Positions 1 through 45,555 of a stretch of 45,555 bases of DNA are shown one piece after another (the first letter of the stretch is position 1; the number at the start of each line of letters is the position of its first letter). A model generated the notes under the pieces. The model worked only from the letters and a program-made list of their open reading frames with translations, was not told the origin of the DNA and ran no database searches. The DNA is from an uncultured Planctomycetaceae bacterium (GTDB lineage: Bacteria; Planctomycetota; Planctomycetia; Pirellulales; Pirellulaceae): the NCBI GenBank assembly GCA_903863885.1, contig CAIPEB010000730.1, forward strand, positions 1-45,555. Direction: 5' to 3'. The translations under genes and the position numbers were made by a program.

Positions 1-768
1 AAGGGCGATCCGGTGCTGTATCTCTCCAATCCGGCGGGCATCGATCCGGCAACTCGACGGGCAATGCTGGATGGAGTGAACGAACTGAACTCGATCGAGG
101 CGGAAGCCTGTGCCGATCCAGAAATCCAGGCCCGGATCTCGCAGTACGAAATGGCGTTCCGCATGCAGACCTCGGTTCCCAGCCTCACCGATCTGTCGGA
201 TGAATCGCAGGCTACGCTGGAAATGTACGGTATCAAGGACAACCCGACCGACGGCGGATTCGCCCGCAATTGCCTGCTGGCCCGGCGCATGGCGGAACGC
301 GGAGTGCGGTTCGTTCAACTGATGCACCGCGGCTGGGATCAGCACGGCAACCTGCCCCAGCAGATTCGCGGTCAGTGCAAGGACGTTGATCAACCGACGG
401 CCGCGCTTGTCCAGGATCTGAAACAGCGCGGACTGCTTGAAGATACGCTGGTGATCTGGGGCGGCGAGTTCGGCAGGACCGTGTACAGCCAGGGCACGCT
501 GACTAAGGACAACTACGGACGGGACCATCACGGCCGCTGCTTCACGATGTGGGCCGCAGGCGGTGGCTTCAAGCCGGGTATCGTGTTCGGCGAGACGGAC
601 GACTACTGCTACAACATCGTGGAGAACCCCGTCCATGTGCACGATTGGAACGCCACGATTCTGCACTGTCTCGGTATCGACCACCTCAAGCTGACCTATC
701 GGTTCCAGGGACGCGACTTTCGGTTGACCGACGTTCACGGCAATCTGGTCAAGGAACTACTGGCCTGA
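1..768 (+). CDS. DUF1501 domain protein, C-terminal part (5' truncated by window)
   Basis: The reading frame is open from base 1, so the gene begins left of the window and only the last 255 residues are seen. The visible part has the C-terminal signature of the planctomycete DUF1501 family, a relative of the sulfatase/alkaline-phosphatase fold. It includes [15 protein letters not shown], then [16 protein letters not shown], then [17 protein letters not shown], and a final [15 protein letters not shown] with a [15 protein letters not shown] tail. His and Asp residues in these blocks correspond to metal-binding positions in the superfamily. Family members usually lie beside DUF1549/DUF1553 cytochrome-like genes, which would be outside this window. 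They carry Tat-type signals, but that end is not visible here. The biochemical function of the family is not established. The family call is firm. Confidence 0.9.
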
Positions 769-925
769 TTCTCTGCCTGATCGTTAAAGTCAGCGGTTCT
801 CCGTCCAACGGGTGGGTCCGGTTGCAACGACGGTGACATCTCTATTGATTTTGTCTCGGGTGAGGATGCCGATAATTGCATCGAGGAGGCACAGGGATGG
901 GCCTCCCGCCGCCTGAACGAAAGCC

Positions 926-1942
926 ATGGATGGTGCGGTCATGTTGGTATCGTTGTCTGCGGGGTCCGCGGCGCGCATTTCGTCGACGTTTTGTTCCCGT
1001 TGGTTCATCAGTGCCGTCTCGCTATTGCTTCTGGCCGTGGTGATCCCGAGTCGGATTTCGTTGGGACAGTCGGAAAGTGGTTCGCTTGTGGATGGTGGGC
1101 AGGATCCTCGCCTGCAGAGTCTGTCAGAACCCGCCAACCTCCCGCGCAAGACGTTGTTTCAGTGGAGCTACGGCACCAGTTTCGGCGGCGGCGCACCGCT
1201 GGACGAACCGCTGGTTTCAGACCGGCCTAATTTCACTCAGTCATCCACGACGGTCGGCCGTGGCGTGTCCCAATTCGAGATGGGGTACACCTATATTCAG
1301 GACGACAAACCGGGGGTGGACGCCGATCATGAAACCGCCGTGACTTCACATCGCTATCCGGAACTGCTGGCCCGACTCGGGCTTTTTGCGGATTGGTTCG
1401 AACTGGAATTAGGGTGCAACTACGCACACGACTTGCCGGGGGAATCTGTGCTTCCAGGTCTTCACGGCGGCCAGGATATCTACGTTGCAGCCGCAATTGC
1501 CGTTACGCCTCACGAGGGAATCCTGCCCGAAATGGCACTGATTCCCCAGGTGTTTCTGCCGACGGGGGCAGAGGAATTCACTGCGGACGAATTCCTGCCG
1601 GGATTGAACTGGGTCTATTCGTGGGAGGTCACTGACCGTGTTTCTCTGGGCGGTTCGTCGCAGGCGAATCGGGCCGTCGATTCGGACACCAGCGAAGCCT
1701 ACACGTTATTGGCCCAGTCTTTCTGTGTACAAGTGGAGTTAACGGAGCATCTCGGTTCTTTCTATGAGTGGTACGTTTTTGTTCCGGACGGCGCGGATTC
1801 CGAACAGACCAAGCACTTTCTCGACTCCGGGTTCACCATCCCCGTCACGTTAAATCTCCAATTCGACGTTCGGGCCGGCTTTTCTTTGAGCGACTCGGGC
1901 GACGACTTCTACACGGGTGCGGGGCTTTCCGTGCGGCTGTGA
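926..1942 (+). CDS. Putative outer-membrane transporter-like protein (MetA/phenol-degradation-like beta-barrel)
   Basis: This is a 338-residue secreted protein. A hydrophobic stretch (about residues 28-46, SAVSLLLLAVVIPSRISLG) looks like a signal peptide. ATG at 941 would remove five N-terminal residues and is an equally plausible start. The mature part begins with the planctomycete pattern PLVSDRPNFTQSSTTVG, followed by FEMGYTYIQDD and alternating hydrophobic strands. It ends in a C-terminal aromatic/hydrophobic strand (DFYTGAGLSVRL) typical of outer-membrane barrels. Proteins of this type are usually labelled 'transporter' or matched to the MetA-pathway phenol-degradation family. The substrate is unknown. 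The gene stands alone: about 155 bases separate it from the DUF1501 gene and about 250 from the next gene. I am confident it is an envelope protein, less so about the exact family. Confidence 0.7.
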   Translation: MDGAVMLVSLSAGSAARISSTFCSRWFISAVSLLLLAVVIPSRISLGQSESGSLVDGGQDPRLQSLSEPANLPRKTLFQWSYGTSFGGGAPLDEPLVSDRPNFTQSSTTVGRGVSQFEMGYTYIQDDKPGVDADHETAVTSHRYPELLARLGLFADWFELELGCNYAHDLPGESVLPGLHGGQDIYVAAAIAVTPHEGILPEMALIPQVFLPTGAEEFTADEFLPGLNWVYSWEVTDRVSLGGSSQANRAVDSDTSEAYTLLAQSFCVQVELTEHLGSFYEWYVFVPDGADSEQTKHFLDSGFTIPVTLNLQFDVRAGFSLSDSGDDFYTGAGLSVRL

Positions 1943-2034
1943 TTCGCGGCCGGAACGGGGGATTTCAGCCTGTCTTCCGCAACTCGGCGCCCCGGATCTC
2001 CTCGGACTGGACTCTGCTTTCTGCAGCGGCGCGC

Positions 2035-2043
2035 TGTTATGAT
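2035..2043 (+). promoter_or_regulatory. Candidate extended -10 promoter for the DUF2339-DUF3999 pair
   Basis: TGTTATGAT matches the extended -10 form TGnTATnnT. It lies about 150 bases upstream of the DUF2339 start in a 253-base intergenic stretch that holds no other evident feature. There is no good -35 at the expected spacing, so this is a weak prediction. Confidence 0.3.
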
Positions 2044-2195
2044 GGGGCAACGGGATCTGGTCTTTGGATTCTCGACCCGAGGCGGCTGACTAATCGTATC
2101 CCGACGTTCTTCTTGATTTCTCAACACGCAGTCGCGCCGTGCCTGACTGGCTGCAAACATCGCTTCGCTGCAAACGGCCGATGTGAGGTGACGCA

Positions 2196-4790
2196 ATGCC
2201 GTATCTTGATGAAGAATTTGTATTTGGGGTGTTTGTCTTCACCATCGTCACCGGCTTGTTGCTGATCATCCCCGTGGTCTTGATCGTCATGCTGACGAAA
2301 CTCCTGCAGCGGCAGCGGGACGGTCAGGAAGGCATCCTCTCGCTGCTGCGGAATCTGGAACGCAAGCTCGACTCGACGGAGGCCGTTCTCCGGGAAATGC
2401 GGAGCGGTCGGGATGCGGCGGCACCTGCCGGAGGCGAATCTGCAACCGTCCCGCCCGCAACGGGCGAAGTTCCTCCCGTCGTGGTTCCGCCGGTCGAAAT
2501 CGAAGAGACAACGATGGCCGAACTCGTGCCGGACATTCGGCCGTTCGCGCCCGAGACGGTCAAATCGCCTTTCGCCGGTTTGCCCGTGGCTGGACTCGGC
2601 GGGGAAACGCCTGCTCCGGCCGCGTTTGAGCAGCCGTCGCAAGCGGTTCGATCGCCCTTCGTGCCGGCTGAACCGAGGACGCCGAGTCGATTCGAGACCG
2701 CGGCAAAGGAAGTGCTCACGGGTATCTGGAACTGGATCGTGGTCGGCGAAGAGCATCGGCCGTCCGGCGTGTCGATGGAGTTCGCCGTGGCCAGCACTTG
2801 GCTGCTGCGCATCGGCATTCTGATTCTTGTCATGGCGATCGTGTTCTTTCTGAAGTACTCGATCGAGCGAGGCATGATCGGCCCGACGGCTCGCGTCGCG
2901 CTGTCGATCTTCGCCGGGATCTCGATGATAGTCGCCGGCGTGTTGATGCTGGGAAAGAAGTACAACGCCTTTGCCCAGGGGTTGCTTGGCGGCGGAATCG
3001 CGACGCTGTACTTCAGCATCTTCGCGGCGTTTCATATTTTCGACTTGATCGAAATATACACCGCGTTCGCGCTGATGGGGTTGATCACGGTCTGTGCAGG
3101 CGCGCTGGCCGTCAAACTCGACTCGCTGACGGTGGCCGTGCTGGGCATTCTCGGCGGATACGGAACGCCCGTCATGCTCTCGACCGGCACGGTGGATTTT
3201 GTCGGGCTGTTCTCCTATCTCCTCGTGCTGGGGATCGGAGTGCTCGGAGTCAGTTATCGCAAGAACTGGAGACTGCTGAATTACCTGAGTTTTCTCGGCA
3301 CTTACACGCTGTTTTTCGCCGCAATGCAGGATTACCAGCGGGAAAACTTCTGGCAGGTGTTTCCCTTCCTGACCGCTTTCTTTGCCCTCTTTTCCACGGT
3401 GACATTTCTTTTTCACGTCGTCCACCGCTCCAAATCGACGCTGCTCGAAGCTCTGGCTTTGCTGGCCAATGCAGCAGCCTATTTCGCGGTCAGTTACGGG
3501 CTCGTGGATGGTGCTTTCGGATATCGCTATGTGGCGATCGTTACGGTGGCCCTGGCGGTCTTCTACATTCTGCATGTTTACTGCTTCCTGATTCTCAGGA
3601 TCGCCGACCGCGAGCTGATGTTCTGCTTCATCGGCCTGGCGGCGTTTTTCCTGGCCGTGAGCGTGCCGCTGGTCCTGTCCAAGCAGTGGATCACGGTCAG
3701 CTGGGCGATCCAGGCGCTGGTGATGCTCTGGATCGCGGACAAGCTCAAGAGCCAGTTCCTGCGTCACGTCGCGTATCTGCTGTACGTGCTCGTGATTGTC
3801 CGCTTCTGCGGACTCGACTTGCCGAACGAATACGCCGGGCGATTCGCCCGCGACATGCAGCTTCCGATGCGGGAGTTTCTGCTGGGGTTGCTGGTGCGGT
3901 TGGTGGAATTCGGCGTACCTATCGGTTCACTGGCCGGCGCCTTTTATCTCCTGCGTTCTCCGCGTTCCGCGGCGGCACTTGCCGTGGACACGGCCAGCGA
4001 CATGGCCGAATGGGTGCGCGACCGATGGGCTGTCCGGATTGCGGTCGGTTGCGTCGTGGGACTTCTCTTCATGTTCCTGCACCTGGAGGTGAACCGCACG
4101 GGCTTCTACATATTCCCGGAAGGACGTTTCACGGCGCTCACGCTTCTCTGGCTTGGGCTTTGGGGATTCCTGCTTTACGAATACCTGGCACGGCCTGCAT
4201 CGTTCATCTCCGGGTTGCTGATCGTGGTTGCCGCGATGATCATCGGCAAGCTGTTCCTGTTCGACCTGCCGTCGTGGCGCCTGGAGGGAATGATCTACGA
4301 GGGCGGTTATTTGCCGTTTGAGGCTGCTCTGCGATTCGTGGACTTCGGCGCAGTCATCGCATTGCTCTTCTTCGGATATCGCTTGTTGAAAAAGGAAACG
4401 GCCGTCCGCGCCGAAGCGTCGCTGTTCGGATGGGCGGCCCTGGCGTTGCTGTTCATCTTCGCGACGCTGGAAGTGAACACGGCCCTGGCAGTATTTGCTC
4501 CGGGTTTGAGAGCGGGCGGCGTTTCGGTTCTTTGGGCCGTATTCGCGCTCAGCCTCGTGCTTGGCGGCATTCTGAGGGAGATCGCCGTGGTTCGCTACGT
4601 CGGGTTGGCTCTGTTCACCGTCGTTGCCGCCAAGGTGTTCATGTCGGATCTGGCGCAGCTGGACAAGCTCTATCGCATCATCGCCTTCGCAGTGCTCGGC
4701 ATCCTCGTGCTGAGCGGTTCGTTCGTGTACTTGATGTTCCGCCAGACGTTCGCAACAAAAACTGCAGGAGACAGGGAGAACGAAACATGA
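2196..4790 (+). CDS. DUF2339 polytopic membrane protein
   Basis: This is an 864-residue integral membrane protein. It has one N-terminal membrane segment (about residues 8-33), then a short coiled-coil-like stretch (LLRNLERKLDSTEAVLREM), then a Pro/Val-rich linker to about residue 170. The rest is a long array of roughly 20 hydrophobic segments, beginning near FAVASTWLLRIGILILVMAIV and continuing to the C terminus. This arrangement of a soluble N-terminal linker plus a very polytopic core is typical of DUF2339. The start is fixed by GAGGTGA at 2185-2191, five bases before the ATG. The stop overlaps the next gene's ATG (ATGA). DUF2339 and DUF3999 genes are often paired in Proteobacteria, which supports both calls. 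The molecular role is unknown; a shared envelope function is an inference from the pairing. Confidence 0.88.
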   Translation: MPYLDEEFVFGVFVFTIVTGLLLIIPVVLIVMLTKLLQRQRDGQEGILSLLRNLERKLDSTEAVLREMRSGRDAAAPAGGESATVPPATGEVPPVVVPPVEIEETTMAELVPDIRPFAPETVKSPFAGLPVAGLGGETPAPAAFEQPSQAVRSPFVPAEPRTPSRFETAAKEVLTGIWNWIVVGEEHRPSGVSMEFAVASTWLLRIGILILVMAIVFFLKYSIERGMIGPTARVALSIFAGISMIVAGVLMLGKKYNAFAQGLLGGGIATLYFSIFAAFHIFDLIEIYTAFALMGLITVCAGALAVKLDSLTVAVLGILGGYGTPVMLSTGTVDFVGLFSYLLVLGIGVLGVSYRKNWRLLNYLSFLGTYTLFFAAMQDYQRENFWQVFPFLTAFFALFSTVTFLFHVVHRSKSTLLEALALLANAAAYFAVSYGLVDGAFGYRYVAIVTVALAVFYILHVYCFLILRIADRELMFCFIGLAAFFLAVSVPLVLSKQWITVSWAIQALVMLWIADKLKSQFLRHVAYLLYVLVIVRFCGLDLPNEYAGRFARDMQLPMREFLLGLLVRLVEFGVPIGSLAGAFYLLRSPRSAAALAVDTASDMAEWVRDRWAVRIAVGCVVGLLFMFLHLEVNRTGFYIFPEGRFTALTLLWLGLWGFLLYEYLARPASFISGLLIVVAAMIIGKLFLFDLPSWRLEGMIYEGGYLPFEAALRFVDFGAVIALLFFGYRLLKKETAVRAEASLFGWAALALLFIFATLEVNTALAVFAPGLRAGGVSVLWAVFALSLVLGGILREIAVVRYVGLALFTVVAAKVFMSDLAQLDKLYRIIAFAVLGILVLSGSFVYLMFRQTFATKTAGDRENET

Positions 4791-6196
4791 TTCGCACGGC
4801 GGCGCTCCTGTGGTTTGCGGCATTCTTCGGTGCGACCGGCAACGCTGCTGAAAAGGCGGCCCCGTTTCGGTATTTCAAGACGGTGAACAACCGGCCGTCC
4901 CGGCAGGAAGAGATGCTCGCCTTTGAACTGGACAGCGACATCTGCGCCTCGACTCGCGACCGTTTTGCGGACCTGCGGATTCTCGACCAGTCCGGACGCG
5001 AGTCGCCCTACGAAATTGAGAAGTCTGTCGGGACGAAGACGGAAAAGACGAGGGCCGACGTTGCCAGCGACGTGCTCTCGCTGAAGGAGGACGGCGGCGA
5101 TATTGAGGTCCGCGTCAAACTCAGGAAAGACTCGCTCAGCGCGGACGGGCTGACGTTCGCGATTCCCCTGAGGGATTACGAACGCAGGGTCGTGGTGTAC
5201 GGGTCGGAGGATGGCCAGCAATGGTCCGGGGCGATCACCGAAGGGCTGCTCTTCGATTACTCGCGTTACATGGACGTGCGCAATCTCGAATTGAGGCTGC
5301 CCGCCAACAAGTACCGCGAGTTTCGCATCAGGGTCGAGAACGTCGTGCAGGAAAAAGAGTCGCCATTTCTGGAGATGACCAGGACGAAGCAGCGCGGGGA
5401 AGAAACGCAGAGAGTCGAGCGAACCACGATCGAACGGCAGCCCCTGAGAATCGATGGTATCCGGCTGTGGCGAGAGTACGACGAGGAGCGGGCGAAGATC
5501 GAGAAGACGACCGACTATGCCGTGACCGATATGCAGGTCACACAGGACGCGAAGCTGAAACGGACCATTATTCAGGTCAAGAGCCGGCGCGAGCCGTTGA
5601 CCCGTTTCACACTGCGGACCAGCGACCGGAATTTCGCCCGCAGTGTTTCCGTCGAGGTTCCCGTCATCGAAGGGCCGCGGACCAAATGGACTTCGGTGGG
5701 GCGCAGCAACGTGATGAGATTCTCTTTCCGCAGCTTCAAGAAAGAGGAATTGACCGTCAGCTTTCCCGAGCAGCGCCAGACCGATTATCGAATCGTGATC
5801 CAGGATGACGACAACCCTGCGCTGAAAATTGACGGTGTCCAGGCTGCGGGAAATACTTATCGAGCCGTATTCCTAGCCGAGCCCGATCGATCGTATAACG
5901 TGTATTATGGTGCGGCCCGAGTCGAAGCTCCGCAGTACGAAGCGACCACGGTTCTGACCGCAATTCAGCGAAAGTTCGAACCGGAAAGTGTCGAGTTGGG
6001 AAAACAGGTTGCGAATCCGGCGTTCAGCGAAGGGGCCGACGCATCGCTGGTCGAGACGCTGAATCGCCCCTGGTTTCTGGTGCTGGCGGTTTGCGTAATG
6101 GTGTTGGTTCTCGGCTGGGCGCTGTTTTACGCCGGAATGCGGGTGCGGGCGGCGGATGGCGAAGCTGCCGCAGCGAAGGATGTGCGGTCAGAATAA
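4787..6196 (+). CDS. DUF3999-like periplasmic protein with C-terminal membrane anchor
   Basis: This is a 469-residue protein. ATG at 4787 overlaps the stop of the DUF2339 gene by four bases, with a purine-rich AGGGAGAACGAAAC just upstream. The N terminus is a signal peptide (TAALLWFAAFFGATGNAAE). The mature part begins FRYFKTVNNRPSRQE and has the DUF3999 beta-rich features: ELDSDICASTRDRFADLRIL, then repeated jelly-roll-like segments with ELRLPANKYREFRIRVEN. A single membrane segment lies near the end (WFLVLAVCVMVLVLGWALFY), followed by a short cytoplasmic tail. The frame stays open upstream to about 4430, but that part lies inside the DUF2339 gene and is not expected to be translated. The function is unknown. 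The translational coupling suggests it forms an envelope complex with the DUF2339 protein. Confidence 0.82.
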   Translation: MIRTAALLWFAAFFGATGNAAEKAAPFRYFKTVNNRPSRQEEMLAFELDSDICASTRDRFADLRILDQSGRESPYEIEKSVGTKTEKTRADVASDVLSLKEDGGDIEVRVKLRKDSLSADGLTFAIPLRDYERRVVVYGSEDGQQWSGAITEGLLFDYSRYMDVRNLELRLPANKYREFRIRVENVVQEKESPFLEMTRTKQRGEETQRVERTTIERQPLRIDGIRLWREYDEERAKIEKTTDYAVTDMQVTQDAKLKRTIIQVKSRREPLTRFTLRTSDRNFARSVSVEVPVIEGPRTKWTSVGRSNVMRFSFRSFKKEELTVSFPEQRQTDYRIVIQDDDNPALKIDGVQAAGNTYRAVFLAEPDRSYNVYYGAARVEAPQYEATTVLTAIQRKFEPESVELGKQVANPAFSEGADASLVETLNRPWFLVLAVCVMVLVLGWALFYAGMRVRAADGEAAAAKDVRSE

Positions 6197-6232
6197 AGGC
6201 GGCTTTAACGTTTTTTCAAGGAAGTTCCAAGT

Positions 6233-6997
6233 ATGCCCATGTCGGAAGAACTGCTGATCGCGGTGTTCGTGGATTTCGAGAACCTGGCCATTGGCGTCCG
6301 CGACATGGATTGCGGCGGATTCCAGATTCAACTGGTCCTCAAACGCCTGCTGGAAAAAGGCAGGATTGTCTACAAACGCGCTTATTGCGACTGGACGCAC
6401 TACTCGGATGCCCTGCGGGAGTTTCACGCTCAAGGCGTCGAGATGATCGACATTCCACAATCCAAGATGAGCGGCAAGAACAGCGCCGACATCCGGATGG
6501 TGGTCGATGCGCTCGACCTCTGCTATTCGAAATCGCACATCGATATTTTCGCGCTGTTGTCCGGCGACAGCGATTTCTCGCCGCTGGTCTCCAAATTGAA
6601 AGAGAACAACAAGCGGGTCATCGGGTGCGGCGTCAAGAAGTCCACGTCGGATCTGCTGATTGCCAATTGCGACGAGTTCATCTACTACGACGATCTGATT
6701 CGCGCGGCTCGGAAGTCGCCTGCGGCACCGAAGGGCGGGAAGAAGAAGGAAGACAAGAAACAGGAAGCGGTCGACCGTCTCCTCGAAGTGCTGAACTCGC
6801 TGGAACAGGAATACGATCCCCTGTGGGGATCGCTCTTGAAGCAGACGGTGCGACGCGTCTATCCGGGGTTCAACGAAGGGTACTACGGTTTCCGCAGCTT
6901 TTCCGAACTGCTGCAGGATGTCGCCTCTCGAGGACTGATCGAGTTGCAGTACGACGAGGGACGAGGCAATTACCAGGTGCGGCGGTCGAAGGCCTGA
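6233..6997 (+). CDS. NYN-domain (PIN-like) RNase with C-terminal OST-HTH/LOTUS domain
   Basis: This is a 254-residue cytoplasmic protein. Residues 7-160 form a NYN (LabA/DUF88) domain. It opens with VFVDFENLAI (Asp14, Asn17), continues with SADIRMVVDAL, and has the second acidic motif LSGDSDFSPLV; these Asp residues make up the PIN-like metal site. After a Lys-rich linker (GGKKKEDKKQE), residues 180-252 look like a LOTUS/OST-HTH winged-helix RNA-binding domain (LWGSLLKQTVRRVYPGFNE ... GNYQVRRS). NYN-LOTUS proteins are predicted RNA endonucleases or RNA-binding factors. A second possible ATG lies at codon 3. AAGGAAG lies about 10 bases upstream of the start. It sits 36 bases after the DUF3999 gene and may be co-transcribed with it. 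The target RNA is unknown. Confidence 0.88.
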   Translation: MPMSEELLIAVFVDFENLAIGVRDMDCGGFQIQLVLKRLLEKGRIVYKRAYCDWTHYSDALREFHAQGVEMIDIPQSKMSGKNSADIRMVVDALDLCYSKSHIDIFALLSGDSDFSPLVSKLKENNKRVIGCGVKKSTSDLLIANCDEFIYYDDLIRAARKSPAAPKGGKKKEDKKQEAVDRLLEVLNSLEQEYDPLWGSLLKQTVRRVYPGFNEGYYGFRSFSELLQDVASRGLIELQYDEGRGNYQVRRSKA

Positions 6998-7229
6998 TAA
7001 CCCGGACTGCGCGGCACGACCTGCACGTCGACGGCAAGTATGGCCGGTGTGCCACTGACTCTGTCCGTGTTTTTGGGGCGTTCATCAGCCGTCGACTCGG
7101 CCTGTCTAATATCCAGTCCATAGGGGTAGGTTCTGAGTGCCGCCGTGCCACACCGGCACAGCCAGACGGCACACGAGTGAATTGACCGGTTTCTGTTTTC
7201 GCTCTACGCGAGTGTAAGGTGGAGCTTCG

Positions 7230-7985
7230 ATGTCTCGATCGATATCGGTGATGGTGACCGGATCTGCCGGACGAGTCGGAGGCGAGGCATGCAAGGCGCT
7301 CGCGGCAGCCGGCCATCGAGTCCGCGGATACGATGTGGCTCCGTCGCCGTCGGCACCCGAAGCCGTGATCGGCAGCTTGACCGATACCTGTAAACTGCGC
7401 GAGTCCATGGCGGAAATCGAAGTTCTGATCCATTGCGCGGCCGTGCCCGATGAAGATGACTTTGTTACTCGCCTGCTGCCGAACAACGTTGTGGGGCTCT
7501 ACAACGTCCTCGAGGCCGCACGCGTTGCCGGCGTGAAACGCGTGATGCTGGCCAGCACGGGGCAGGTCGTGATGGGACACGAAGGGCCCTGGCCCATCAC
7601 GCCTGAAATGTCCTACAGTCCGCGGAACTGGTACGGCTCGGCAAAAGTCCTGGCCGAAGTTGCCGGACAGGTGTACGCGCACGTCCACGGGATGAGCGTC
7701 GTCATCGTTCGGCTTGGATGGTGCCCGCGAGACAATCGGCATGCCCGGATGTTGGCGAGCGACGAGGCGGGGCAGGATGTTTATCTCAGCCCGGCGGATG
7801 CAGGACGCTTTTTCCGCTGCGCGGTGGAGACTCAGCCTGACATTCGATACTGCATCGTTTTTGTTACGAGCCGCCCGTTGCGGCGCGCCCTATACGACAT
7901 ATCGAGTGCCGAGCGATGGTTCGGCTACATGCCTCTGGACCAGTATCCGGCCGGCACCGAGATCTTCGATATCGATGCGGATTGA
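7230..7985 (+). CDS. NAD-dependent epimerase/dehydratase, uronate-dehydrogenase-like SDR
   Basis: This is a 251-residue extended short-chain dehydrogenase. The Rossmann nucleotide-binding motif is at the N terminus (VTGSAGRVGG, about residues 9-18). It is followed by an acidic-loop region (GYDVAPS), the LIHCAAVPDE block, the catalytic Ser region (LASTGQVVMG) and the active-site Tyr-x3-Lys (NWYGSAKVLAE). The length and the short C-terminal domain resemble uronate dehydrogenase, which oxidises D-galacturonate or D-glucuronate to the aldarolactone with NAD+. Many planctomycete relatives are simply labelled NAD(P)-dependent oxidoreductase. A uronate role would fit the pectin-like enzyme set further along the window, but the gene is 20 kb away and not linked by operon. 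The 232-base gap before it shows nothing obvious. Confidence 0.8.
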   Translation: MSRSISVMVTGSAGRVGGEACKALAAAGHRVRGYDVAPSPSAPEAVIGSLTDTCKLRESMAEIEVLIHCAAVPDEDDFVTRLLPNNVVGLYNVLEAARVAGVKRVMLASTGQVVMGHEGPWPITPEMSYSPRNWYGSAKVLAEVAGQVYAHVHGMSVVIVRLGWCPRDNRHARMLASDEAGQDVYLSPADAGRFFRCAVETQPDIRYCIVFVTSRPLRRALYDISSAERWFGYMPLDQYPAGTEIFDIDAD

Positions 7986-8108
7986 GGTTTTCTGCCCGCC
8001 CGCAAACGAAATTGCTTCATGCAGTTAAGTCATGTGCTGGCAGGGCTTTGCATGTGCATGCGATCCCCGGACCGGCATCCGGTATGGCTGGGCAACTGAG
8101 TGCGTTGA

Positions 8109-8114
8109 TATAAT
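8109..8114 (+). promoter_or_regulatory. -10 promoter box (TATAAT) for the riboswitch transcript
   Basis: A perfect TATAAT lies 17 bases before the first conserved aptamer block (GCCTAATTCCG from 8131), which places a transcription start near 8120-8122. The -35 region is not close to consensus. Its position exactly upstream of the structured leader is the main support. Confidence 0.5.
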
Positions 8115-8120
8115 AGGGCC

Positions 8121-8360
8121 AGCAAGTGTAGCCTAATTCCGTCCGATGCCGGACGGGAACGGGGGAACCAAGCGGCTTATGTCGGTTGCCGGGAAAAGCT
8201 GCGAGCGATTCTGGTTTCGCGGCTTTTTTATGTGCGATTGAATCGGCCGCTGAGGCAAGTGCTTGACCGTACTTGCCACGGGGCGCAGGTCTGAGGAGTA
8301 ATGCTCAGGCCGGAAGACTTTCAACTTCTAGCCCGTCAGCTAACCTCGTCGGCGGGTCAG
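8121..8360 (+). promoter_or_regulatory. Candidate ydaO-yuaA (cyclic di-AMP) riboswitch
   Basis: The conserved blocks of the ydaO aptamer appear in the right order. GCCTAATTCCG is at 8131-8141 (compare GCCGAAUCCG in the Thermoanaerobacter ydaO RNA as I recall it). GGGGGAACCA is at 8161-8170, TTGAATC at 8238-8244 (usual form GGUGAAUC), and CCCGTCAGCTAACCTCG followed by TCGGC at 8332-8353 (usual form CCCGACAGCUAACUCCG-GAGGC). GCC (8131-8133) can pair with GGC (8351-8353) to close the element. Extra stems are visible: CCGTCCG/CGGACGG (8139-8156), GGCAAGT/ACTTGCC (8254-8277) and GGTCTGAG/CTCAGGCC (8288-8311). The gap between the second and third blocks is much longer than in compact examples. Members of this class sense c-di-AMP and usually turn expression off; they control cell-wall and K+ genes. 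Here the downstream gene encodes an SPFH protein. The call rests on recalled consensus, not on a covariance search. Confidence 0.72.
8194..8229 (+). terminator. Terminator-like hairpin inside the riboswitch
   Basis: An 11-bp stem (8194-8204 AAAAGCTGCGA with 8217-8227 TCGCGGCTTTT, one G-U pair) closes a 12-base loop and is followed by a run of six T (8224-8229). In isolation this is a textbook intrinsic terminator. It sits between two conserved aptamer blocks, so it may instead be a peripheral arm of the aptamer, or may play both roles. Confidence 0.55.
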
Positions 8361-8577
8361 GTGTGTGGCTTGACCCGATTGAAAGGCACTCACGTCCGGA
8401 AGCTCGCACAAGACAGCGGCCACGCTCGACCCGAAACCGGGACGACATCTTTCATTGATGGCCGCCGAGCGCTTCTTTGACGCAGAGGCCGGGTTCGATT
8501 TTGCGCGCGCCGCAAGTCCAGCGGACCAGCCTCGGGCCATCTGCGTTCCGAATCTGTCCCAGGGCAAGCGATGCGCG

Positions 8578-8584
8578 AGGAGGT
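8578..8584 (+). promoter_or_regulatory. Ribosome binding site that fixes the SPFH start
   Basis: AGGAGGT lies seven bases before GTG at 8592. An in-frame ATG at 8571 lies upstream of this site and would translate through it. GTG 8592 is therefore the better start. Confidence 0.75.
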
Positions 8585-8591
8585 AGCTGTC

Positions 8592-10823
8592 GTGTGTGCG
8601 TTCGTGGGAATGCCCGTCGCTGGTGTTGTTCTCGGCAGTCTTGCGGGGCCGGCCGGTTGGGTGCTTGCCCTGCTGCTGCTTGGATTGTTGGTGATTGGTG
8701 TAGCCGCATGGCTGACGGTTCGTTTCATCCCCAACACATCGGCGGGCGTGGTTGAGAAGCTCTGGTCGAATGAGGGTTCGGTGGGCGAAGGCGGGATCAT
8801 TGCCCAGAACGGGGAGGCCGGTTTTCAGGCGGCGCTGCTGCGCGGCGGAATTCACTTCGGCCTGTGGCGCTGGCAATATCGCCTGCACAAGACGTCGCTG
8901 GTCACGATTCCGCAGGGGAAAATCGGCTACGTCTACGCACGCGACGGAGAACCTCTGGGACCGGGCCAGACCCTGGGACGTGAGGTTTCGTGCAACAACT
9001 TCCAGGATGCGAGGGCTTTTCTCGAAGGAGACGCGAAATCCGGTTTGCGCGGACAGCGGGGGCGACAACTGGCGATCCTCCGCGAGGGCGTCTACGCCAT
9101 TAACCCGGCGATCTTCATCGTGATCACGGAAGACGCTGTGTATGCTCTGAGGTCGGCACTCTCGCGGCAGGAAACGGAGGCCGTGAGCCACTGGCGCGAG
9201 GAACTTCTGAACGTCAACGGCTTTTCGCCCGTGATCATCGGCCGTCGACTGGAAGCTCCTGACCCTATCAATACAGACCAGATGATCCAGGTGGACAGCA
9301 TTGCAATCGTCACGGTACATGACGGCCCGTCTCTGAACCCGGGCGAGATCATTGCACCGCCGGTCGGAGTCGAGCCCGGTCTGGCGTTCTGGCACAACAA
9401 CTACCAGAATCCGCAGGCCTTTCTCGACGGGGGCGGGCGCCGCGGAAAGCAGTACTTTCCGCTGACCGACGGCACGTACTTCATCAACCGCTGGTTTGCC
9501 ACGATCGAATTGATTCCGAAAACGGTCGTCCCGATCGGATACGTGGGAGTGGTCGTCAGCTATTTCGGCCGCGCCGGTCGGGATCTTTCCGGAGACACGT
9601 TCCGGCACGGCGAACGGGTTGCCGAAGGCGAACGCGGCGTGTGGGAGCGACCGTACGGACCGGGCAAGTACGCATTCAATACGTACGCAGGGAACATCGT
9701 GCACGTGCCGACCACGAACTTCGTACTGCACTGGATCACGGGCAGAACGGAGGCCCATCGGTACGACGAGAGTCTCCGGTCGATCGATCTGGTCACCCGC
9801 GATGCGTACGAACCGCGATTGCCGTTGTCCGTGGTCGTTCACATCGACTATCAGCGGGCGCCGAACGTGATCCAGAGATTCGGAGACGTGAAACGCCTGA
9901 TCACGCAGACGATCGACCCGATGCTGAGCGCGTATTTCCGCGACATAGCGCACAAGAAGACAATGCTGGAGCTTTTGCATGAACGCGATGCAATCCAGGC
10001 CGAAGCCCGCGAGGAGTTGCGGCGCAAGTTTCACGAATTCGATATCGAGTGCGTGGATGTCCTCATCGGCAAACCTGACACGGACGAACGGGACGGCAAG
10101 ATCGAAACGCTCCTCGAACAGCTGCGAACGCGGCAGTTATCGATCGAGCAGCTCGAAACCTACGAGCGCCAGCGGGCCGCGGCGGACAAACTGCGGGTGC
10201 TGCATGAATCGCAGGCCCAGGCCGAGATGCAGACACAGCTGACTAACGCCCGCGTCCGGGCCGATATTGCGGAAAGTGAAGGCGCCGCAGATCTGGCCAG
10301 GGCCCGGAAACAAGCCGAAAAACAAGTGGTTATGGCCCAGGCCGAACTTGACCAGTCGCGCCGCCGCGCCGAGCAGATGGTGATGCTGGCCGAAGCGGAG
10401 AGCCGTCAGTTAACGCTGGCCGGAAAAGGCGAAGGCCAGAAGATTCTGCAGTGCGGTCTGGCTGAGGCCGCCGTCCTGATGCGCAAGATCTCGTCGTACG
10501 GCGATCCGCGGCTTTTCGCGCTGGAACGCGCCGCACGGCAGTTGGCCAGGAGTTCCCAACCGCTGGTGCCCGAACGGGTCTTCGTATCCGGACAGGGAGA
10601 CGGCCATCCGGCATCGATCACCGGAACAGCCGGCCTGCTGCTGCAGATGATGCTCGCGGACCGTACGTCGTTACACACGGAAGATGTCAAGGAAATGGGG
10701 TCAATCAAGGAGCAAGTCGACCGTTTGACGCAGCAGGTCATGGAATCGCTGGGAGCGTCCGGCGACTCGGCATCCGGTGCGGCGCAAGAGACGGTCCTGC
10801 CCGGCCAGAAAACGGGCGGGTGA
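8592..10823 (+). CDS. SPFH/Band 7 (flotillin-like) membrane-associated protein
   Basis: This is a 743-residue protein from GTG 8592, or 750 residues if ATG 8571 is used. The N terminus carries two closely spaced hydrophobic segments (PVAGVVLGSLAGPAGW, then VLALLLLGLLVIGVAAWLTV), so it is membrane-inserted. A long region with repeated 'IPQGKIGYVYARDGEPL / VPIGYVGVVVSYFGRAG' elements follows. These are characteristic of SPFH beta-strands, and they occur more than once. The SPFH core continues through RDAYEPRLPLSVVVHIDY and RFGDVKRLITQTIDPMLSAYFRD. From about residue 450 there is a long charged coiled coil rich in Ala, Glu, Arg and Gln (AEMQTQLTNARVRADIAESE), typical of flotillins. These scaffold membrane microdomains. 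The candidate c-di-AMP leader upstream suggests control by that second messenger. The gene appears to be a single-gene transcript. Confidence 0.85.
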   Translation: MCAFVGMPVAGVVLGSLAGPAGWVLALLLLGLLVIGVAAWLTVRFIPNTSAGVVEKLWSNEGSVGEGGIIAQNGEAGFQAALLRGGIHFGLWRWQYRLHKTSLVTIPQGKIGYVYARDGEPLGPGQTLGREVSCNNFQDARAFLEGDAKSGLRGQRGRQLAILREGVYAINPAIFIVITEDAVYALRSALSRQETEAVSHWREELLNVNGFSPVIIGRRLEAPDPINTDQMIQVDSIAIVTVHDGPSLNPGEIIAPPVGVEPGLAFWHNNYQNPQAFLDGGGRRGKQYFPLTDGTYFINRWFATIELIPKTVVPIGYVGVVVSYFGRAGRDLSGDTFRHGERVAEGERGVWERPYGPGKYAFNTYAGNIVHVPTTNFVLHWITGRTEAHRYDESLRSIDLVTRDAYEPRLPLSVVVHIDYQRAPNVIQRFGDVKRLITQTIDPMLSAYFRDIAHKKTMLELLHERDAIQAEAREELRRKFHEFDIECVDVLIGKPDTDERDGKIETLLEQLRTRQLSIEQLETYERQRAAADKLRVLHESQAQAEMQTQLTNARVRADIAESEGAADLARARKQAEKQVVMAQAELDQSRRRAEQMVMLAEAESRQLTLAGKGEGQKILQCGLAEAAVLMRKISSYGDPRLFALERAARQLARSSQPLVPERVFVSGQGDGHPASITGTAGLLLQMMLADRTSLHTEDVKEMGSIKEQVDRLTQQVMESLGASGDSASGAAQETVLPGQKTGG

Positions 10824-10836
10824 GTCCACGGATTTT

Positions 10837-10873
10837 CCGGACGGTCGCGCGGATCAGAAGTTCGTTCGTCCGG
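10837..10873. terminator. Inverted repeat between convergent genes, possible terminator
   Basis: CCGGACG (10837-10843) and CGTCCGG (10867-10873) form a 7-bp stem with a 23-base loop. It lies exactly in the 51-base gap between the convergent SPFH and LEPR-protein genes. There is no T run, so it is not a classical intrinsic terminator. Position is the main argument. Confidence 0.3.
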
Positions 10874-10874
10874 T

Positions 10875-13800
10875 TCAACCGAAAAGTCCGTCGTCTGACA
10901 TGACGGCGTCGATCACTGCGGCGAGCGAAGGCGATTCATCGCTTTCGCCGCCGCTTTCGTTGTGTAAATCAACTGCGACCGGCTGCGCGGTTCTCTGCTC
11001 GGTGAACGCTGCGTCGATCGCGCTGGTGAACGCTCGGAATTCTTCCGCCTCGCCGGGACTTTCGCTGGTCGAAGAAGGTGCGATCGCAGCCTCGAACCCC
11101 GATGTGATTACGTCGATGGGCCGAGTGGCGGCGAACAGCGCGGAGTCCACCGCGATGCCGCTGTGTTCTCCTTCTGCGTCGATCGCCGGAGATTCGATGT
11201 CGATCGTCGGAGATACGATCTGGAGCGAGTCGCCGGAAGCCGATGCAACGTTGGGGGCGGTTCCGGCGTTTTCGCCTTCTCCCGAAGCGCTGTTCGATGC
11301 GGACGCAACGGCACGCAGGTTGTACTGGCTCGTTGAGCCTGCCAGCCGGATCAGGCGGGCCGATCCGCTCTGGCCCAGGATGCTCACCCGTCGGTCCGTG
11401 GTTGGCAATTCGATGTACAGCTTTTCGCCCGTTGATCGAGTCACGTCTATGCGAATGGTCTTGCCGTCCGCGCTCAAGGCGATTTGCTTCGCGGAGAAAT
11501 TGCTCCAATCTCCCTGTGTCGTGACCCATTCCTGACGGGTGGCGCCGGGCGTCAGTGAAACGAGCAGGCCTTGCTGCGGCGTGCTGCTCAGGAAGTCGCG
11601 GAAGCTCACGTACCTGGCCTGCCGTCCGCCGTGGCTGAGAATGTTGTTGGTGCTGTCGCCCGCGTTCAGATCGACGAGCTGTCGAGTCGTGCCCGAGGTG
11701 AGGAACGTCGGAGTGGTCATCTCAACCACGTACTTGCCGGCCGGGATGCCCTCAATCGAAAAACTCCCGTCCGGATTCGAAGTCACCGTTTTCAGAGCAC
11801 TGCCCGTGGGCTGGTTCTGAGAATTCGCGGCGAACACTTTCAACTGGACACCGCCAATCGACGACGTCGCGTTGACGACTTGCCCGCTCGAATTCCTGCC
11901 GCGCGATTGGACTTTGCCGGCCATTTTGAAGCCGGTGATCTCGCCGAAGTTATTTCCGGTGCCAGTCACCTGTTCGGCAAGTGTTATCGTGAACTGGTCA
12001 TTGACCGATGCCGTGCCCCCCTGCGACCCGATCGTGTCCTTGCCGTCCATGATGGGGAGGCTGTTGATTTGTCCCGTCGGCTGCGTCTCCTTGATCGTGT
12101 AAGTTCCAGGCGGCAGGTTGTCGAATGTGTAGGCACCCGTCGAGTCGGAGGTGAATTCGCGGGATACCGTGCCGCTGAAGTTGTCGGTGCCGGACAGGGT
12201 GATTTTCGCGCCGGCCCAGCCCTGCTCGCCGCTGTCCTTGACCCCATCGTTGTCGGTGTCGATGTAGACGAACCCCGACAGGCTGCTCGGCTTGAAATCC
12301 CGCACGGTAACGGTCACGGTGGCCGTGTCGGTCAAGCCGCCCGGATCGCGCGTCGTGTAGGTGAAGGTCTCCGTCCCGAGAAAATCGGCTTTGGGTTTGT
12401 AGAGGATCTTGGCGCCGCTCTCGGTGATTTCGACCGTACCGCCCTGGCTGCCCTGTGTCACGGCAGTCACGGTCAGCGTTTCATCGGCATCGGGAGCGAT
12501 CACGTCGTTCAGCAGAACGTCGAGTTTGTTGCTCTGCGAGTTCTTGGCGATGTTGAAGGCATTGTCCTTGGCATCGGGCGGATCGTTCTTGGCGGTCAGG
12601 GTGGCCGTCACGGTCGCGGTCGCCGAGCCGCCGTTGCCGTCGGAAATGGTGTAGGTAAACGTCTCGGTTCCGAACACGTTGGCCGCCGGCGTGTATTTCA
12701 CCTTGGTGCCGTTTTCGGCAATCGACACCTGACCTCCTCGGCTGCCGGAGGTCACCGCAGTGATCGTCAGCGTTTCGTTTGCGTCGGGTGCGGACGAGTC
12801 GTTGGCCAGTACGTTGACGAGGTTGTTGCTGCTGTCCTCGTCGACAGTCACTGTGTCCGCAACGGCCGTCGGGTTGTCGTTCTTGGCATTTACCGTGACG
12901 GTCACGGTTCCCGTATCGGTCAACCCGCCCGATCCCGCGCGATCGGTAATCGTGTACGTGAAAGTCTCGGTGCCCTTGAAATTGGCGGCCGGCTTGTAGA
13001 GGACCGCCGTACCGCCGCTCGCGATGGTGACCGTGCCGCCGTTGCTCGAAGTTCCGACAGATGTAATGCGCAGCGATTCGCTCGGTGCGCCGGCATCCGG
13101 GTTCGCGGTCAGGTCGTTTTCCAGCACGTTCAGTGTCACCGAAGCGCTGTCTTCATCGACCGCCTTGGCGCCGTTGAACACGTCGTCCACGGCGACCGGC
13201 GCGTCGTTGATCTCCGCCACCTGGACGCTCACGGTGGCAATCGCTTCATCCGAGCCGTCGCTGACCGTGTAGGTGAAGGAGTCCTGTCCGAAGAAATTGG
13301 CGGCCGGCGAGTATTTCAGCGTCTTGCCATCCGGCGCGATGGTGACTGAACTGCCGCGGCTGGAGGTGCCGACGGCGACAATACTCAGCGTTCTTCCGGC
13401 CTGGCCGCTGTCGTTAGCCAGCACGTTGAGCGAGTTGTTCGTGCTGTCTTCATTGGCCTGGAGTGCATCGTTGAGGGCATGGAAGTTCGGATTGACGATG
13501 GTCAGTGAAGTCTCACCGTAGGAAATCTCGTCGAACGGCACCATGTCGTTGGTGCCGTACAGTCCCACCTCGTGCGCCGGTGCCAGATCGGGACGGTTGC
13601 CGGTGAACGTCAGGGTGCCTGACCGATTGGCAGTGAAGGTCGCCGTGAAGAATTCAACGACGCCGGAGCCCAACCCTTGAAGCGACGGTGAAAACGAGCC
13701 GACTTCGTCGAGCAGCCCCGAGGTGATCGTCCCCGACGATCCGCCGCCGTAGGGCGCCGTGTGCACGATTGAATTTGCCGCAGCGAGATTGCCGTTGAAT

Positions 13801-16544
13801 ACCACGTCCTCGTAGATCGAAAATACGCCGTCGCGAGATCCCGTGGCGCGGATGTCCTGGACGCTGCCGTGCAGCTTGAAGGCCTGGCCGACGTTGATCT
13901 GGTTAATCGGATTGCCGTTCAAGTCGGTGACGGCCAGATTCACACGCACCTGCGGCACTTTTGCGACTGCTACCGAGACGGTTTGCGAACTCGAGTTTCC
14001 AGCCGCGTCGCTTGCGAGAATCTGCCACTGCTGCTGTCCGGCCTGACTGTTGCTCGGGGTCCAGGTCACCACGCCCGAAGACGAATTGATCGTCGCGCCG
14101 CTCGGTGCATTCTGCAGAGCGTACGTGAAACTCGTGCTGCCCTCTTCCGAAGTCTGGGCGTTGTAGGTCAGTTGAGTGCCCGCGGTCGCCGATGTGGGAG
14201 CCGTCGACGTGAACACGGGCAGCGTGGCGTCGACGGTGATTCCCAGCGCGGCGGACGGACCGCTTTCGACTCCACCGATCTCCTGGGTTGCCGTGATCGA
14301 ATGAGACCCATCCGATACCACCGACGTTCCGTTTGTCGTCACGGTGACGGTTCCCCCCGCACCGGTCGGGACCGTGGCCTGGCCAATAACCGTGCCGTCA
14401 ACACGAACGCGGACCGTCGCGCCGTCCGTCACGCCGGATACCGTGAACTGCAGCGATCTCGCCGCGGCACTGTTGTTCAAGTTCGTCAGCTTGTCGGAAT
14501 TGCTCGCGCCGGTGTCACTGGCGGCAACAAGCGATACGGCGGTCGGCGAAACGGTAGATGCCACGGCGAAATTACGCGAGGTCACTTCGCCTCCGATTGC
14601 GAGGGTCACGTCATAACCCTGCGCGCCCAGCGTCTGGCCCAGGTTGCTGGCCGGCGCAAGCCGTATCTTTCTCGACCCTGAAGCGACTCGCAACACGTAG
14701 TTTCCGCTTGCGTCCGAGGCGGTGGAGGGTTCACCGGAGTCCAGTAGGCCGTTGTTGTTCATGTCGGCATAAACGGTCATCCCCTGACGCCCCGTCTCGC
14801 CGGAGTCGCGACTCGAGTCCCTATCTGTGTCGTTGAAGATGCTTCCCTTGACTTGGCCATCACCCGCAAAAGACTGAAGCACGACCAGTTGATCCGTGCT
14901 GGTCGTCGGCAGAGCGCTGTACAGTCCGCTTTGAACGGCGGTCAACTGCCCGCGGATCGCTCCGTCGGCGTTGGAGGTGGATTGCACGTCGACGTAGGTG
15001 CCGCCGCTTTTCAGGCTGGTCAGGTTCGCAGTCGGGAATGTCCCGTTGTTGACGACCCGCTGAAATCCCGTGCCGCTCGCAGTGTACTGCGCGCCCGCGC
15101 CCAAATCGAAGAAGCTGTTTCCTTCCTGCCCGGTTGCCCCTACGTGAAGCTGCGACCCGGTGATGTTGCCCTGCGCGATCCCCTGCACCTTCAGCGTAAG
15201 GTCGAAACGGTTGGTCGCGTTGTTCAAGGCGAGGTCCGCCGTGCCGCTTGCAGTCGTCGTGACCGCCGGAACTTCCTGAGCGCCGGTGAGGCTGCCGTTG
15301 AACAGGCTCAAGTCGTTCAACGACGAGATATCCGTGAGGAGAGACAGGTCCAGAATCTGGCCGAACACGGTGAATCCGCCGTTCTGCAAGTCGAGATTGG
15401 CGTCGTTGTCGACGAGATTGACGAAGAACTGGCTCGTGGCGCTGTCCGGGTTTCCACCCACTTTCGCCATCGCCAGAGTGCCGACCCGGTTGACGTGCGG
15501 GAAGATCTTCCAAGCGACATTGGTGCCGCCCGTGCCGGTGGGAGTCTGTTTCACCGTCACCGTGTTGTTCGCGTCGTTCACCGCCGTGATATCGAACATA
15601 TTGCTGCCGCTCAGTCCATCCGTGCGACTGCCGAGCCGGATGCGGTCCCCGACAACCACTTGACTCAGGTCGATGTTCGATCCGAGTTGAACCACCGCGC
15701 TGCCCGACGTTACCGTCGCCGTATTTCCGCTGAGTTTTGCCCAGTTGTCGAATTCGTTCTGGATCGCCGAGTCCGTCGCGACCGACGTGAATTGGCGGTT
15801 CACCGAGGGGTCTTCGAACGACGTGGTGGCCGATTTGAATCCGCCCCCCTGCAGCACAAAGCCCGGTATGTAGCGGTGGAAGAACGAGTTGGCATAGTCG
15901 CCGTCGTTCACGTATTTCAGGAAGTTGTTTACGGTGACCGGCGTTGTGTCGGAGAACAGCTCGATGGGAATTGATCCGAGAGTGGTCTGAACCGTAACGA
16001 TCTGATTCGCGGTGTAGACGATCTGGATCTGGTCGTCCGCTTTCGGAACGTAGTTCTCGTATTCCGTGTTCAATTGGCCGTTGACGAACATCACCAACTG
16101 GTGAGTCGCGTCCACGGTCTTGTCCATGATGTGCGACTTGTCGAATTTGGCGTTTGCGTTGTTGCCCGCCTTGCCGGCATTGGAACGCCACACGTCGAAG
16201 AAGTCCTTCAGAGTAGCGTTGCGAAGGTCGGTACCCGTTCCCGCCGGCATGCCGTCTCCGATGTGGAGCACGCCTGTCGTGTCGTGCGTGTGCGGATTGG
16301 CCACGGTGGTACCCGTCGCCGGCACGCCGATTTCGGCCGGGATTGCCACGCGATCGCCGTCAATGAAGATCGCCAACTGGCCGGTCGTGTGATCTGACGT
16401 CCCCGCATGCATCAGCCAGCGCGGTTCCAGAAACTCGCATCCTCGCGAACCCGAATTGCGGCGGTCTGCCCGCCGGATTTTCTTCTTGATTTCGGTGAGT
16501 TTTCGCAGCCAGTGTGAGGGGCGACCGTGGTTTGACGATGTCAT
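10875..16544 (-). CDS. Giant secreted multidomain protein: LEPR motif, cyclophilin, CHRD, Ig/cadherin-like and SdrD-B-like modules
   Basis: The protein has 1889 residues. A basic N terminus leads to the LEPR motif (CEFLEPRWLMHAG, residues 37-49), a planctomycete N-terminal signature of exported or surface proteins. Residues 53-180 match a segment that often precedes such cyclophilins (HTHDTTGVLHIGDG ... TLKDFFDVW). Residues 183-400 are a peptidyl-prolyl isomerase (TVQTTLGSIPIELF, FFHRYIPGFVLQGGG, RVGTLAMAKVGGNPDSATSQFF), split by an insert of about 85 residues. Residues 412-540 form a CHRD domain (SLTGAQEVPAVTT). An SdrD-B-like domain follows (GSIFNDTDRDSSRDSGE), then Ig-like domains and a cohesin-like segment. 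Four tandem cadherin-like repeats each carry NVLxND and FTYT motifs, and after them come another SdrD-B-like (GFVYIDTDNDGVKDSGEQ) and a carboxypeptidase-regulatory-like domain. There is no sorting anchor. It is probably an extracellular matrix or adhesion protein; the PPIase may be active or structural. Confidence 0.88.
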   Translation of the reverse strand: MTSSNHGRPSHWLRKLTEIKKKIRRADRRNSGSRGCEFLEPRWLMHAGTSDHTTGQLAIFIDGDRVAIPAEIGVPATGTTVANPHTHDTTGVLHIGDGMPAGTGTDLRNATLKDFFDVWRSNAGKAGNNANAKFDKSHIMDKTVDATHQLVMFVNGQLNTEYENYVPKADDQIQIVYTANQIVTVQTTLGSIPIELFSDTTPVTVNNFLKYVNDGDYANSFFHRYIPGFVLQGGGFKSATTSFEDPSVNRQFTSVATDSAIQNEFDNWAKLSGNTATVTSGSAVVQLGSNIDLSQVVVGDRIRLGSRTDGLSGSNMFDITAVNDANNTVTVKQTPTGTGGTNVAWKIFPHVNRVGTLAMAKVGGNPDSATSQFFVNLVDNDANLDLQNGGFTVFGQILDLSLLTDISSLNDLSLFNGSLTGAQEVPAVTTTASGTADLALNNATNRFDLTLKVQGIAQGNITGSQLHVGATGQEGNSFFDLGAGAQYTASGTGFQRVVNNGTFPTANLTSLKSGGTYVDVQSTSNADGAIRGQLTAVQSGLYSALPTTSTDQLVVLQSFAGDGQVKGSIFNDTDRDSSRDSGETGRQGMTVYADMNNNGLLDSGEPSTASDASGNYVLRVASGSRKIRLAPASNLGQTLGAQGYDVTLAIGGEVTSRNFAVASTVSPTAVSLVAASDTGASNSDKLTNLNNSAAARSLQFTVSGVTDGATVRVRVDGTVIGQATVPTGAGGTVTVTTNGTSVVSDGSHSITATQEIGGVESGPSAALGITVDATLPVFTSTAPTSATAGTQLTYNAQTSEEGSTSFTYALQNAPSGATINSSSGVVTWTPSNSQAGQQQWQILASDAAGNSSSQTVSVAVAKVPQVRVNLAVTDLNGNPINQINVGQAFKLHGSVQDIRATGSRDGVFSIYEDVVFNGNLAAANSIVHTAPYGGGSSGTITSGLLDEVGSFSPSLQGLGSGVVEFFTATFTANRSGTLTFTGNRPDLAPAHEVGLYGTNDMVPFDEISYGETSLTIVNPNFHALNDALQANEDSTNNSLNVLANDSGQAGRTLSIVAVGTSSRGSSVTIAPDGKTLKYSPAANFFGQDSFTYTVSDGSDEAIATVSVQVAEINDAPVAVDDVFNGAKAVDEDSASVTLNVLENDLTANPDAGAPSESLRITSVGTSSNGGTVTIASGGTAVLYKPAANFKGTETFTYTITDRAGSGGLTDTGTVTVTVNAKNDNPTAVADTVTVDEDSSNNLVNVLANDSSAPDANETLTITAVTSGSRGGQVSIAENGTKVKYTPAANVFGTETFTYTISDGNGGSATATVTATLTAKNDPPDAKDNAFNIAKNSQSNKLDVLLNDVIAPDADETLTVTAVTQGSQGGTVEITESGAKILYKPKADFLGTETFTYTTRDPGGLTDTATVTVTVRDFKPSSLSGFVYIDTDNDGVKDSGEQGWAGAKITLSGTDNFSGTVSREFTSDSTGAYTFDNLPPGTYTIKETQPTGQINSLPIMDGKDTIGSQGGTASVNDQFTITLAEQVTGTGNNFGEITGFKMAGKVQSRGRNSSGQVVNATSSIGGVQLKVFAANSQNQPTGSALKTVTSNPDGSFSIEGIPAGKYVVEMTTPTFLTSGTTRQLVDLNAGDSTNNILSHGGRQARYVSFRDFLSSTPQQGLLVSLTPGATRQEWVTTQGDWSNFSAKQIALSADGKTIRIDVTRSTGEKLYIELPTTDRRVSILGQSGSARLIRLAGSTSQYNLRAVASASNSASGEGENAGTAPNVASASGDSLQIVSPTIDIESPAIDAEGEHSGIAVDSALFAATRPIDVITSGFEAAIAPSSTSESPGEAEEFRAFTSAIDAAFTEQRTAQPVAVDLHNESGGESDESPSLAAVIDAVMSDDGLFG

Positions 16545-17296
16545 ATCTGGTACCGCAAAGACAATGGGGGGGAATTCATGACACGCGGACTCGTTTGATG
16601 AGAAGTCGCTGTAAGTGATTAAATGAAGTTCACTTGTGGCGGCTCTTGGTCCGGTGGCGCAGTTTCAGTCATAGGGAGCGGTTGCATACCTTGCCGAGCG
16701 TCCACGTGAGCTATTGCAAAGACCGGACCAATGTGTCCGTGTGACGTGTCAACGGACGATCACTGCCCCGTTTGGACGCTGCAACCCCCACATTTGTTTC
16801 GCGTCGAAGTGGAGAGTTCGCCAGAATCCGCAAAATGGATACCCCGCTCCGGCGGCAATTAAGCACGAGCAATCGAATCCCCCTCCAGGAGGTCGTGCGG
16901 TTTATAAACTATTTTGACATAACGATTTGGATTCACCCGCCCGCTTGCGGGAGGGTCGGCCGCGTAGCGGTCGGGGAGGGTCTTCCGAACCAGTCGTGAA
17001 TTCTGCGACTAAGCGGCGCGTTTGCCCTCTCCGGGCCTTCGGCCCGACTCTCCCGGAGCGAGAGTGAAGCATGCATCACGACGGTGCAACCACTTCTAAT
17101 GCGCACGACCTCCCAGCCGAGTGTTGTTCTTCCTCAACACCGTTGCCAAGACGCAACACGGTTCGAGTCACTTGCAGGGTGTGTCAAGCTTGCGAAGCGG
17201 TCGTTTGAAGTGCGCGAACGCAAACCGCCAGCGCGGGCACACCGGATGACGGCAGCCAGTAGCCAGATGGATGCTGATCTGCCTCCGGACTCCGGA
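16545..17296. other. 752-base intergenic region with a MITE-like element
   Basis: This gap lies upstream of the LEPR protein and beyond the 3' end of the HZS-alpha-like gene. It contains the MITE-like element at 16888-17113 and a small GTGTTG/CAACAC hairpin near 17121-17140. No coding frame looks real. The 340 bases next to the LEPR protein start should hold its promoter, but I cannot pick one with confidence. Confidence 0.6.
16888..17113. repeat. MITE-like/REP-type element with nested inverted repeats
   Basis: Perfect 12-base inverted repeats bound the element: GGAGGTCGTGCG at 16888-16899 and CGCACGACCTCC at 17102-17113. Inside lies a second, imperfect inverted pair, each arm beginning TTCAC at its outer edge (16932-16981 and 17021-17068). 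Each arm contains GGGAGrGTCGG and GGrGAGGG blocks and self-complementary cores (CCCGCTTGCGGG on the left, GGGCCTTCGGCCC on the right). No coding sequence is present and no target duplication is evident. The arrangement resembles a non-autonomous miniature transposable element or a paired REP/BIME. Only one copy is visible in this window. Confidence 0.55.
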
Positions 17297-20200
17297 CTAC
17301 TTTTGCGACAGCGATTGCTCGCGGGAGTTTGCAGTTCCCGAGGTTTTCGCGTTGTCCATTGCGACCCGAGCCGGCTTTTGGGGCGAGATGGCGCGGACTA
17401 CACGAAGCAGCGCCAGGCGGACGGAGTGCTCCGGATAGTCGCGTGCCAGGTCAGTCAATTGCGCGAGATCCTCGGGCACAGCCATTTTTCCGATGGCTTC
17501 GGCTGCTGCGTGTCGGACGTCGATGGCGTTGCGGAGATCGCTCAATGTGGTCCGCAGCGTTTCCAGTGCTCGGCGATCGCCGATCTGTCCGAGTGCCCAG
17601 GCGGCAGTCACTCTCCAGCAGGGCGTGTATTCAAGTTGGAGAAAATGGATGTTGGGCTCCGTCGGATCGGGCCGACCGTGCCGTGCCTCGTTCAATTCAG
17701 GGGCCAGCGACGCGAGCAGCGTGTCGATCGAGGCTTGACTGCGCAGATTGCCGAGAGCGCGGCCGAGATAGAACAGCACCCAGTGCCGCTGAGGAATCCA
17801 GGCCGGATTGCCGAGTGAGCGGTCGATGGGATCTTCGGCTTTTGCGCGATACGTTTCATACACTGCGCGCACGCGAGGTTCGTATTTTGCATCGCGGAGT
17901 GCGAGCGACAGAATCTGCGCCGCTCGGTTGTCGGACGCCGGTGTGCCGGCCCATGCCGGGAAGGCGGCCCCGAGAGTTTGCTTCAAGTCGTCGGCAGCAA
18001 TTGCCTGCGTGTCTCCAAGAGCTGCAAGGCACGTTTCGATCACCTGCTCGCGGCGGTCGCTGCGCCGGATCAGGCTGCCCACGAGCATTTCATAGGCGTC
18101 GTTTTCCGGGAAAAGCGCGCGGTCCGGATCGGTCGGCACCGAGCGGATCAGGCCGGCGACGATCGGACCTGCCCGGCGAGAACCGATCATCTCCAGCGCG
18201 TCGATGATCCGAGCGTGCAGCGGGCTGCTGTGGCACGCATACAAAGCCGGGTGATCGCTGTACCAGCCGACATAGTTCCAATAGTCCTTGAGTCCGGTCC
18301 ATGATTCGAGCAGCGCGGTTTCGGCGTCCGTTGTGCCGATCCGTCCGAGAGCCTCGATACATGCTTCCGCCAGGAACAGATTGCCGGTCCGCGGGTCGGA
18401 GTTCGCGGCAATGGTCGTACGCAGCAGCGGCACCGCGGCCGAGTCCTTGAGATACCCGAGCGCTCGAGCCGCTTCCTGCAGCGTTCGCGGATTCATCGGC
18501 GAATCCGCGTCGAAGGTGAACCGATCGGTCCGGTTGTCCTGCTCGAAAACCGGATAGGGGTTCTTGTCCTTCTGAATTTCCAGGTAGCGACGCAACGCGG
18601 TTCGTGCCGGGTCGCCGCCGATGTGTCCGAGAGCGACAATAGCGCGGCGCACCGCAACGCGGTCGGTTGAGTCCAATTGGCGCACCAGGTCTTGTTCGAT
18701 GGAATCGCAGTCATGACTGGCCAGCCACTTCCAGCACTCGGCGCGAGCGGGCCGCGTCTTGGCGGGACCGAACGGCTGGAACGGCTCGCTGTGGCCCGTG
18801 AGGTTTTCCAGTGCCACAGAGGCTGCCTGCGCCACGAGCGGATCGCTGTCGGTCAGTGTGGCGAGCAGCGGCGAGAGACTCTCACGCGTGCCGCAACTGG
18901 CCAGGGCCATCGCGGCGGCCACGCGGACTTCGCGGCTCTCGTCTTGCAGAGCTTTGGCAAGCGCAGCCGCCGTCGAGCGGTCGCGCAGCAGCCCAAGACG
19001 CTGTGCGGCGGAGATCCGGTCGGGCTCTTTGCCTCCGGTGAGCAGTTCCAGTTGGACGGCGATTTCCTGGCGGGCCATGTTCTCGGATCCGTCGCCGTCA
19101 GCGTAGCGATTCATTGACGCGGTTTCGCGGAACCGCTCGAACTGCAGATCCATCATTCCGGTCACGCCCGAGTTGTTGCCGCGGAACCGATGAGCGTTTC
19201 CCTGGCCGACCAGTTTCAAAGGCGGCACGCTGGCGGACTCGGCTTTCGTGAACTGAAAACCCGGCGTCAGAGTGCGCGCAGGATGACAACCCATGCACGA
19301 GCGGCGCTCGCCCGGCCGCACGTAAATCCACGACATTTCGTTGAGTTCCGATCGTCCTTCCGCGTCGACGACCTGCAGGGCAACCGGCGTATCGGCCGGC
19401 ACTTCGACCGACACGGATCCGTCCGGGGCCAGAGGCACCACGCCCAACTCCATGACCTCGGTGCCGGCGTGGACGATGTGCGAGTGCGACGAGCGAGTGG
19501 TCAGCGGCATGGCGGCCAGCACTCGCACGGCGCGGATGTTTGCCCAGTCGGCTTTCTGTTTGCTCGTGAAGCGGACGTTTTGACAATTCAGGACGCCTGT
19601 CGATTCCGGCCGGCCTGTGCGGTCGGGATCCACGAAGTCCGGCAATAGCGGCGGTCGACCCCGCGGTCCGACAAACACGGGCGAATGAACGGAACCGCTC
19701 GACGACTTGTAGATGCACGTTACCGCATTGTCCCGAGGGTCGATCACAGCGATGGAGTTCGAGGCCATGCGAACGCCCTCGGTGGTCAGCACCGTGGCCA
19801 GCAGGCGGCCGTCGGGCAGAGGTGCAATGTCGCCCAGGCCGCTCGGCAGAAACTGGTAATTCGGTTCGGCTGCTCCCGGCATCGAAATGAAATTGCCGCG
19901 GGTCGAGATGCAGGCGAGACGGCCGTCGGGGAGCGGGGCCGGGCTTCCGAATCCGAACGCACGCAGCCGCGTGCCGTAGTCCGCCCCGAGATGTGCGCCG
20001 ATCTCTGTGTGGCCATCGGTGCCATCGGGCCGCACCGCGTGAATCTGGGTTTCGACCTTTGCGCGATCGAAGAAATTCTCCGTGCGAACAAAGGCGATGC
20101 GGCCGTCCGCCATCACGCGAGGCTCGTTGTCGAAGATCGGCGTGAACGTAATCGGACGAATGCCGCGCCCGTCTGCGTTCATGATATAGAGAGCGCGCGA

Positions 20201-21322
20201 CGGCGGGTTGTGGTATTCCTCAAATGAACCGATCCGTGTCGACGTGAACACAACGCGGCCATCGGGCAACTCCGCGGGGTCGATGTCGTGAAACGGTCCG
20301 TCGGTCATCTTCTGAGGCGGGGAACCGTCTGCGGGAATGCGATAGATGTGGAAGAACGGGTCGCCGTTGAGCGCGACCGAAGCGAAGATCGTCTTGCCGT
20401 CGAACGATGCTGTCGGAGAACCGATGGCTCCCTTTCCCGCATCGAGCAGGAGTCGCGGCGCAGCGCCGGTCTGTCGAGGATTCGTGATCAACAGTTTGCG
20501 GCCGATCTTGACCGGGCACGGTATGTCGAATTCCGTATAGGCTCTCGTCCAATCGCTTACGCGGAAGCAGACTCCCCACGCATCGCCGCGCAGCGGCACA
20601 TAGACGCTGCAGTCTTCCGCAAGAAACGCGATCGACTCGGGCCAGGCGAAATCGTCGCCGGGTTTCTGCATCGCGATCGAACTGATGAGCGTTCTCGGCT
20701 TGCGCCCGCCCGTGGAGCCCGCGTACGCGAGCTTTCCCCAGGGGGCCATTCCGAACGGCCCGATCACGCTGGCCGCGGTCCAGTTGGGGCCTTCCACGAA
20801 TTCGGGGTGAGCGTATTCCGCAGGGTCGCCTTCCTGGGAAGCGTGCCACTGGGCGTCGGTAACCAGATCGAGCGGAGCCTCTCCGTCCCGCTCGATGCGC
20901 ACTGCGGCGATCAAGCCGCGAATGCTTCCCAGATCAGTTCCGCGAATGCCGATGACGTTTCGGCCCCGCGCTAACTTCGAGGTGATGTCGAACCGTTCGA
21001 CAGTGCTCCAGACTTCTCCTTCAGCGCCGATGTCGAAGCCGGCCAGCACTCCGTTGACGAACACTTCGTAGCCGTTGTCGGCCGTGATGTCGATGCTCGC
21101 GGCCTTCGGCGCCGAGGACAACGTCAATGTGGTTCGCAACTGGCAGACCGCGTCCTTTTCACCCGCCCATATCCACGAAGCTTTTTCCAGCGGCGGAGTC
21201 GGCAGGACGGCTTTCGCGTTCTCGGCCTCGCCCGCAAATCCCCGCGCGTGCATGGCCGCGAGCCACAGCGAGCCGAGAATGATCAGCCTTACGCAAGTCG
21301 CGGTGCGCAGGTAAATTCGCAT
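17297..21322 (-). CDS. Secreted HZS-alpha-like protein with one haem c motif and HEAT repeats
   Basis: The protein has 1341 residues from ATG at 21322, which is preceded by GTGAGG and followed by a signal peptide (CVRLIILGSLWLAAMHARGFAGE). The frame is open further upstream, but that part lacks coding character. Residues 25-180 resemble a galactose-binding/rhamnosidase N-terminal beta-sandwich (ASWIWAGEKDAVCQLRTTL, YEVFVNGVLAGFD). Residues about 190-690 form a TolB-like beta-propeller and an HZS-alpha-like module (PAELPDGRVVFTSTRIGS, SSHSHIVHAG) that ends in RRSCMGCHPARTL. That is a CxxCH haem c motif at Cys676-His680. From about 760 to the end it consists of HEAT repeats (SREVRVAAAMALASCGTRE and others). 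Planctomycetes have many proteins related to hydrazine synthase alpha without performing anammox. A redox role on envelope or extracellular substrates is an inference; the real substrate is unknown. Confidence 0.8.
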   Translation of the reverse strand: MRIYLRTATCVRLIILGSLWLAAMHARGFAGEAENAKAVLPTPPLEKASWIWAGEKDAVCQLRTTLTLSSAPKAASIDITADNGYEVFVNGVLAGFDIGAEGEVWSTVERFDITSKLARGRNVIGIRGTDLGSIRGLIAAVRIERDGEAPLDLVTDAQWHASQEGDPAEYAHPEFVEGPNWTAASVIGPFGMAPWGKLAYAGSTGGRKPRTLISSIAMQKPGDDFAWPESIAFLAEDCSVYVPLRGDAWGVCFRVSDWTRAYTEFDIPCPVKIGRKLLITNPRQTGAAPRLLLDAGKGAIGSPTASFDGKTIFASVALNGDPFFHIYRIPADGSPPQKMTDGPFHDIDPAELPDGRVVFTSTRIGSFEEYHNPPSRALYIMNADGRGIRPITFTPIFDNEPRVMADGRIAFVRTENFFDRAKVETQIHAVRPDGTDGHTEIGAHLGADYGTRLRAFGFGSPAPLPDGRLACISTRGNFISMPGAAEPNYQFLPSGLGDIAPLPDGRLLATVLTTEGVRMASNSIAVIDPRDNAVTCIYKSSSGSVHSPVFVGPRGRPPLLPDFVDPDRTGRPESTGVLNCQNVRFTSKQKADWANIRAVRVLAAMPLTTRSSHSHIVHAGTEVMELGVVPLAPDGSVSVEVPADTPVALQVVDAEGRSELNEMSWIYVRPGERRSCMGCHPARTLTPGFQFTKAESASVPPLKLVGQGNAHRFRGNNSGVTGMMDLQFERFRETASMNRYADGDGSENMARQEIAVQLELLTGGKEPDRISAAQRLGLLRDRSTAAALAKALQDESREVRVAAAMALASCGTRESLSPLLATLTDSDPLVAQAASVALENLTGHSEPFQPFGPAKTRPARAECWKWLASHDCDSIEQDLVRQLDSTDRVAVRRAIVALGHIGGDPARTALRRYLEIQKDKNPYPVFEQDNRTDRFTFDADSPMNPRTLQEAARALGYLKDSAAVPLLRTTIAANSDPRTGNLFLAEACIEALGRIGTTDAETALLESWTGLKDYWNYVGWYSDHPALYACHSSPLHARIIDALEMIGSRRAGPIVAGLIRSVPTDPDRALFPENDAYEMLVGSLIRRSDRREQVIETCLAALGDTQAIAADDLKQTLGAAFPAWAGTPASDNRAAQILSLALRDAKYEPRVRAVYETYRAKAEDPIDRSLGNPAWIPQRHWVLFYLGRALGNLRSQASIDTLLASLAPELNEARHGRPDPTEPNIHFLQLEYTPCWRVTAAWALGQIGDRRALETLRTTLSDLRNAIDVRHAAAEAIGKMAVPEDLAQLTDLARDYPEHSVRLALLRVVRAISPQKPARVAMDNAKTSGTANSREQSLSQK

Positions 21323-21556
21323 GAGAGCCTCACGGTGGGTGTTCGTGGCGGGGACATCGGCGGCGTCACGGTGACTCGCACGTCGCTGGCGTTCGCGGAA
21401 CTTCGCAGGATGGGGCGGAACTCCGCAATCGAACCGCTGCAACTGTAACACGTCCGTCGCCTGGATGGAACCTGTTTTTGCGTCGATCCGTGCCGCCGCG
21501 ATCGCTGCGCCGCCGTGGCCGAATCGGGTTCTTGAATTTTCGATGTGGAGCCATAG

Positions 21557-22855
21557 GTGATTTCCGCCGCAGACGATTCGCCTGAAAACAACGCCGCACC
21601 GCCGCATGACGGCTTCTCGGCGTTTCGATTCTCGAGTTATCGACGCTACTGGAGCGGGAACTTCCTGGCCGTGCTCGGCGCTCAGATGCTGTTTGTGGCG
21701 GTCGGTTGGGACATCTACGATCGGACGGGAGAGACGCTGCAACTCGGCATGGTCGGGCTCGTGCAGATCATCCCCGTGGTGCTGCTGGCGCTGCCGGCGG
21801 GGCACATCGTCGACCGCTTCGATCGCCGGCGGGTGATTCTCGTATCACTGGTCGTAATGATCGCGTGCGCATTGGCCCTCGCGTTGATTTCGTGGCGGCA
21901 TGCGGACTATCGCTGGATCTATGTTTGCCTTTTCATCAACGGCATCGCCAGAGCGTTTCTTCAGCCGGCCAAGGCCGCACTGCTTCCCTCGGTGGTTCCA
22001 AGGACGGCTTTTGCGAATGCGGTGACGTGGCACACCGCGGCGTTTCAACTGGCCACCGTGACGGGGCCTGCGATCGGCGGATTCAGCATCGCGCTGGCCC
22101 GAGACGCTTCGGCAGCATACCTGGCCTGCGCGGCGCTGACGGCGGTCTTCGTCGCAACCATCGGAATGGTGCAGGTTCAGCCCCAGCGTGTTGAAACCGA
22201 ATCGGTCAGCCTGCATGGACTGTTCGGCGGCATGGCATTCGTCTGGCGGTCCCGTCTGATTCTCGGAGCGATCTCGCTCGACATGTTCGCGGTGCTGCTC
22301 GGCGGCGCCACGGCGCTGCTGCCGGTGTATGCGGAGGACATCCTGCATATCGGTCCGAGTGGTCTGGGGTGGCTGAGGGCCGCGCCCGGACTGGGCGCGC
22401 TGGTGACCTCCTTCGTGCTCGCGCGGAGGCCCCCGATGCGCAAGGCCGGGCTCTCACTCCTGGCGGCGGTAGCGGGCTTCGGAATCTGCACGATCGTTTT
22501 CGGCGTCTCGCGGTCGTTCGGACTGTCCATGGTGATGCTCTGTCTCACCGGGGCGTTCGATACGGTCAGCGTTGTCGTGCGCCATACGATCGTTCAGCTT
22601 TGGACTCCCGATGCGATGCGAGGACGAGTCTCCGCCATCAACGGTATGTTCATCGGGATTTCGAACGAGATGGGCGAATTCGAGTCCGGAACCGTCGCGC
22701 ACCTGTTTGCATCACCTCGCGATCCCGCGTGGGGACCGACCGTCTCCGTGGTGCTGGGCGGGATCGGAACGCTCGCCGTCGTGGCAATGACAGCCTGGGT
22801 CTTTCCCGAAGTCCGCCGGCACGGCCGATTGGATGAAGCTCCCGCGTCGCCGTGA
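21557..22855 (+). CDS. MFS transporter (EntS/MFS_3-like exporter)
   Basis: This is a 432-residue integral membrane protein with about 12 hydrophobic segments and a GTG start. The N-terminal pattern FRFSSYRRYWSGNFLAVLG, then VAVGWDIYDRTGETLQLGMVG and LPAGHIVDRFDRRRV, is typical of the EntS-like subgroup (MFS_3) of the major facilitator superfamily. The loop 2-3 motif is GHIVDRFDRRR. Later blocks are RTAFANAVTWHTAAFQLATV and LTGAFDTVSVVVRHTIVQL. Members export siderophores or drugs by proton antiport; the substrate here is not indicated. It is divergent from the HZS-alpha-like gene (234-base gap, no clear signal seen) and convergent with the Clp-RF gene. Nothing suggests an operon. Confidence 0.88.
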   Translation: MISAADDSPENNAAPPHDGFSAFRFSSYRRYWSGNFLAVLGAQMLFVAVGWDIYDRTGETLQLGMVGLVQIIPVVLLALPAGHIVDRFDRRRVILVSLVVMIACALALALISWRHADYRWIYVCLFINGIARAFLQPAKAALLPSVVPRTAFANAVTWHTAAFQLATVTGPAIGGFSIALARDASAAYLACAALTAVFVATIGMVQVQPQRVETESVSLHGLFGGMAFVWRSRLILGAISLDMFAVLLGGATALLPVYAEDILHIGPSGLGWLRAAPGLGALVTSFVLARRPPMRKAGLSLLAAVAGFGICTIVFGVSRSFGLSMVMLCLTGAFDTVSVVVRHTIVQLWTPDAMRGRVSAINGMFIGISNEMGEFESGTVAHLFASPRDPAWGPTVSVVLGGIGTLAVVAMTAWVFPEVRRHGRLDEAPASP

Positions 22856-22887
22856 CGCGGCACAAAGCGATTCCTGCTTCGCACGAA

Positions 22888-25800
22888 TCATCGCTGCGAA
22901 ACGCCCTCAGCGGGCGATGTGTTCTGGTCGCTGCCGAGCGGGATCAGAAACGCATCCAGTTCGCCGTCCTTGAGAATCGCGTCAACGCGTCCCGACCTGA
23001 GCCCCGTGCGAAGATCCTTGACGAAACGGTTTGGGCCCAGGCGATATTTGCGGACGACCGTCGCCTCGGCCGTTTGCCTGAGCATTTCGCGCCGGGCCAG
23101 AATCAAGGGGGCCAGCGGATCGCCCGTCTTGTCGTCGAACGCAGCAGTCCAGGCAGCGAATGACTCGCCGGTTGTCCGATCCACCACGGTGACTTCGTGC
23201 TTTCGCTCAATAATGCGGCTCCGGCACTTCTTGAGCGGGCGCGACTCGATATCCGCCTCGAGTCGCGGGAGGCAAGGGTCGAGAAGCACGCAGCGGACGC
23301 GGACGATTTCGCGATCCGCGTCGCCGCGATTCAACTGGTGAAGGCCGCACTCGCGGGCCAGCAGCGAGTAGGCGCCGGCGCCGTCGATTCGCAGCGCGAT
23401 GTTGTCCTCTCCCGAGTCTGGCTGGGAATCGTCGAGCACCTGGACTTCATACTTGTGCCTGGCCGCCAGGGCGATGTACATGCGGGCAAGTCTTTCGACG
23501 CCGTCGAGACGCTTGCCGCGCGAGCCGACCTTGTTCAGCATCAGGACCGCGTCGCCCAGGTATTTCGGGTCGCGGTTCGAGGCGAGGTACTCGAATTGCG
23601 CGATCTCGACCTCAAGTCCTCTCAGGCGGTCTTGTATCCTCGGGGCACTGCCGCGTGGCACATCCTGTTGGCACAAGGACTCCGCGAAGACCCGGACCGC
23701 GTCGGAAAGTTCCTCCAGACGCGAGAGCACCGTGTCGCAGCGATAGATATGATCGGAGACTCTCTGCGCTTCTTCGGCGTTGTCCCAGAACCTCGACTCG
23801 GCCATCCGCGACAGCATCGTTGATTTGATTCTGGACAGCGACGCTGCCTGTTCGCGCAGGCCGGCGCAGCGGGTCTCGAGTTGCCTGGCCTCGCTGCGGA
23901 GCGTCGTGATCTTGCTCGGAGGGCTGAGCGGCTTTTCCCGCTCGGGCTGATCCGCCACGACGATGTCGACGCGGACTGAACCGCTGCGCATGGCGAGACG
24001 CACGACCGATCCGTCCCGCAATTCGCCGCACGCGATCGATCGCGCAAGCGGCTGCAGCACCATGCGCTCGACAGTCCGCTTCAAGGGGCGTGCGCCGAAC
24101 GTCGGAGAATAGCCCTCGTTCAGCAGCGGAACCAGCAACCCCGGATCGATCTCGACGATCAGGTTGCGTTGCCGGATGCCGCTGCGCTGCAATACCCGCT
24201 GGACTTCGCGCCGGGCGATGCGTTCCGCGGTCTCCTGCGACAACGGGCGGAAATGGACGATGCGGTCGATGCGGTTCAAGAACTCCGGACGAAAAGCCTG
24301 GAACAGATCACGGTGCGGCGCGGTGGGTGAATGGCCTGTTTTTTCACTGCCGCTGAATCCTATCGAAGGAGACATTGGCGCGGAATTCCCGACGTTCGAG
24401 GTCAGAATAATGACCGTATGCCGAAAGTCGGCCTTCTTGCCCTGGCCGTCCGTAAGTCGTCCCGCGTCGAATATCTGAAGGCATAGATCAAAGACGTTCG
24501 GGTGTCCTTTTTCGATTTCATCGAGAAGGATGATCGAGAAAGGACGCTCGTTGACCACAGAGGTCAGGAGTCCGGGCTGGGCTCCTCGGCCGATCAGCCG
24601 TTCGTAACTCTCGTAGGAAGCGAATTCGCTCATGTCGAACCGGGTCAGCCGGTTCGCGTCCCCGAAACAATACTCCGCCATGGCCCTTGCCAATTCGGTT
24701 TTTCCGACGCCCGTCGGGCCCACGAACAGCAGCACGCCGAATGGTTTTGAGGGATCGGTCAGCCGCGCTTTGATCAGCGTCACGAGATCGACGGCGGCGT
24801 CCACGGCCTCGGGCTGGCCCATGACCCGCTCCTCGAAGAAACTGCGGACTTCGCGGGCCTGCAGCGGAATCTCGTCATCGAGCAGGTCCGTCGGCATACC
24901 CGTCGACTCGTGGATCGCATTGAGGATATCCCGCACGTCAACGGAGCGGTGTGTTTCCCTGATCTCGCTGAGAAGCCGTCGCAGGACAAGCAGCGCCCGG
25001 CCCGGAAGCACGGCCGAACCGCCGTAGTACTCTGCCAGATCCAGAAGTCGATGAATCAGCGGCAGGGGCAGCTCACGATTGGATTCCGCCGCCACCGCCT
25101 CGACGATCTGTTGAGTTGCGGGTGCGTCAGCGGGCAGCATCTTGACGGTTCGGAACGCGCGTGCGAGCGAAGCGACCGAACCGAGCCCCGTCTGGAACGC
25201 TTCTCCGGTGCTCTCGCCGATCAATCGCAATTCGCCGCGTTCGATGTGCGGAACCAGGGACATCGCGACGTTCACGCTGGAATTGCTGGACCGGCCGACC
25301 CAGAGCAGTTCGCTGAAATTCGGCACGTAGAGCACGACACGCTTCGGGACGCGGATTGCCGCAAGCAGATCGTTCAGCCGCGTTTCCCATTCGCCCAGGT
25401 AATGTGTGCCCGTCATGAAATCTGCAGGCGTCATCTGCAGCACGTGCCAGGGCGGATTCTCGGCCGACAGGCGGTGAGCAAGTTCGTAAACGGCGGCCGT
25501 CTTGCCCACCCCGGAGTCGCCGAGCAGCGCAACCGACTGTCGCTGTTCGATCGCCTGCCGCAGGATGGTCACGTATTCCTCCTGCAGGTGCGACCGCGGC
25601 AGGTTGCTCAACTCCGACGGTCGAGTCAGCACCGTGCCGAACTTTTCCAGTTGTTCGGCATCGACGTGTTCCGCGCAGTACTTTTTCAGCCACTCGCCAA
25701 GCCGGCGCAGGCCGTATGCCGAATTCGCCTGGACAGCCGCCATGGCCTGGTTTGCCAATGCGACGTTGGGACGCAGCCAATCGAGAGCGCCGGCGAAATT

Positions 25801-26361
25801 CTGCAGGTGATATTCGGCCGTTTGCGCACAGATTCGTGCCACATCAGCGTCGCTGTCCAATCCAATCCGTTCGACAAGCGGCCCGAGGACGTCCGTCGAA
25901 GGAGCGTCTCGCAGGCCTGCCGCTGCGTTTTCCCGCACCCGCCAGTTGTCGTCGTTTTGCAGCAATCGCAGGAGTCGATCGTGAAAAACGCCTCGCTGCG
26001 CGCAGATGGCCGCGGCAACCCGACGCACATCTCCGTCGGAATCGTTCAGCAGTTGCTCGACGACTGCCAGGTTCTGCCACGTCGAATGCGACTGGATGGC
26101 CTCGGCCAGCCCGAATCGCACCATGGCGTCGCGATCGGCGGCGATGTCGGCCACTCGCTGCAGGACCCGGTCGTCGGTTGAAACGCAAGCCAAGGAAATG
26201 GCTGCACGCCGCAGAATACTCTCCGTGGAATTCAGCAGTTCCAGAATGGCTTCGGGTGCGCCGCCGGTTGCGGTCTTCAACAGTTCGACAAGACGCCCGA
26301 ACTCATCCCGTGCTCCGGCCCGTATGGCCTCGACGACTGCGAGTATCTCGTCGCTGATCAT
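22888..26361 (-). CDS. ClpA/ClpC-type AAA+ unfoldase fused to a GGQ-less RF2-like domain
   Basis: The protein has 1157 residues. Residues 1-210 are HEAT-like helical repeats. AAA+ module D1 has Walker A GDSGVGKT (281-288), but at the Walker B position it reads LYVPNFSELL (Pro347-Asn348) instead of DE, so it is probably inactive. Module D2 has Walker A GPTGVGKT (548-555), Walker B LLDEIEKG (Asp614-Glu615), the sensor ILTSNVG, an IGF tripeptide (667-669) and the FRPEFLNRID arginine finger. Residues about 817-1145 align with peptide chain release factor 2. The matching blocks are SRFWDNAEEAQRV (858 onward), DAVLMLNKVGSRGKR (937-951), ARMYIALAARHKYEVQVLDD, GAYSLLARECGLHQLNR (Tyr998, His1008) and VRKYRLGPNRFVKDLRTG (ending at 1120). 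The GGQ loop and the SPF stop-codon motif are absent. It follows a Kup gene by 27 bases on the same strand. I infer a ribosome-docking unfoldase. Confidence 0.88.
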   Translation of the reverse strand: MISDEILAVVEAIRAGARDEFGRLVELLKTATGGAPEAILELLNSTESILRRAAISLACVSTDDRVLQRVADIAADRDAMVRFGLAEAIQSHSTWQNLAVVEQLLNDSDGDVRRVAAAICAQRGVFHDRLLRLLQNDDNWRVRENAAAGLRDAPSTDVLGPLVERIGLDSDADVARICAQTAEYHLQNFAGALDWLRPNVALANQAMAAVQANSAYGLRRLGEWLKKYCAEHVDAEQLEKFGTVLTRPSELSNLPRSHLQEEYVTILRQAIEQRQSVALLGDSGVGKTAAVYELAHRLSAENPPWHVLQMTPADFMTGTHYLGEWETRLNDLLAAIRVPKRVVLYVPNFSELLWVGRSSNSSVNVAMSLVPHIERGELRLIGESTGEAFQTGLGSVASLARAFRTVKMLPADAPATQQIVEAVAAESNRELPLPLIHRLLDLAEYYGGSAVLPGRALLVLRRLLSEIRETHRSVDVRDILNAIHESTGMPTDLLDDEIPLQAREVRSFFEERVMGQPEAVDAAVDLVTLIKARLTDPSKPFGVLLFVGPTGVGKTELARAMAEYCFGDANRLTRFDMSEFASYESYERLIGRGAQPGLLTSVVNERPFSIILLDEIEKGHPNVFDLCLQIFDAGRLTDGQGKKADFRHTVIILTSNVGNSAPMSPSIGFSGSEKTGHSPTAPHRDLFQAFRPEFLNRIDRIVHFRPLSQETAERIARREVQRVLQRSGIRQRNLIVEIDPGLLVPLLNEGYSPTFGARPLKRTVERMVLQPLARSIACGELRDGSVVRLAMRSGSVRVDIVVADQPEREKPLSPPSKITTLRSEARQLETRCAGLREQAASLSRIKSTMLSRMAESRFWDNAEEAQRVSDHIYRCDTVLSRLEELSDAVRVFAESLCQQDVPRGSAPRIQDRLRGLEVEIAQFEYLASNRDPKYLGDAVLMLNKVGSRGKRLDGVERLARMYIALAARHKYEVQVLDDSQPDSGEDNIALRIDGAGAYSLLARECGLHQLNRGDADREIVRVRCVLLDPCLPRLEADIESRPLKKCRSRIIERKHEVTVVDRTTGESFAAWTAAFDDKTGDPLAPLILARREMLRQTAEATVVRKYRLGPNRFVKDLRTGLRSGRVDAILKDGELDAFLIPLGSDQNTSPAEGVSQR

Positions 26362-26388
26362 CAGATGGTTCGCATCGATGGAGGAATG

Positions 26389-28302
26389 TTACAGCTCCAC
26401 TTGGACTCCCACTTCCACGACGCGCTCCGGCGGCAGGTTGAAGAAGTCGGTCGCCGTCTGGGCATTGCGGGACAACCAGACAAACAGCCTCTCCCGCCAT
26501 CTTGCCATCCCGGGCTTGGGCGTGGAAATCAAAGTCTCTCGGCCGAGGAAATAGCTCAGGTCATTCCTCGTGAAGTCCAGTTGCGGATGCTTGACGTCGG
26601 CGAGCGTCTTGGGCAGATCAGGCTCCTCCATGAATCCGTACCGGACAATTACCCGCCAGAAGCCCTCGCCGATTTCTTCGATCAAGAAGCGGTCGGCTTC
26701 GCAAACGTGCGGGATTTCGGCCGTCTCGACTCCGAGGATGACGACCGTGTCGTGAAGAACCTTGTTGTGGACCACATTATGCCGCAGCGCCGGAGGCGTG
26801 CCGATCGGATTGCCGAACATGAAAACGGCCATTCCAGGCACTCGCATCGGCGGGTTGACCAGCAGATCCGCAAGGAACAACTCAAGCGGAATGAGGCGGT
26901 GGCGCAGTCGCTTTGCGAGTATCTCTCGGCCTCGCCGCCACGTGGAAAGCACGAGGAACACCAGGGCGGCCACAAACAGCGGGAACCACCCCCCGTATTC
27001 GATCTTGATGATGTTCGCGCCGAAGAACGCGCTGTCCACCACGAAAAAGAAACCCGATACGGCGACCGCAACGGCCCAGTTCCAATGCCAGCGCGTGCGC
27101 ACCAGCGTGTAGAACAGAATCGTGGTGATGACCATGGTCATCGTGATCGCGACGCCGTACGCGGCCGCCAGGTTGGTGGACGTGCCGAATCCCAGCACAA
27201 TGGCGATGCACGCCACCATCAGCAGCCAGTTGATGACGGGAATGTAGATCTGGCCGATCTTGTGCGACGACGTGTGCCGGATCGTCAGCCGCGGCGCGTA
27301 TCCCAGTTGGATCGCCTGCAGCGTGAGCGAAAATGCGCCCGTAATCACAGCCTGTGACGCGATCACCGCGGCCGCGGTCGCGAGGCCGACCAGCGGATAC
27401 AGGGCCCATGCGGGGGCCATGTTGAAAAAGGGGTGCTCGGCATCCTGAGGCGCCCGCAGCATGTACGCCCCCTGCCCCAGGTAATTCAGCAGCAGCGCCG
27501 GCAGCACGACGGAAAACCAGGTGATGCGTATCGGCTGCTTGCCGAAGTGACCCATGTCCGCGTACAGCGCTTCTCCACCGGTCACCGCGAGAAAGACGGA
27601 TCCGAGTGTGAAGAAGGCGTGCCGTCCATTGTGCGTCAGAAACTCCAGAGCGTAGTGCGGGCTGACGGCCAGCAGCACGTTGGGTGATTGAATGATGTTC
27701 CAGAGGCCGTTGAGCGACATCGCGGAAAACCAGACCAGCAGGACGGGGCCGAACAGAGTTCCCACGCCCGTGGTCCCACGGGATTGCAGCAGAAACAGCG
27801 CGATCAGGATCACGATCGTGACAGGCACGACGTAGGCATCGAACACGTGCGGCGCCGCGACGCTTAACCCCTCGACTGCGCTCAGTACCGAAATGGCCGG
27901 CGTGATGATGCCGTCCGCGTACAGCAGTGCGGCCCCGAACAATCCCAGGATCAGGATCGCCTGCCACCGCTTGGCCACGCTCGCCTTCACCGGCGTCAAC
28001 AGGGCCGCCAGCGCCAGAATGCCGCCCTCGCCGCGGTTGTCGGCGCGGAGAATGAAGACGAGATACTTGACCGAGATGATCAAGATCAGCGACCACACGA
28101 TCAAGGAAAGCACGCCGTACACGTTCCCGGGATCGGGCAGGATCGCATGGGAACCGTGAAAGCATTCCCGCACGGTGTAAAGCGGGCTCGTTCCGATGTC
28201 GCCGTACACGACACCAAGCGAGGCCAGGGACAAAGTGAACAGACTCCGCCAGCCCTCCGAAACGGAATCAGCCGGCGAAGACGAGGATGAGTTGTCGAGC
28301 AT
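26389..28302 (-). CDS. kup: Kup/HAK family potassium transporter
   Basis: The protein has 637 residues, close to the usual 620-630 of the family. It has a short acidic, Ser-rich N-terminal tail and then the diagnostic LGVVYGDIGTSPLYTVREC block. This is followed by FILRADNRGEGGILALAALL and about 12 membrane segments (LGLFGAALLYADGIITPAISVLSAVEG, ALYADMGHFGKQPIRITW and others). The C-terminal cytoplasmic domain carries PGMAVFM and DTVVILGVETAEIPHV. Kup proteins import K+ with H+ through the inner membrane. Its stop is 27 bases before the start of the Clp-RF gene, so the two are probably co-transcribed. I see no ydaO-type element upstream of this gene, although that class often controls K+ transporters elsewhere. 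No clear ribosome binding site is seen before the ATG. Confidence 0.95.
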   Translation of the reverse strand: MLDNSSSSSPADSVSEGWRSLFTLSLASLGVVYGDIGTSPLYTVRECFHGSHAILPDPGNVYGVLSLIVWSLILIISVKYLVFILRADNRGEGGILALAALLTPVKASVAKRWQAILILGLFGAALLYADGIITPAISVLSAVEGLSVAAPHVFDAYVVPVTIVILIALFLLQSRGTTGVGTLFGPVLLVWFSAMSLNGLWNIIQSPNVLLAVSPHYALEFLTHNGRHAFFTLGSVFLAVTGGEALYADMGHFGKQPIRITWFSVVLPALLLNYLGQGAYMLRAPQDAEHPFFNMAPAWALYPLVGLATAAAVIASQAVITGAFSLTLQAIQLGYAPRLTIRHTSSHKIGQIYIPVINWLLMVACIAIVLGFGTSTNLAAAYGVAITMTMVITTILFYTLVRTRWHWNWAVAVAVSGFFFVVDSAFFGANIIKIEYGGWFPLFVAALVFLVLSTWRRGREILAKRLRHRLIPLELFLADLLVNPPMRVPGMAVFMFGNPIGTPPALRHNVVHNKVLHDTVVILGVETAEIPHVCEADRFLIEEIGEGFWRVIVRYGFMEEPDLPKTLADVKHPQLDFTRNDLSYFLGRETLISTPKPGMARWRERLFVWLSRNAQTATDFFNLPPERVVEVGVQVEL

Positions 28303-28573
28303 CAGCGAATCACTGGTTGTCCAGTCTCCAGCCGCAAGCCTCGAGATTGCCCCTCCAGTGCGTATCGGGCAATCAGTACCAGGAAGTCGAGGCGGGCTAC
28401 TTCAGGAACGCATTTCTACGTGATTGACGAACTCCGCACAAGGAGCGGACAGGCCTCGGACGGCCGTAATCTCGGTGGAAGAGGGTCAGTCCCCTTGCAT
28501 TGGCGATCGCTTTCTGCGCCTCGGCAAAGGTTGTAGACTGCATGCAGCACATTTTTCCACCAAGGGCACCGAT

Positions 28574-30229
28574 ATGCGTTACGCCGTTGCTGTATGGAGT
28601 TTACTTGTCCTGGGCACGTTCGCTCCGGTGAGCGGCGCAGGAGCGGCAAACGACCTTTCATGCGATGTGGTTATCTACGGCGGAACGTCGGCCGCGATCG
28701 CGGCCGCGGCGCAGTGCCGACAGATGGGCAAGTCCGTTGTCGTGGTCAGCCCCGACCGGCATCTGGGCGGTTTGTCCAGCGGCGGACTCGGCTTTACCGA
28801 CAGCGGGAAGAAGGAAACGGTGGGGGGACTGGCCCGCCAGTTCTATCACCGCGTCTGGCAGTACTACCAGCGTCCCGAAGCCTGGAAATGGCAGGCACGC
28901 AATGCGTACGGTAACCGAGGCCAGGGGACTCCGGCCATCGATGCGGGGCAGCGGACCATGTGGATCTTCGAACCGCACGTGGCCGAAGCGGTTTTCGACG
29001 ATTGGGTCCGCGAGTTGAACATCCCCGTCCATCGCGACGAGTGGCTGGATCGGGAACGGGGCGTTCGCATGAACGAAGGACGCATTGTCGCCATCACGAC
29101 CCTGTCGGGACGCACCTACACGGGCCGCGAATTTATCGATGCCACTTACGAAGGCGATCTGATGGCGGCCGCCGGCGTCAAATACACGGTCGGTCGTGAA
29201 GCGACCTCGACCTATGGCGAGAAATGGAACGGGATCCAGACCGGTGTGCTTCACCATCGCCACCATTTCGGTGCGCTGGAAAAGCCGATCGATCCCTACG
29301 TTATTCCCGGCGACAAGTCGAGCGGCCTGCTTCCTCGCATCAGCGGTGAGCCGCCCGGGGCGTTCGGCCAGGCCGACCACCGCGTGCAGGCCTACTGCTT
29401 CCGCATGTGCCTGACGCAGGCTCCGGAGAACCGGGTTCCTTTTCCGAAGCCCGACGGGTATGACCCGAAACAGTACGAACTGCTCCTGCGAGTCTTTCAA
29501 GCGGGATGGCGTGAGACGTTCGAAAAATTCGACCCGATCCCGAACGCGAAGACGGATACGAATAACCATGGTCCATTCAGCACCGACAATATCGGCTTTA
29601 ACTACGACTACCCGGACGCTTCGTATGCGCGTCGGCGCGAGATCCTCCGTGAACATCGTGTTTACCAGCAGGGCCTGATGTACTTCATCGCCAATGATCC
29701 GCGAGTGCCCGAGGACGTTCGCCTCGCGATGCAGTTATGGGGGTTGGCGAAGGACGAATTCGGGGACAACGACCATTGGCCCCATCAGATCTACGTGCGC
29801 GAATCGCGACGTATGGTGGGACGCTTCGTTATGACGGAGAACGAAGTGCTGAAACGCCGGCCGACTCCGGATCCCGTCGGAATGGGGTCGTACACCATGG
29901 ACTCGCACAATGTCCAGCGCTACGTGACCGCCGAAGGATACGTCCAGAACGAAGGCGACATTGGAGTGGGCACCGAAGGGCCGTATCAGATCGCCTACGG
30001 GTCGATTGTGCCGCAGTCCGGACAGTGTTCGAATCTGCTGGTCCCCGTCTGTCTGTCCTCGTCGCATATCGCATTCGGTTCGATTCGCATGGAACCGGTG
30101 TTCATGATCCTCGGCCAGTCCGCCGCCACCGCGGCCTCTTTGGCCATAGACCGCGGCATCGCCGTCCAGGAAGTTCCCTACGATGCGTTGCGGGAACGAC
30201 TGCTGGCCGACGGCCAGGTCCTGCAATGA
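28574..30229 (+). CDS. Secreted FAD-dependent oxidoreductase (FAD_oxidored family)
   Basis: The protein has 551 residues from ATG 28574, which is followed by a signal peptide (VAVWSLLVLGTFAPVSGAGA). The frame is open back to 28424, but translating that part would bury the signal peptide. The mature N terminus is a Rossmann FAD-binding motif (CDVVIYGGTSAAIAAAAQCR), then VVVVSPDRHLGGLSSGGLGFTD. Further blocks are YTGREFIDATYEGDLMAAAG and, near the end, HIAFGSIRMEPVFMILGQSAATAAS, the C-terminal FAD contact. Planctomycetes carry many such proteins, sometimes labelled xanthan-lyase-like, in polysaccharide-use loci; the reaction is not known. The 271-base gap before it separates it from the divergent Kup gene and shows no clear element. 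Confidence 0.85.
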   Translation: MRYAVAVWSLLVLGTFAPVSGAGAANDLSCDVVIYGGTSAAIAAAAQCRQMGKSVVVVSPDRHLGGLSSGGLGFTDSGKKETVGGLARQFYHRVWQYYQRPEAWKWQARNAYGNRGQGTPAIDAGQRTMWIFEPHVAEAVFDDWVRELNIPVHRDEWLDRERGVRMNEGRIVAITTLSGRTYTGREFIDATYEGDLMAAAGVKYTVGREATSTYGEKWNGIQTGVLHHRHHFGALEKPIDPYVIPGDKSSGLLPRISGEPPGAFGQADHRVQAYCFRMCLTQAPENRVPFPKPDGYDPKQYELLLRVFQAGWRETFEKFDPIPNAKTDTNNHGPFSTDNIGFNYDYPDASYARRREILREHRVYQQGLMYFIANDPRVPEDVRLAMQLWGLAKDEFGDNDHWPHQIYVRESRRMVGRFVMTENEVLKRRPTPDPVGMGSYTMDSHNVQRYVTAEGYVQNEGDIGVGTEGPYQIAYGSIVPQSGQCSNLLVPVCLSSSHIAFGSIRMEPVFMILGQSAATAASLAIDRGIAVQEVPYDALRERLLADGQVLQ

Positions 30230-30425
30230 CCTTTCTGCGTTTCGTTACCCAGTGAGTTGACAACTTCGCCGGCAGTTCCGTAATCGTAGAGCGGGACTCG
30301 GATCGTCGTTCCAGCCGACAGTCGGGTCGTGCCACACCCTTCGGTTGGTGCATCGCGTCGTTTGCTCATGAGCCTCTGCCAGGTTGTTAAGGTCGCGTTG
30401 GTTTGACAATTGGGACAATCTTCTT

Positions 30426-31106
30426 GTGAAACTCACGTCGAAATTCCGACTGCCGACTTCCGCGATGTGCGTTCTGGCAATCTGGATTGCCGCGGCGCCG
30501 GCGTGCAAAGCGGCCGACCAACCCGATCGTCGCGACTATGAAGAAGGACCGCTTGGGGCTGCGGACTTCACTGCGGCGATTCCCGCCGACACGAGCGGCA
30601 AGCTGGCATACACGACGACCGAGTTGATTTACGATCTGACGTACCGCTACACCGGTCGGGGCAATCGGTTTGAGGTCCGAATCGAATCGCTGAAGGTGCG
30701 GGCCGTCGTGGTCCGTTCCGCATCGTGGAACCGCAGGCCGAGAGACAGCCAGTTGATGGACCACGAACAGGGGCATTTCGATCTGACGTACATCGCCGCG
30801 CTCCGGTTCAGATCGCGTTTCGCCGGAGTTCAGCGGTCGACCGGTACGGGAACCGGCCTGGATGAGGCCGTCCAGAATCTTCGCGATAAGGTTGACCGCG
30901 CAATGCGCGAGTCAAATGAACAGGTGAAGCAGGATCACCGCGATTACGATCGCATTACCGATCACGGCATCAGGTTGAAAGAGCAATCCGAGCAGCGGCG
31001 GTTGCAGAAGGAGAAGATCCAAGAACTGATCGGGAAGTCCGAAGGAAAAGGCAAATCGGAGCGAGACCGAGATCCTGCGCCGCGAGATGATGCCAAGAGA
31101 CCTTAG
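30426..31106 (+). CDS. DUF922-type secreted zinc metalloprotease candidate
   Basis: The protein has 226 residues from GTG 30426. A TTG at 30384 is an in-frame alternative, but it leaves a longer pre-signal tail. The signal peptide is MCVLAIWIAAAPACKA. The mature domain has YDLTYRYTGRG, a Trp-containing VRSASWN segment, and MDHEQGHFDLTYIAA, with the HExxH metal-binding motif at His113-His117. This HEQGHFD signature is that of DUF922, a predicted Zn-dependent protease family. The last 60 residues are a charged helix (EQRRLQKEKIQELIGKSEGK) with a Lys/Arg/Asp-rich tail. The activity is untested as far as I know. It stands alone between the FAD oxidoreductase and the symporter operon. Confidence 0.75.
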   Translation: MKLTSKFRLPTSAMCVLAIWIAAAPACKAADQPDRRDYEEGPLGAADFTAAIPADTSGKLAYTTTELIYDLTYRYTGRGNRFEVRIESLKVRAVVVRSASWNRRPRDSQLMDHEQGHFDLTYIAALRFRSRFAGVQRSTGTGTGLDEAVQNLRDKVDRAMRESNEQVKQDHRDYDRITDHGIRLKEQSEQRRLQKEKIQELIGKSEGKGKSERDRDPAPRDDAKRP

Positions 31107-31720
31107 GCCGAGCGAGAGAATACCCAATGCAATTCGCCGGTTCCTTGTGAGCGAGCGATGCGACAAAAGTCAATGTGACCGGCAACGCCTGCACGTTAGC
31201 CGTCGTTGAGGCGCAGTGTTCTATCTGGCTCTGCCAATGGAAACGGCGATCACACCGCTGCCTGCTGTTTTGAGTGCCACTGACACAGCCAGTGCCGCAC
31301 AAATGAACTCGTCAACGTGTTCTTTCGCTCTGCGGTAATGGCCGGGGACCGCCGTATCGGCGCGGCGGGACATGCAGCGAGGTTCTGCGGCTGTAACGCC
31401 TGAGCGGTCCACCGAATCATTCCCGACAGCAGATGACGCTGCCGCCGGGCGTCGCCCCCGTTGAGTTGCACGACCCTGTCGACACCGCGCGGAGAGTCGT
31501 CCAAAATGCCGTGGCAGACCGCCCGGCACGGAATCCGGGCCCATGGTTGATGAGCCTCGATTCGTCGCCGCGGCAGTCGATAGTCGGTAATGGCCTGCTG
31601 CGCGACGACGCTTGCGAGGTTCGATGCCGGCTCGGGTTTTTGTCGGCCCAGTTCGGCCGGATCGGACCGCAAGAGAACCGGACACACTCAAGCAGATGAC
31701 TTGAAAAAGGGCGCGGACCA
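31107..31720. other. 614-base intergenic region upstream of the symporter operon
   Basis: Several short frames cross it on both strands, but none has a plausible start, a recognised motif or natural composition. It holds a bulged palindrome near 31274-31300. I see no riboswitch: GCCACTG occurs once, but no B12 box accompanies it. The operon promoter is presumably here, but I cannot place it. Confidence 0.5.
31274..31300. repeat. Short bulged palindrome
   Basis: GTGC-CACTG (31274-31282) can pair with CAGTG-CC-GCAC (31290-31300), giving nine base pairs with a two-base bulge and a seven-base loop. It has no T run. It may be a dispersed intergenic repeat, but no second copy is evident in the window. 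Confidence 0.3.
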
Positions 31721-33253
31721 ATGCTCAGCTCGTTGGACTTGCTTATCTTCGGTTTGTTTTGCGCCGCAGTCCTAGGTGTCGGTCTGTTTCAAGGGCGCAA
31801 AGAGGGCGGCAGCGGCGAAGAGTACTTTTTGGCCGGTCACGGTCTTTCGTGGTGGTTGATCGGCATTTCCCTGATCGCGGCGAATATATCGTCCGAACAG
31901 TTCGTCGGGATGAACGGGAGCGCGGCCGGCACTTACGGTCTGGCTGTGGCGAGCTACGACTGGCTGGCGGCGATGGGCTTGGCGGTCGTGGCGATGTTCA
32001 TTCTGCCGCGCATTTTACGGGCGGGCATTTACACGATGCCCGAGTATCTCGAGCACCGTTACTCTCCCGCAGCCCGGAATCTGATGTCCCACTACATGGT
32101 AGGCATCTACACGCTGGTCACGATTCCGGCAGTCTTATACACGGGCGGCCTGGCAATCCACACCATGTTTGATCTGAACCTGACACTTGCCGTGTGGATT
32201 GTGGCGGTTACCGCGGCCGTGTATACGACGTATGGCGGTTTGAAGTCGGTGGCCTGGGCCGACCTGCTTCAGGGCTCCGCACTGCTGGCCGGCGGACTCA
32301 TCGTCACCCTGGCCGGCTTCCGCGCCGTGGGTGGTTGGGATTCGTTTGTTGCCCACAACAGCTCGAAGCTGCACATGATCCTGCCGGCGGACCATCCGGA
32401 GCTGCCGTGGACAGCGCTCTTATTCGGGTTATGGATACCCAATCTGTACTACTGGGGATTCAACCAGTACATCACGCAGCGAACGCTCGCCGCCCGGAGT
32501 CTGCGTCACGGGCAGCTGGGCGTCCTCATGGCGGGCGGCATCCAACTCGTGCTGCCGCTGGTGATCGTCATTCCCGGCCTGATGGCACAGCAGCTTTACC
32601 CGGATGCGGTTGCGGCAACACCTGACAAGGCCTACCCGATTCTGATCAGGAACCTCATTGGCTCAGGATTCCGCGGCTTTGTTTTTGCGGCCATCGCGGG
32701 GGCGGTGATCAGCACGCTCGCGTCCATGCTCAATTCGGCGGCCACGATCTTCGCGATCGACGTGTATCAGCGCCGCTGGCGACCCGATGCATCAGCGCGG
32801 CAGTTGGTAAGGACGGGGCGCGCGGCGACATTAGTGTTCATGCTTGTCGGCTGCGCGATTGCGCCGCAATTGGGGCGGTATGGCGGCATCTTCAGTTTCA
32901 TGCAGGACTTGCAGGGCTTCATTTCGCCGGGAATTCTCGCTGCCTTCGTCTTCGGATTCGTTGTCAAACGCGCCCCGGCGGCGGCCGCGTTGACGGGAAT
33001 GTTGGTCAACGTGCCGGTCTACGGACTGTTGCACCTGCCGGCATTCAGCGGCATCTGTTTCCTGAACAAGATGGCCATCACGTTTACGTTCGTCGTGCTG
33101 GCCATGATCTTCGTGACGATCTGGCGACCGAGGTCCGGGCCCGTCACCATGCCGATTAACGCAAGATTCGATAAGCGTACCGATCCGTTGATTTATGTGA
33201 TCGGTTGGCTGCTGATCGTGGCGGCATTCGCACTTTACTGGATCTGGTGGTGA
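31721..33253 (+). CDS. Sodium:solute symporter (SSS family, SGLT-like)
   Basis: This is a 510-residue integral membrane protein with about 13-14 hydrophobic segments. It starts LLIFGLFCAAVLGVGLFQGR and carries the family signatures EYFLAGHGLSWWLIGISLIAANISSEQFVGMNG, AVYTTYGGLKSVAWADLLQ and PNLYYWGFNQYITQRTLAAR. SSS proteins import sugars, myo-inositol or other small organics with Na+. It is the first gene of a tight three-gene operon, with 16 bases to the UROD-like gene. The substrate is therefore probably a sugar or sugar derivative released by the neighbouring glycosidases. The start codon lacks a strong ribosome binding site. Confidence 0.92.
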   Translation: MLSSLDLLIFGLFCAAVLGVGLFQGRKEGGSGEEYFLAGHGLSWWLIGISLIAANISSEQFVGMNGSAAGTYGLAVASYDWLAAMGLAVVAMFILPRILRAGIYTMPEYLEHRYSPAARNLMSHYMVGIYTLVTIPAVLYTGGLAIHTMFDLNLTLAVWIVAVTAAVYTTYGGLKSVAWADLLQGSALLAGGLIVTLAGFRAVGGWDSFVAHNSSKLHMILPADHPELPWTALLFGLWIPNLYYWGFNQYITQRTLAARSLRHGQLGVLMAGGIQLVLPLVIVIPGLMAQQLYPDAVAATPDKAYPILIRNLIGSGFRGFVFAAIAGAVISTLASMLNSAATIFAIDVYQRRWRPDASARQLVRTGRAATLVFMLVGCAIAPQLGRYGGIFSFMQDLQGFISPGILAAFVFGFVVKRAPAAAALTGMLVNVPVYGLLHLPAFSGICFLNKMAITFTFVVLAMIFVTIWRPRSGPVTMPINARFDKRTDPLIYVIGWLLIVAAFALYWIWW

Positions 33254-33269
33254 TGAAGGGCGAAGTTTC

Positions 33270-34355
33270 ATGAAGCACCGTGAACGCGTGCAGATGGCGC
33301 TGAACCACGAGCAGCCGGACCGATGTCCGCTGCAGGTCGGATTCACCCCCGAATTCGCTGCGCGACTCCGCCCGGCGATGCGTTTGGCCGACCAGCAAGA
33401 GCACAACCCGCATGGCGGCGGCAATGTGTATGAGCTGGAGCGGGCGCTCGATCAGGACATGTTGCTCACCAGCGTCGGGTGGGCGAACTCGTACTACCAG
33501 CCCGGGCACGCCTATGTCGATGAATGGGGTGTCGAGTGGTCAAGCGTGGAGTATGCGACTCCGTTCGGCCGCGGGCATTACACCGAGATGACCGGCCATC
33601 CCCTCGCGAGCGACGACGCCATCGCCGGCTATCGGCCGCCTGATCCGCACCGCGAGGAACTGTACCGCGATGCGGCTTGGACGCTCAGCCGGTTCCGGGA
33701 TGAGTACTGGATCGTGGGAGTGACGGTGACGACCATTTTTGAGGCGGCTTGGGCGCTCCGCGGCTACGAACAGATGCTGACCGATCTGGTCGTTGACCCC
33801 GACCTCGCCTCCGCCATCCTGGATATCCCGTATCAATACCATCTGGCGGCGGCGCGGCGACTGGTCGAAATGGGCGTTGATATGATCTGGGTCGGCGACG
33901 ATGTCGGCAGCCAGGCCGGCATGCTCATCTCACCCAAAGTCTGGCGCCGCACATTCAAGCCCAGGTGGGCCGAGTTCTTCGGCACCCTTAAGCGACTGAA
34001 TCCTTCTCTCAAGATCGCCTACCATTCCGACGGGGCGATCGAACCGATCATCCCGGATTTGATTGAGGTCGGACTCGATGTGCTCAACCCCGTCCAGCCA
34101 GCCTGCATGGATCCCGCGCGGCTCAAGAAGCTGTACGGAGACCGACTGGCCTTCTGGGGTACGATTGATGAACAAAACACATTGCCGTTCGGCACTCCCG
34201 CCGATGTAACGCGCGAAGTCCGCACGCGGCTTGAGACGGTCGGCTGCAATGGCGGCCTGATTATCGGTCCTACTCATCACGTGCAGCTTGACACGCCCAT
34301 GGAGAATTTCTGGGCAATGATCAAGACCGTAACCGGACGAGAGAACGCACCATGA
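33270..34355 (+). CDS. Uroporphyrinogen-decarboxylase-family protein (methyltransferase-like, non-haem paralogue)
   Basis: The protein has 361 residues. It opens MKHRERVQMALNHEQPDRCP, the standard beginning of the catabolic URO-D-like branch, and ends with GGLIIGPTHHVQLDTPMENF, also typical of that branch. These proteins share the TIM barrel of HemE and of the MtaA/CmuA corrinoid methyltransferases. In MtaA-like enzymes a Zn site uses an H-x-C motif; here the equivalent loop reads YHSDG (His252, Asp254), without the Cys. It is translationally linked to its neighbours: 16 bases after the symporter and a four-base overlap with the next gene. Its place in a sugar operon argues against haem synthesis and suggests processing of a modified (for example methylated) sugar. 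That is an inference. Confidence 0.85.
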   Translation: MKHRERVQMALNHEQPDRCPLQVGFTPEFAARLRPAMRLADQQEHNPHGGGNVYELERALDQDMLLTSVGWANSYYQPGHAYVDEWGVEWSSVEYATPFGRGHYTEMTGHPLASDDAIAGYRPPDPHREELYRDAAWTLSRFRDEYWIVGVTVTTIFEAAWALRGYEQMLTDLVVDPDLASAILDIPYQYHLAAARRLVEMGVDMIWVGDDVGSQAGMLISPKVWRRTFKPRWAEFFGTLKRLNPSLKIAYHSDGAIEPIIPDLIEVGLDVLNPVQPACMDPARLKKLYGDRLAFWGTIDEQNTLPFGTPADVTREVRTRLETVGCNGGLIIGPTHHVQLDTPMENFWAMIKTVTGRENAP

Positions 34356-37300
34356 TGCATCCGAATCGCGAACTCGGGACAGGCGGGCACAGTCATGATT
34401 TGTTGTTGGGGCATGTTCTGTTGTTCGGGAAGTGCCGGTGGCTGAGCTGCTTCTTTGCGGTGGTCTGCATGACCAACGTTCATGCGGTCCGGGCGGAGGC
34501 ACCGGTCGTGAAGTCCGCAGGGCTTGCGATACGGCTGGACTCGACGACAGGTTTGCCCGGGCAGATCGAGACGAGCACCGGGAGTTCCCCGCGATCCTGG
34601 CTCGACGGCCCGATCGGATTCAAGATCCGCAACGAAGTCAGTGGAGCCGTCGGGACGTGCAATGCCTCTTCCGAGTCCGCCGGGCAGCACGGCAATGTGT
34701 CGCACAGCACTCGCGCCGCGTTGCAGGGATTGCCGCTCGAGGTGGCACAGGAATGGTCGTGTGAAGGCAACGCGGTGGCTTGGTCACTCGACTTTCGCGG
34801 CGATGCGGCACGCGTGGCACACGAGTTCACGCTCGATCTGCCGATTCTCGGCGGGGCGGTCCAGGTCTTCACGCCGACGGAACGGGGGACGATGGAGGTA
34901 GCGGCCCGCCCGGATTTTCAGGGAACGCCCTATGCCGCCGTCGGCTGGGAAAATGGAGTGAGCTGGGTGTTGCCGTTATTGAGTGTCATGGATCCACGGA
35001 CGGATCAGGCGCTGACCATCGCGCTGCCGGCCGATGCCAACATCCCCCACCTGCAATTCAGCTGGCACGCAGGCAAGACGCTGCGGATTACGCTCGGGCA
35101 CCGAGGCATGGGGGGCGGACAGCCATCCCCCATCAAACTGCTTTTTTTCGCGCATGCCGCGGACTACCGGGCCGCGTTGGGGGCCTATGTCGCCGCATTC
35201 CCGCAGTACTTTCGCGCGCCGTTGCCGCGCGGCCCCTACGAAGGCACTTTCTGGTACCACCACATTCAAGATCATCCCGATCCTGTCGAGATGGCACAGC
35301 AGCGCGTGCGCTACATCTGGTCGAGCTTCTGGTTCACGTACCTTGGTGAGTACTTGCCGAACTCAGCCGAGTGGGAGCCATACACGTACGCCAAGTGGTG
35401 GAAGCTCGCCGAGAAGATGAACGATGAGAAGATCCGTGCCTTCATAAGGGAAATGCACGCGCAAGGCATCGGCACCTTTGCGTACTTCAACGTTACGGAA
35501 TTCGGCGGCGCCGGCGGCAAGACCGGAGACACGATCGAGGCAGCGCGGGTGCTGCGCGAACAGTTTGCCGATGCGCTGAACAGAGACGGAAACGGCAAAG
35601 ATATCCCGACCTGGGAAGGTGCCATGGCCATGAACCCCGGCAGCCGTTATTCGCTGTGGCCGCAATTGGAAGATCAGGTCCGTCGTCATCTGTCGCGCCT
35701 TCCGGAATTCGAGGGGTTTGTCATTGACCGATTGGACTGGGCCAGCGTTACCGACTATGGACACGACGATGGTCTGAGCATGATCGGAGATCGTCGCGTG
35801 GAGAATATGGCGCTACCGGTAGGGGAGGCCGTGCGACGCATTGCGGAGTTGTCGCACGCCGCCGGAAAACGAGTGTTCGTGAATCAGTTCTATCGCGTGG
35901 AGGTCTTGCGCGACGTGGACGGTGTTTGCCACGAAAACGACTACCTCCCGGCACTCGGATACCTGACGCCTCTGCGGCCGGCATCAGCCTGGCACCACCG
36001 CAAGTCTTATGCGGGCGACTTGCTGGCGTTTGAATCTCAACTGAAGCTGCGGCTCCAGTGGGCCCTGTTTCCGCAGATGATCGCTCATCAGTTCCCCATC
36101 TCGCAGCAGGCTCCGGACCCGCACGCCGCAGACCTCCTGGAAGTGTACGCCCCTTTGTTCGATACGTTGCTCGGCAAGGAACAGGTCCTGCTCCCCCACT
36201 GCGTCGAAGTGACGGGGAACAACGACGTGAACCTGTTCGTCAACCCAAAGGGGCACTACATTGTGCCGATCACGTCGCGTACGCGTTTCATTTCGCGAAA
36301 GTCCTCTGAGGTCGAACCGGTCACCGTCACGCTGCGCACACCGACTGCCAGGGAAATCAAATGGGCGCATGCTGTTTCGGCTGACGGTGCCAGCTACCGT
36401 GCGAAAATCGAGGTGCGGGACAAGGAGGTGTTGTTGACGGCCGAGCGACACGGCACCGCAAGCATGCTCGTGGCGGGAACTGGCGATGAGCCCGCACTGG
36501 AGAATGCGGACCAGTCGCGGTGGGCGTTGATCCGCGAGTCACTGGGGAAGACTCCGGCCTCGGCGCCCGCGTTGACCGAGCGACCGGCGGTCAAATCGGC
36601 GAGTCGGCTGCGCTGGCGGATCGCCGGCACGCACGTGGGTTCCGCCGGGCCGGTGCAGGTTGTGATCAATGGCGTGGACTCAGGCGTGATCGCGGAAAAT
36701 GAGAATCGTGCGTCGGGCGACTGGACGCCAGCGGCCCTGCCCGATCAACCGCCCAGGATCGCCCTCTCCGCTTCCGAAGAGGGCACGTGGTTTGTTCCCG
36801 AACGCCTGGAGATCTTGGCTCCGCGACCGGACGGCAGTGCCCAACGCTGGGCGGTCTGGCAGCCAAGCCTGGGGATAGCCGCTGACTCGACGCGGCAACG
36901 TCTGCTACTTCCTTCTGCGTGGAGCGTGGCCGACATTCCCGCGTCAACGGCTACGTGGTTGGATAAGGACTTGAAATCGCAGGGCCGCTGGAGAGAACGC
37001 ATCGGAGCAGCCGGCGCCTGGATTGCGGGGAGTGGCGACTCGGCAACCGGCAGAAGTTCCAGCGGGTACGAGTTCGAGGTCCTCAGCGGGACTCCCTACC
37101 GCTGGCCTGCTTCGCCTCAGGAAGATTTGCGTGTATTGGAACACCGACAGGGAACTGCGGCCGAACCCACATGTTGGTTTGCCAACGATCAGCTGCGATT
37201 CCGCATCTCGGCGCCCGACTCGCAGCCCTATCGTCTGACGCTATATGTGGTCGATTACGACCGAAATGGGCGCGCAGCGAAAGTGACCCTCAACGACGAA

Positions 37301-37450
37301 TTTGTCCCGCTTACTTCCGTCGATGTGCCGGCCAACGACACGGCGAACGGCGCTCACCTGACGTGGACCGTAACTGGAAGCGTTTACGTTGTGCTGGACA
37401 AGACCGCCGGTTTCAATGTCGTGCTGTCGGGTGTCTTTGTGGATCGATGA
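34352..37450 (+). CDS. Large secreted glycosidase-like protein of unknown family
   Basis: The protein has 1032 residues. Its ATG overlaps the stop of the UROD-like gene (ATGA). A hydrophobic stretch (WLSCFFAVVCMTNVHAVRA) after about 29 residues is the signal peptide. Residues 50-300 look like a beta-sandwich (VAQEWSCEGNAVAWSLDF, VQVFTPTERGTMEVAARPDF). Residues about 310-600 look like a TIM barrel: TFWYHHIQDHPDP, GIGTFAYFNVTEFGG, FVIDRLDWAS (Asp459, Asp462), KRVFVNQFYRVEVL and CHENDYLPALGYLTP. The C-terminal 350 residues are further beta domains, probably carbohydrate-binding. The closest type I can name is the DUF6259-like group of putative glycoside hydrolases, but I cannot assign a GH family. 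Asp459 is a candidate catalytic residue by position at the end of a barrel strand. Confidence 0.72.
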   Translation: MMHPNRELGTGGHSHDLLLGHVLLFGKCRWLSCFFAVVCMTNVHAVRAEAPVVKSAGLAIRLDSTTGLPGQIETSTGSSPRSWLDGPIGFKIRNEVSGAVGTCNASSESAGQHGNVSHSTRAALQGLPLEVAQEWSCEGNAVAWSLDFRGDAARVAHEFTLDLPILGGAVQVFTPTERGTMEVAARPDFQGTPYAAVGWENGVSWVLPLLSVMDPRTDQALTIALPADANIPHLQFSWHAGKTLRITLGHRGMGGGQPSPIKLLFFAHAADYRAALGAYVAAFPQYFRAPLPRGPYEGTFWYHHIQDHPDPVEMAQQRVRYIWSSFWFTYLGEYLPNSAEWEPYTYAKWWKLAEKMNDEKIRAFIREMHAQGIGTFAYFNVTEFGGAGGKTGDTIEAARVLREQFADALNRDGNGKDIPTWEGAMAMNPGSRYSLWPQLEDQVRRHLSRLPEFEGFVIDRLDWASVTDYGHDDGLSMIGDRRVENMALPVGEAVRRIAELSHAAGKRVFVNQFYRVEVLRDVDGVCHENDYLPALGYLTPLRPASAWHHRKSYAGDLLAFESQLKLRLQWALFPQMIAHQFPISQQAPDPHAADLLEVYAPLFDTLLGKEQVLLPHCVEVTGNNDVNLFVNPKGHYIVPITSRTRFISRKSSEVEPVTVTLRTPTAREIKWAHAVSADGASYRAKIEVRDKEVLLTAERHGTASMLVAGTGDEPALENADQSRWALIRESLGKTPASAPALTERPAVKSASRLRWRIAGTHVGSAGPVQVVINGVDSGVIAENENRASGDWTPAALPDQPPRIALSASEEGTWFVPERLEILAPRPDGSAQRWAVWQPSLGIAADSTRQRLLLPSAWSVADIPASTATWLDKDLKSQGRWRERIGAAGAWIAGSGDSATGRSSSGYEFEVLSGTPYRWPASPQEDLRVLEHRQGTAAEPTCWFANDQLRFRISAPDSQPYRLTLYVVDYDRNGRAAKVTLNDEFVPLTSVDVPANDTANGAHLTWTVTGSVYVVLDKTAGFNVVLSGVFVDR

Positions 37451-37460
37451 GTTCCGTCAG

Positions 37461-37512
37461 TCCGCGGCCATTGTCTTTTGCTGCCGTCGTTGCGCGCCGC
37501 GATGGCCGCGGA
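37461..37512. terminator. 11-bp inverted repeat between convergent genes, possible bidirectional terminator
   Basis: TCCGCGGCCAT (37461-37471) and ATGGCCGCGGA (37502-37512) are perfect complements with a 30-base spacer. They lie in the 107-base gap between two converging genes. There is no T tract on either strand, so termination is inferred from position only. Confidence 0.4.
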
Positions 37513-37557
37513 ACAACGCCGCCCGAAGTCCGGGATCCATTCGACGAGCCCCTGCAT

Positions 37558-39897
37558 TCAGCCCTCGATCAGTATCCCGACACACGCCAGGTTGCTTTCA
37601 GGCACTTCGACGGCCAACTCTACGGCGTCCTTGGTTCGCGACAGGACCGTGGCCCCTTCGATCCGGACCTTGTCCATCGGGCCCGCGAAACCGGGCAGGT
37701 CAGACATCATTATGGTGAAATGCTGCAACACGGCGGTTCTGCCTGGATTACCCGCTACCAGAAGGTATCGGCCTTCGGCCTCCGTGTCCTCGTAGAATGC
37801 AGTCGGTATCCGGACCGTCCGCAATTCGGTCAGTTCTTTCTGCAGTTCCACACCCGTCTCCGCGGCGCCGGCCAGGTAGACCCATGACCGCAGGTACACC
37901 GAATGTTCCACTACCTCGTGTTTCGGGCACGGCAGCATGCGTCCAGTCTGCAACTCACGGTGTTCGCGTCTGGCTCGCAGCGCATTGGGCATCGCTTCAC
38001 CCGCCATGCGGTACATGGCCCGGTCTGCCCACTTGTCAGAGTCTCTCATTTCATAGTAGGGCCGATCGAGGCCATTGCACATCACGGCCGATCGGCCGTA
38101 CACGGCGCCCTCGATGGCGAGGCGGACAATGTCGTCGTCGGACTCATAGGATCCCGAACCCAACAGCCTCGCATCGGCCGCCGCGATCGAATAGGGGAAG
38201 CCGGCGAGGTCACCGAAGAAGATCGGGACTTCTCGTTCGTGATAGAGGGCTTCGGTGAAGGGAATGATCCGCGAGCCCGATACGGTGGGCGACGCTGCGC
38301 CTTTGTAACCCGGCAGCCCGATCCGTTGCGCCTCGTGGCTGATCACGCCTCCGCCCGATTCACTGAGCAGGCGCTCCACCGTCAGCAGCATGCGTCGGAC
38401 TGCCACTTGGTGCTCGCGGACCACGCCTTCGCGGGCGTAGTCCGGCATTTCCTCTGCGAATGGGCAGTCGAAGTAGAATCCGCGGACGCCTCGCCGCACC
38501 ATGTCGCGGACGTTCCGTTCGATCTCTCCGAGAAAACCGGGATGGTCCGCGTGCGCGTTGTAGAGCCCGCCTCCCCACGTGAACGGTTTGCCGCGCAGAT
38601 CGCGCATTAGGCATTCTTCCAGTTCCGTCCCGATGGTTGCTTCGCTGAACATGCATGCGTGCATGTAGACGGCCGGGTGGATTTCGGCATCCAGTTGTCG
38701 TTCAATTTCGCGCACTCGCGCCAGCAGATCCTCGAAGCCGTCAGGAGCCCGGTAGGGGCCGACAGCCGACCACCCCCAGAACATCGGAGTGAATCGCCTT
38801 TGCCCGGTCGACCGGTAGAACCGCACCATGCTGCGGATGATCTCCGTCGCCGAATCGGCGGAGATCTTGTGCTTCGGATCGCCTCCCACGGGCATGCCGA
38901 CGTTCACAACGAAAGACAGGTTATCGCGGGCCCACGCTGCGGGCACGTTTCTATCCTTGAGCAGTTGAGTCGGCAGCAGGCCGCTCTGGATTGCCTGTTC
39001 CCGGTAGACTCGCAGCGCATCCCACCAGGCGTTCTCGACGTCAGATCGGCCGGGCAAATGAATGAAGCGGATGGCGGGACCAATCGAAATGCGGGTGGCT
39101 GGCCGGCCGTTGCCGGGCTTTTGTTCCGCCGGAGCGCGATAGGCCCATCCAAACTCCAACGCGCCGTCGTTTGAGCCGATCAACAACGAACCGCTCGCCG
39201 CGTTGTCCGGATCAAGATCGTGTACCACGAGGCCGAACTGCGGGGTGTGGATTGAGATCATCGGTCTGGGGCTGCATCGATTGCGGTACAGCCCATGGTT
39301 CTCTCCCTCATCCAGGAACGCCGTCGGCGCAGTCGCCAACTTCCGGTTGACGCGGTCGGCCGTGAGCCGGGTGACCGGATCCTGCACCCACTCGTCCATG
39401 CCGAATAGCACGAAGGTCTTGTCCGGCTGCGCATTGACGACCGGGGTCATGCGGAACACATGGCGAAGGTCATACACGCCGATGTTCAGGCGGCTTGTGA
39501 GATAGGTCCGTACTTCACATTGGTTCTCGCGACAGGTGTACTCGATTTCCACGTCGAAGTCGCCCTTCACCCGCTCGTCCGGAATCCGGTATCCAAGCCA
39601 ACGCTCGGTGACCGAGCCGTTCTTCAATTCGACGGTTCTCTGCCCGTCCTTCCATTCGCGACTCCAGTATCCTTCGACGCTCGGAAACGGACTGCCGATG
39701 TCGCGGGCCAGGCTGATGTAAAGCGCTCCGGTTCTGCTGCGCTCCGTGAGAATGTCGCCGGATAGCCAGGGGGTCAGTACCGAGCGAGTATCCGCGGGGG
39801 GACTCGCCGCCGACAGCGAGTTGGCGAAGGACCCGAGTGAGGCAAGTACCAGAACCGCACTGAGGGTTCCGGTGGAGAGCGGTATTCGAATTGTCAT
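37558..39897 (-). CDS. Secreted glycosidase-like protein (DUF6259-like), second in the locus
   Basis: The protein has 779 residues from ATG 39897. AAGG lies about nine bases upstream of the start, and a signal peptide (VLVLASLGSFANSLSA) follows. The frame is open to 40044, but that part is poor in coding signal. The N-terminal 300 residues are beta-rich (GYWSREWKDGQRTVELKNG, RTYLTSRLNIGVYDL). A probable TIM barrel follows: FTPMFWGWSAVGPYRAPDG, DAEIHPAVYMHACMFSEAT, VRGFYFDCPFAEEMPDYA, GGGVISHEAQRIGLPG and REVPIFFGDLAGFPYSIAA. The Asp of FYFDCPF and the Glu of ISHEA are candidate catalytic residues. The C-terminal domain is a small beta-sandwich. It is divergent from the GH36 gene with a 276-base shared promoter region, and convergent with the previous glycosidase-like gene. 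The family is not assigned with certainty. Confidence 0.72.
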   Translation of the reverse strand: MTIRIPLSTGTLSAVLVLASLGSFANSLSAASPPADTRSVLTPWLSGDILTERSRTGALYISLARDIGSPFPSVEGYWSREWKDGQRTVELKNGSVTERWLGYRIPDERVKGDFDVEIEYTCRENQCEVRTYLTSRLNIGVYDLRHVFRMTPVVNAQPDKTFVLFGMDEWVQDPVTRLTADRVNRKLATAPTAFLDEGENHGLYRNRCSPRPMISIHTPQFGLVVHDLDPDNAASGSLLIGSNDGALEFGWAYRAPAEQKPGNGRPATRISIGPAIRFIHLPGRSDVENAWWDALRVYREQAIQSGLLPTQLLKDRNVPAAWARDNLSFVVNVGMPVGGDPKHKISADSATEIIRSMVRFYRSTGQRRFTPMFWGWSAVGPYRAPDGFEDLLARVREIERQLDAEIHPAVYMHACMFSEATIGTELEECLMRDLRGKPFTWGGGLYNAHADHPGFLGEIERNVRDMVRRGVRGFYFDCPFAEEMPDYAREGVVREHQVAVRRMLLTVERLLSESGGGVISHEAQRIGLPGYKGAASPTVSGSRIIPFTEALYHEREVPIFFGDLAGFPYSIAAADARLLGSGSYESDDDIVRLAIEGAVYGRSAVMCNGLDRPYYEMRDSDKWADRAMYRMAGEAMPNALRARREHRELQTGRMLPCPKHEVVEHSVYLRSWVYLAGAAETGVELQKELTELRTVRIPTAFYEDTEAEGRYLLVAGNPGRTAVLQHFTIMMSDLPGFAGPMDKVRIEGATVLSRTKDAVELAVEVPESNLACVGILIEG

Positions 39898-40173
39898 TGC
39901 AGGAGCCTTGCACGTTCGACGTGTTTTGGGGTTGTTTCCGGGCCGTGTGACCGAGTCGATCCGGACTCGTTGTACCATCGAACTCGGTGGAGTTAAAATT
40001 CCCCCGGTACGATAGAGCGGGAGAAAGTAATGACGCTTGCCCACATTTTGAATCGCACATGGTGGAAGACATCGCGCTTCGCCGCATCATTCTGCCGACA
40101 GCCGAGTGGTCGGTTGCAGGGCCCGTGCGGATTGCGGAACCGGCACGCCTCCCGCTCGCGGCCGAATGCGTCA

Positions 40174-42666
40174 ATGCCGGCCCCATGCGTTATTGGTGGA
40201 AATGTGCTGCTTTGGATGGGCCTCGTCTTGGCCGCGATTCCCGCGGCGGCGGACGAGAAACAACAAGTCCGCGACTGGGCCGAACGGGCTTTGCTCGGCG
40301 TAACCACTCCTGTTGAACCGCAGCCGGGGTTGGAGTTGCGCAGGCAGGACTACGATGCGCTGGGGCTGGGCAAGTCATCGCGACTCGGTCCGCTGCGCAT
40401 CGGGGAAAAACGCTACGAGCACGGATTGGGAACGCACGCCGTCAGCGAGATCGTCGTGCGACTCACCGAGCCGGGCCAGCAAGTGCAGGCCGAAGTCGGC
40501 GTCGATCGAGGTTGGCCGGGCAGTGTCGTATTTGTCGTCGAAGTTCAAGGCAAAGCGGTGTTCAAGTCCGATGTGCGCCGGGAAGACTCGCCGCCACTGC
40601 CTGTGCGCGTCGATCTGAGCGGCGCTACCGAGTTCACTTTGCGCGTCCTGGACGGCGGAGACGGGCCGAGTTCGGATCATGCCAATTGGTGCGACGCAGC
40701 CGTCACTCTTGCCAGCGGCCAACAAGTCTGGTTGGATCAATCGCCTTTAACCGGAACCGGGGGCTTGTTGGCGGACCTGCCGTTCTCTTTTGTCTACGCT
40801 GGCAGACCGTCTTCCGAATTCCTGTCGTCCTGGAAACGGCAGGCCGCATCAACAATCGGAACCGACGGCCGAGAACTGCATACGATAACGTACACGGATC
40901 CGGCCACAGGGTTGCAGGCCGTGTGCGAGGCCACGCTGTTCAGTGACTTTCCCGCTGCGGAGTGGATGCTGTATTTCCACAATGCGGGCAACTCCGACAC
41001 ACCGATCATCCAGGATATTCGACCATTGGATGCGCGTGTCGCAGTGCAAAACGGCAGCGATGCCGTCCTTCATCACTCTCGGGGCAGCACCTGTGAGTCC
41101 ACGGACTTCCAGCCGCTCGTCACAAAAATCACCGCCGACACGGACATCCAGTTGGCCCCCAACGGCGGCAGGTCATCGGATGGCGTGCTGCCGTTCTTCA
41201 ATCTGCAGTGGCCACACGGCGGCCTTACGGGAGCGGTGGGCTGGTCCGGCCAATGGGCTTTGCGACTCCGCCGCTCGTCGCCCAATCAACTCGTGCTGCA
41301 AGCCGGGCAACAGACAACTCATTTCAAACTGCTGCCCAACGAAACCGTCCGCACGCCGCGCATCCTGTTGCTGATGTGGGAAGGTGAGGATCACCTGCGC
41401 GGGCATAATCTGTTCCGGCGGCTGTTGACCGCTCACTACCTGCCAAAACGAGAAGGCAAGGTCGCCATCGCTCCAACCACCTGGAATTCCTGGTTCAGCT
41501 TCAATGAAGGCAATGGCGTCAACGAAGAGAACCAGTTGGACTGGATTGCACGCACGGCCCGGAGCGGGATGGAATGTTACTGGCTTGACGCGGGCTGGTT
41601 CGAAGGCGGCTGGCCCAATGGCGTCGGCAGTTGGGTGCCCGGACCGACGCAGTTTCCGCACGGTCTCCGGCCGCTTGGCGATGCGGCCCATCGCGAGGGG
41701 ATGAAGTTTGTCCTGTGGCTGGAACCGGAACGCGTGCACCCGAACAGCCGGCTCGCCAAGGAACATCCCGAGTGGGTGTTGCACGCCGGGGCCGGTGATG
41801 GCCTGCTGAACCTCGGCGACGCCGCCGCGCGGACGTGGCTGGCGGATCATCTGTCGAAGTCCCTGCAAGAGTGGGGCGTCGACGTTCTGCGCCAGGATTT
41901 CAACATCGACCCGCTGAGATTCTGGACGGCCGCCGATGCGTCCGACCGGCAGGGAATCGCCGAAATCCGGCATGTCACCGGTCTGTATGCGCTTTGGGAC
42001 GAACTCGTGCGGCGACAACCGGGTCTGACGATCGACAATTGCGCCAGCGGTGGCCGGCGCATCGACTTGGAGACCATCAGCCGCAGCTATCCGCTGTGGC
42101 GGAGCGACACGCCGTGCGTGGGCTACAAGGCGTGGCCGGTGTGGGATCAGGTGCAGGTCGCCGGCCTGAGCCTGTACGTCCCGCAACACACCGGCGGCGT
42201 CTGGGCTCTGGATCCCTACACCTTCCGCAGCGCCGCGACGATGGGCGTGTCGATCTGCCCGGACGTGCGGGCCAAGGACTATTCGGCGGAAATGACCCAA
42301 CATGCGCTCAGCGAGTTGAAGGAGTTGCGTCCGTTGTATTTGGGCGACTACTATCCGCTGTTCGACATTAATACTGATGAGAAGGTCTGGTGTGGTTGGC
42401 AGTTCAGCCGGCCCGAATTGGGGCGTGGCTTTGCCGTGGTTCTCCGCCGTCCGCAGAGTCCGTATGTCCGGGCAGACGTCCATCTCCGCGGTCTGGATGC
42501 AGACGCACGCTACGAAGTTGAATGGCGAGCATCCTACGAGGCCAAAGACAAACGCGTGTTGACGGGGGCCGAACTCGCACAACTGCCGATCGAGATTCCC
42601 ACGGCTCCCGGGAGTATGCTGGTCATCTATCGCCAAGTCGAACTCGCTCAGACGCCTCGGCCGTAG
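40174..42666 (+). CDS. Alpha-galactosidase-like GH36 enzyme with N-terminal NPCBM domain
   Basis: The protein has 830 residues from ATG 40174, which gives a normal signal peptide (GGNVLLWMGLVLAAIPAAADE). An in-frame ATG at 40030 would add 48 basic residues before it and seems less likely. Residues about 45-190 form an NPCBM-type carbohydrate-binding domain (LRIGEKRYEHGLGTHAVSEI, SSDHANWCDAAVTL). After a beta-sandwich comes the GH36 barrel: APTTWNSWFSFNEGN, YWLDAGWFEGGWPNG, FVLWLEPERVHPNS, then VDVLRQDFN, whose Asp575 is the expected nucleophile. NCASGGRRIDLE and LWRSDTPC follow, with Asp645 the expected acid/base. The C-terminal domain is the usual beta-sandwich. It should release alpha-D-galactose in the periplasm or outside the cell. 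The next gene follows by 148 bases. Confidence 0.9.
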   Translation: MPAPCVIGGNVLLWMGLVLAAIPAAADEKQQVRDWAERALLGVTTPVEPQPGLELRRQDYDALGLGKSSRLGPLRIGEKRYEHGLGTHAVSEIVVRLTEPGQQVQAEVGVDRGWPGSVVFVVEVQGKAVFKSDVRREDSPPLPVRVDLSGATEFTLRVLDGGDGPSSDHANWCDAAVTLASGQQVWLDQSPLTGTGGLLADLPFSFVYAGRPSSEFLSSWKRQAASTIGTDGRELHTITYTDPATGLQAVCEATLFSDFPAAEWMLYFHNAGNSDTPIIQDIRPLDARVAVQNGSDAVLHHSRGSTCESTDFQPLVTKITADTDIQLAPNGGRSSDGVLPFFNLQWPHGGLTGAVGWSGQWALRLRRSSPNQLVLQAGQQTTHFKLLPNETVRTPRILLLMWEGEDHLRGHNLFRRLLTAHYLPKREGKVAIAPTTWNSWFSFNEGNGVNEENQLDWIARTARSGMECYWLDAGWFEGGWPNGVGSWVPGPTQFPHGLRPLGDAAHREGMKFVLWLEPERVHPNSRLAKEHPEWVLHAGAGDGLLNLGDAAARTWLADHLSKSLQEWGVDVLRQDFNIDPLRFWTAADASDRQGIAEIRHVTGLYALWDELVRRQPGLTIDNCASGGRRIDLETISRSYPLWRSDTPCVGYKAWPVWDQVQVAGLSLYVPQHTGGVWALDPYTFRSAATMGVSICPDVRAKDYSAEMTQHALSELKELRPLYLGDYYPLFDINTDEKVWCGWQFSRPELGRGFAVVLRRPQSPYVRADVHLRGLDADARYEVEWRASYEAKDKRVLTGAELAQLPIEIPTAPGSMLVIYRQVELAQTPRP

Positions 42667-42801
42667 GGTGGATGCCGGATGCCGGATGCGAAGTGGATGT
42701 TTGTATTCCTCCAGACTCCAGATTCCCTCCCACGAGCCACCACAGGACAAAGAACCTGTCTGCAGCGCACCCGCCGGCCGAGGCGACGAAAGACACAATC
42801 C

Positions 42802-42807
42802 AGGAGG
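42802..42807 (+). promoter_or_regulatory. Strong ribosome binding site of the GH106-like gene
   Basis: AGGAGG is spaced seven bases from ATG 42815. It fixes the start of the last gene, which is otherwise open to the right end of the window. Confidence 0.8.
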
Positions 42808-42814
42808 CGTAATC

Positions 42815-45555
42815 ATGACTCGACGTGCAGTTGTTCTCGCCATGTTGTTGGTCGTCTCCTTCGCCGCTGAACAGTCGCGAGCCGAAGACGAACTGCAACG
42901 CAGTTTCCGCTCGCCGCCGGAGTCTGCGAGAGCCTGGTGCTACTGGTGGTGGCTCAACGGAGCAGCCAGCCGGGAGGGCATCACACGCGACTTTGAGGCG
43001 ATGCGCAGGCAGGGAATCGGCGGCGCGCTGCTGTTCGATGCCGGCGAGGCCGGTGCGGAAGCACCGCGCGGACCGGCATTCATGAGCCAGGAATGGCGCG
43101 AACTCTACAAACACGCCGTCCGCGAGGCCGATCGATGCGGCATCACGCTGAGCGTGAACTTGTGCAGTGGCTGGGATGCGGGAGGACCGTGGGTCACTCC
43201 CGAGTACGCGGCAAAGAAACTCGTGTCGGCACAGATGACCATTAAGGGGCCGGGCCGCGCGACGAGCGTCCTGCCGCAACCGCCGGCCGTGCAGGGGTTC
43301 TACCGGGACATCGTGGTCTGGGCGGTGCCCTTGCCCGCCGACTCGCTCTCTGAGTGCGAATTGACCGCCAGTTCGCAGTATCAGGATTTCGGTCCCGCAC
43401 TGGCCGAAGACGGCAATGGGGAAAGCCGGTGGGTCTCCAACGGCGACAAACCGGGCATGGGGCCCACGCCGGACAAACCCGAATTCCTGCAGTATGACTT
43501 CGCCACGGCCGGAACGGCGGCGGGCGTCTATCTGAAACCGTATCGCGAATGCGGTCCCGCGGAGGTTGTGGTTCAATGTTCGGACGACGGCAAGACTTTC
43601 CGTCCGCTCACGCGTGCGACGTTTAAGCCCGGCGAAGAGGCTGCACTTCCGTTTGATGAAACTCGTGCAAAGCACTTTCGCGTCCAGTTCCTGTCGGCGC
43701 AGCCGTTCGGCGATGGAGCGATCTGGAACGTGCAGGTCGCAGAGATTGCCCTGTTGTCCAAAGCTCAGTTGGCAGACAAAGCGCCGCCGGTTCGGCTGCA
43801 ATGGGATCGCAGCAAGGCAATTGATGTAACTCAATTCGTGCACGACAACGGGCGACTCGACTGGGACGCACCTGCGGGAAACTGGAAGATCCTGCGCATC
43901 GGCACCACACTTCACGGCCGCGTCACTTCGTGCGTCGGCTCGGGACCGGGCGGCCTGGAGCTCGATCCCATGAGCGCCGAGGCGATGAACTCGCACTTTG
44001 CCGAAACGGGCGCCAAGTTGATCGCGGATGCCGGTTCGCTCGCCGGCAAGTCCCTGCAGTATTTTCATATCGACAGCTGGGAGATTGGCCAGCCGACGTG
44101 GACGCCCAAGATGCGCGATGAATTCACGCGACGGCGCGGCTACGATCCGCTGCCGTGGTTGCCGGCGCTCGTGGGATACACCGTGGACAACGCAGGCGAA
44201 ACGGCCCGGTTCATGCAGGACTATCGCCGTACCGCCGCAGATCTGGTCGCCGCCAACTACTACGGGCGACTGCGCGAGTTGACCATCGCCGGTGGACTGC
44301 GCGGCACCCATCCGGAATCGGGTGGACCCTTCTTCGATCACTGGATCGACGCACTTCAATGCGAGGGTCTCAATGACGTGCCCATGGGCGAATTCTGGAA
44401 ACGCAACTTCGAACCAGACGGACCGCTGAGCTGGCATCCGCTCAATAATCCGTCGCTGAAGCAGGTCGCATGCGCCGCTCACATCTATGGAAAGGCAGTC
44501 TGCCAGGCCGAAGCGTACACTTCGTTCGGCGATGACTGGATCGACGATCCCTGGAGCATGAAGGACATCGGCGATGCTGCCTTGTGCGAGGGACTCACGC
44601 GTAACGTGCTCTGCTTCTGGGTCCATCAGCCGCGGCTCGATGCCAAGCCGGGATTTCAATGGGCTCACGTGGGTACGCATTTCGACTGCAACTTGACCTG
44701 GTGGCCGATGGCCGATGGGTGGCTGACTTATCTGGCACGCTGCCAATACATGCTGCGCCGGGGCTTGTTTGTTGCCGACTTCGCCTATCTGCAGAACGAG
44801 GCCATTCCCGGTTTCATTCCGCCTCGTTTCCAACAGCGGATCGCGGGTTTCGACTATGACGTGCTCAACGCGGAGGTCTTGTTGACCCGGGCTGCGGCCA
44901 GCAACGGTCGCTTGACGTTGCCCGACGGCATGAGCTACCGCTATCTCGTGTTGCCCCAGGCACCCGGTGCGGTTCTTTCGCCGGCTACGTTGCAGAAGGT
45001 CAACCAGTTGGCCGCGGAAGGTGTGCCGGTGATCGGTCCCCAGTCGCTCGCAGGCACTGTGGCCAAATTGCGCGACGGTACGTTGGACGCCGTCGCGCGT
45101 GCCGACGGCCTGGCGCCGGACATCGAGTTTCGCGATCCGTCGCCCGGGTCGAATTTCGACTGGATCCACCGCCGCGACGGGGAGACAGAGGTTTACTTCC
45201 TCAGCAACCAAAGCGCGCTTGACGCGACCGCGCACGTGGTGTTTCGCGTGGCCGGCCGGCAACCGGAGCTCTGGGACGCCGTCAACGGAAGCATCCGCGA
45301 ACTGCCGGAATTTCGCGACGAGTCAGGTCGCACCGTCGTGCCTCTGCAATTTGCGCCGCGGCAAAGCTGGTTCGTGCTGTTTCGCAAACCACCGACAGGC
45401 GGCAGCGGGCAGGTTTCAGGCAAGAACCATCCTCGTCTCGATCCGGCCCTTGAGGTGCGGGGGCCTTGGCAGGTGTCCTTCGATCCGAAGTGGTTTTATC
45501 CGGACGACGGAACGGGCGGGAAAGTGAGTTTTGCCCAGTTGGAGGATTGGAGCAC
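42815..45555 (+). CDS. Alpha-L-rhamnosidase-like GH106 enzyme (3' truncated by window)
   Basis: The frame stays open from ATG 42815 to the last base, so 913 residues are visible and the C terminus is missing. The signal peptide is TRRAVVLAMLLVVSFAAEQSRA. The mature part starts with the GH106 hallmark WCYWWWLNGAASREGI, then MRRQGIGGALLFDAG and TLSVNLCSGWDAGGPWVTPEYA. The barrel continues with LQYFHIDSWEIGQPTWTPKM and GTHPESGGPFFDHWID, where Glu501 is a candidate catalytic residue. It goes on through AYTSFGDDWIDDPWSMKD and ALCEGLTRNVLCFWVHQP. A domain with DFAYLQNEAIPG and SYRYLVLPQAPG follows, as in known family members. GH106 enzymes remove alpha-L-rhamnose from rhamnogalacturonan or algal polysaccharides. 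With the GH36 gene it suggests a rhamnose/galactose-rich substrate. Confidence 0.88.
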   Translation, partial: MTRRAVVLAMLLVVSFAAEQSRAEDELQRSFRSPPESARAWCYWWWLNGAASREGITRDFEAMRRQGIGGALLFDAGEAGAEAPRGPAFMSQEWRELYKHAVREADRCGITLSVNLCSGWDAGGPWVTPEYAAKKLVSAQMTIKGPGRATSVLPQPPAVQGFYRDIVVWAVPLPADSLSECELTASSQYQDFGPALAEDGNGESRWVSNGDKPGMGPTPDKPEFLQYDFATAGTAAGVYLKPYRECGPAEVVVQCSDDGKTFRPLTRATFKPGEEAALPFDETRAKHFRVQFLSAQPFGDGAIWNVQVAEIALLSKAQLADKAPPVRLQWDRSKAIDVTQFVHDNGRLDWDAPAGNWKILRIGTTLHGRVTSCVGSGPGGLELDPMSAEAMNSHFAETGAKLIADAGSLAGKSLQYFHIDSWEIGQPTWTPKMRDEFTRRRGYDPLPWLPALVGYTVDNAGETARFMQDYRRTAADLVAANYYGRLRELTIAGGLRGTHPESGGPFFDHWIDALQCEGLNDVPMGEFWKRNFEPDGPLSWHPLNNPSLKQVACAAHIYGKAVCQAEAYTSFGDDWIDDPWSMKDIGDAALCEGLTRNVLCFWVHQPRLDAKPGFQWAHVGTHFDCNLTWWPMADGWLTYLARCQYMLRRGLFVADFAYLQNEAIPGFIPPRFQQRIAGFDYDVLNAEVLLTRAAASNGRLTLPDGMSYRYLVLPQAPGAVLSPATLQKVNQLAAEGVPVIGPQSLAGTVAKLRDGTLDAVARADGLAPDIEFRDPSPGSNFDWIHRRDGETEVYFLSNQSALDATAHVVFRVAGRQPELWDAVNGSIRELPEFRDESGRTVVPLQFAPRQSWFVLFRKPPTGGSGQVSGKNHPRLDPALEVRGPWQVSFDPKWFYPDDGTGGKVSFAQLEDWS

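Follow-up and report, generated by a model that had tools for sequence, protein, structure and literature searches.

A fusion protein encoded in the window, the 45,555-nucleotide stretch of uncultured Planctomycetaceae DNA analysed here, carries in its second AAA+ module (D2) a conserved hydrophobic-G-F tripeptide, the best reading of which is that it probably docks to the ClpP peptidase, whether the ring then threads substrates or serves as a cap. To the wider reading, in which this is a ClpP-docking tripeptide on the peptidase-facing D2 loop of an undescribed two-ring Clp/Hsp100 class acting as a translation-aimed protease, we assign a probability of roughly 0.5 from the sequence comparisons. 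Taken by itself the motif is a detail; what is unexpected is that it is conserved in a Clp class that lacks D2 pore loop 1 and bears a dead release factor.

The gene combines HEAT repeats, two AAA+ modules and a region resembling release factor 2 (RF2) in a single reading frame (Table 1). The codons of I667-G668-F669 are ATA GGA TTC, read from 24363 to 24355; the preliminary description had given the range as 24354-24363, and although the motif is real, its lower coordinate was one base too low. The codons and the Pfam scan, which places AAA_2 at residues 540-700, bear out that the tripeptide is flanked by ILTSNVG and FRPEFLNRID within the second AAA+ module. The two Walker A motifs are 267 residues apart, and Clp_N was not among the best 25 of the 27 Pfam families at E<=0.01, with HEAT_2 in the N-terminal place instead.

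Table 1. Features of the fusion gene, in window coordinates.
Feature	Residues	Position	Strand	Basis
Whole gene, HEAT - D1 AAA+ - D2 AAA+ - RF2-like fusion	1157 aa from ATG	22888..26361	-	ORF list, Pfam, NCBIfam
HEAT repeats	100-180	25822..26064	-	Pfam HEAT_2, E 5e-10
D1 Walker A GDSGVGKT, retained	281-288	25498..25521	-	Alignment
D1 pore loop GTHYLGEW, aromatic at 321	318-325	25387..25410	-	Alignment
D1 Walker-B position VVLYVPNF, without the D and E of ClpA/B/C	342-349	25315..25338	-	Alignment
D2 Walker A GPTGVGKT	548-555	24697..24720	-	Alignment
D2 pore loop 1 place, RLIGRGAQPGLLT, without the G-[YL]-x-G of ClpA/B/C	588-600	24562..24600	-	Alignment
D2 Walker B IILLDEIE, intact	610-617	24511..24534	-	Alignment
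Variable loop holding the putative docking motif, low pLDDT	659-689	24295..24387	-	Alignment and AlphaFold2
IGF, ClpP-docking-type tripeptide	667-669	24355..24363	-	Codons and alignment
D2 FRPEFLNRID, with conserved R697	690-699	24265..24294	-	Alignment
D2 small domain, with sensor-2 arginine R758	707-788	23998..24243	-	Pfam ClpB_D2-small
PCRF / RF2-like region	850-1012	23326..23814	-	Pfam PCRF E 6e-12; TIGR00020 E 6e-21; HHalign
Segment matched to the RF2 catalytic domain, without GGQ	1040-1066	23164..23244	-	HHalign
RF-like C-terminal block, VVRKYRLGPNRFVKDLRTG	1102-1120	23002..23058	-	HHalign and alignment

Relatives of the fusion were collected with a profile of D2 plus tail built from the window, L102 and L020 (a Ketobacter MAG), which found matches in 54 of 392 Planctomycetota genomes at E<=1e-100, proteins of a sister group among them. 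Of the 61 places listed, 30 were taken up as loci, that of the window's own gene among them, and the 32 aligned fusions comprise 29 loci from this search together with P0001, L102 and L020. Their D2 modules share 37 to 98% pairwise identity (mean 52%), and 21 of the 32 rows are left at a 70% identity cut. Five further fusion relatives, three of them near-identical genes from a single genus, came from a later search at E<=1e-140 that covered 296 genomes of the order. Within the family to which the window belongs, tail matches at E<=1e-15 occur in 2 of 241 genomes counting the own genome, that is, in one other. The fusion-protein class is mostly seen in Planctomycetota.

The motif is conserved among these orthologues, since a hydrophobic-G-F triplet occupies the loop position in all 37 fusion relatives (33 of 37 with the stricter first-position set [ILVM]). 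Among the 32 aligned fusions, residue 667 is L in 12, V in 10, I in 8 and M in 2, residues 668 and 669 are invariably G and F, and the flanking loop columns (659-666 and 670-683) vary strongly. The definition of the motif did not draw on the five later relatives, of which one reads LGF and four read FGF; FGF is also found at the loop position of the own genome's ClpC-type protein. In these proteins [ILVM]G[FL] has a background frequency of 0.0025 per position, against which 32 of 32 at one alignment position is conservation above chance. A functionless chance tripeptide, which the shortness of the motif might suggest, is thus extremely improbable, all the more so as the five later relatives agree.

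The same loop was compared in control proteins, which were typed by the spacing of their two P-loops and not by curated labels (about 281 residues for ClpA-type, about 337 for ClpC-type and 396-414, or about 400, for ClpB-type). With this typing, [ILVMF]G[FL] is present in the D2 loop of 23 of 24 ClpA-type, 15 of 15 ClpC-type and 11 of 26 ClpB-type rows, repeats being present (23, 13 and 21 distinct sequences, respectively). These counts leave out 10 of 81 rows whose second Walker A was not matched by the search pattern, as well as L049 and L023_8556, the latter a cut sister gene, in which the pore motif was not matched. The proposal that ClpA and ClpC bear their docking motif at this very place is therefore upheld, but the accompanying statement that ClpB lacks one does not hold universally. 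Ten of the 11 motif-bearing ClpB-type rows belong to Acidobacteriota, and the D2 tree places these inside ClpB. Individually, L058, L061, L066, L070, L072, L073, L080, L088, L091 and L096 read IGF or MGF and L075 reads LGF, all with the ClpB-type P-loop spacing of about 402-413. It is possible that the ten Acidobacteriota proteins and the one other represent a ClpP-docking ClpB. The rule that ClpB lacks the motif, as stated for Actinomycetota in the available part of PMC10149685, fails for these 11 rows. Because of them, the motif appears to be a strong yet imperfect marker of ClpP partners and is not strictly diagnostic.

A quick IQ-TREE of D2 with 127 rows, rooted at the midpoint, has a branch with SH-aLRT 100 that separates 31 fusions and 29 sister proteins from the ClpA-, ClpB- and ClpC-type rows; the fusion rows form one group with a support of 87, which is below the starred level. 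The sister rows, which hold near-copies (L022/L027 and L026/L033), have G-F in the aligned columns in 28 of 29 cases, with a hydrophobic residue before it in 22. The remaining first positions (7 of 29) are not hydrophobic, giving SGF, AGF, TGF, PGF or PGL. Sister proteins are often encoded by two or three genes in a row, and L009 and L010 are single genes. The loci L021-L028, L032, L136-L139 and L200 contain such arrays of two or three related AAA+ genes, all of those examined being without D2 pore loop 1, and the third gene of the arrays is shorter and has no C-terminal tail. The arrays possibly form mixed hexamers, and the sister group with its two- and three-gene arrays offers a natural series of variants. 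In the sister tails, PCRF was found at E<=1e-5 in 0 of 15, and HHalign to RF2 covered only 33 columns at 92%; an RF2-like nature of these tails is a possibility.

The lost hydrophobic first position in seven sister proteins is one of two observations in favour of a different partner, in which case the loop would bind a protein other than ClpP, for example one recognised by a similar hydrophobic-G-F hook; the other is that ClpB-type proteins, which according to the literature do not use ClpP, can bear IGF at this place. We regard such a partner as unlikely, because both the position and the residue pattern are the same as in ClpA and ClpC, and because the neighbourhoods compared contain no recurrent candidate gene, none being found in more than three loci (several loci end at contig ends).

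The motor features of the fusion depart from those of the ClpP partners. The D2 pore-loop-1 motif G-[YL]-x-G is found in 0 of 32 fusions and 0 of 29 sister proteins and is present in the 65 control rows used, a control count that is partly circular as the controls were picked with the pore motif; the eleven set-aside rows (the ten mentioned above and L049), when read separately, each show GYVG or GYKG as their pore loop. In addition, the D1 Walker-B glutamate (E348) is present in 0 of 31 fusions, one further row being truncated there, and in 0 of 28 sister rows, and D347 and E348 are found in 65 of 65 control rows. The D1 ATPase is therefore predicted to be dead. Conversely, all 32 fusions retain D614 and E615 of the D2 Walker B, R697 and the sensor-2 R758, and the D1 pore loop has an aromatic residue at 321 in all 31 fusions that span the region (Y in 22, F in 6, W in 3). 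From these patterns, D2 is the module expected to hydrolyse ATP, and any contact with substrate would fall to D1. Processive delivery into ClpP seems doubtful because D2 pore loop 1 and the D1 Walker-B glutamate are both missing, and for the same reason an ordinary threading machine in the style of ClpA or ClpC is not established. The earlier suggestion that the protein works with ClpP rather than as a pure disaggregase thus gains from the invariant motif and from the ClpP genes described below, yet it is weakened by these two losses and by the motif-bearing ClpB-type rows.

These losses also bear on how docking would be used. The protein may dock to ClpP as a cap, an activator or an adaptor that opens, occupies or positions the peptidase, with ATP-driven changes in D2 and no D2 translocation. 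The invariance of the motif in the absence of D2 pore loop 1 and with a D1 ATPase predicted dead fits this possibility, as does the sister group, which combines a missing D2 pore loop (29 of 29) with G-F in 28 of 29. However, the aromatic D1 pore loop, kept in 31 of 31, suggests that some gripping of substrate persists, and we hold this variant of docking to be possible, though on the unlikely side. Alternatively, the protein may be a ClpP-independent remodeller or disaggregase in which the motif is a vestige of a ClpA- or ClpC-like ancestor. The loss of the D2 pore loop and of the D1 Walker B shows a rebuilt machine, and one sister gene (L133, 7861-11307, minus strand) adjoins two Hsp20 genes (6642-7547, minus strand); a vestige, however, would not have remained invariant throughout the 37 relatives amid a freely varying loop, which makes this reading highly unlikely.

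ClpP itself is encoded wherever the fusion was found. The own genome has four ClpP-family matches, of which two are strong and adjacent (C326, E 7e-83 and 6e-70), and a match at E<=1e-30 is present in 36 of 36 other genomes with a fusion relative. Since ClpP is near-universal, its presence is weak evidence, which removes a possible refutation and contributes little beyond that. ClpP genes were not detected near the fusion genes, as blastp of two ClpP proteins of the own genome, L016 and L017, gave no match at E<=1e-3 among the ORFs predicted in 35 loci (L102, L020, L170-L201 and 21.5 kb of the window); the third own ClpP locus, L018, yielded no usable ORF. A defence-system reading was rejected, as PADLOC returned only AAA-domain matches (DolB, PDC-M37B, mad8 and IetA), which we attribute to shared AAA+ similarity. 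By eye, the Ketobacter fusion gene (L020:5941-8694) lies between dapB-like and carA-like genes, and grpE-dnaK-dnaJ-like genes precede this context. The window also encodes, at 10875-16544 on the minus strand, a protein of 1889 aa in which, judged by eye, repeat modules come after a cyclophilin-like stretch.

Structure prediction gives a Clp-like model of D1 and D2. An AlphaFold2 monomer of residues 236-1157, computed with 44 aligned rows, has a mean pLDDT of 80 and a pTM of 0.66, with most of D1 and D2 above 90. The best Foldseek rows for the D1-D2 model are ClpC chains of ClpC-ClpP complexes, and VIA-align matches it to ClpC 9gi1 (Z 36.8, rmsd 7.4, 556 aligned) and ClpA 6w20 (Z 36.0, rmsd 6.2, 526 aligned). 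The pLDDT falls below 50 at model residues 433-442, equivalent to 668-677, a range that takes in G668 and F669 and not I667. As to whether the loop is exposed in models, this low confidence agrees with flexibility, but pLDDT is not a measure of exposure. IGF loops are described, in the part of PMC9035409 that was available, as flexible and as docking in hydrophobic sites of ClpP.

The C-terminal tail is related to release factors. The NCBIfam prfB model matches residues 847-1012, PCRF exceeds the Pfam cut-off in 8 of 9 fusions scanned, and in HHalign the tail (three rows) matches the RF2 of relatives with 99.5%, E 2e-23 over 294 columns. The RF-like domain folded alone yielded a poor model (mean pLDDT 53.5), thus the RF2 entries that head its Foldseek rows (best E 1e-5, TM about 0.25) are supporting only. 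GGQ is found at the catalytic place in 0 of 32 fusions, the GGQ region of RF2 being aligned to residues without it; a GGQ string occurs in one fusion, L020, within a helical region. The SPF stop-codon motif is likewise found in 0 of 32. As the own genome has separate RF1 and RF2 genes elsewhere, the tail does not serve as the release factor of the cell. Homology points to a possible link of the tail with the ribosome. By analogy with ClpA topology, a domain behind D2 would probably lie on the ClpP-facing side, where it could obstruct. Within the open-licence PMC papers searched, among them PMC7159879 and PMC6514570, the available text contained no description of a Clp–release factor fusion, and 'Clp' is absent from the main text of PMC6514570.

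Taken as a ClpP-docking protease, the protein would form a ring of six subunits seated on ClpP through the G-F loops. D2 would burn ATP and move the ring, any threaded substrate would be held by the D1 pore loops, and the dead release-factor domain would serve as an adaptor to ribosomes or to substrates linked with translation, which would make the complex a ClpP protease directed at translation. A more specific scheme is doubtful: here the new class would couple ClpP directly to the translation machinery, in that the pseudo-release-factor would read the ribosomal A site, or else a stalled complex, and ClpP would receive from the docked ring either the nascent chain or a protein bound to the ribosome. 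If true, this would amount to ribosome-associated proteolysis within one polypeptide, driven by a D2 motor without its own pore loop. Docking as such, if true, would define a ClpP partner class beyond ClpA, ClpC, ClpE, ClpX and ClpI, with an active ring that has no pore loop 1; it would make the uncoupling of docking from threading in a Clp motor testable, and the dead release factor in the fusion would connect proteolysis with the ribosome both directly and physically.

The protein shares with ClpA and ClpC the two AAA+ modules, the short D1-D2 spacing, the hydrophobic-G-F loop and an intact D2 ATPase, but it differs from them in the missing D2 pore loop 1 and D1 Walker-B glutamate, in HEAT standing where a Clp N domain would be (Pfam, best 25 of 27 families), in the RF2-like tail and in its separate side of the D2 tree. 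It resembles ClpB/Hsp104 in D2 sequence (TIGR03346 match), whereas the spacing of 267 leaves no room for an M-domain and D2 pore loop 1 is missing. With RF2 (prfB) it has the PCRF domain and the C-terminal block in common over the 294 HHalign columns, but catalytic GGQ and SPF are missing in 32 of 32. Torsins, which are said to be ClpB-like AAA+ proteins without a normal pore loop, have reportedly also given up a threading feature; unlike the fusion they are eukaryotic, with a single AAA+ module and reportedly no ClpP link. ClpI of Actinomycetota is a separate double-ring Clp class with an LGF-type loop in the subclass ClpIa and with intact ATPase modules and unfolding motifs, according to the available part of PMC10149685. 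Compared by this description only, the fusion is unlike ClpI in that its D1 Walker B and D2 pore loop are missing, and 'release factor' was not found in the available text on ClpI (PMC10149685).

The RF-like tail was also used in a plasmid search, which gave two records, both annotated prfB. Furthermore, nine 318-aa ORFs of genome G042 show weak matches (E 7e-5 to 1e-3) to the first two thirds of the PCRF profile and are perhaps copies of a repeated mobile gene.
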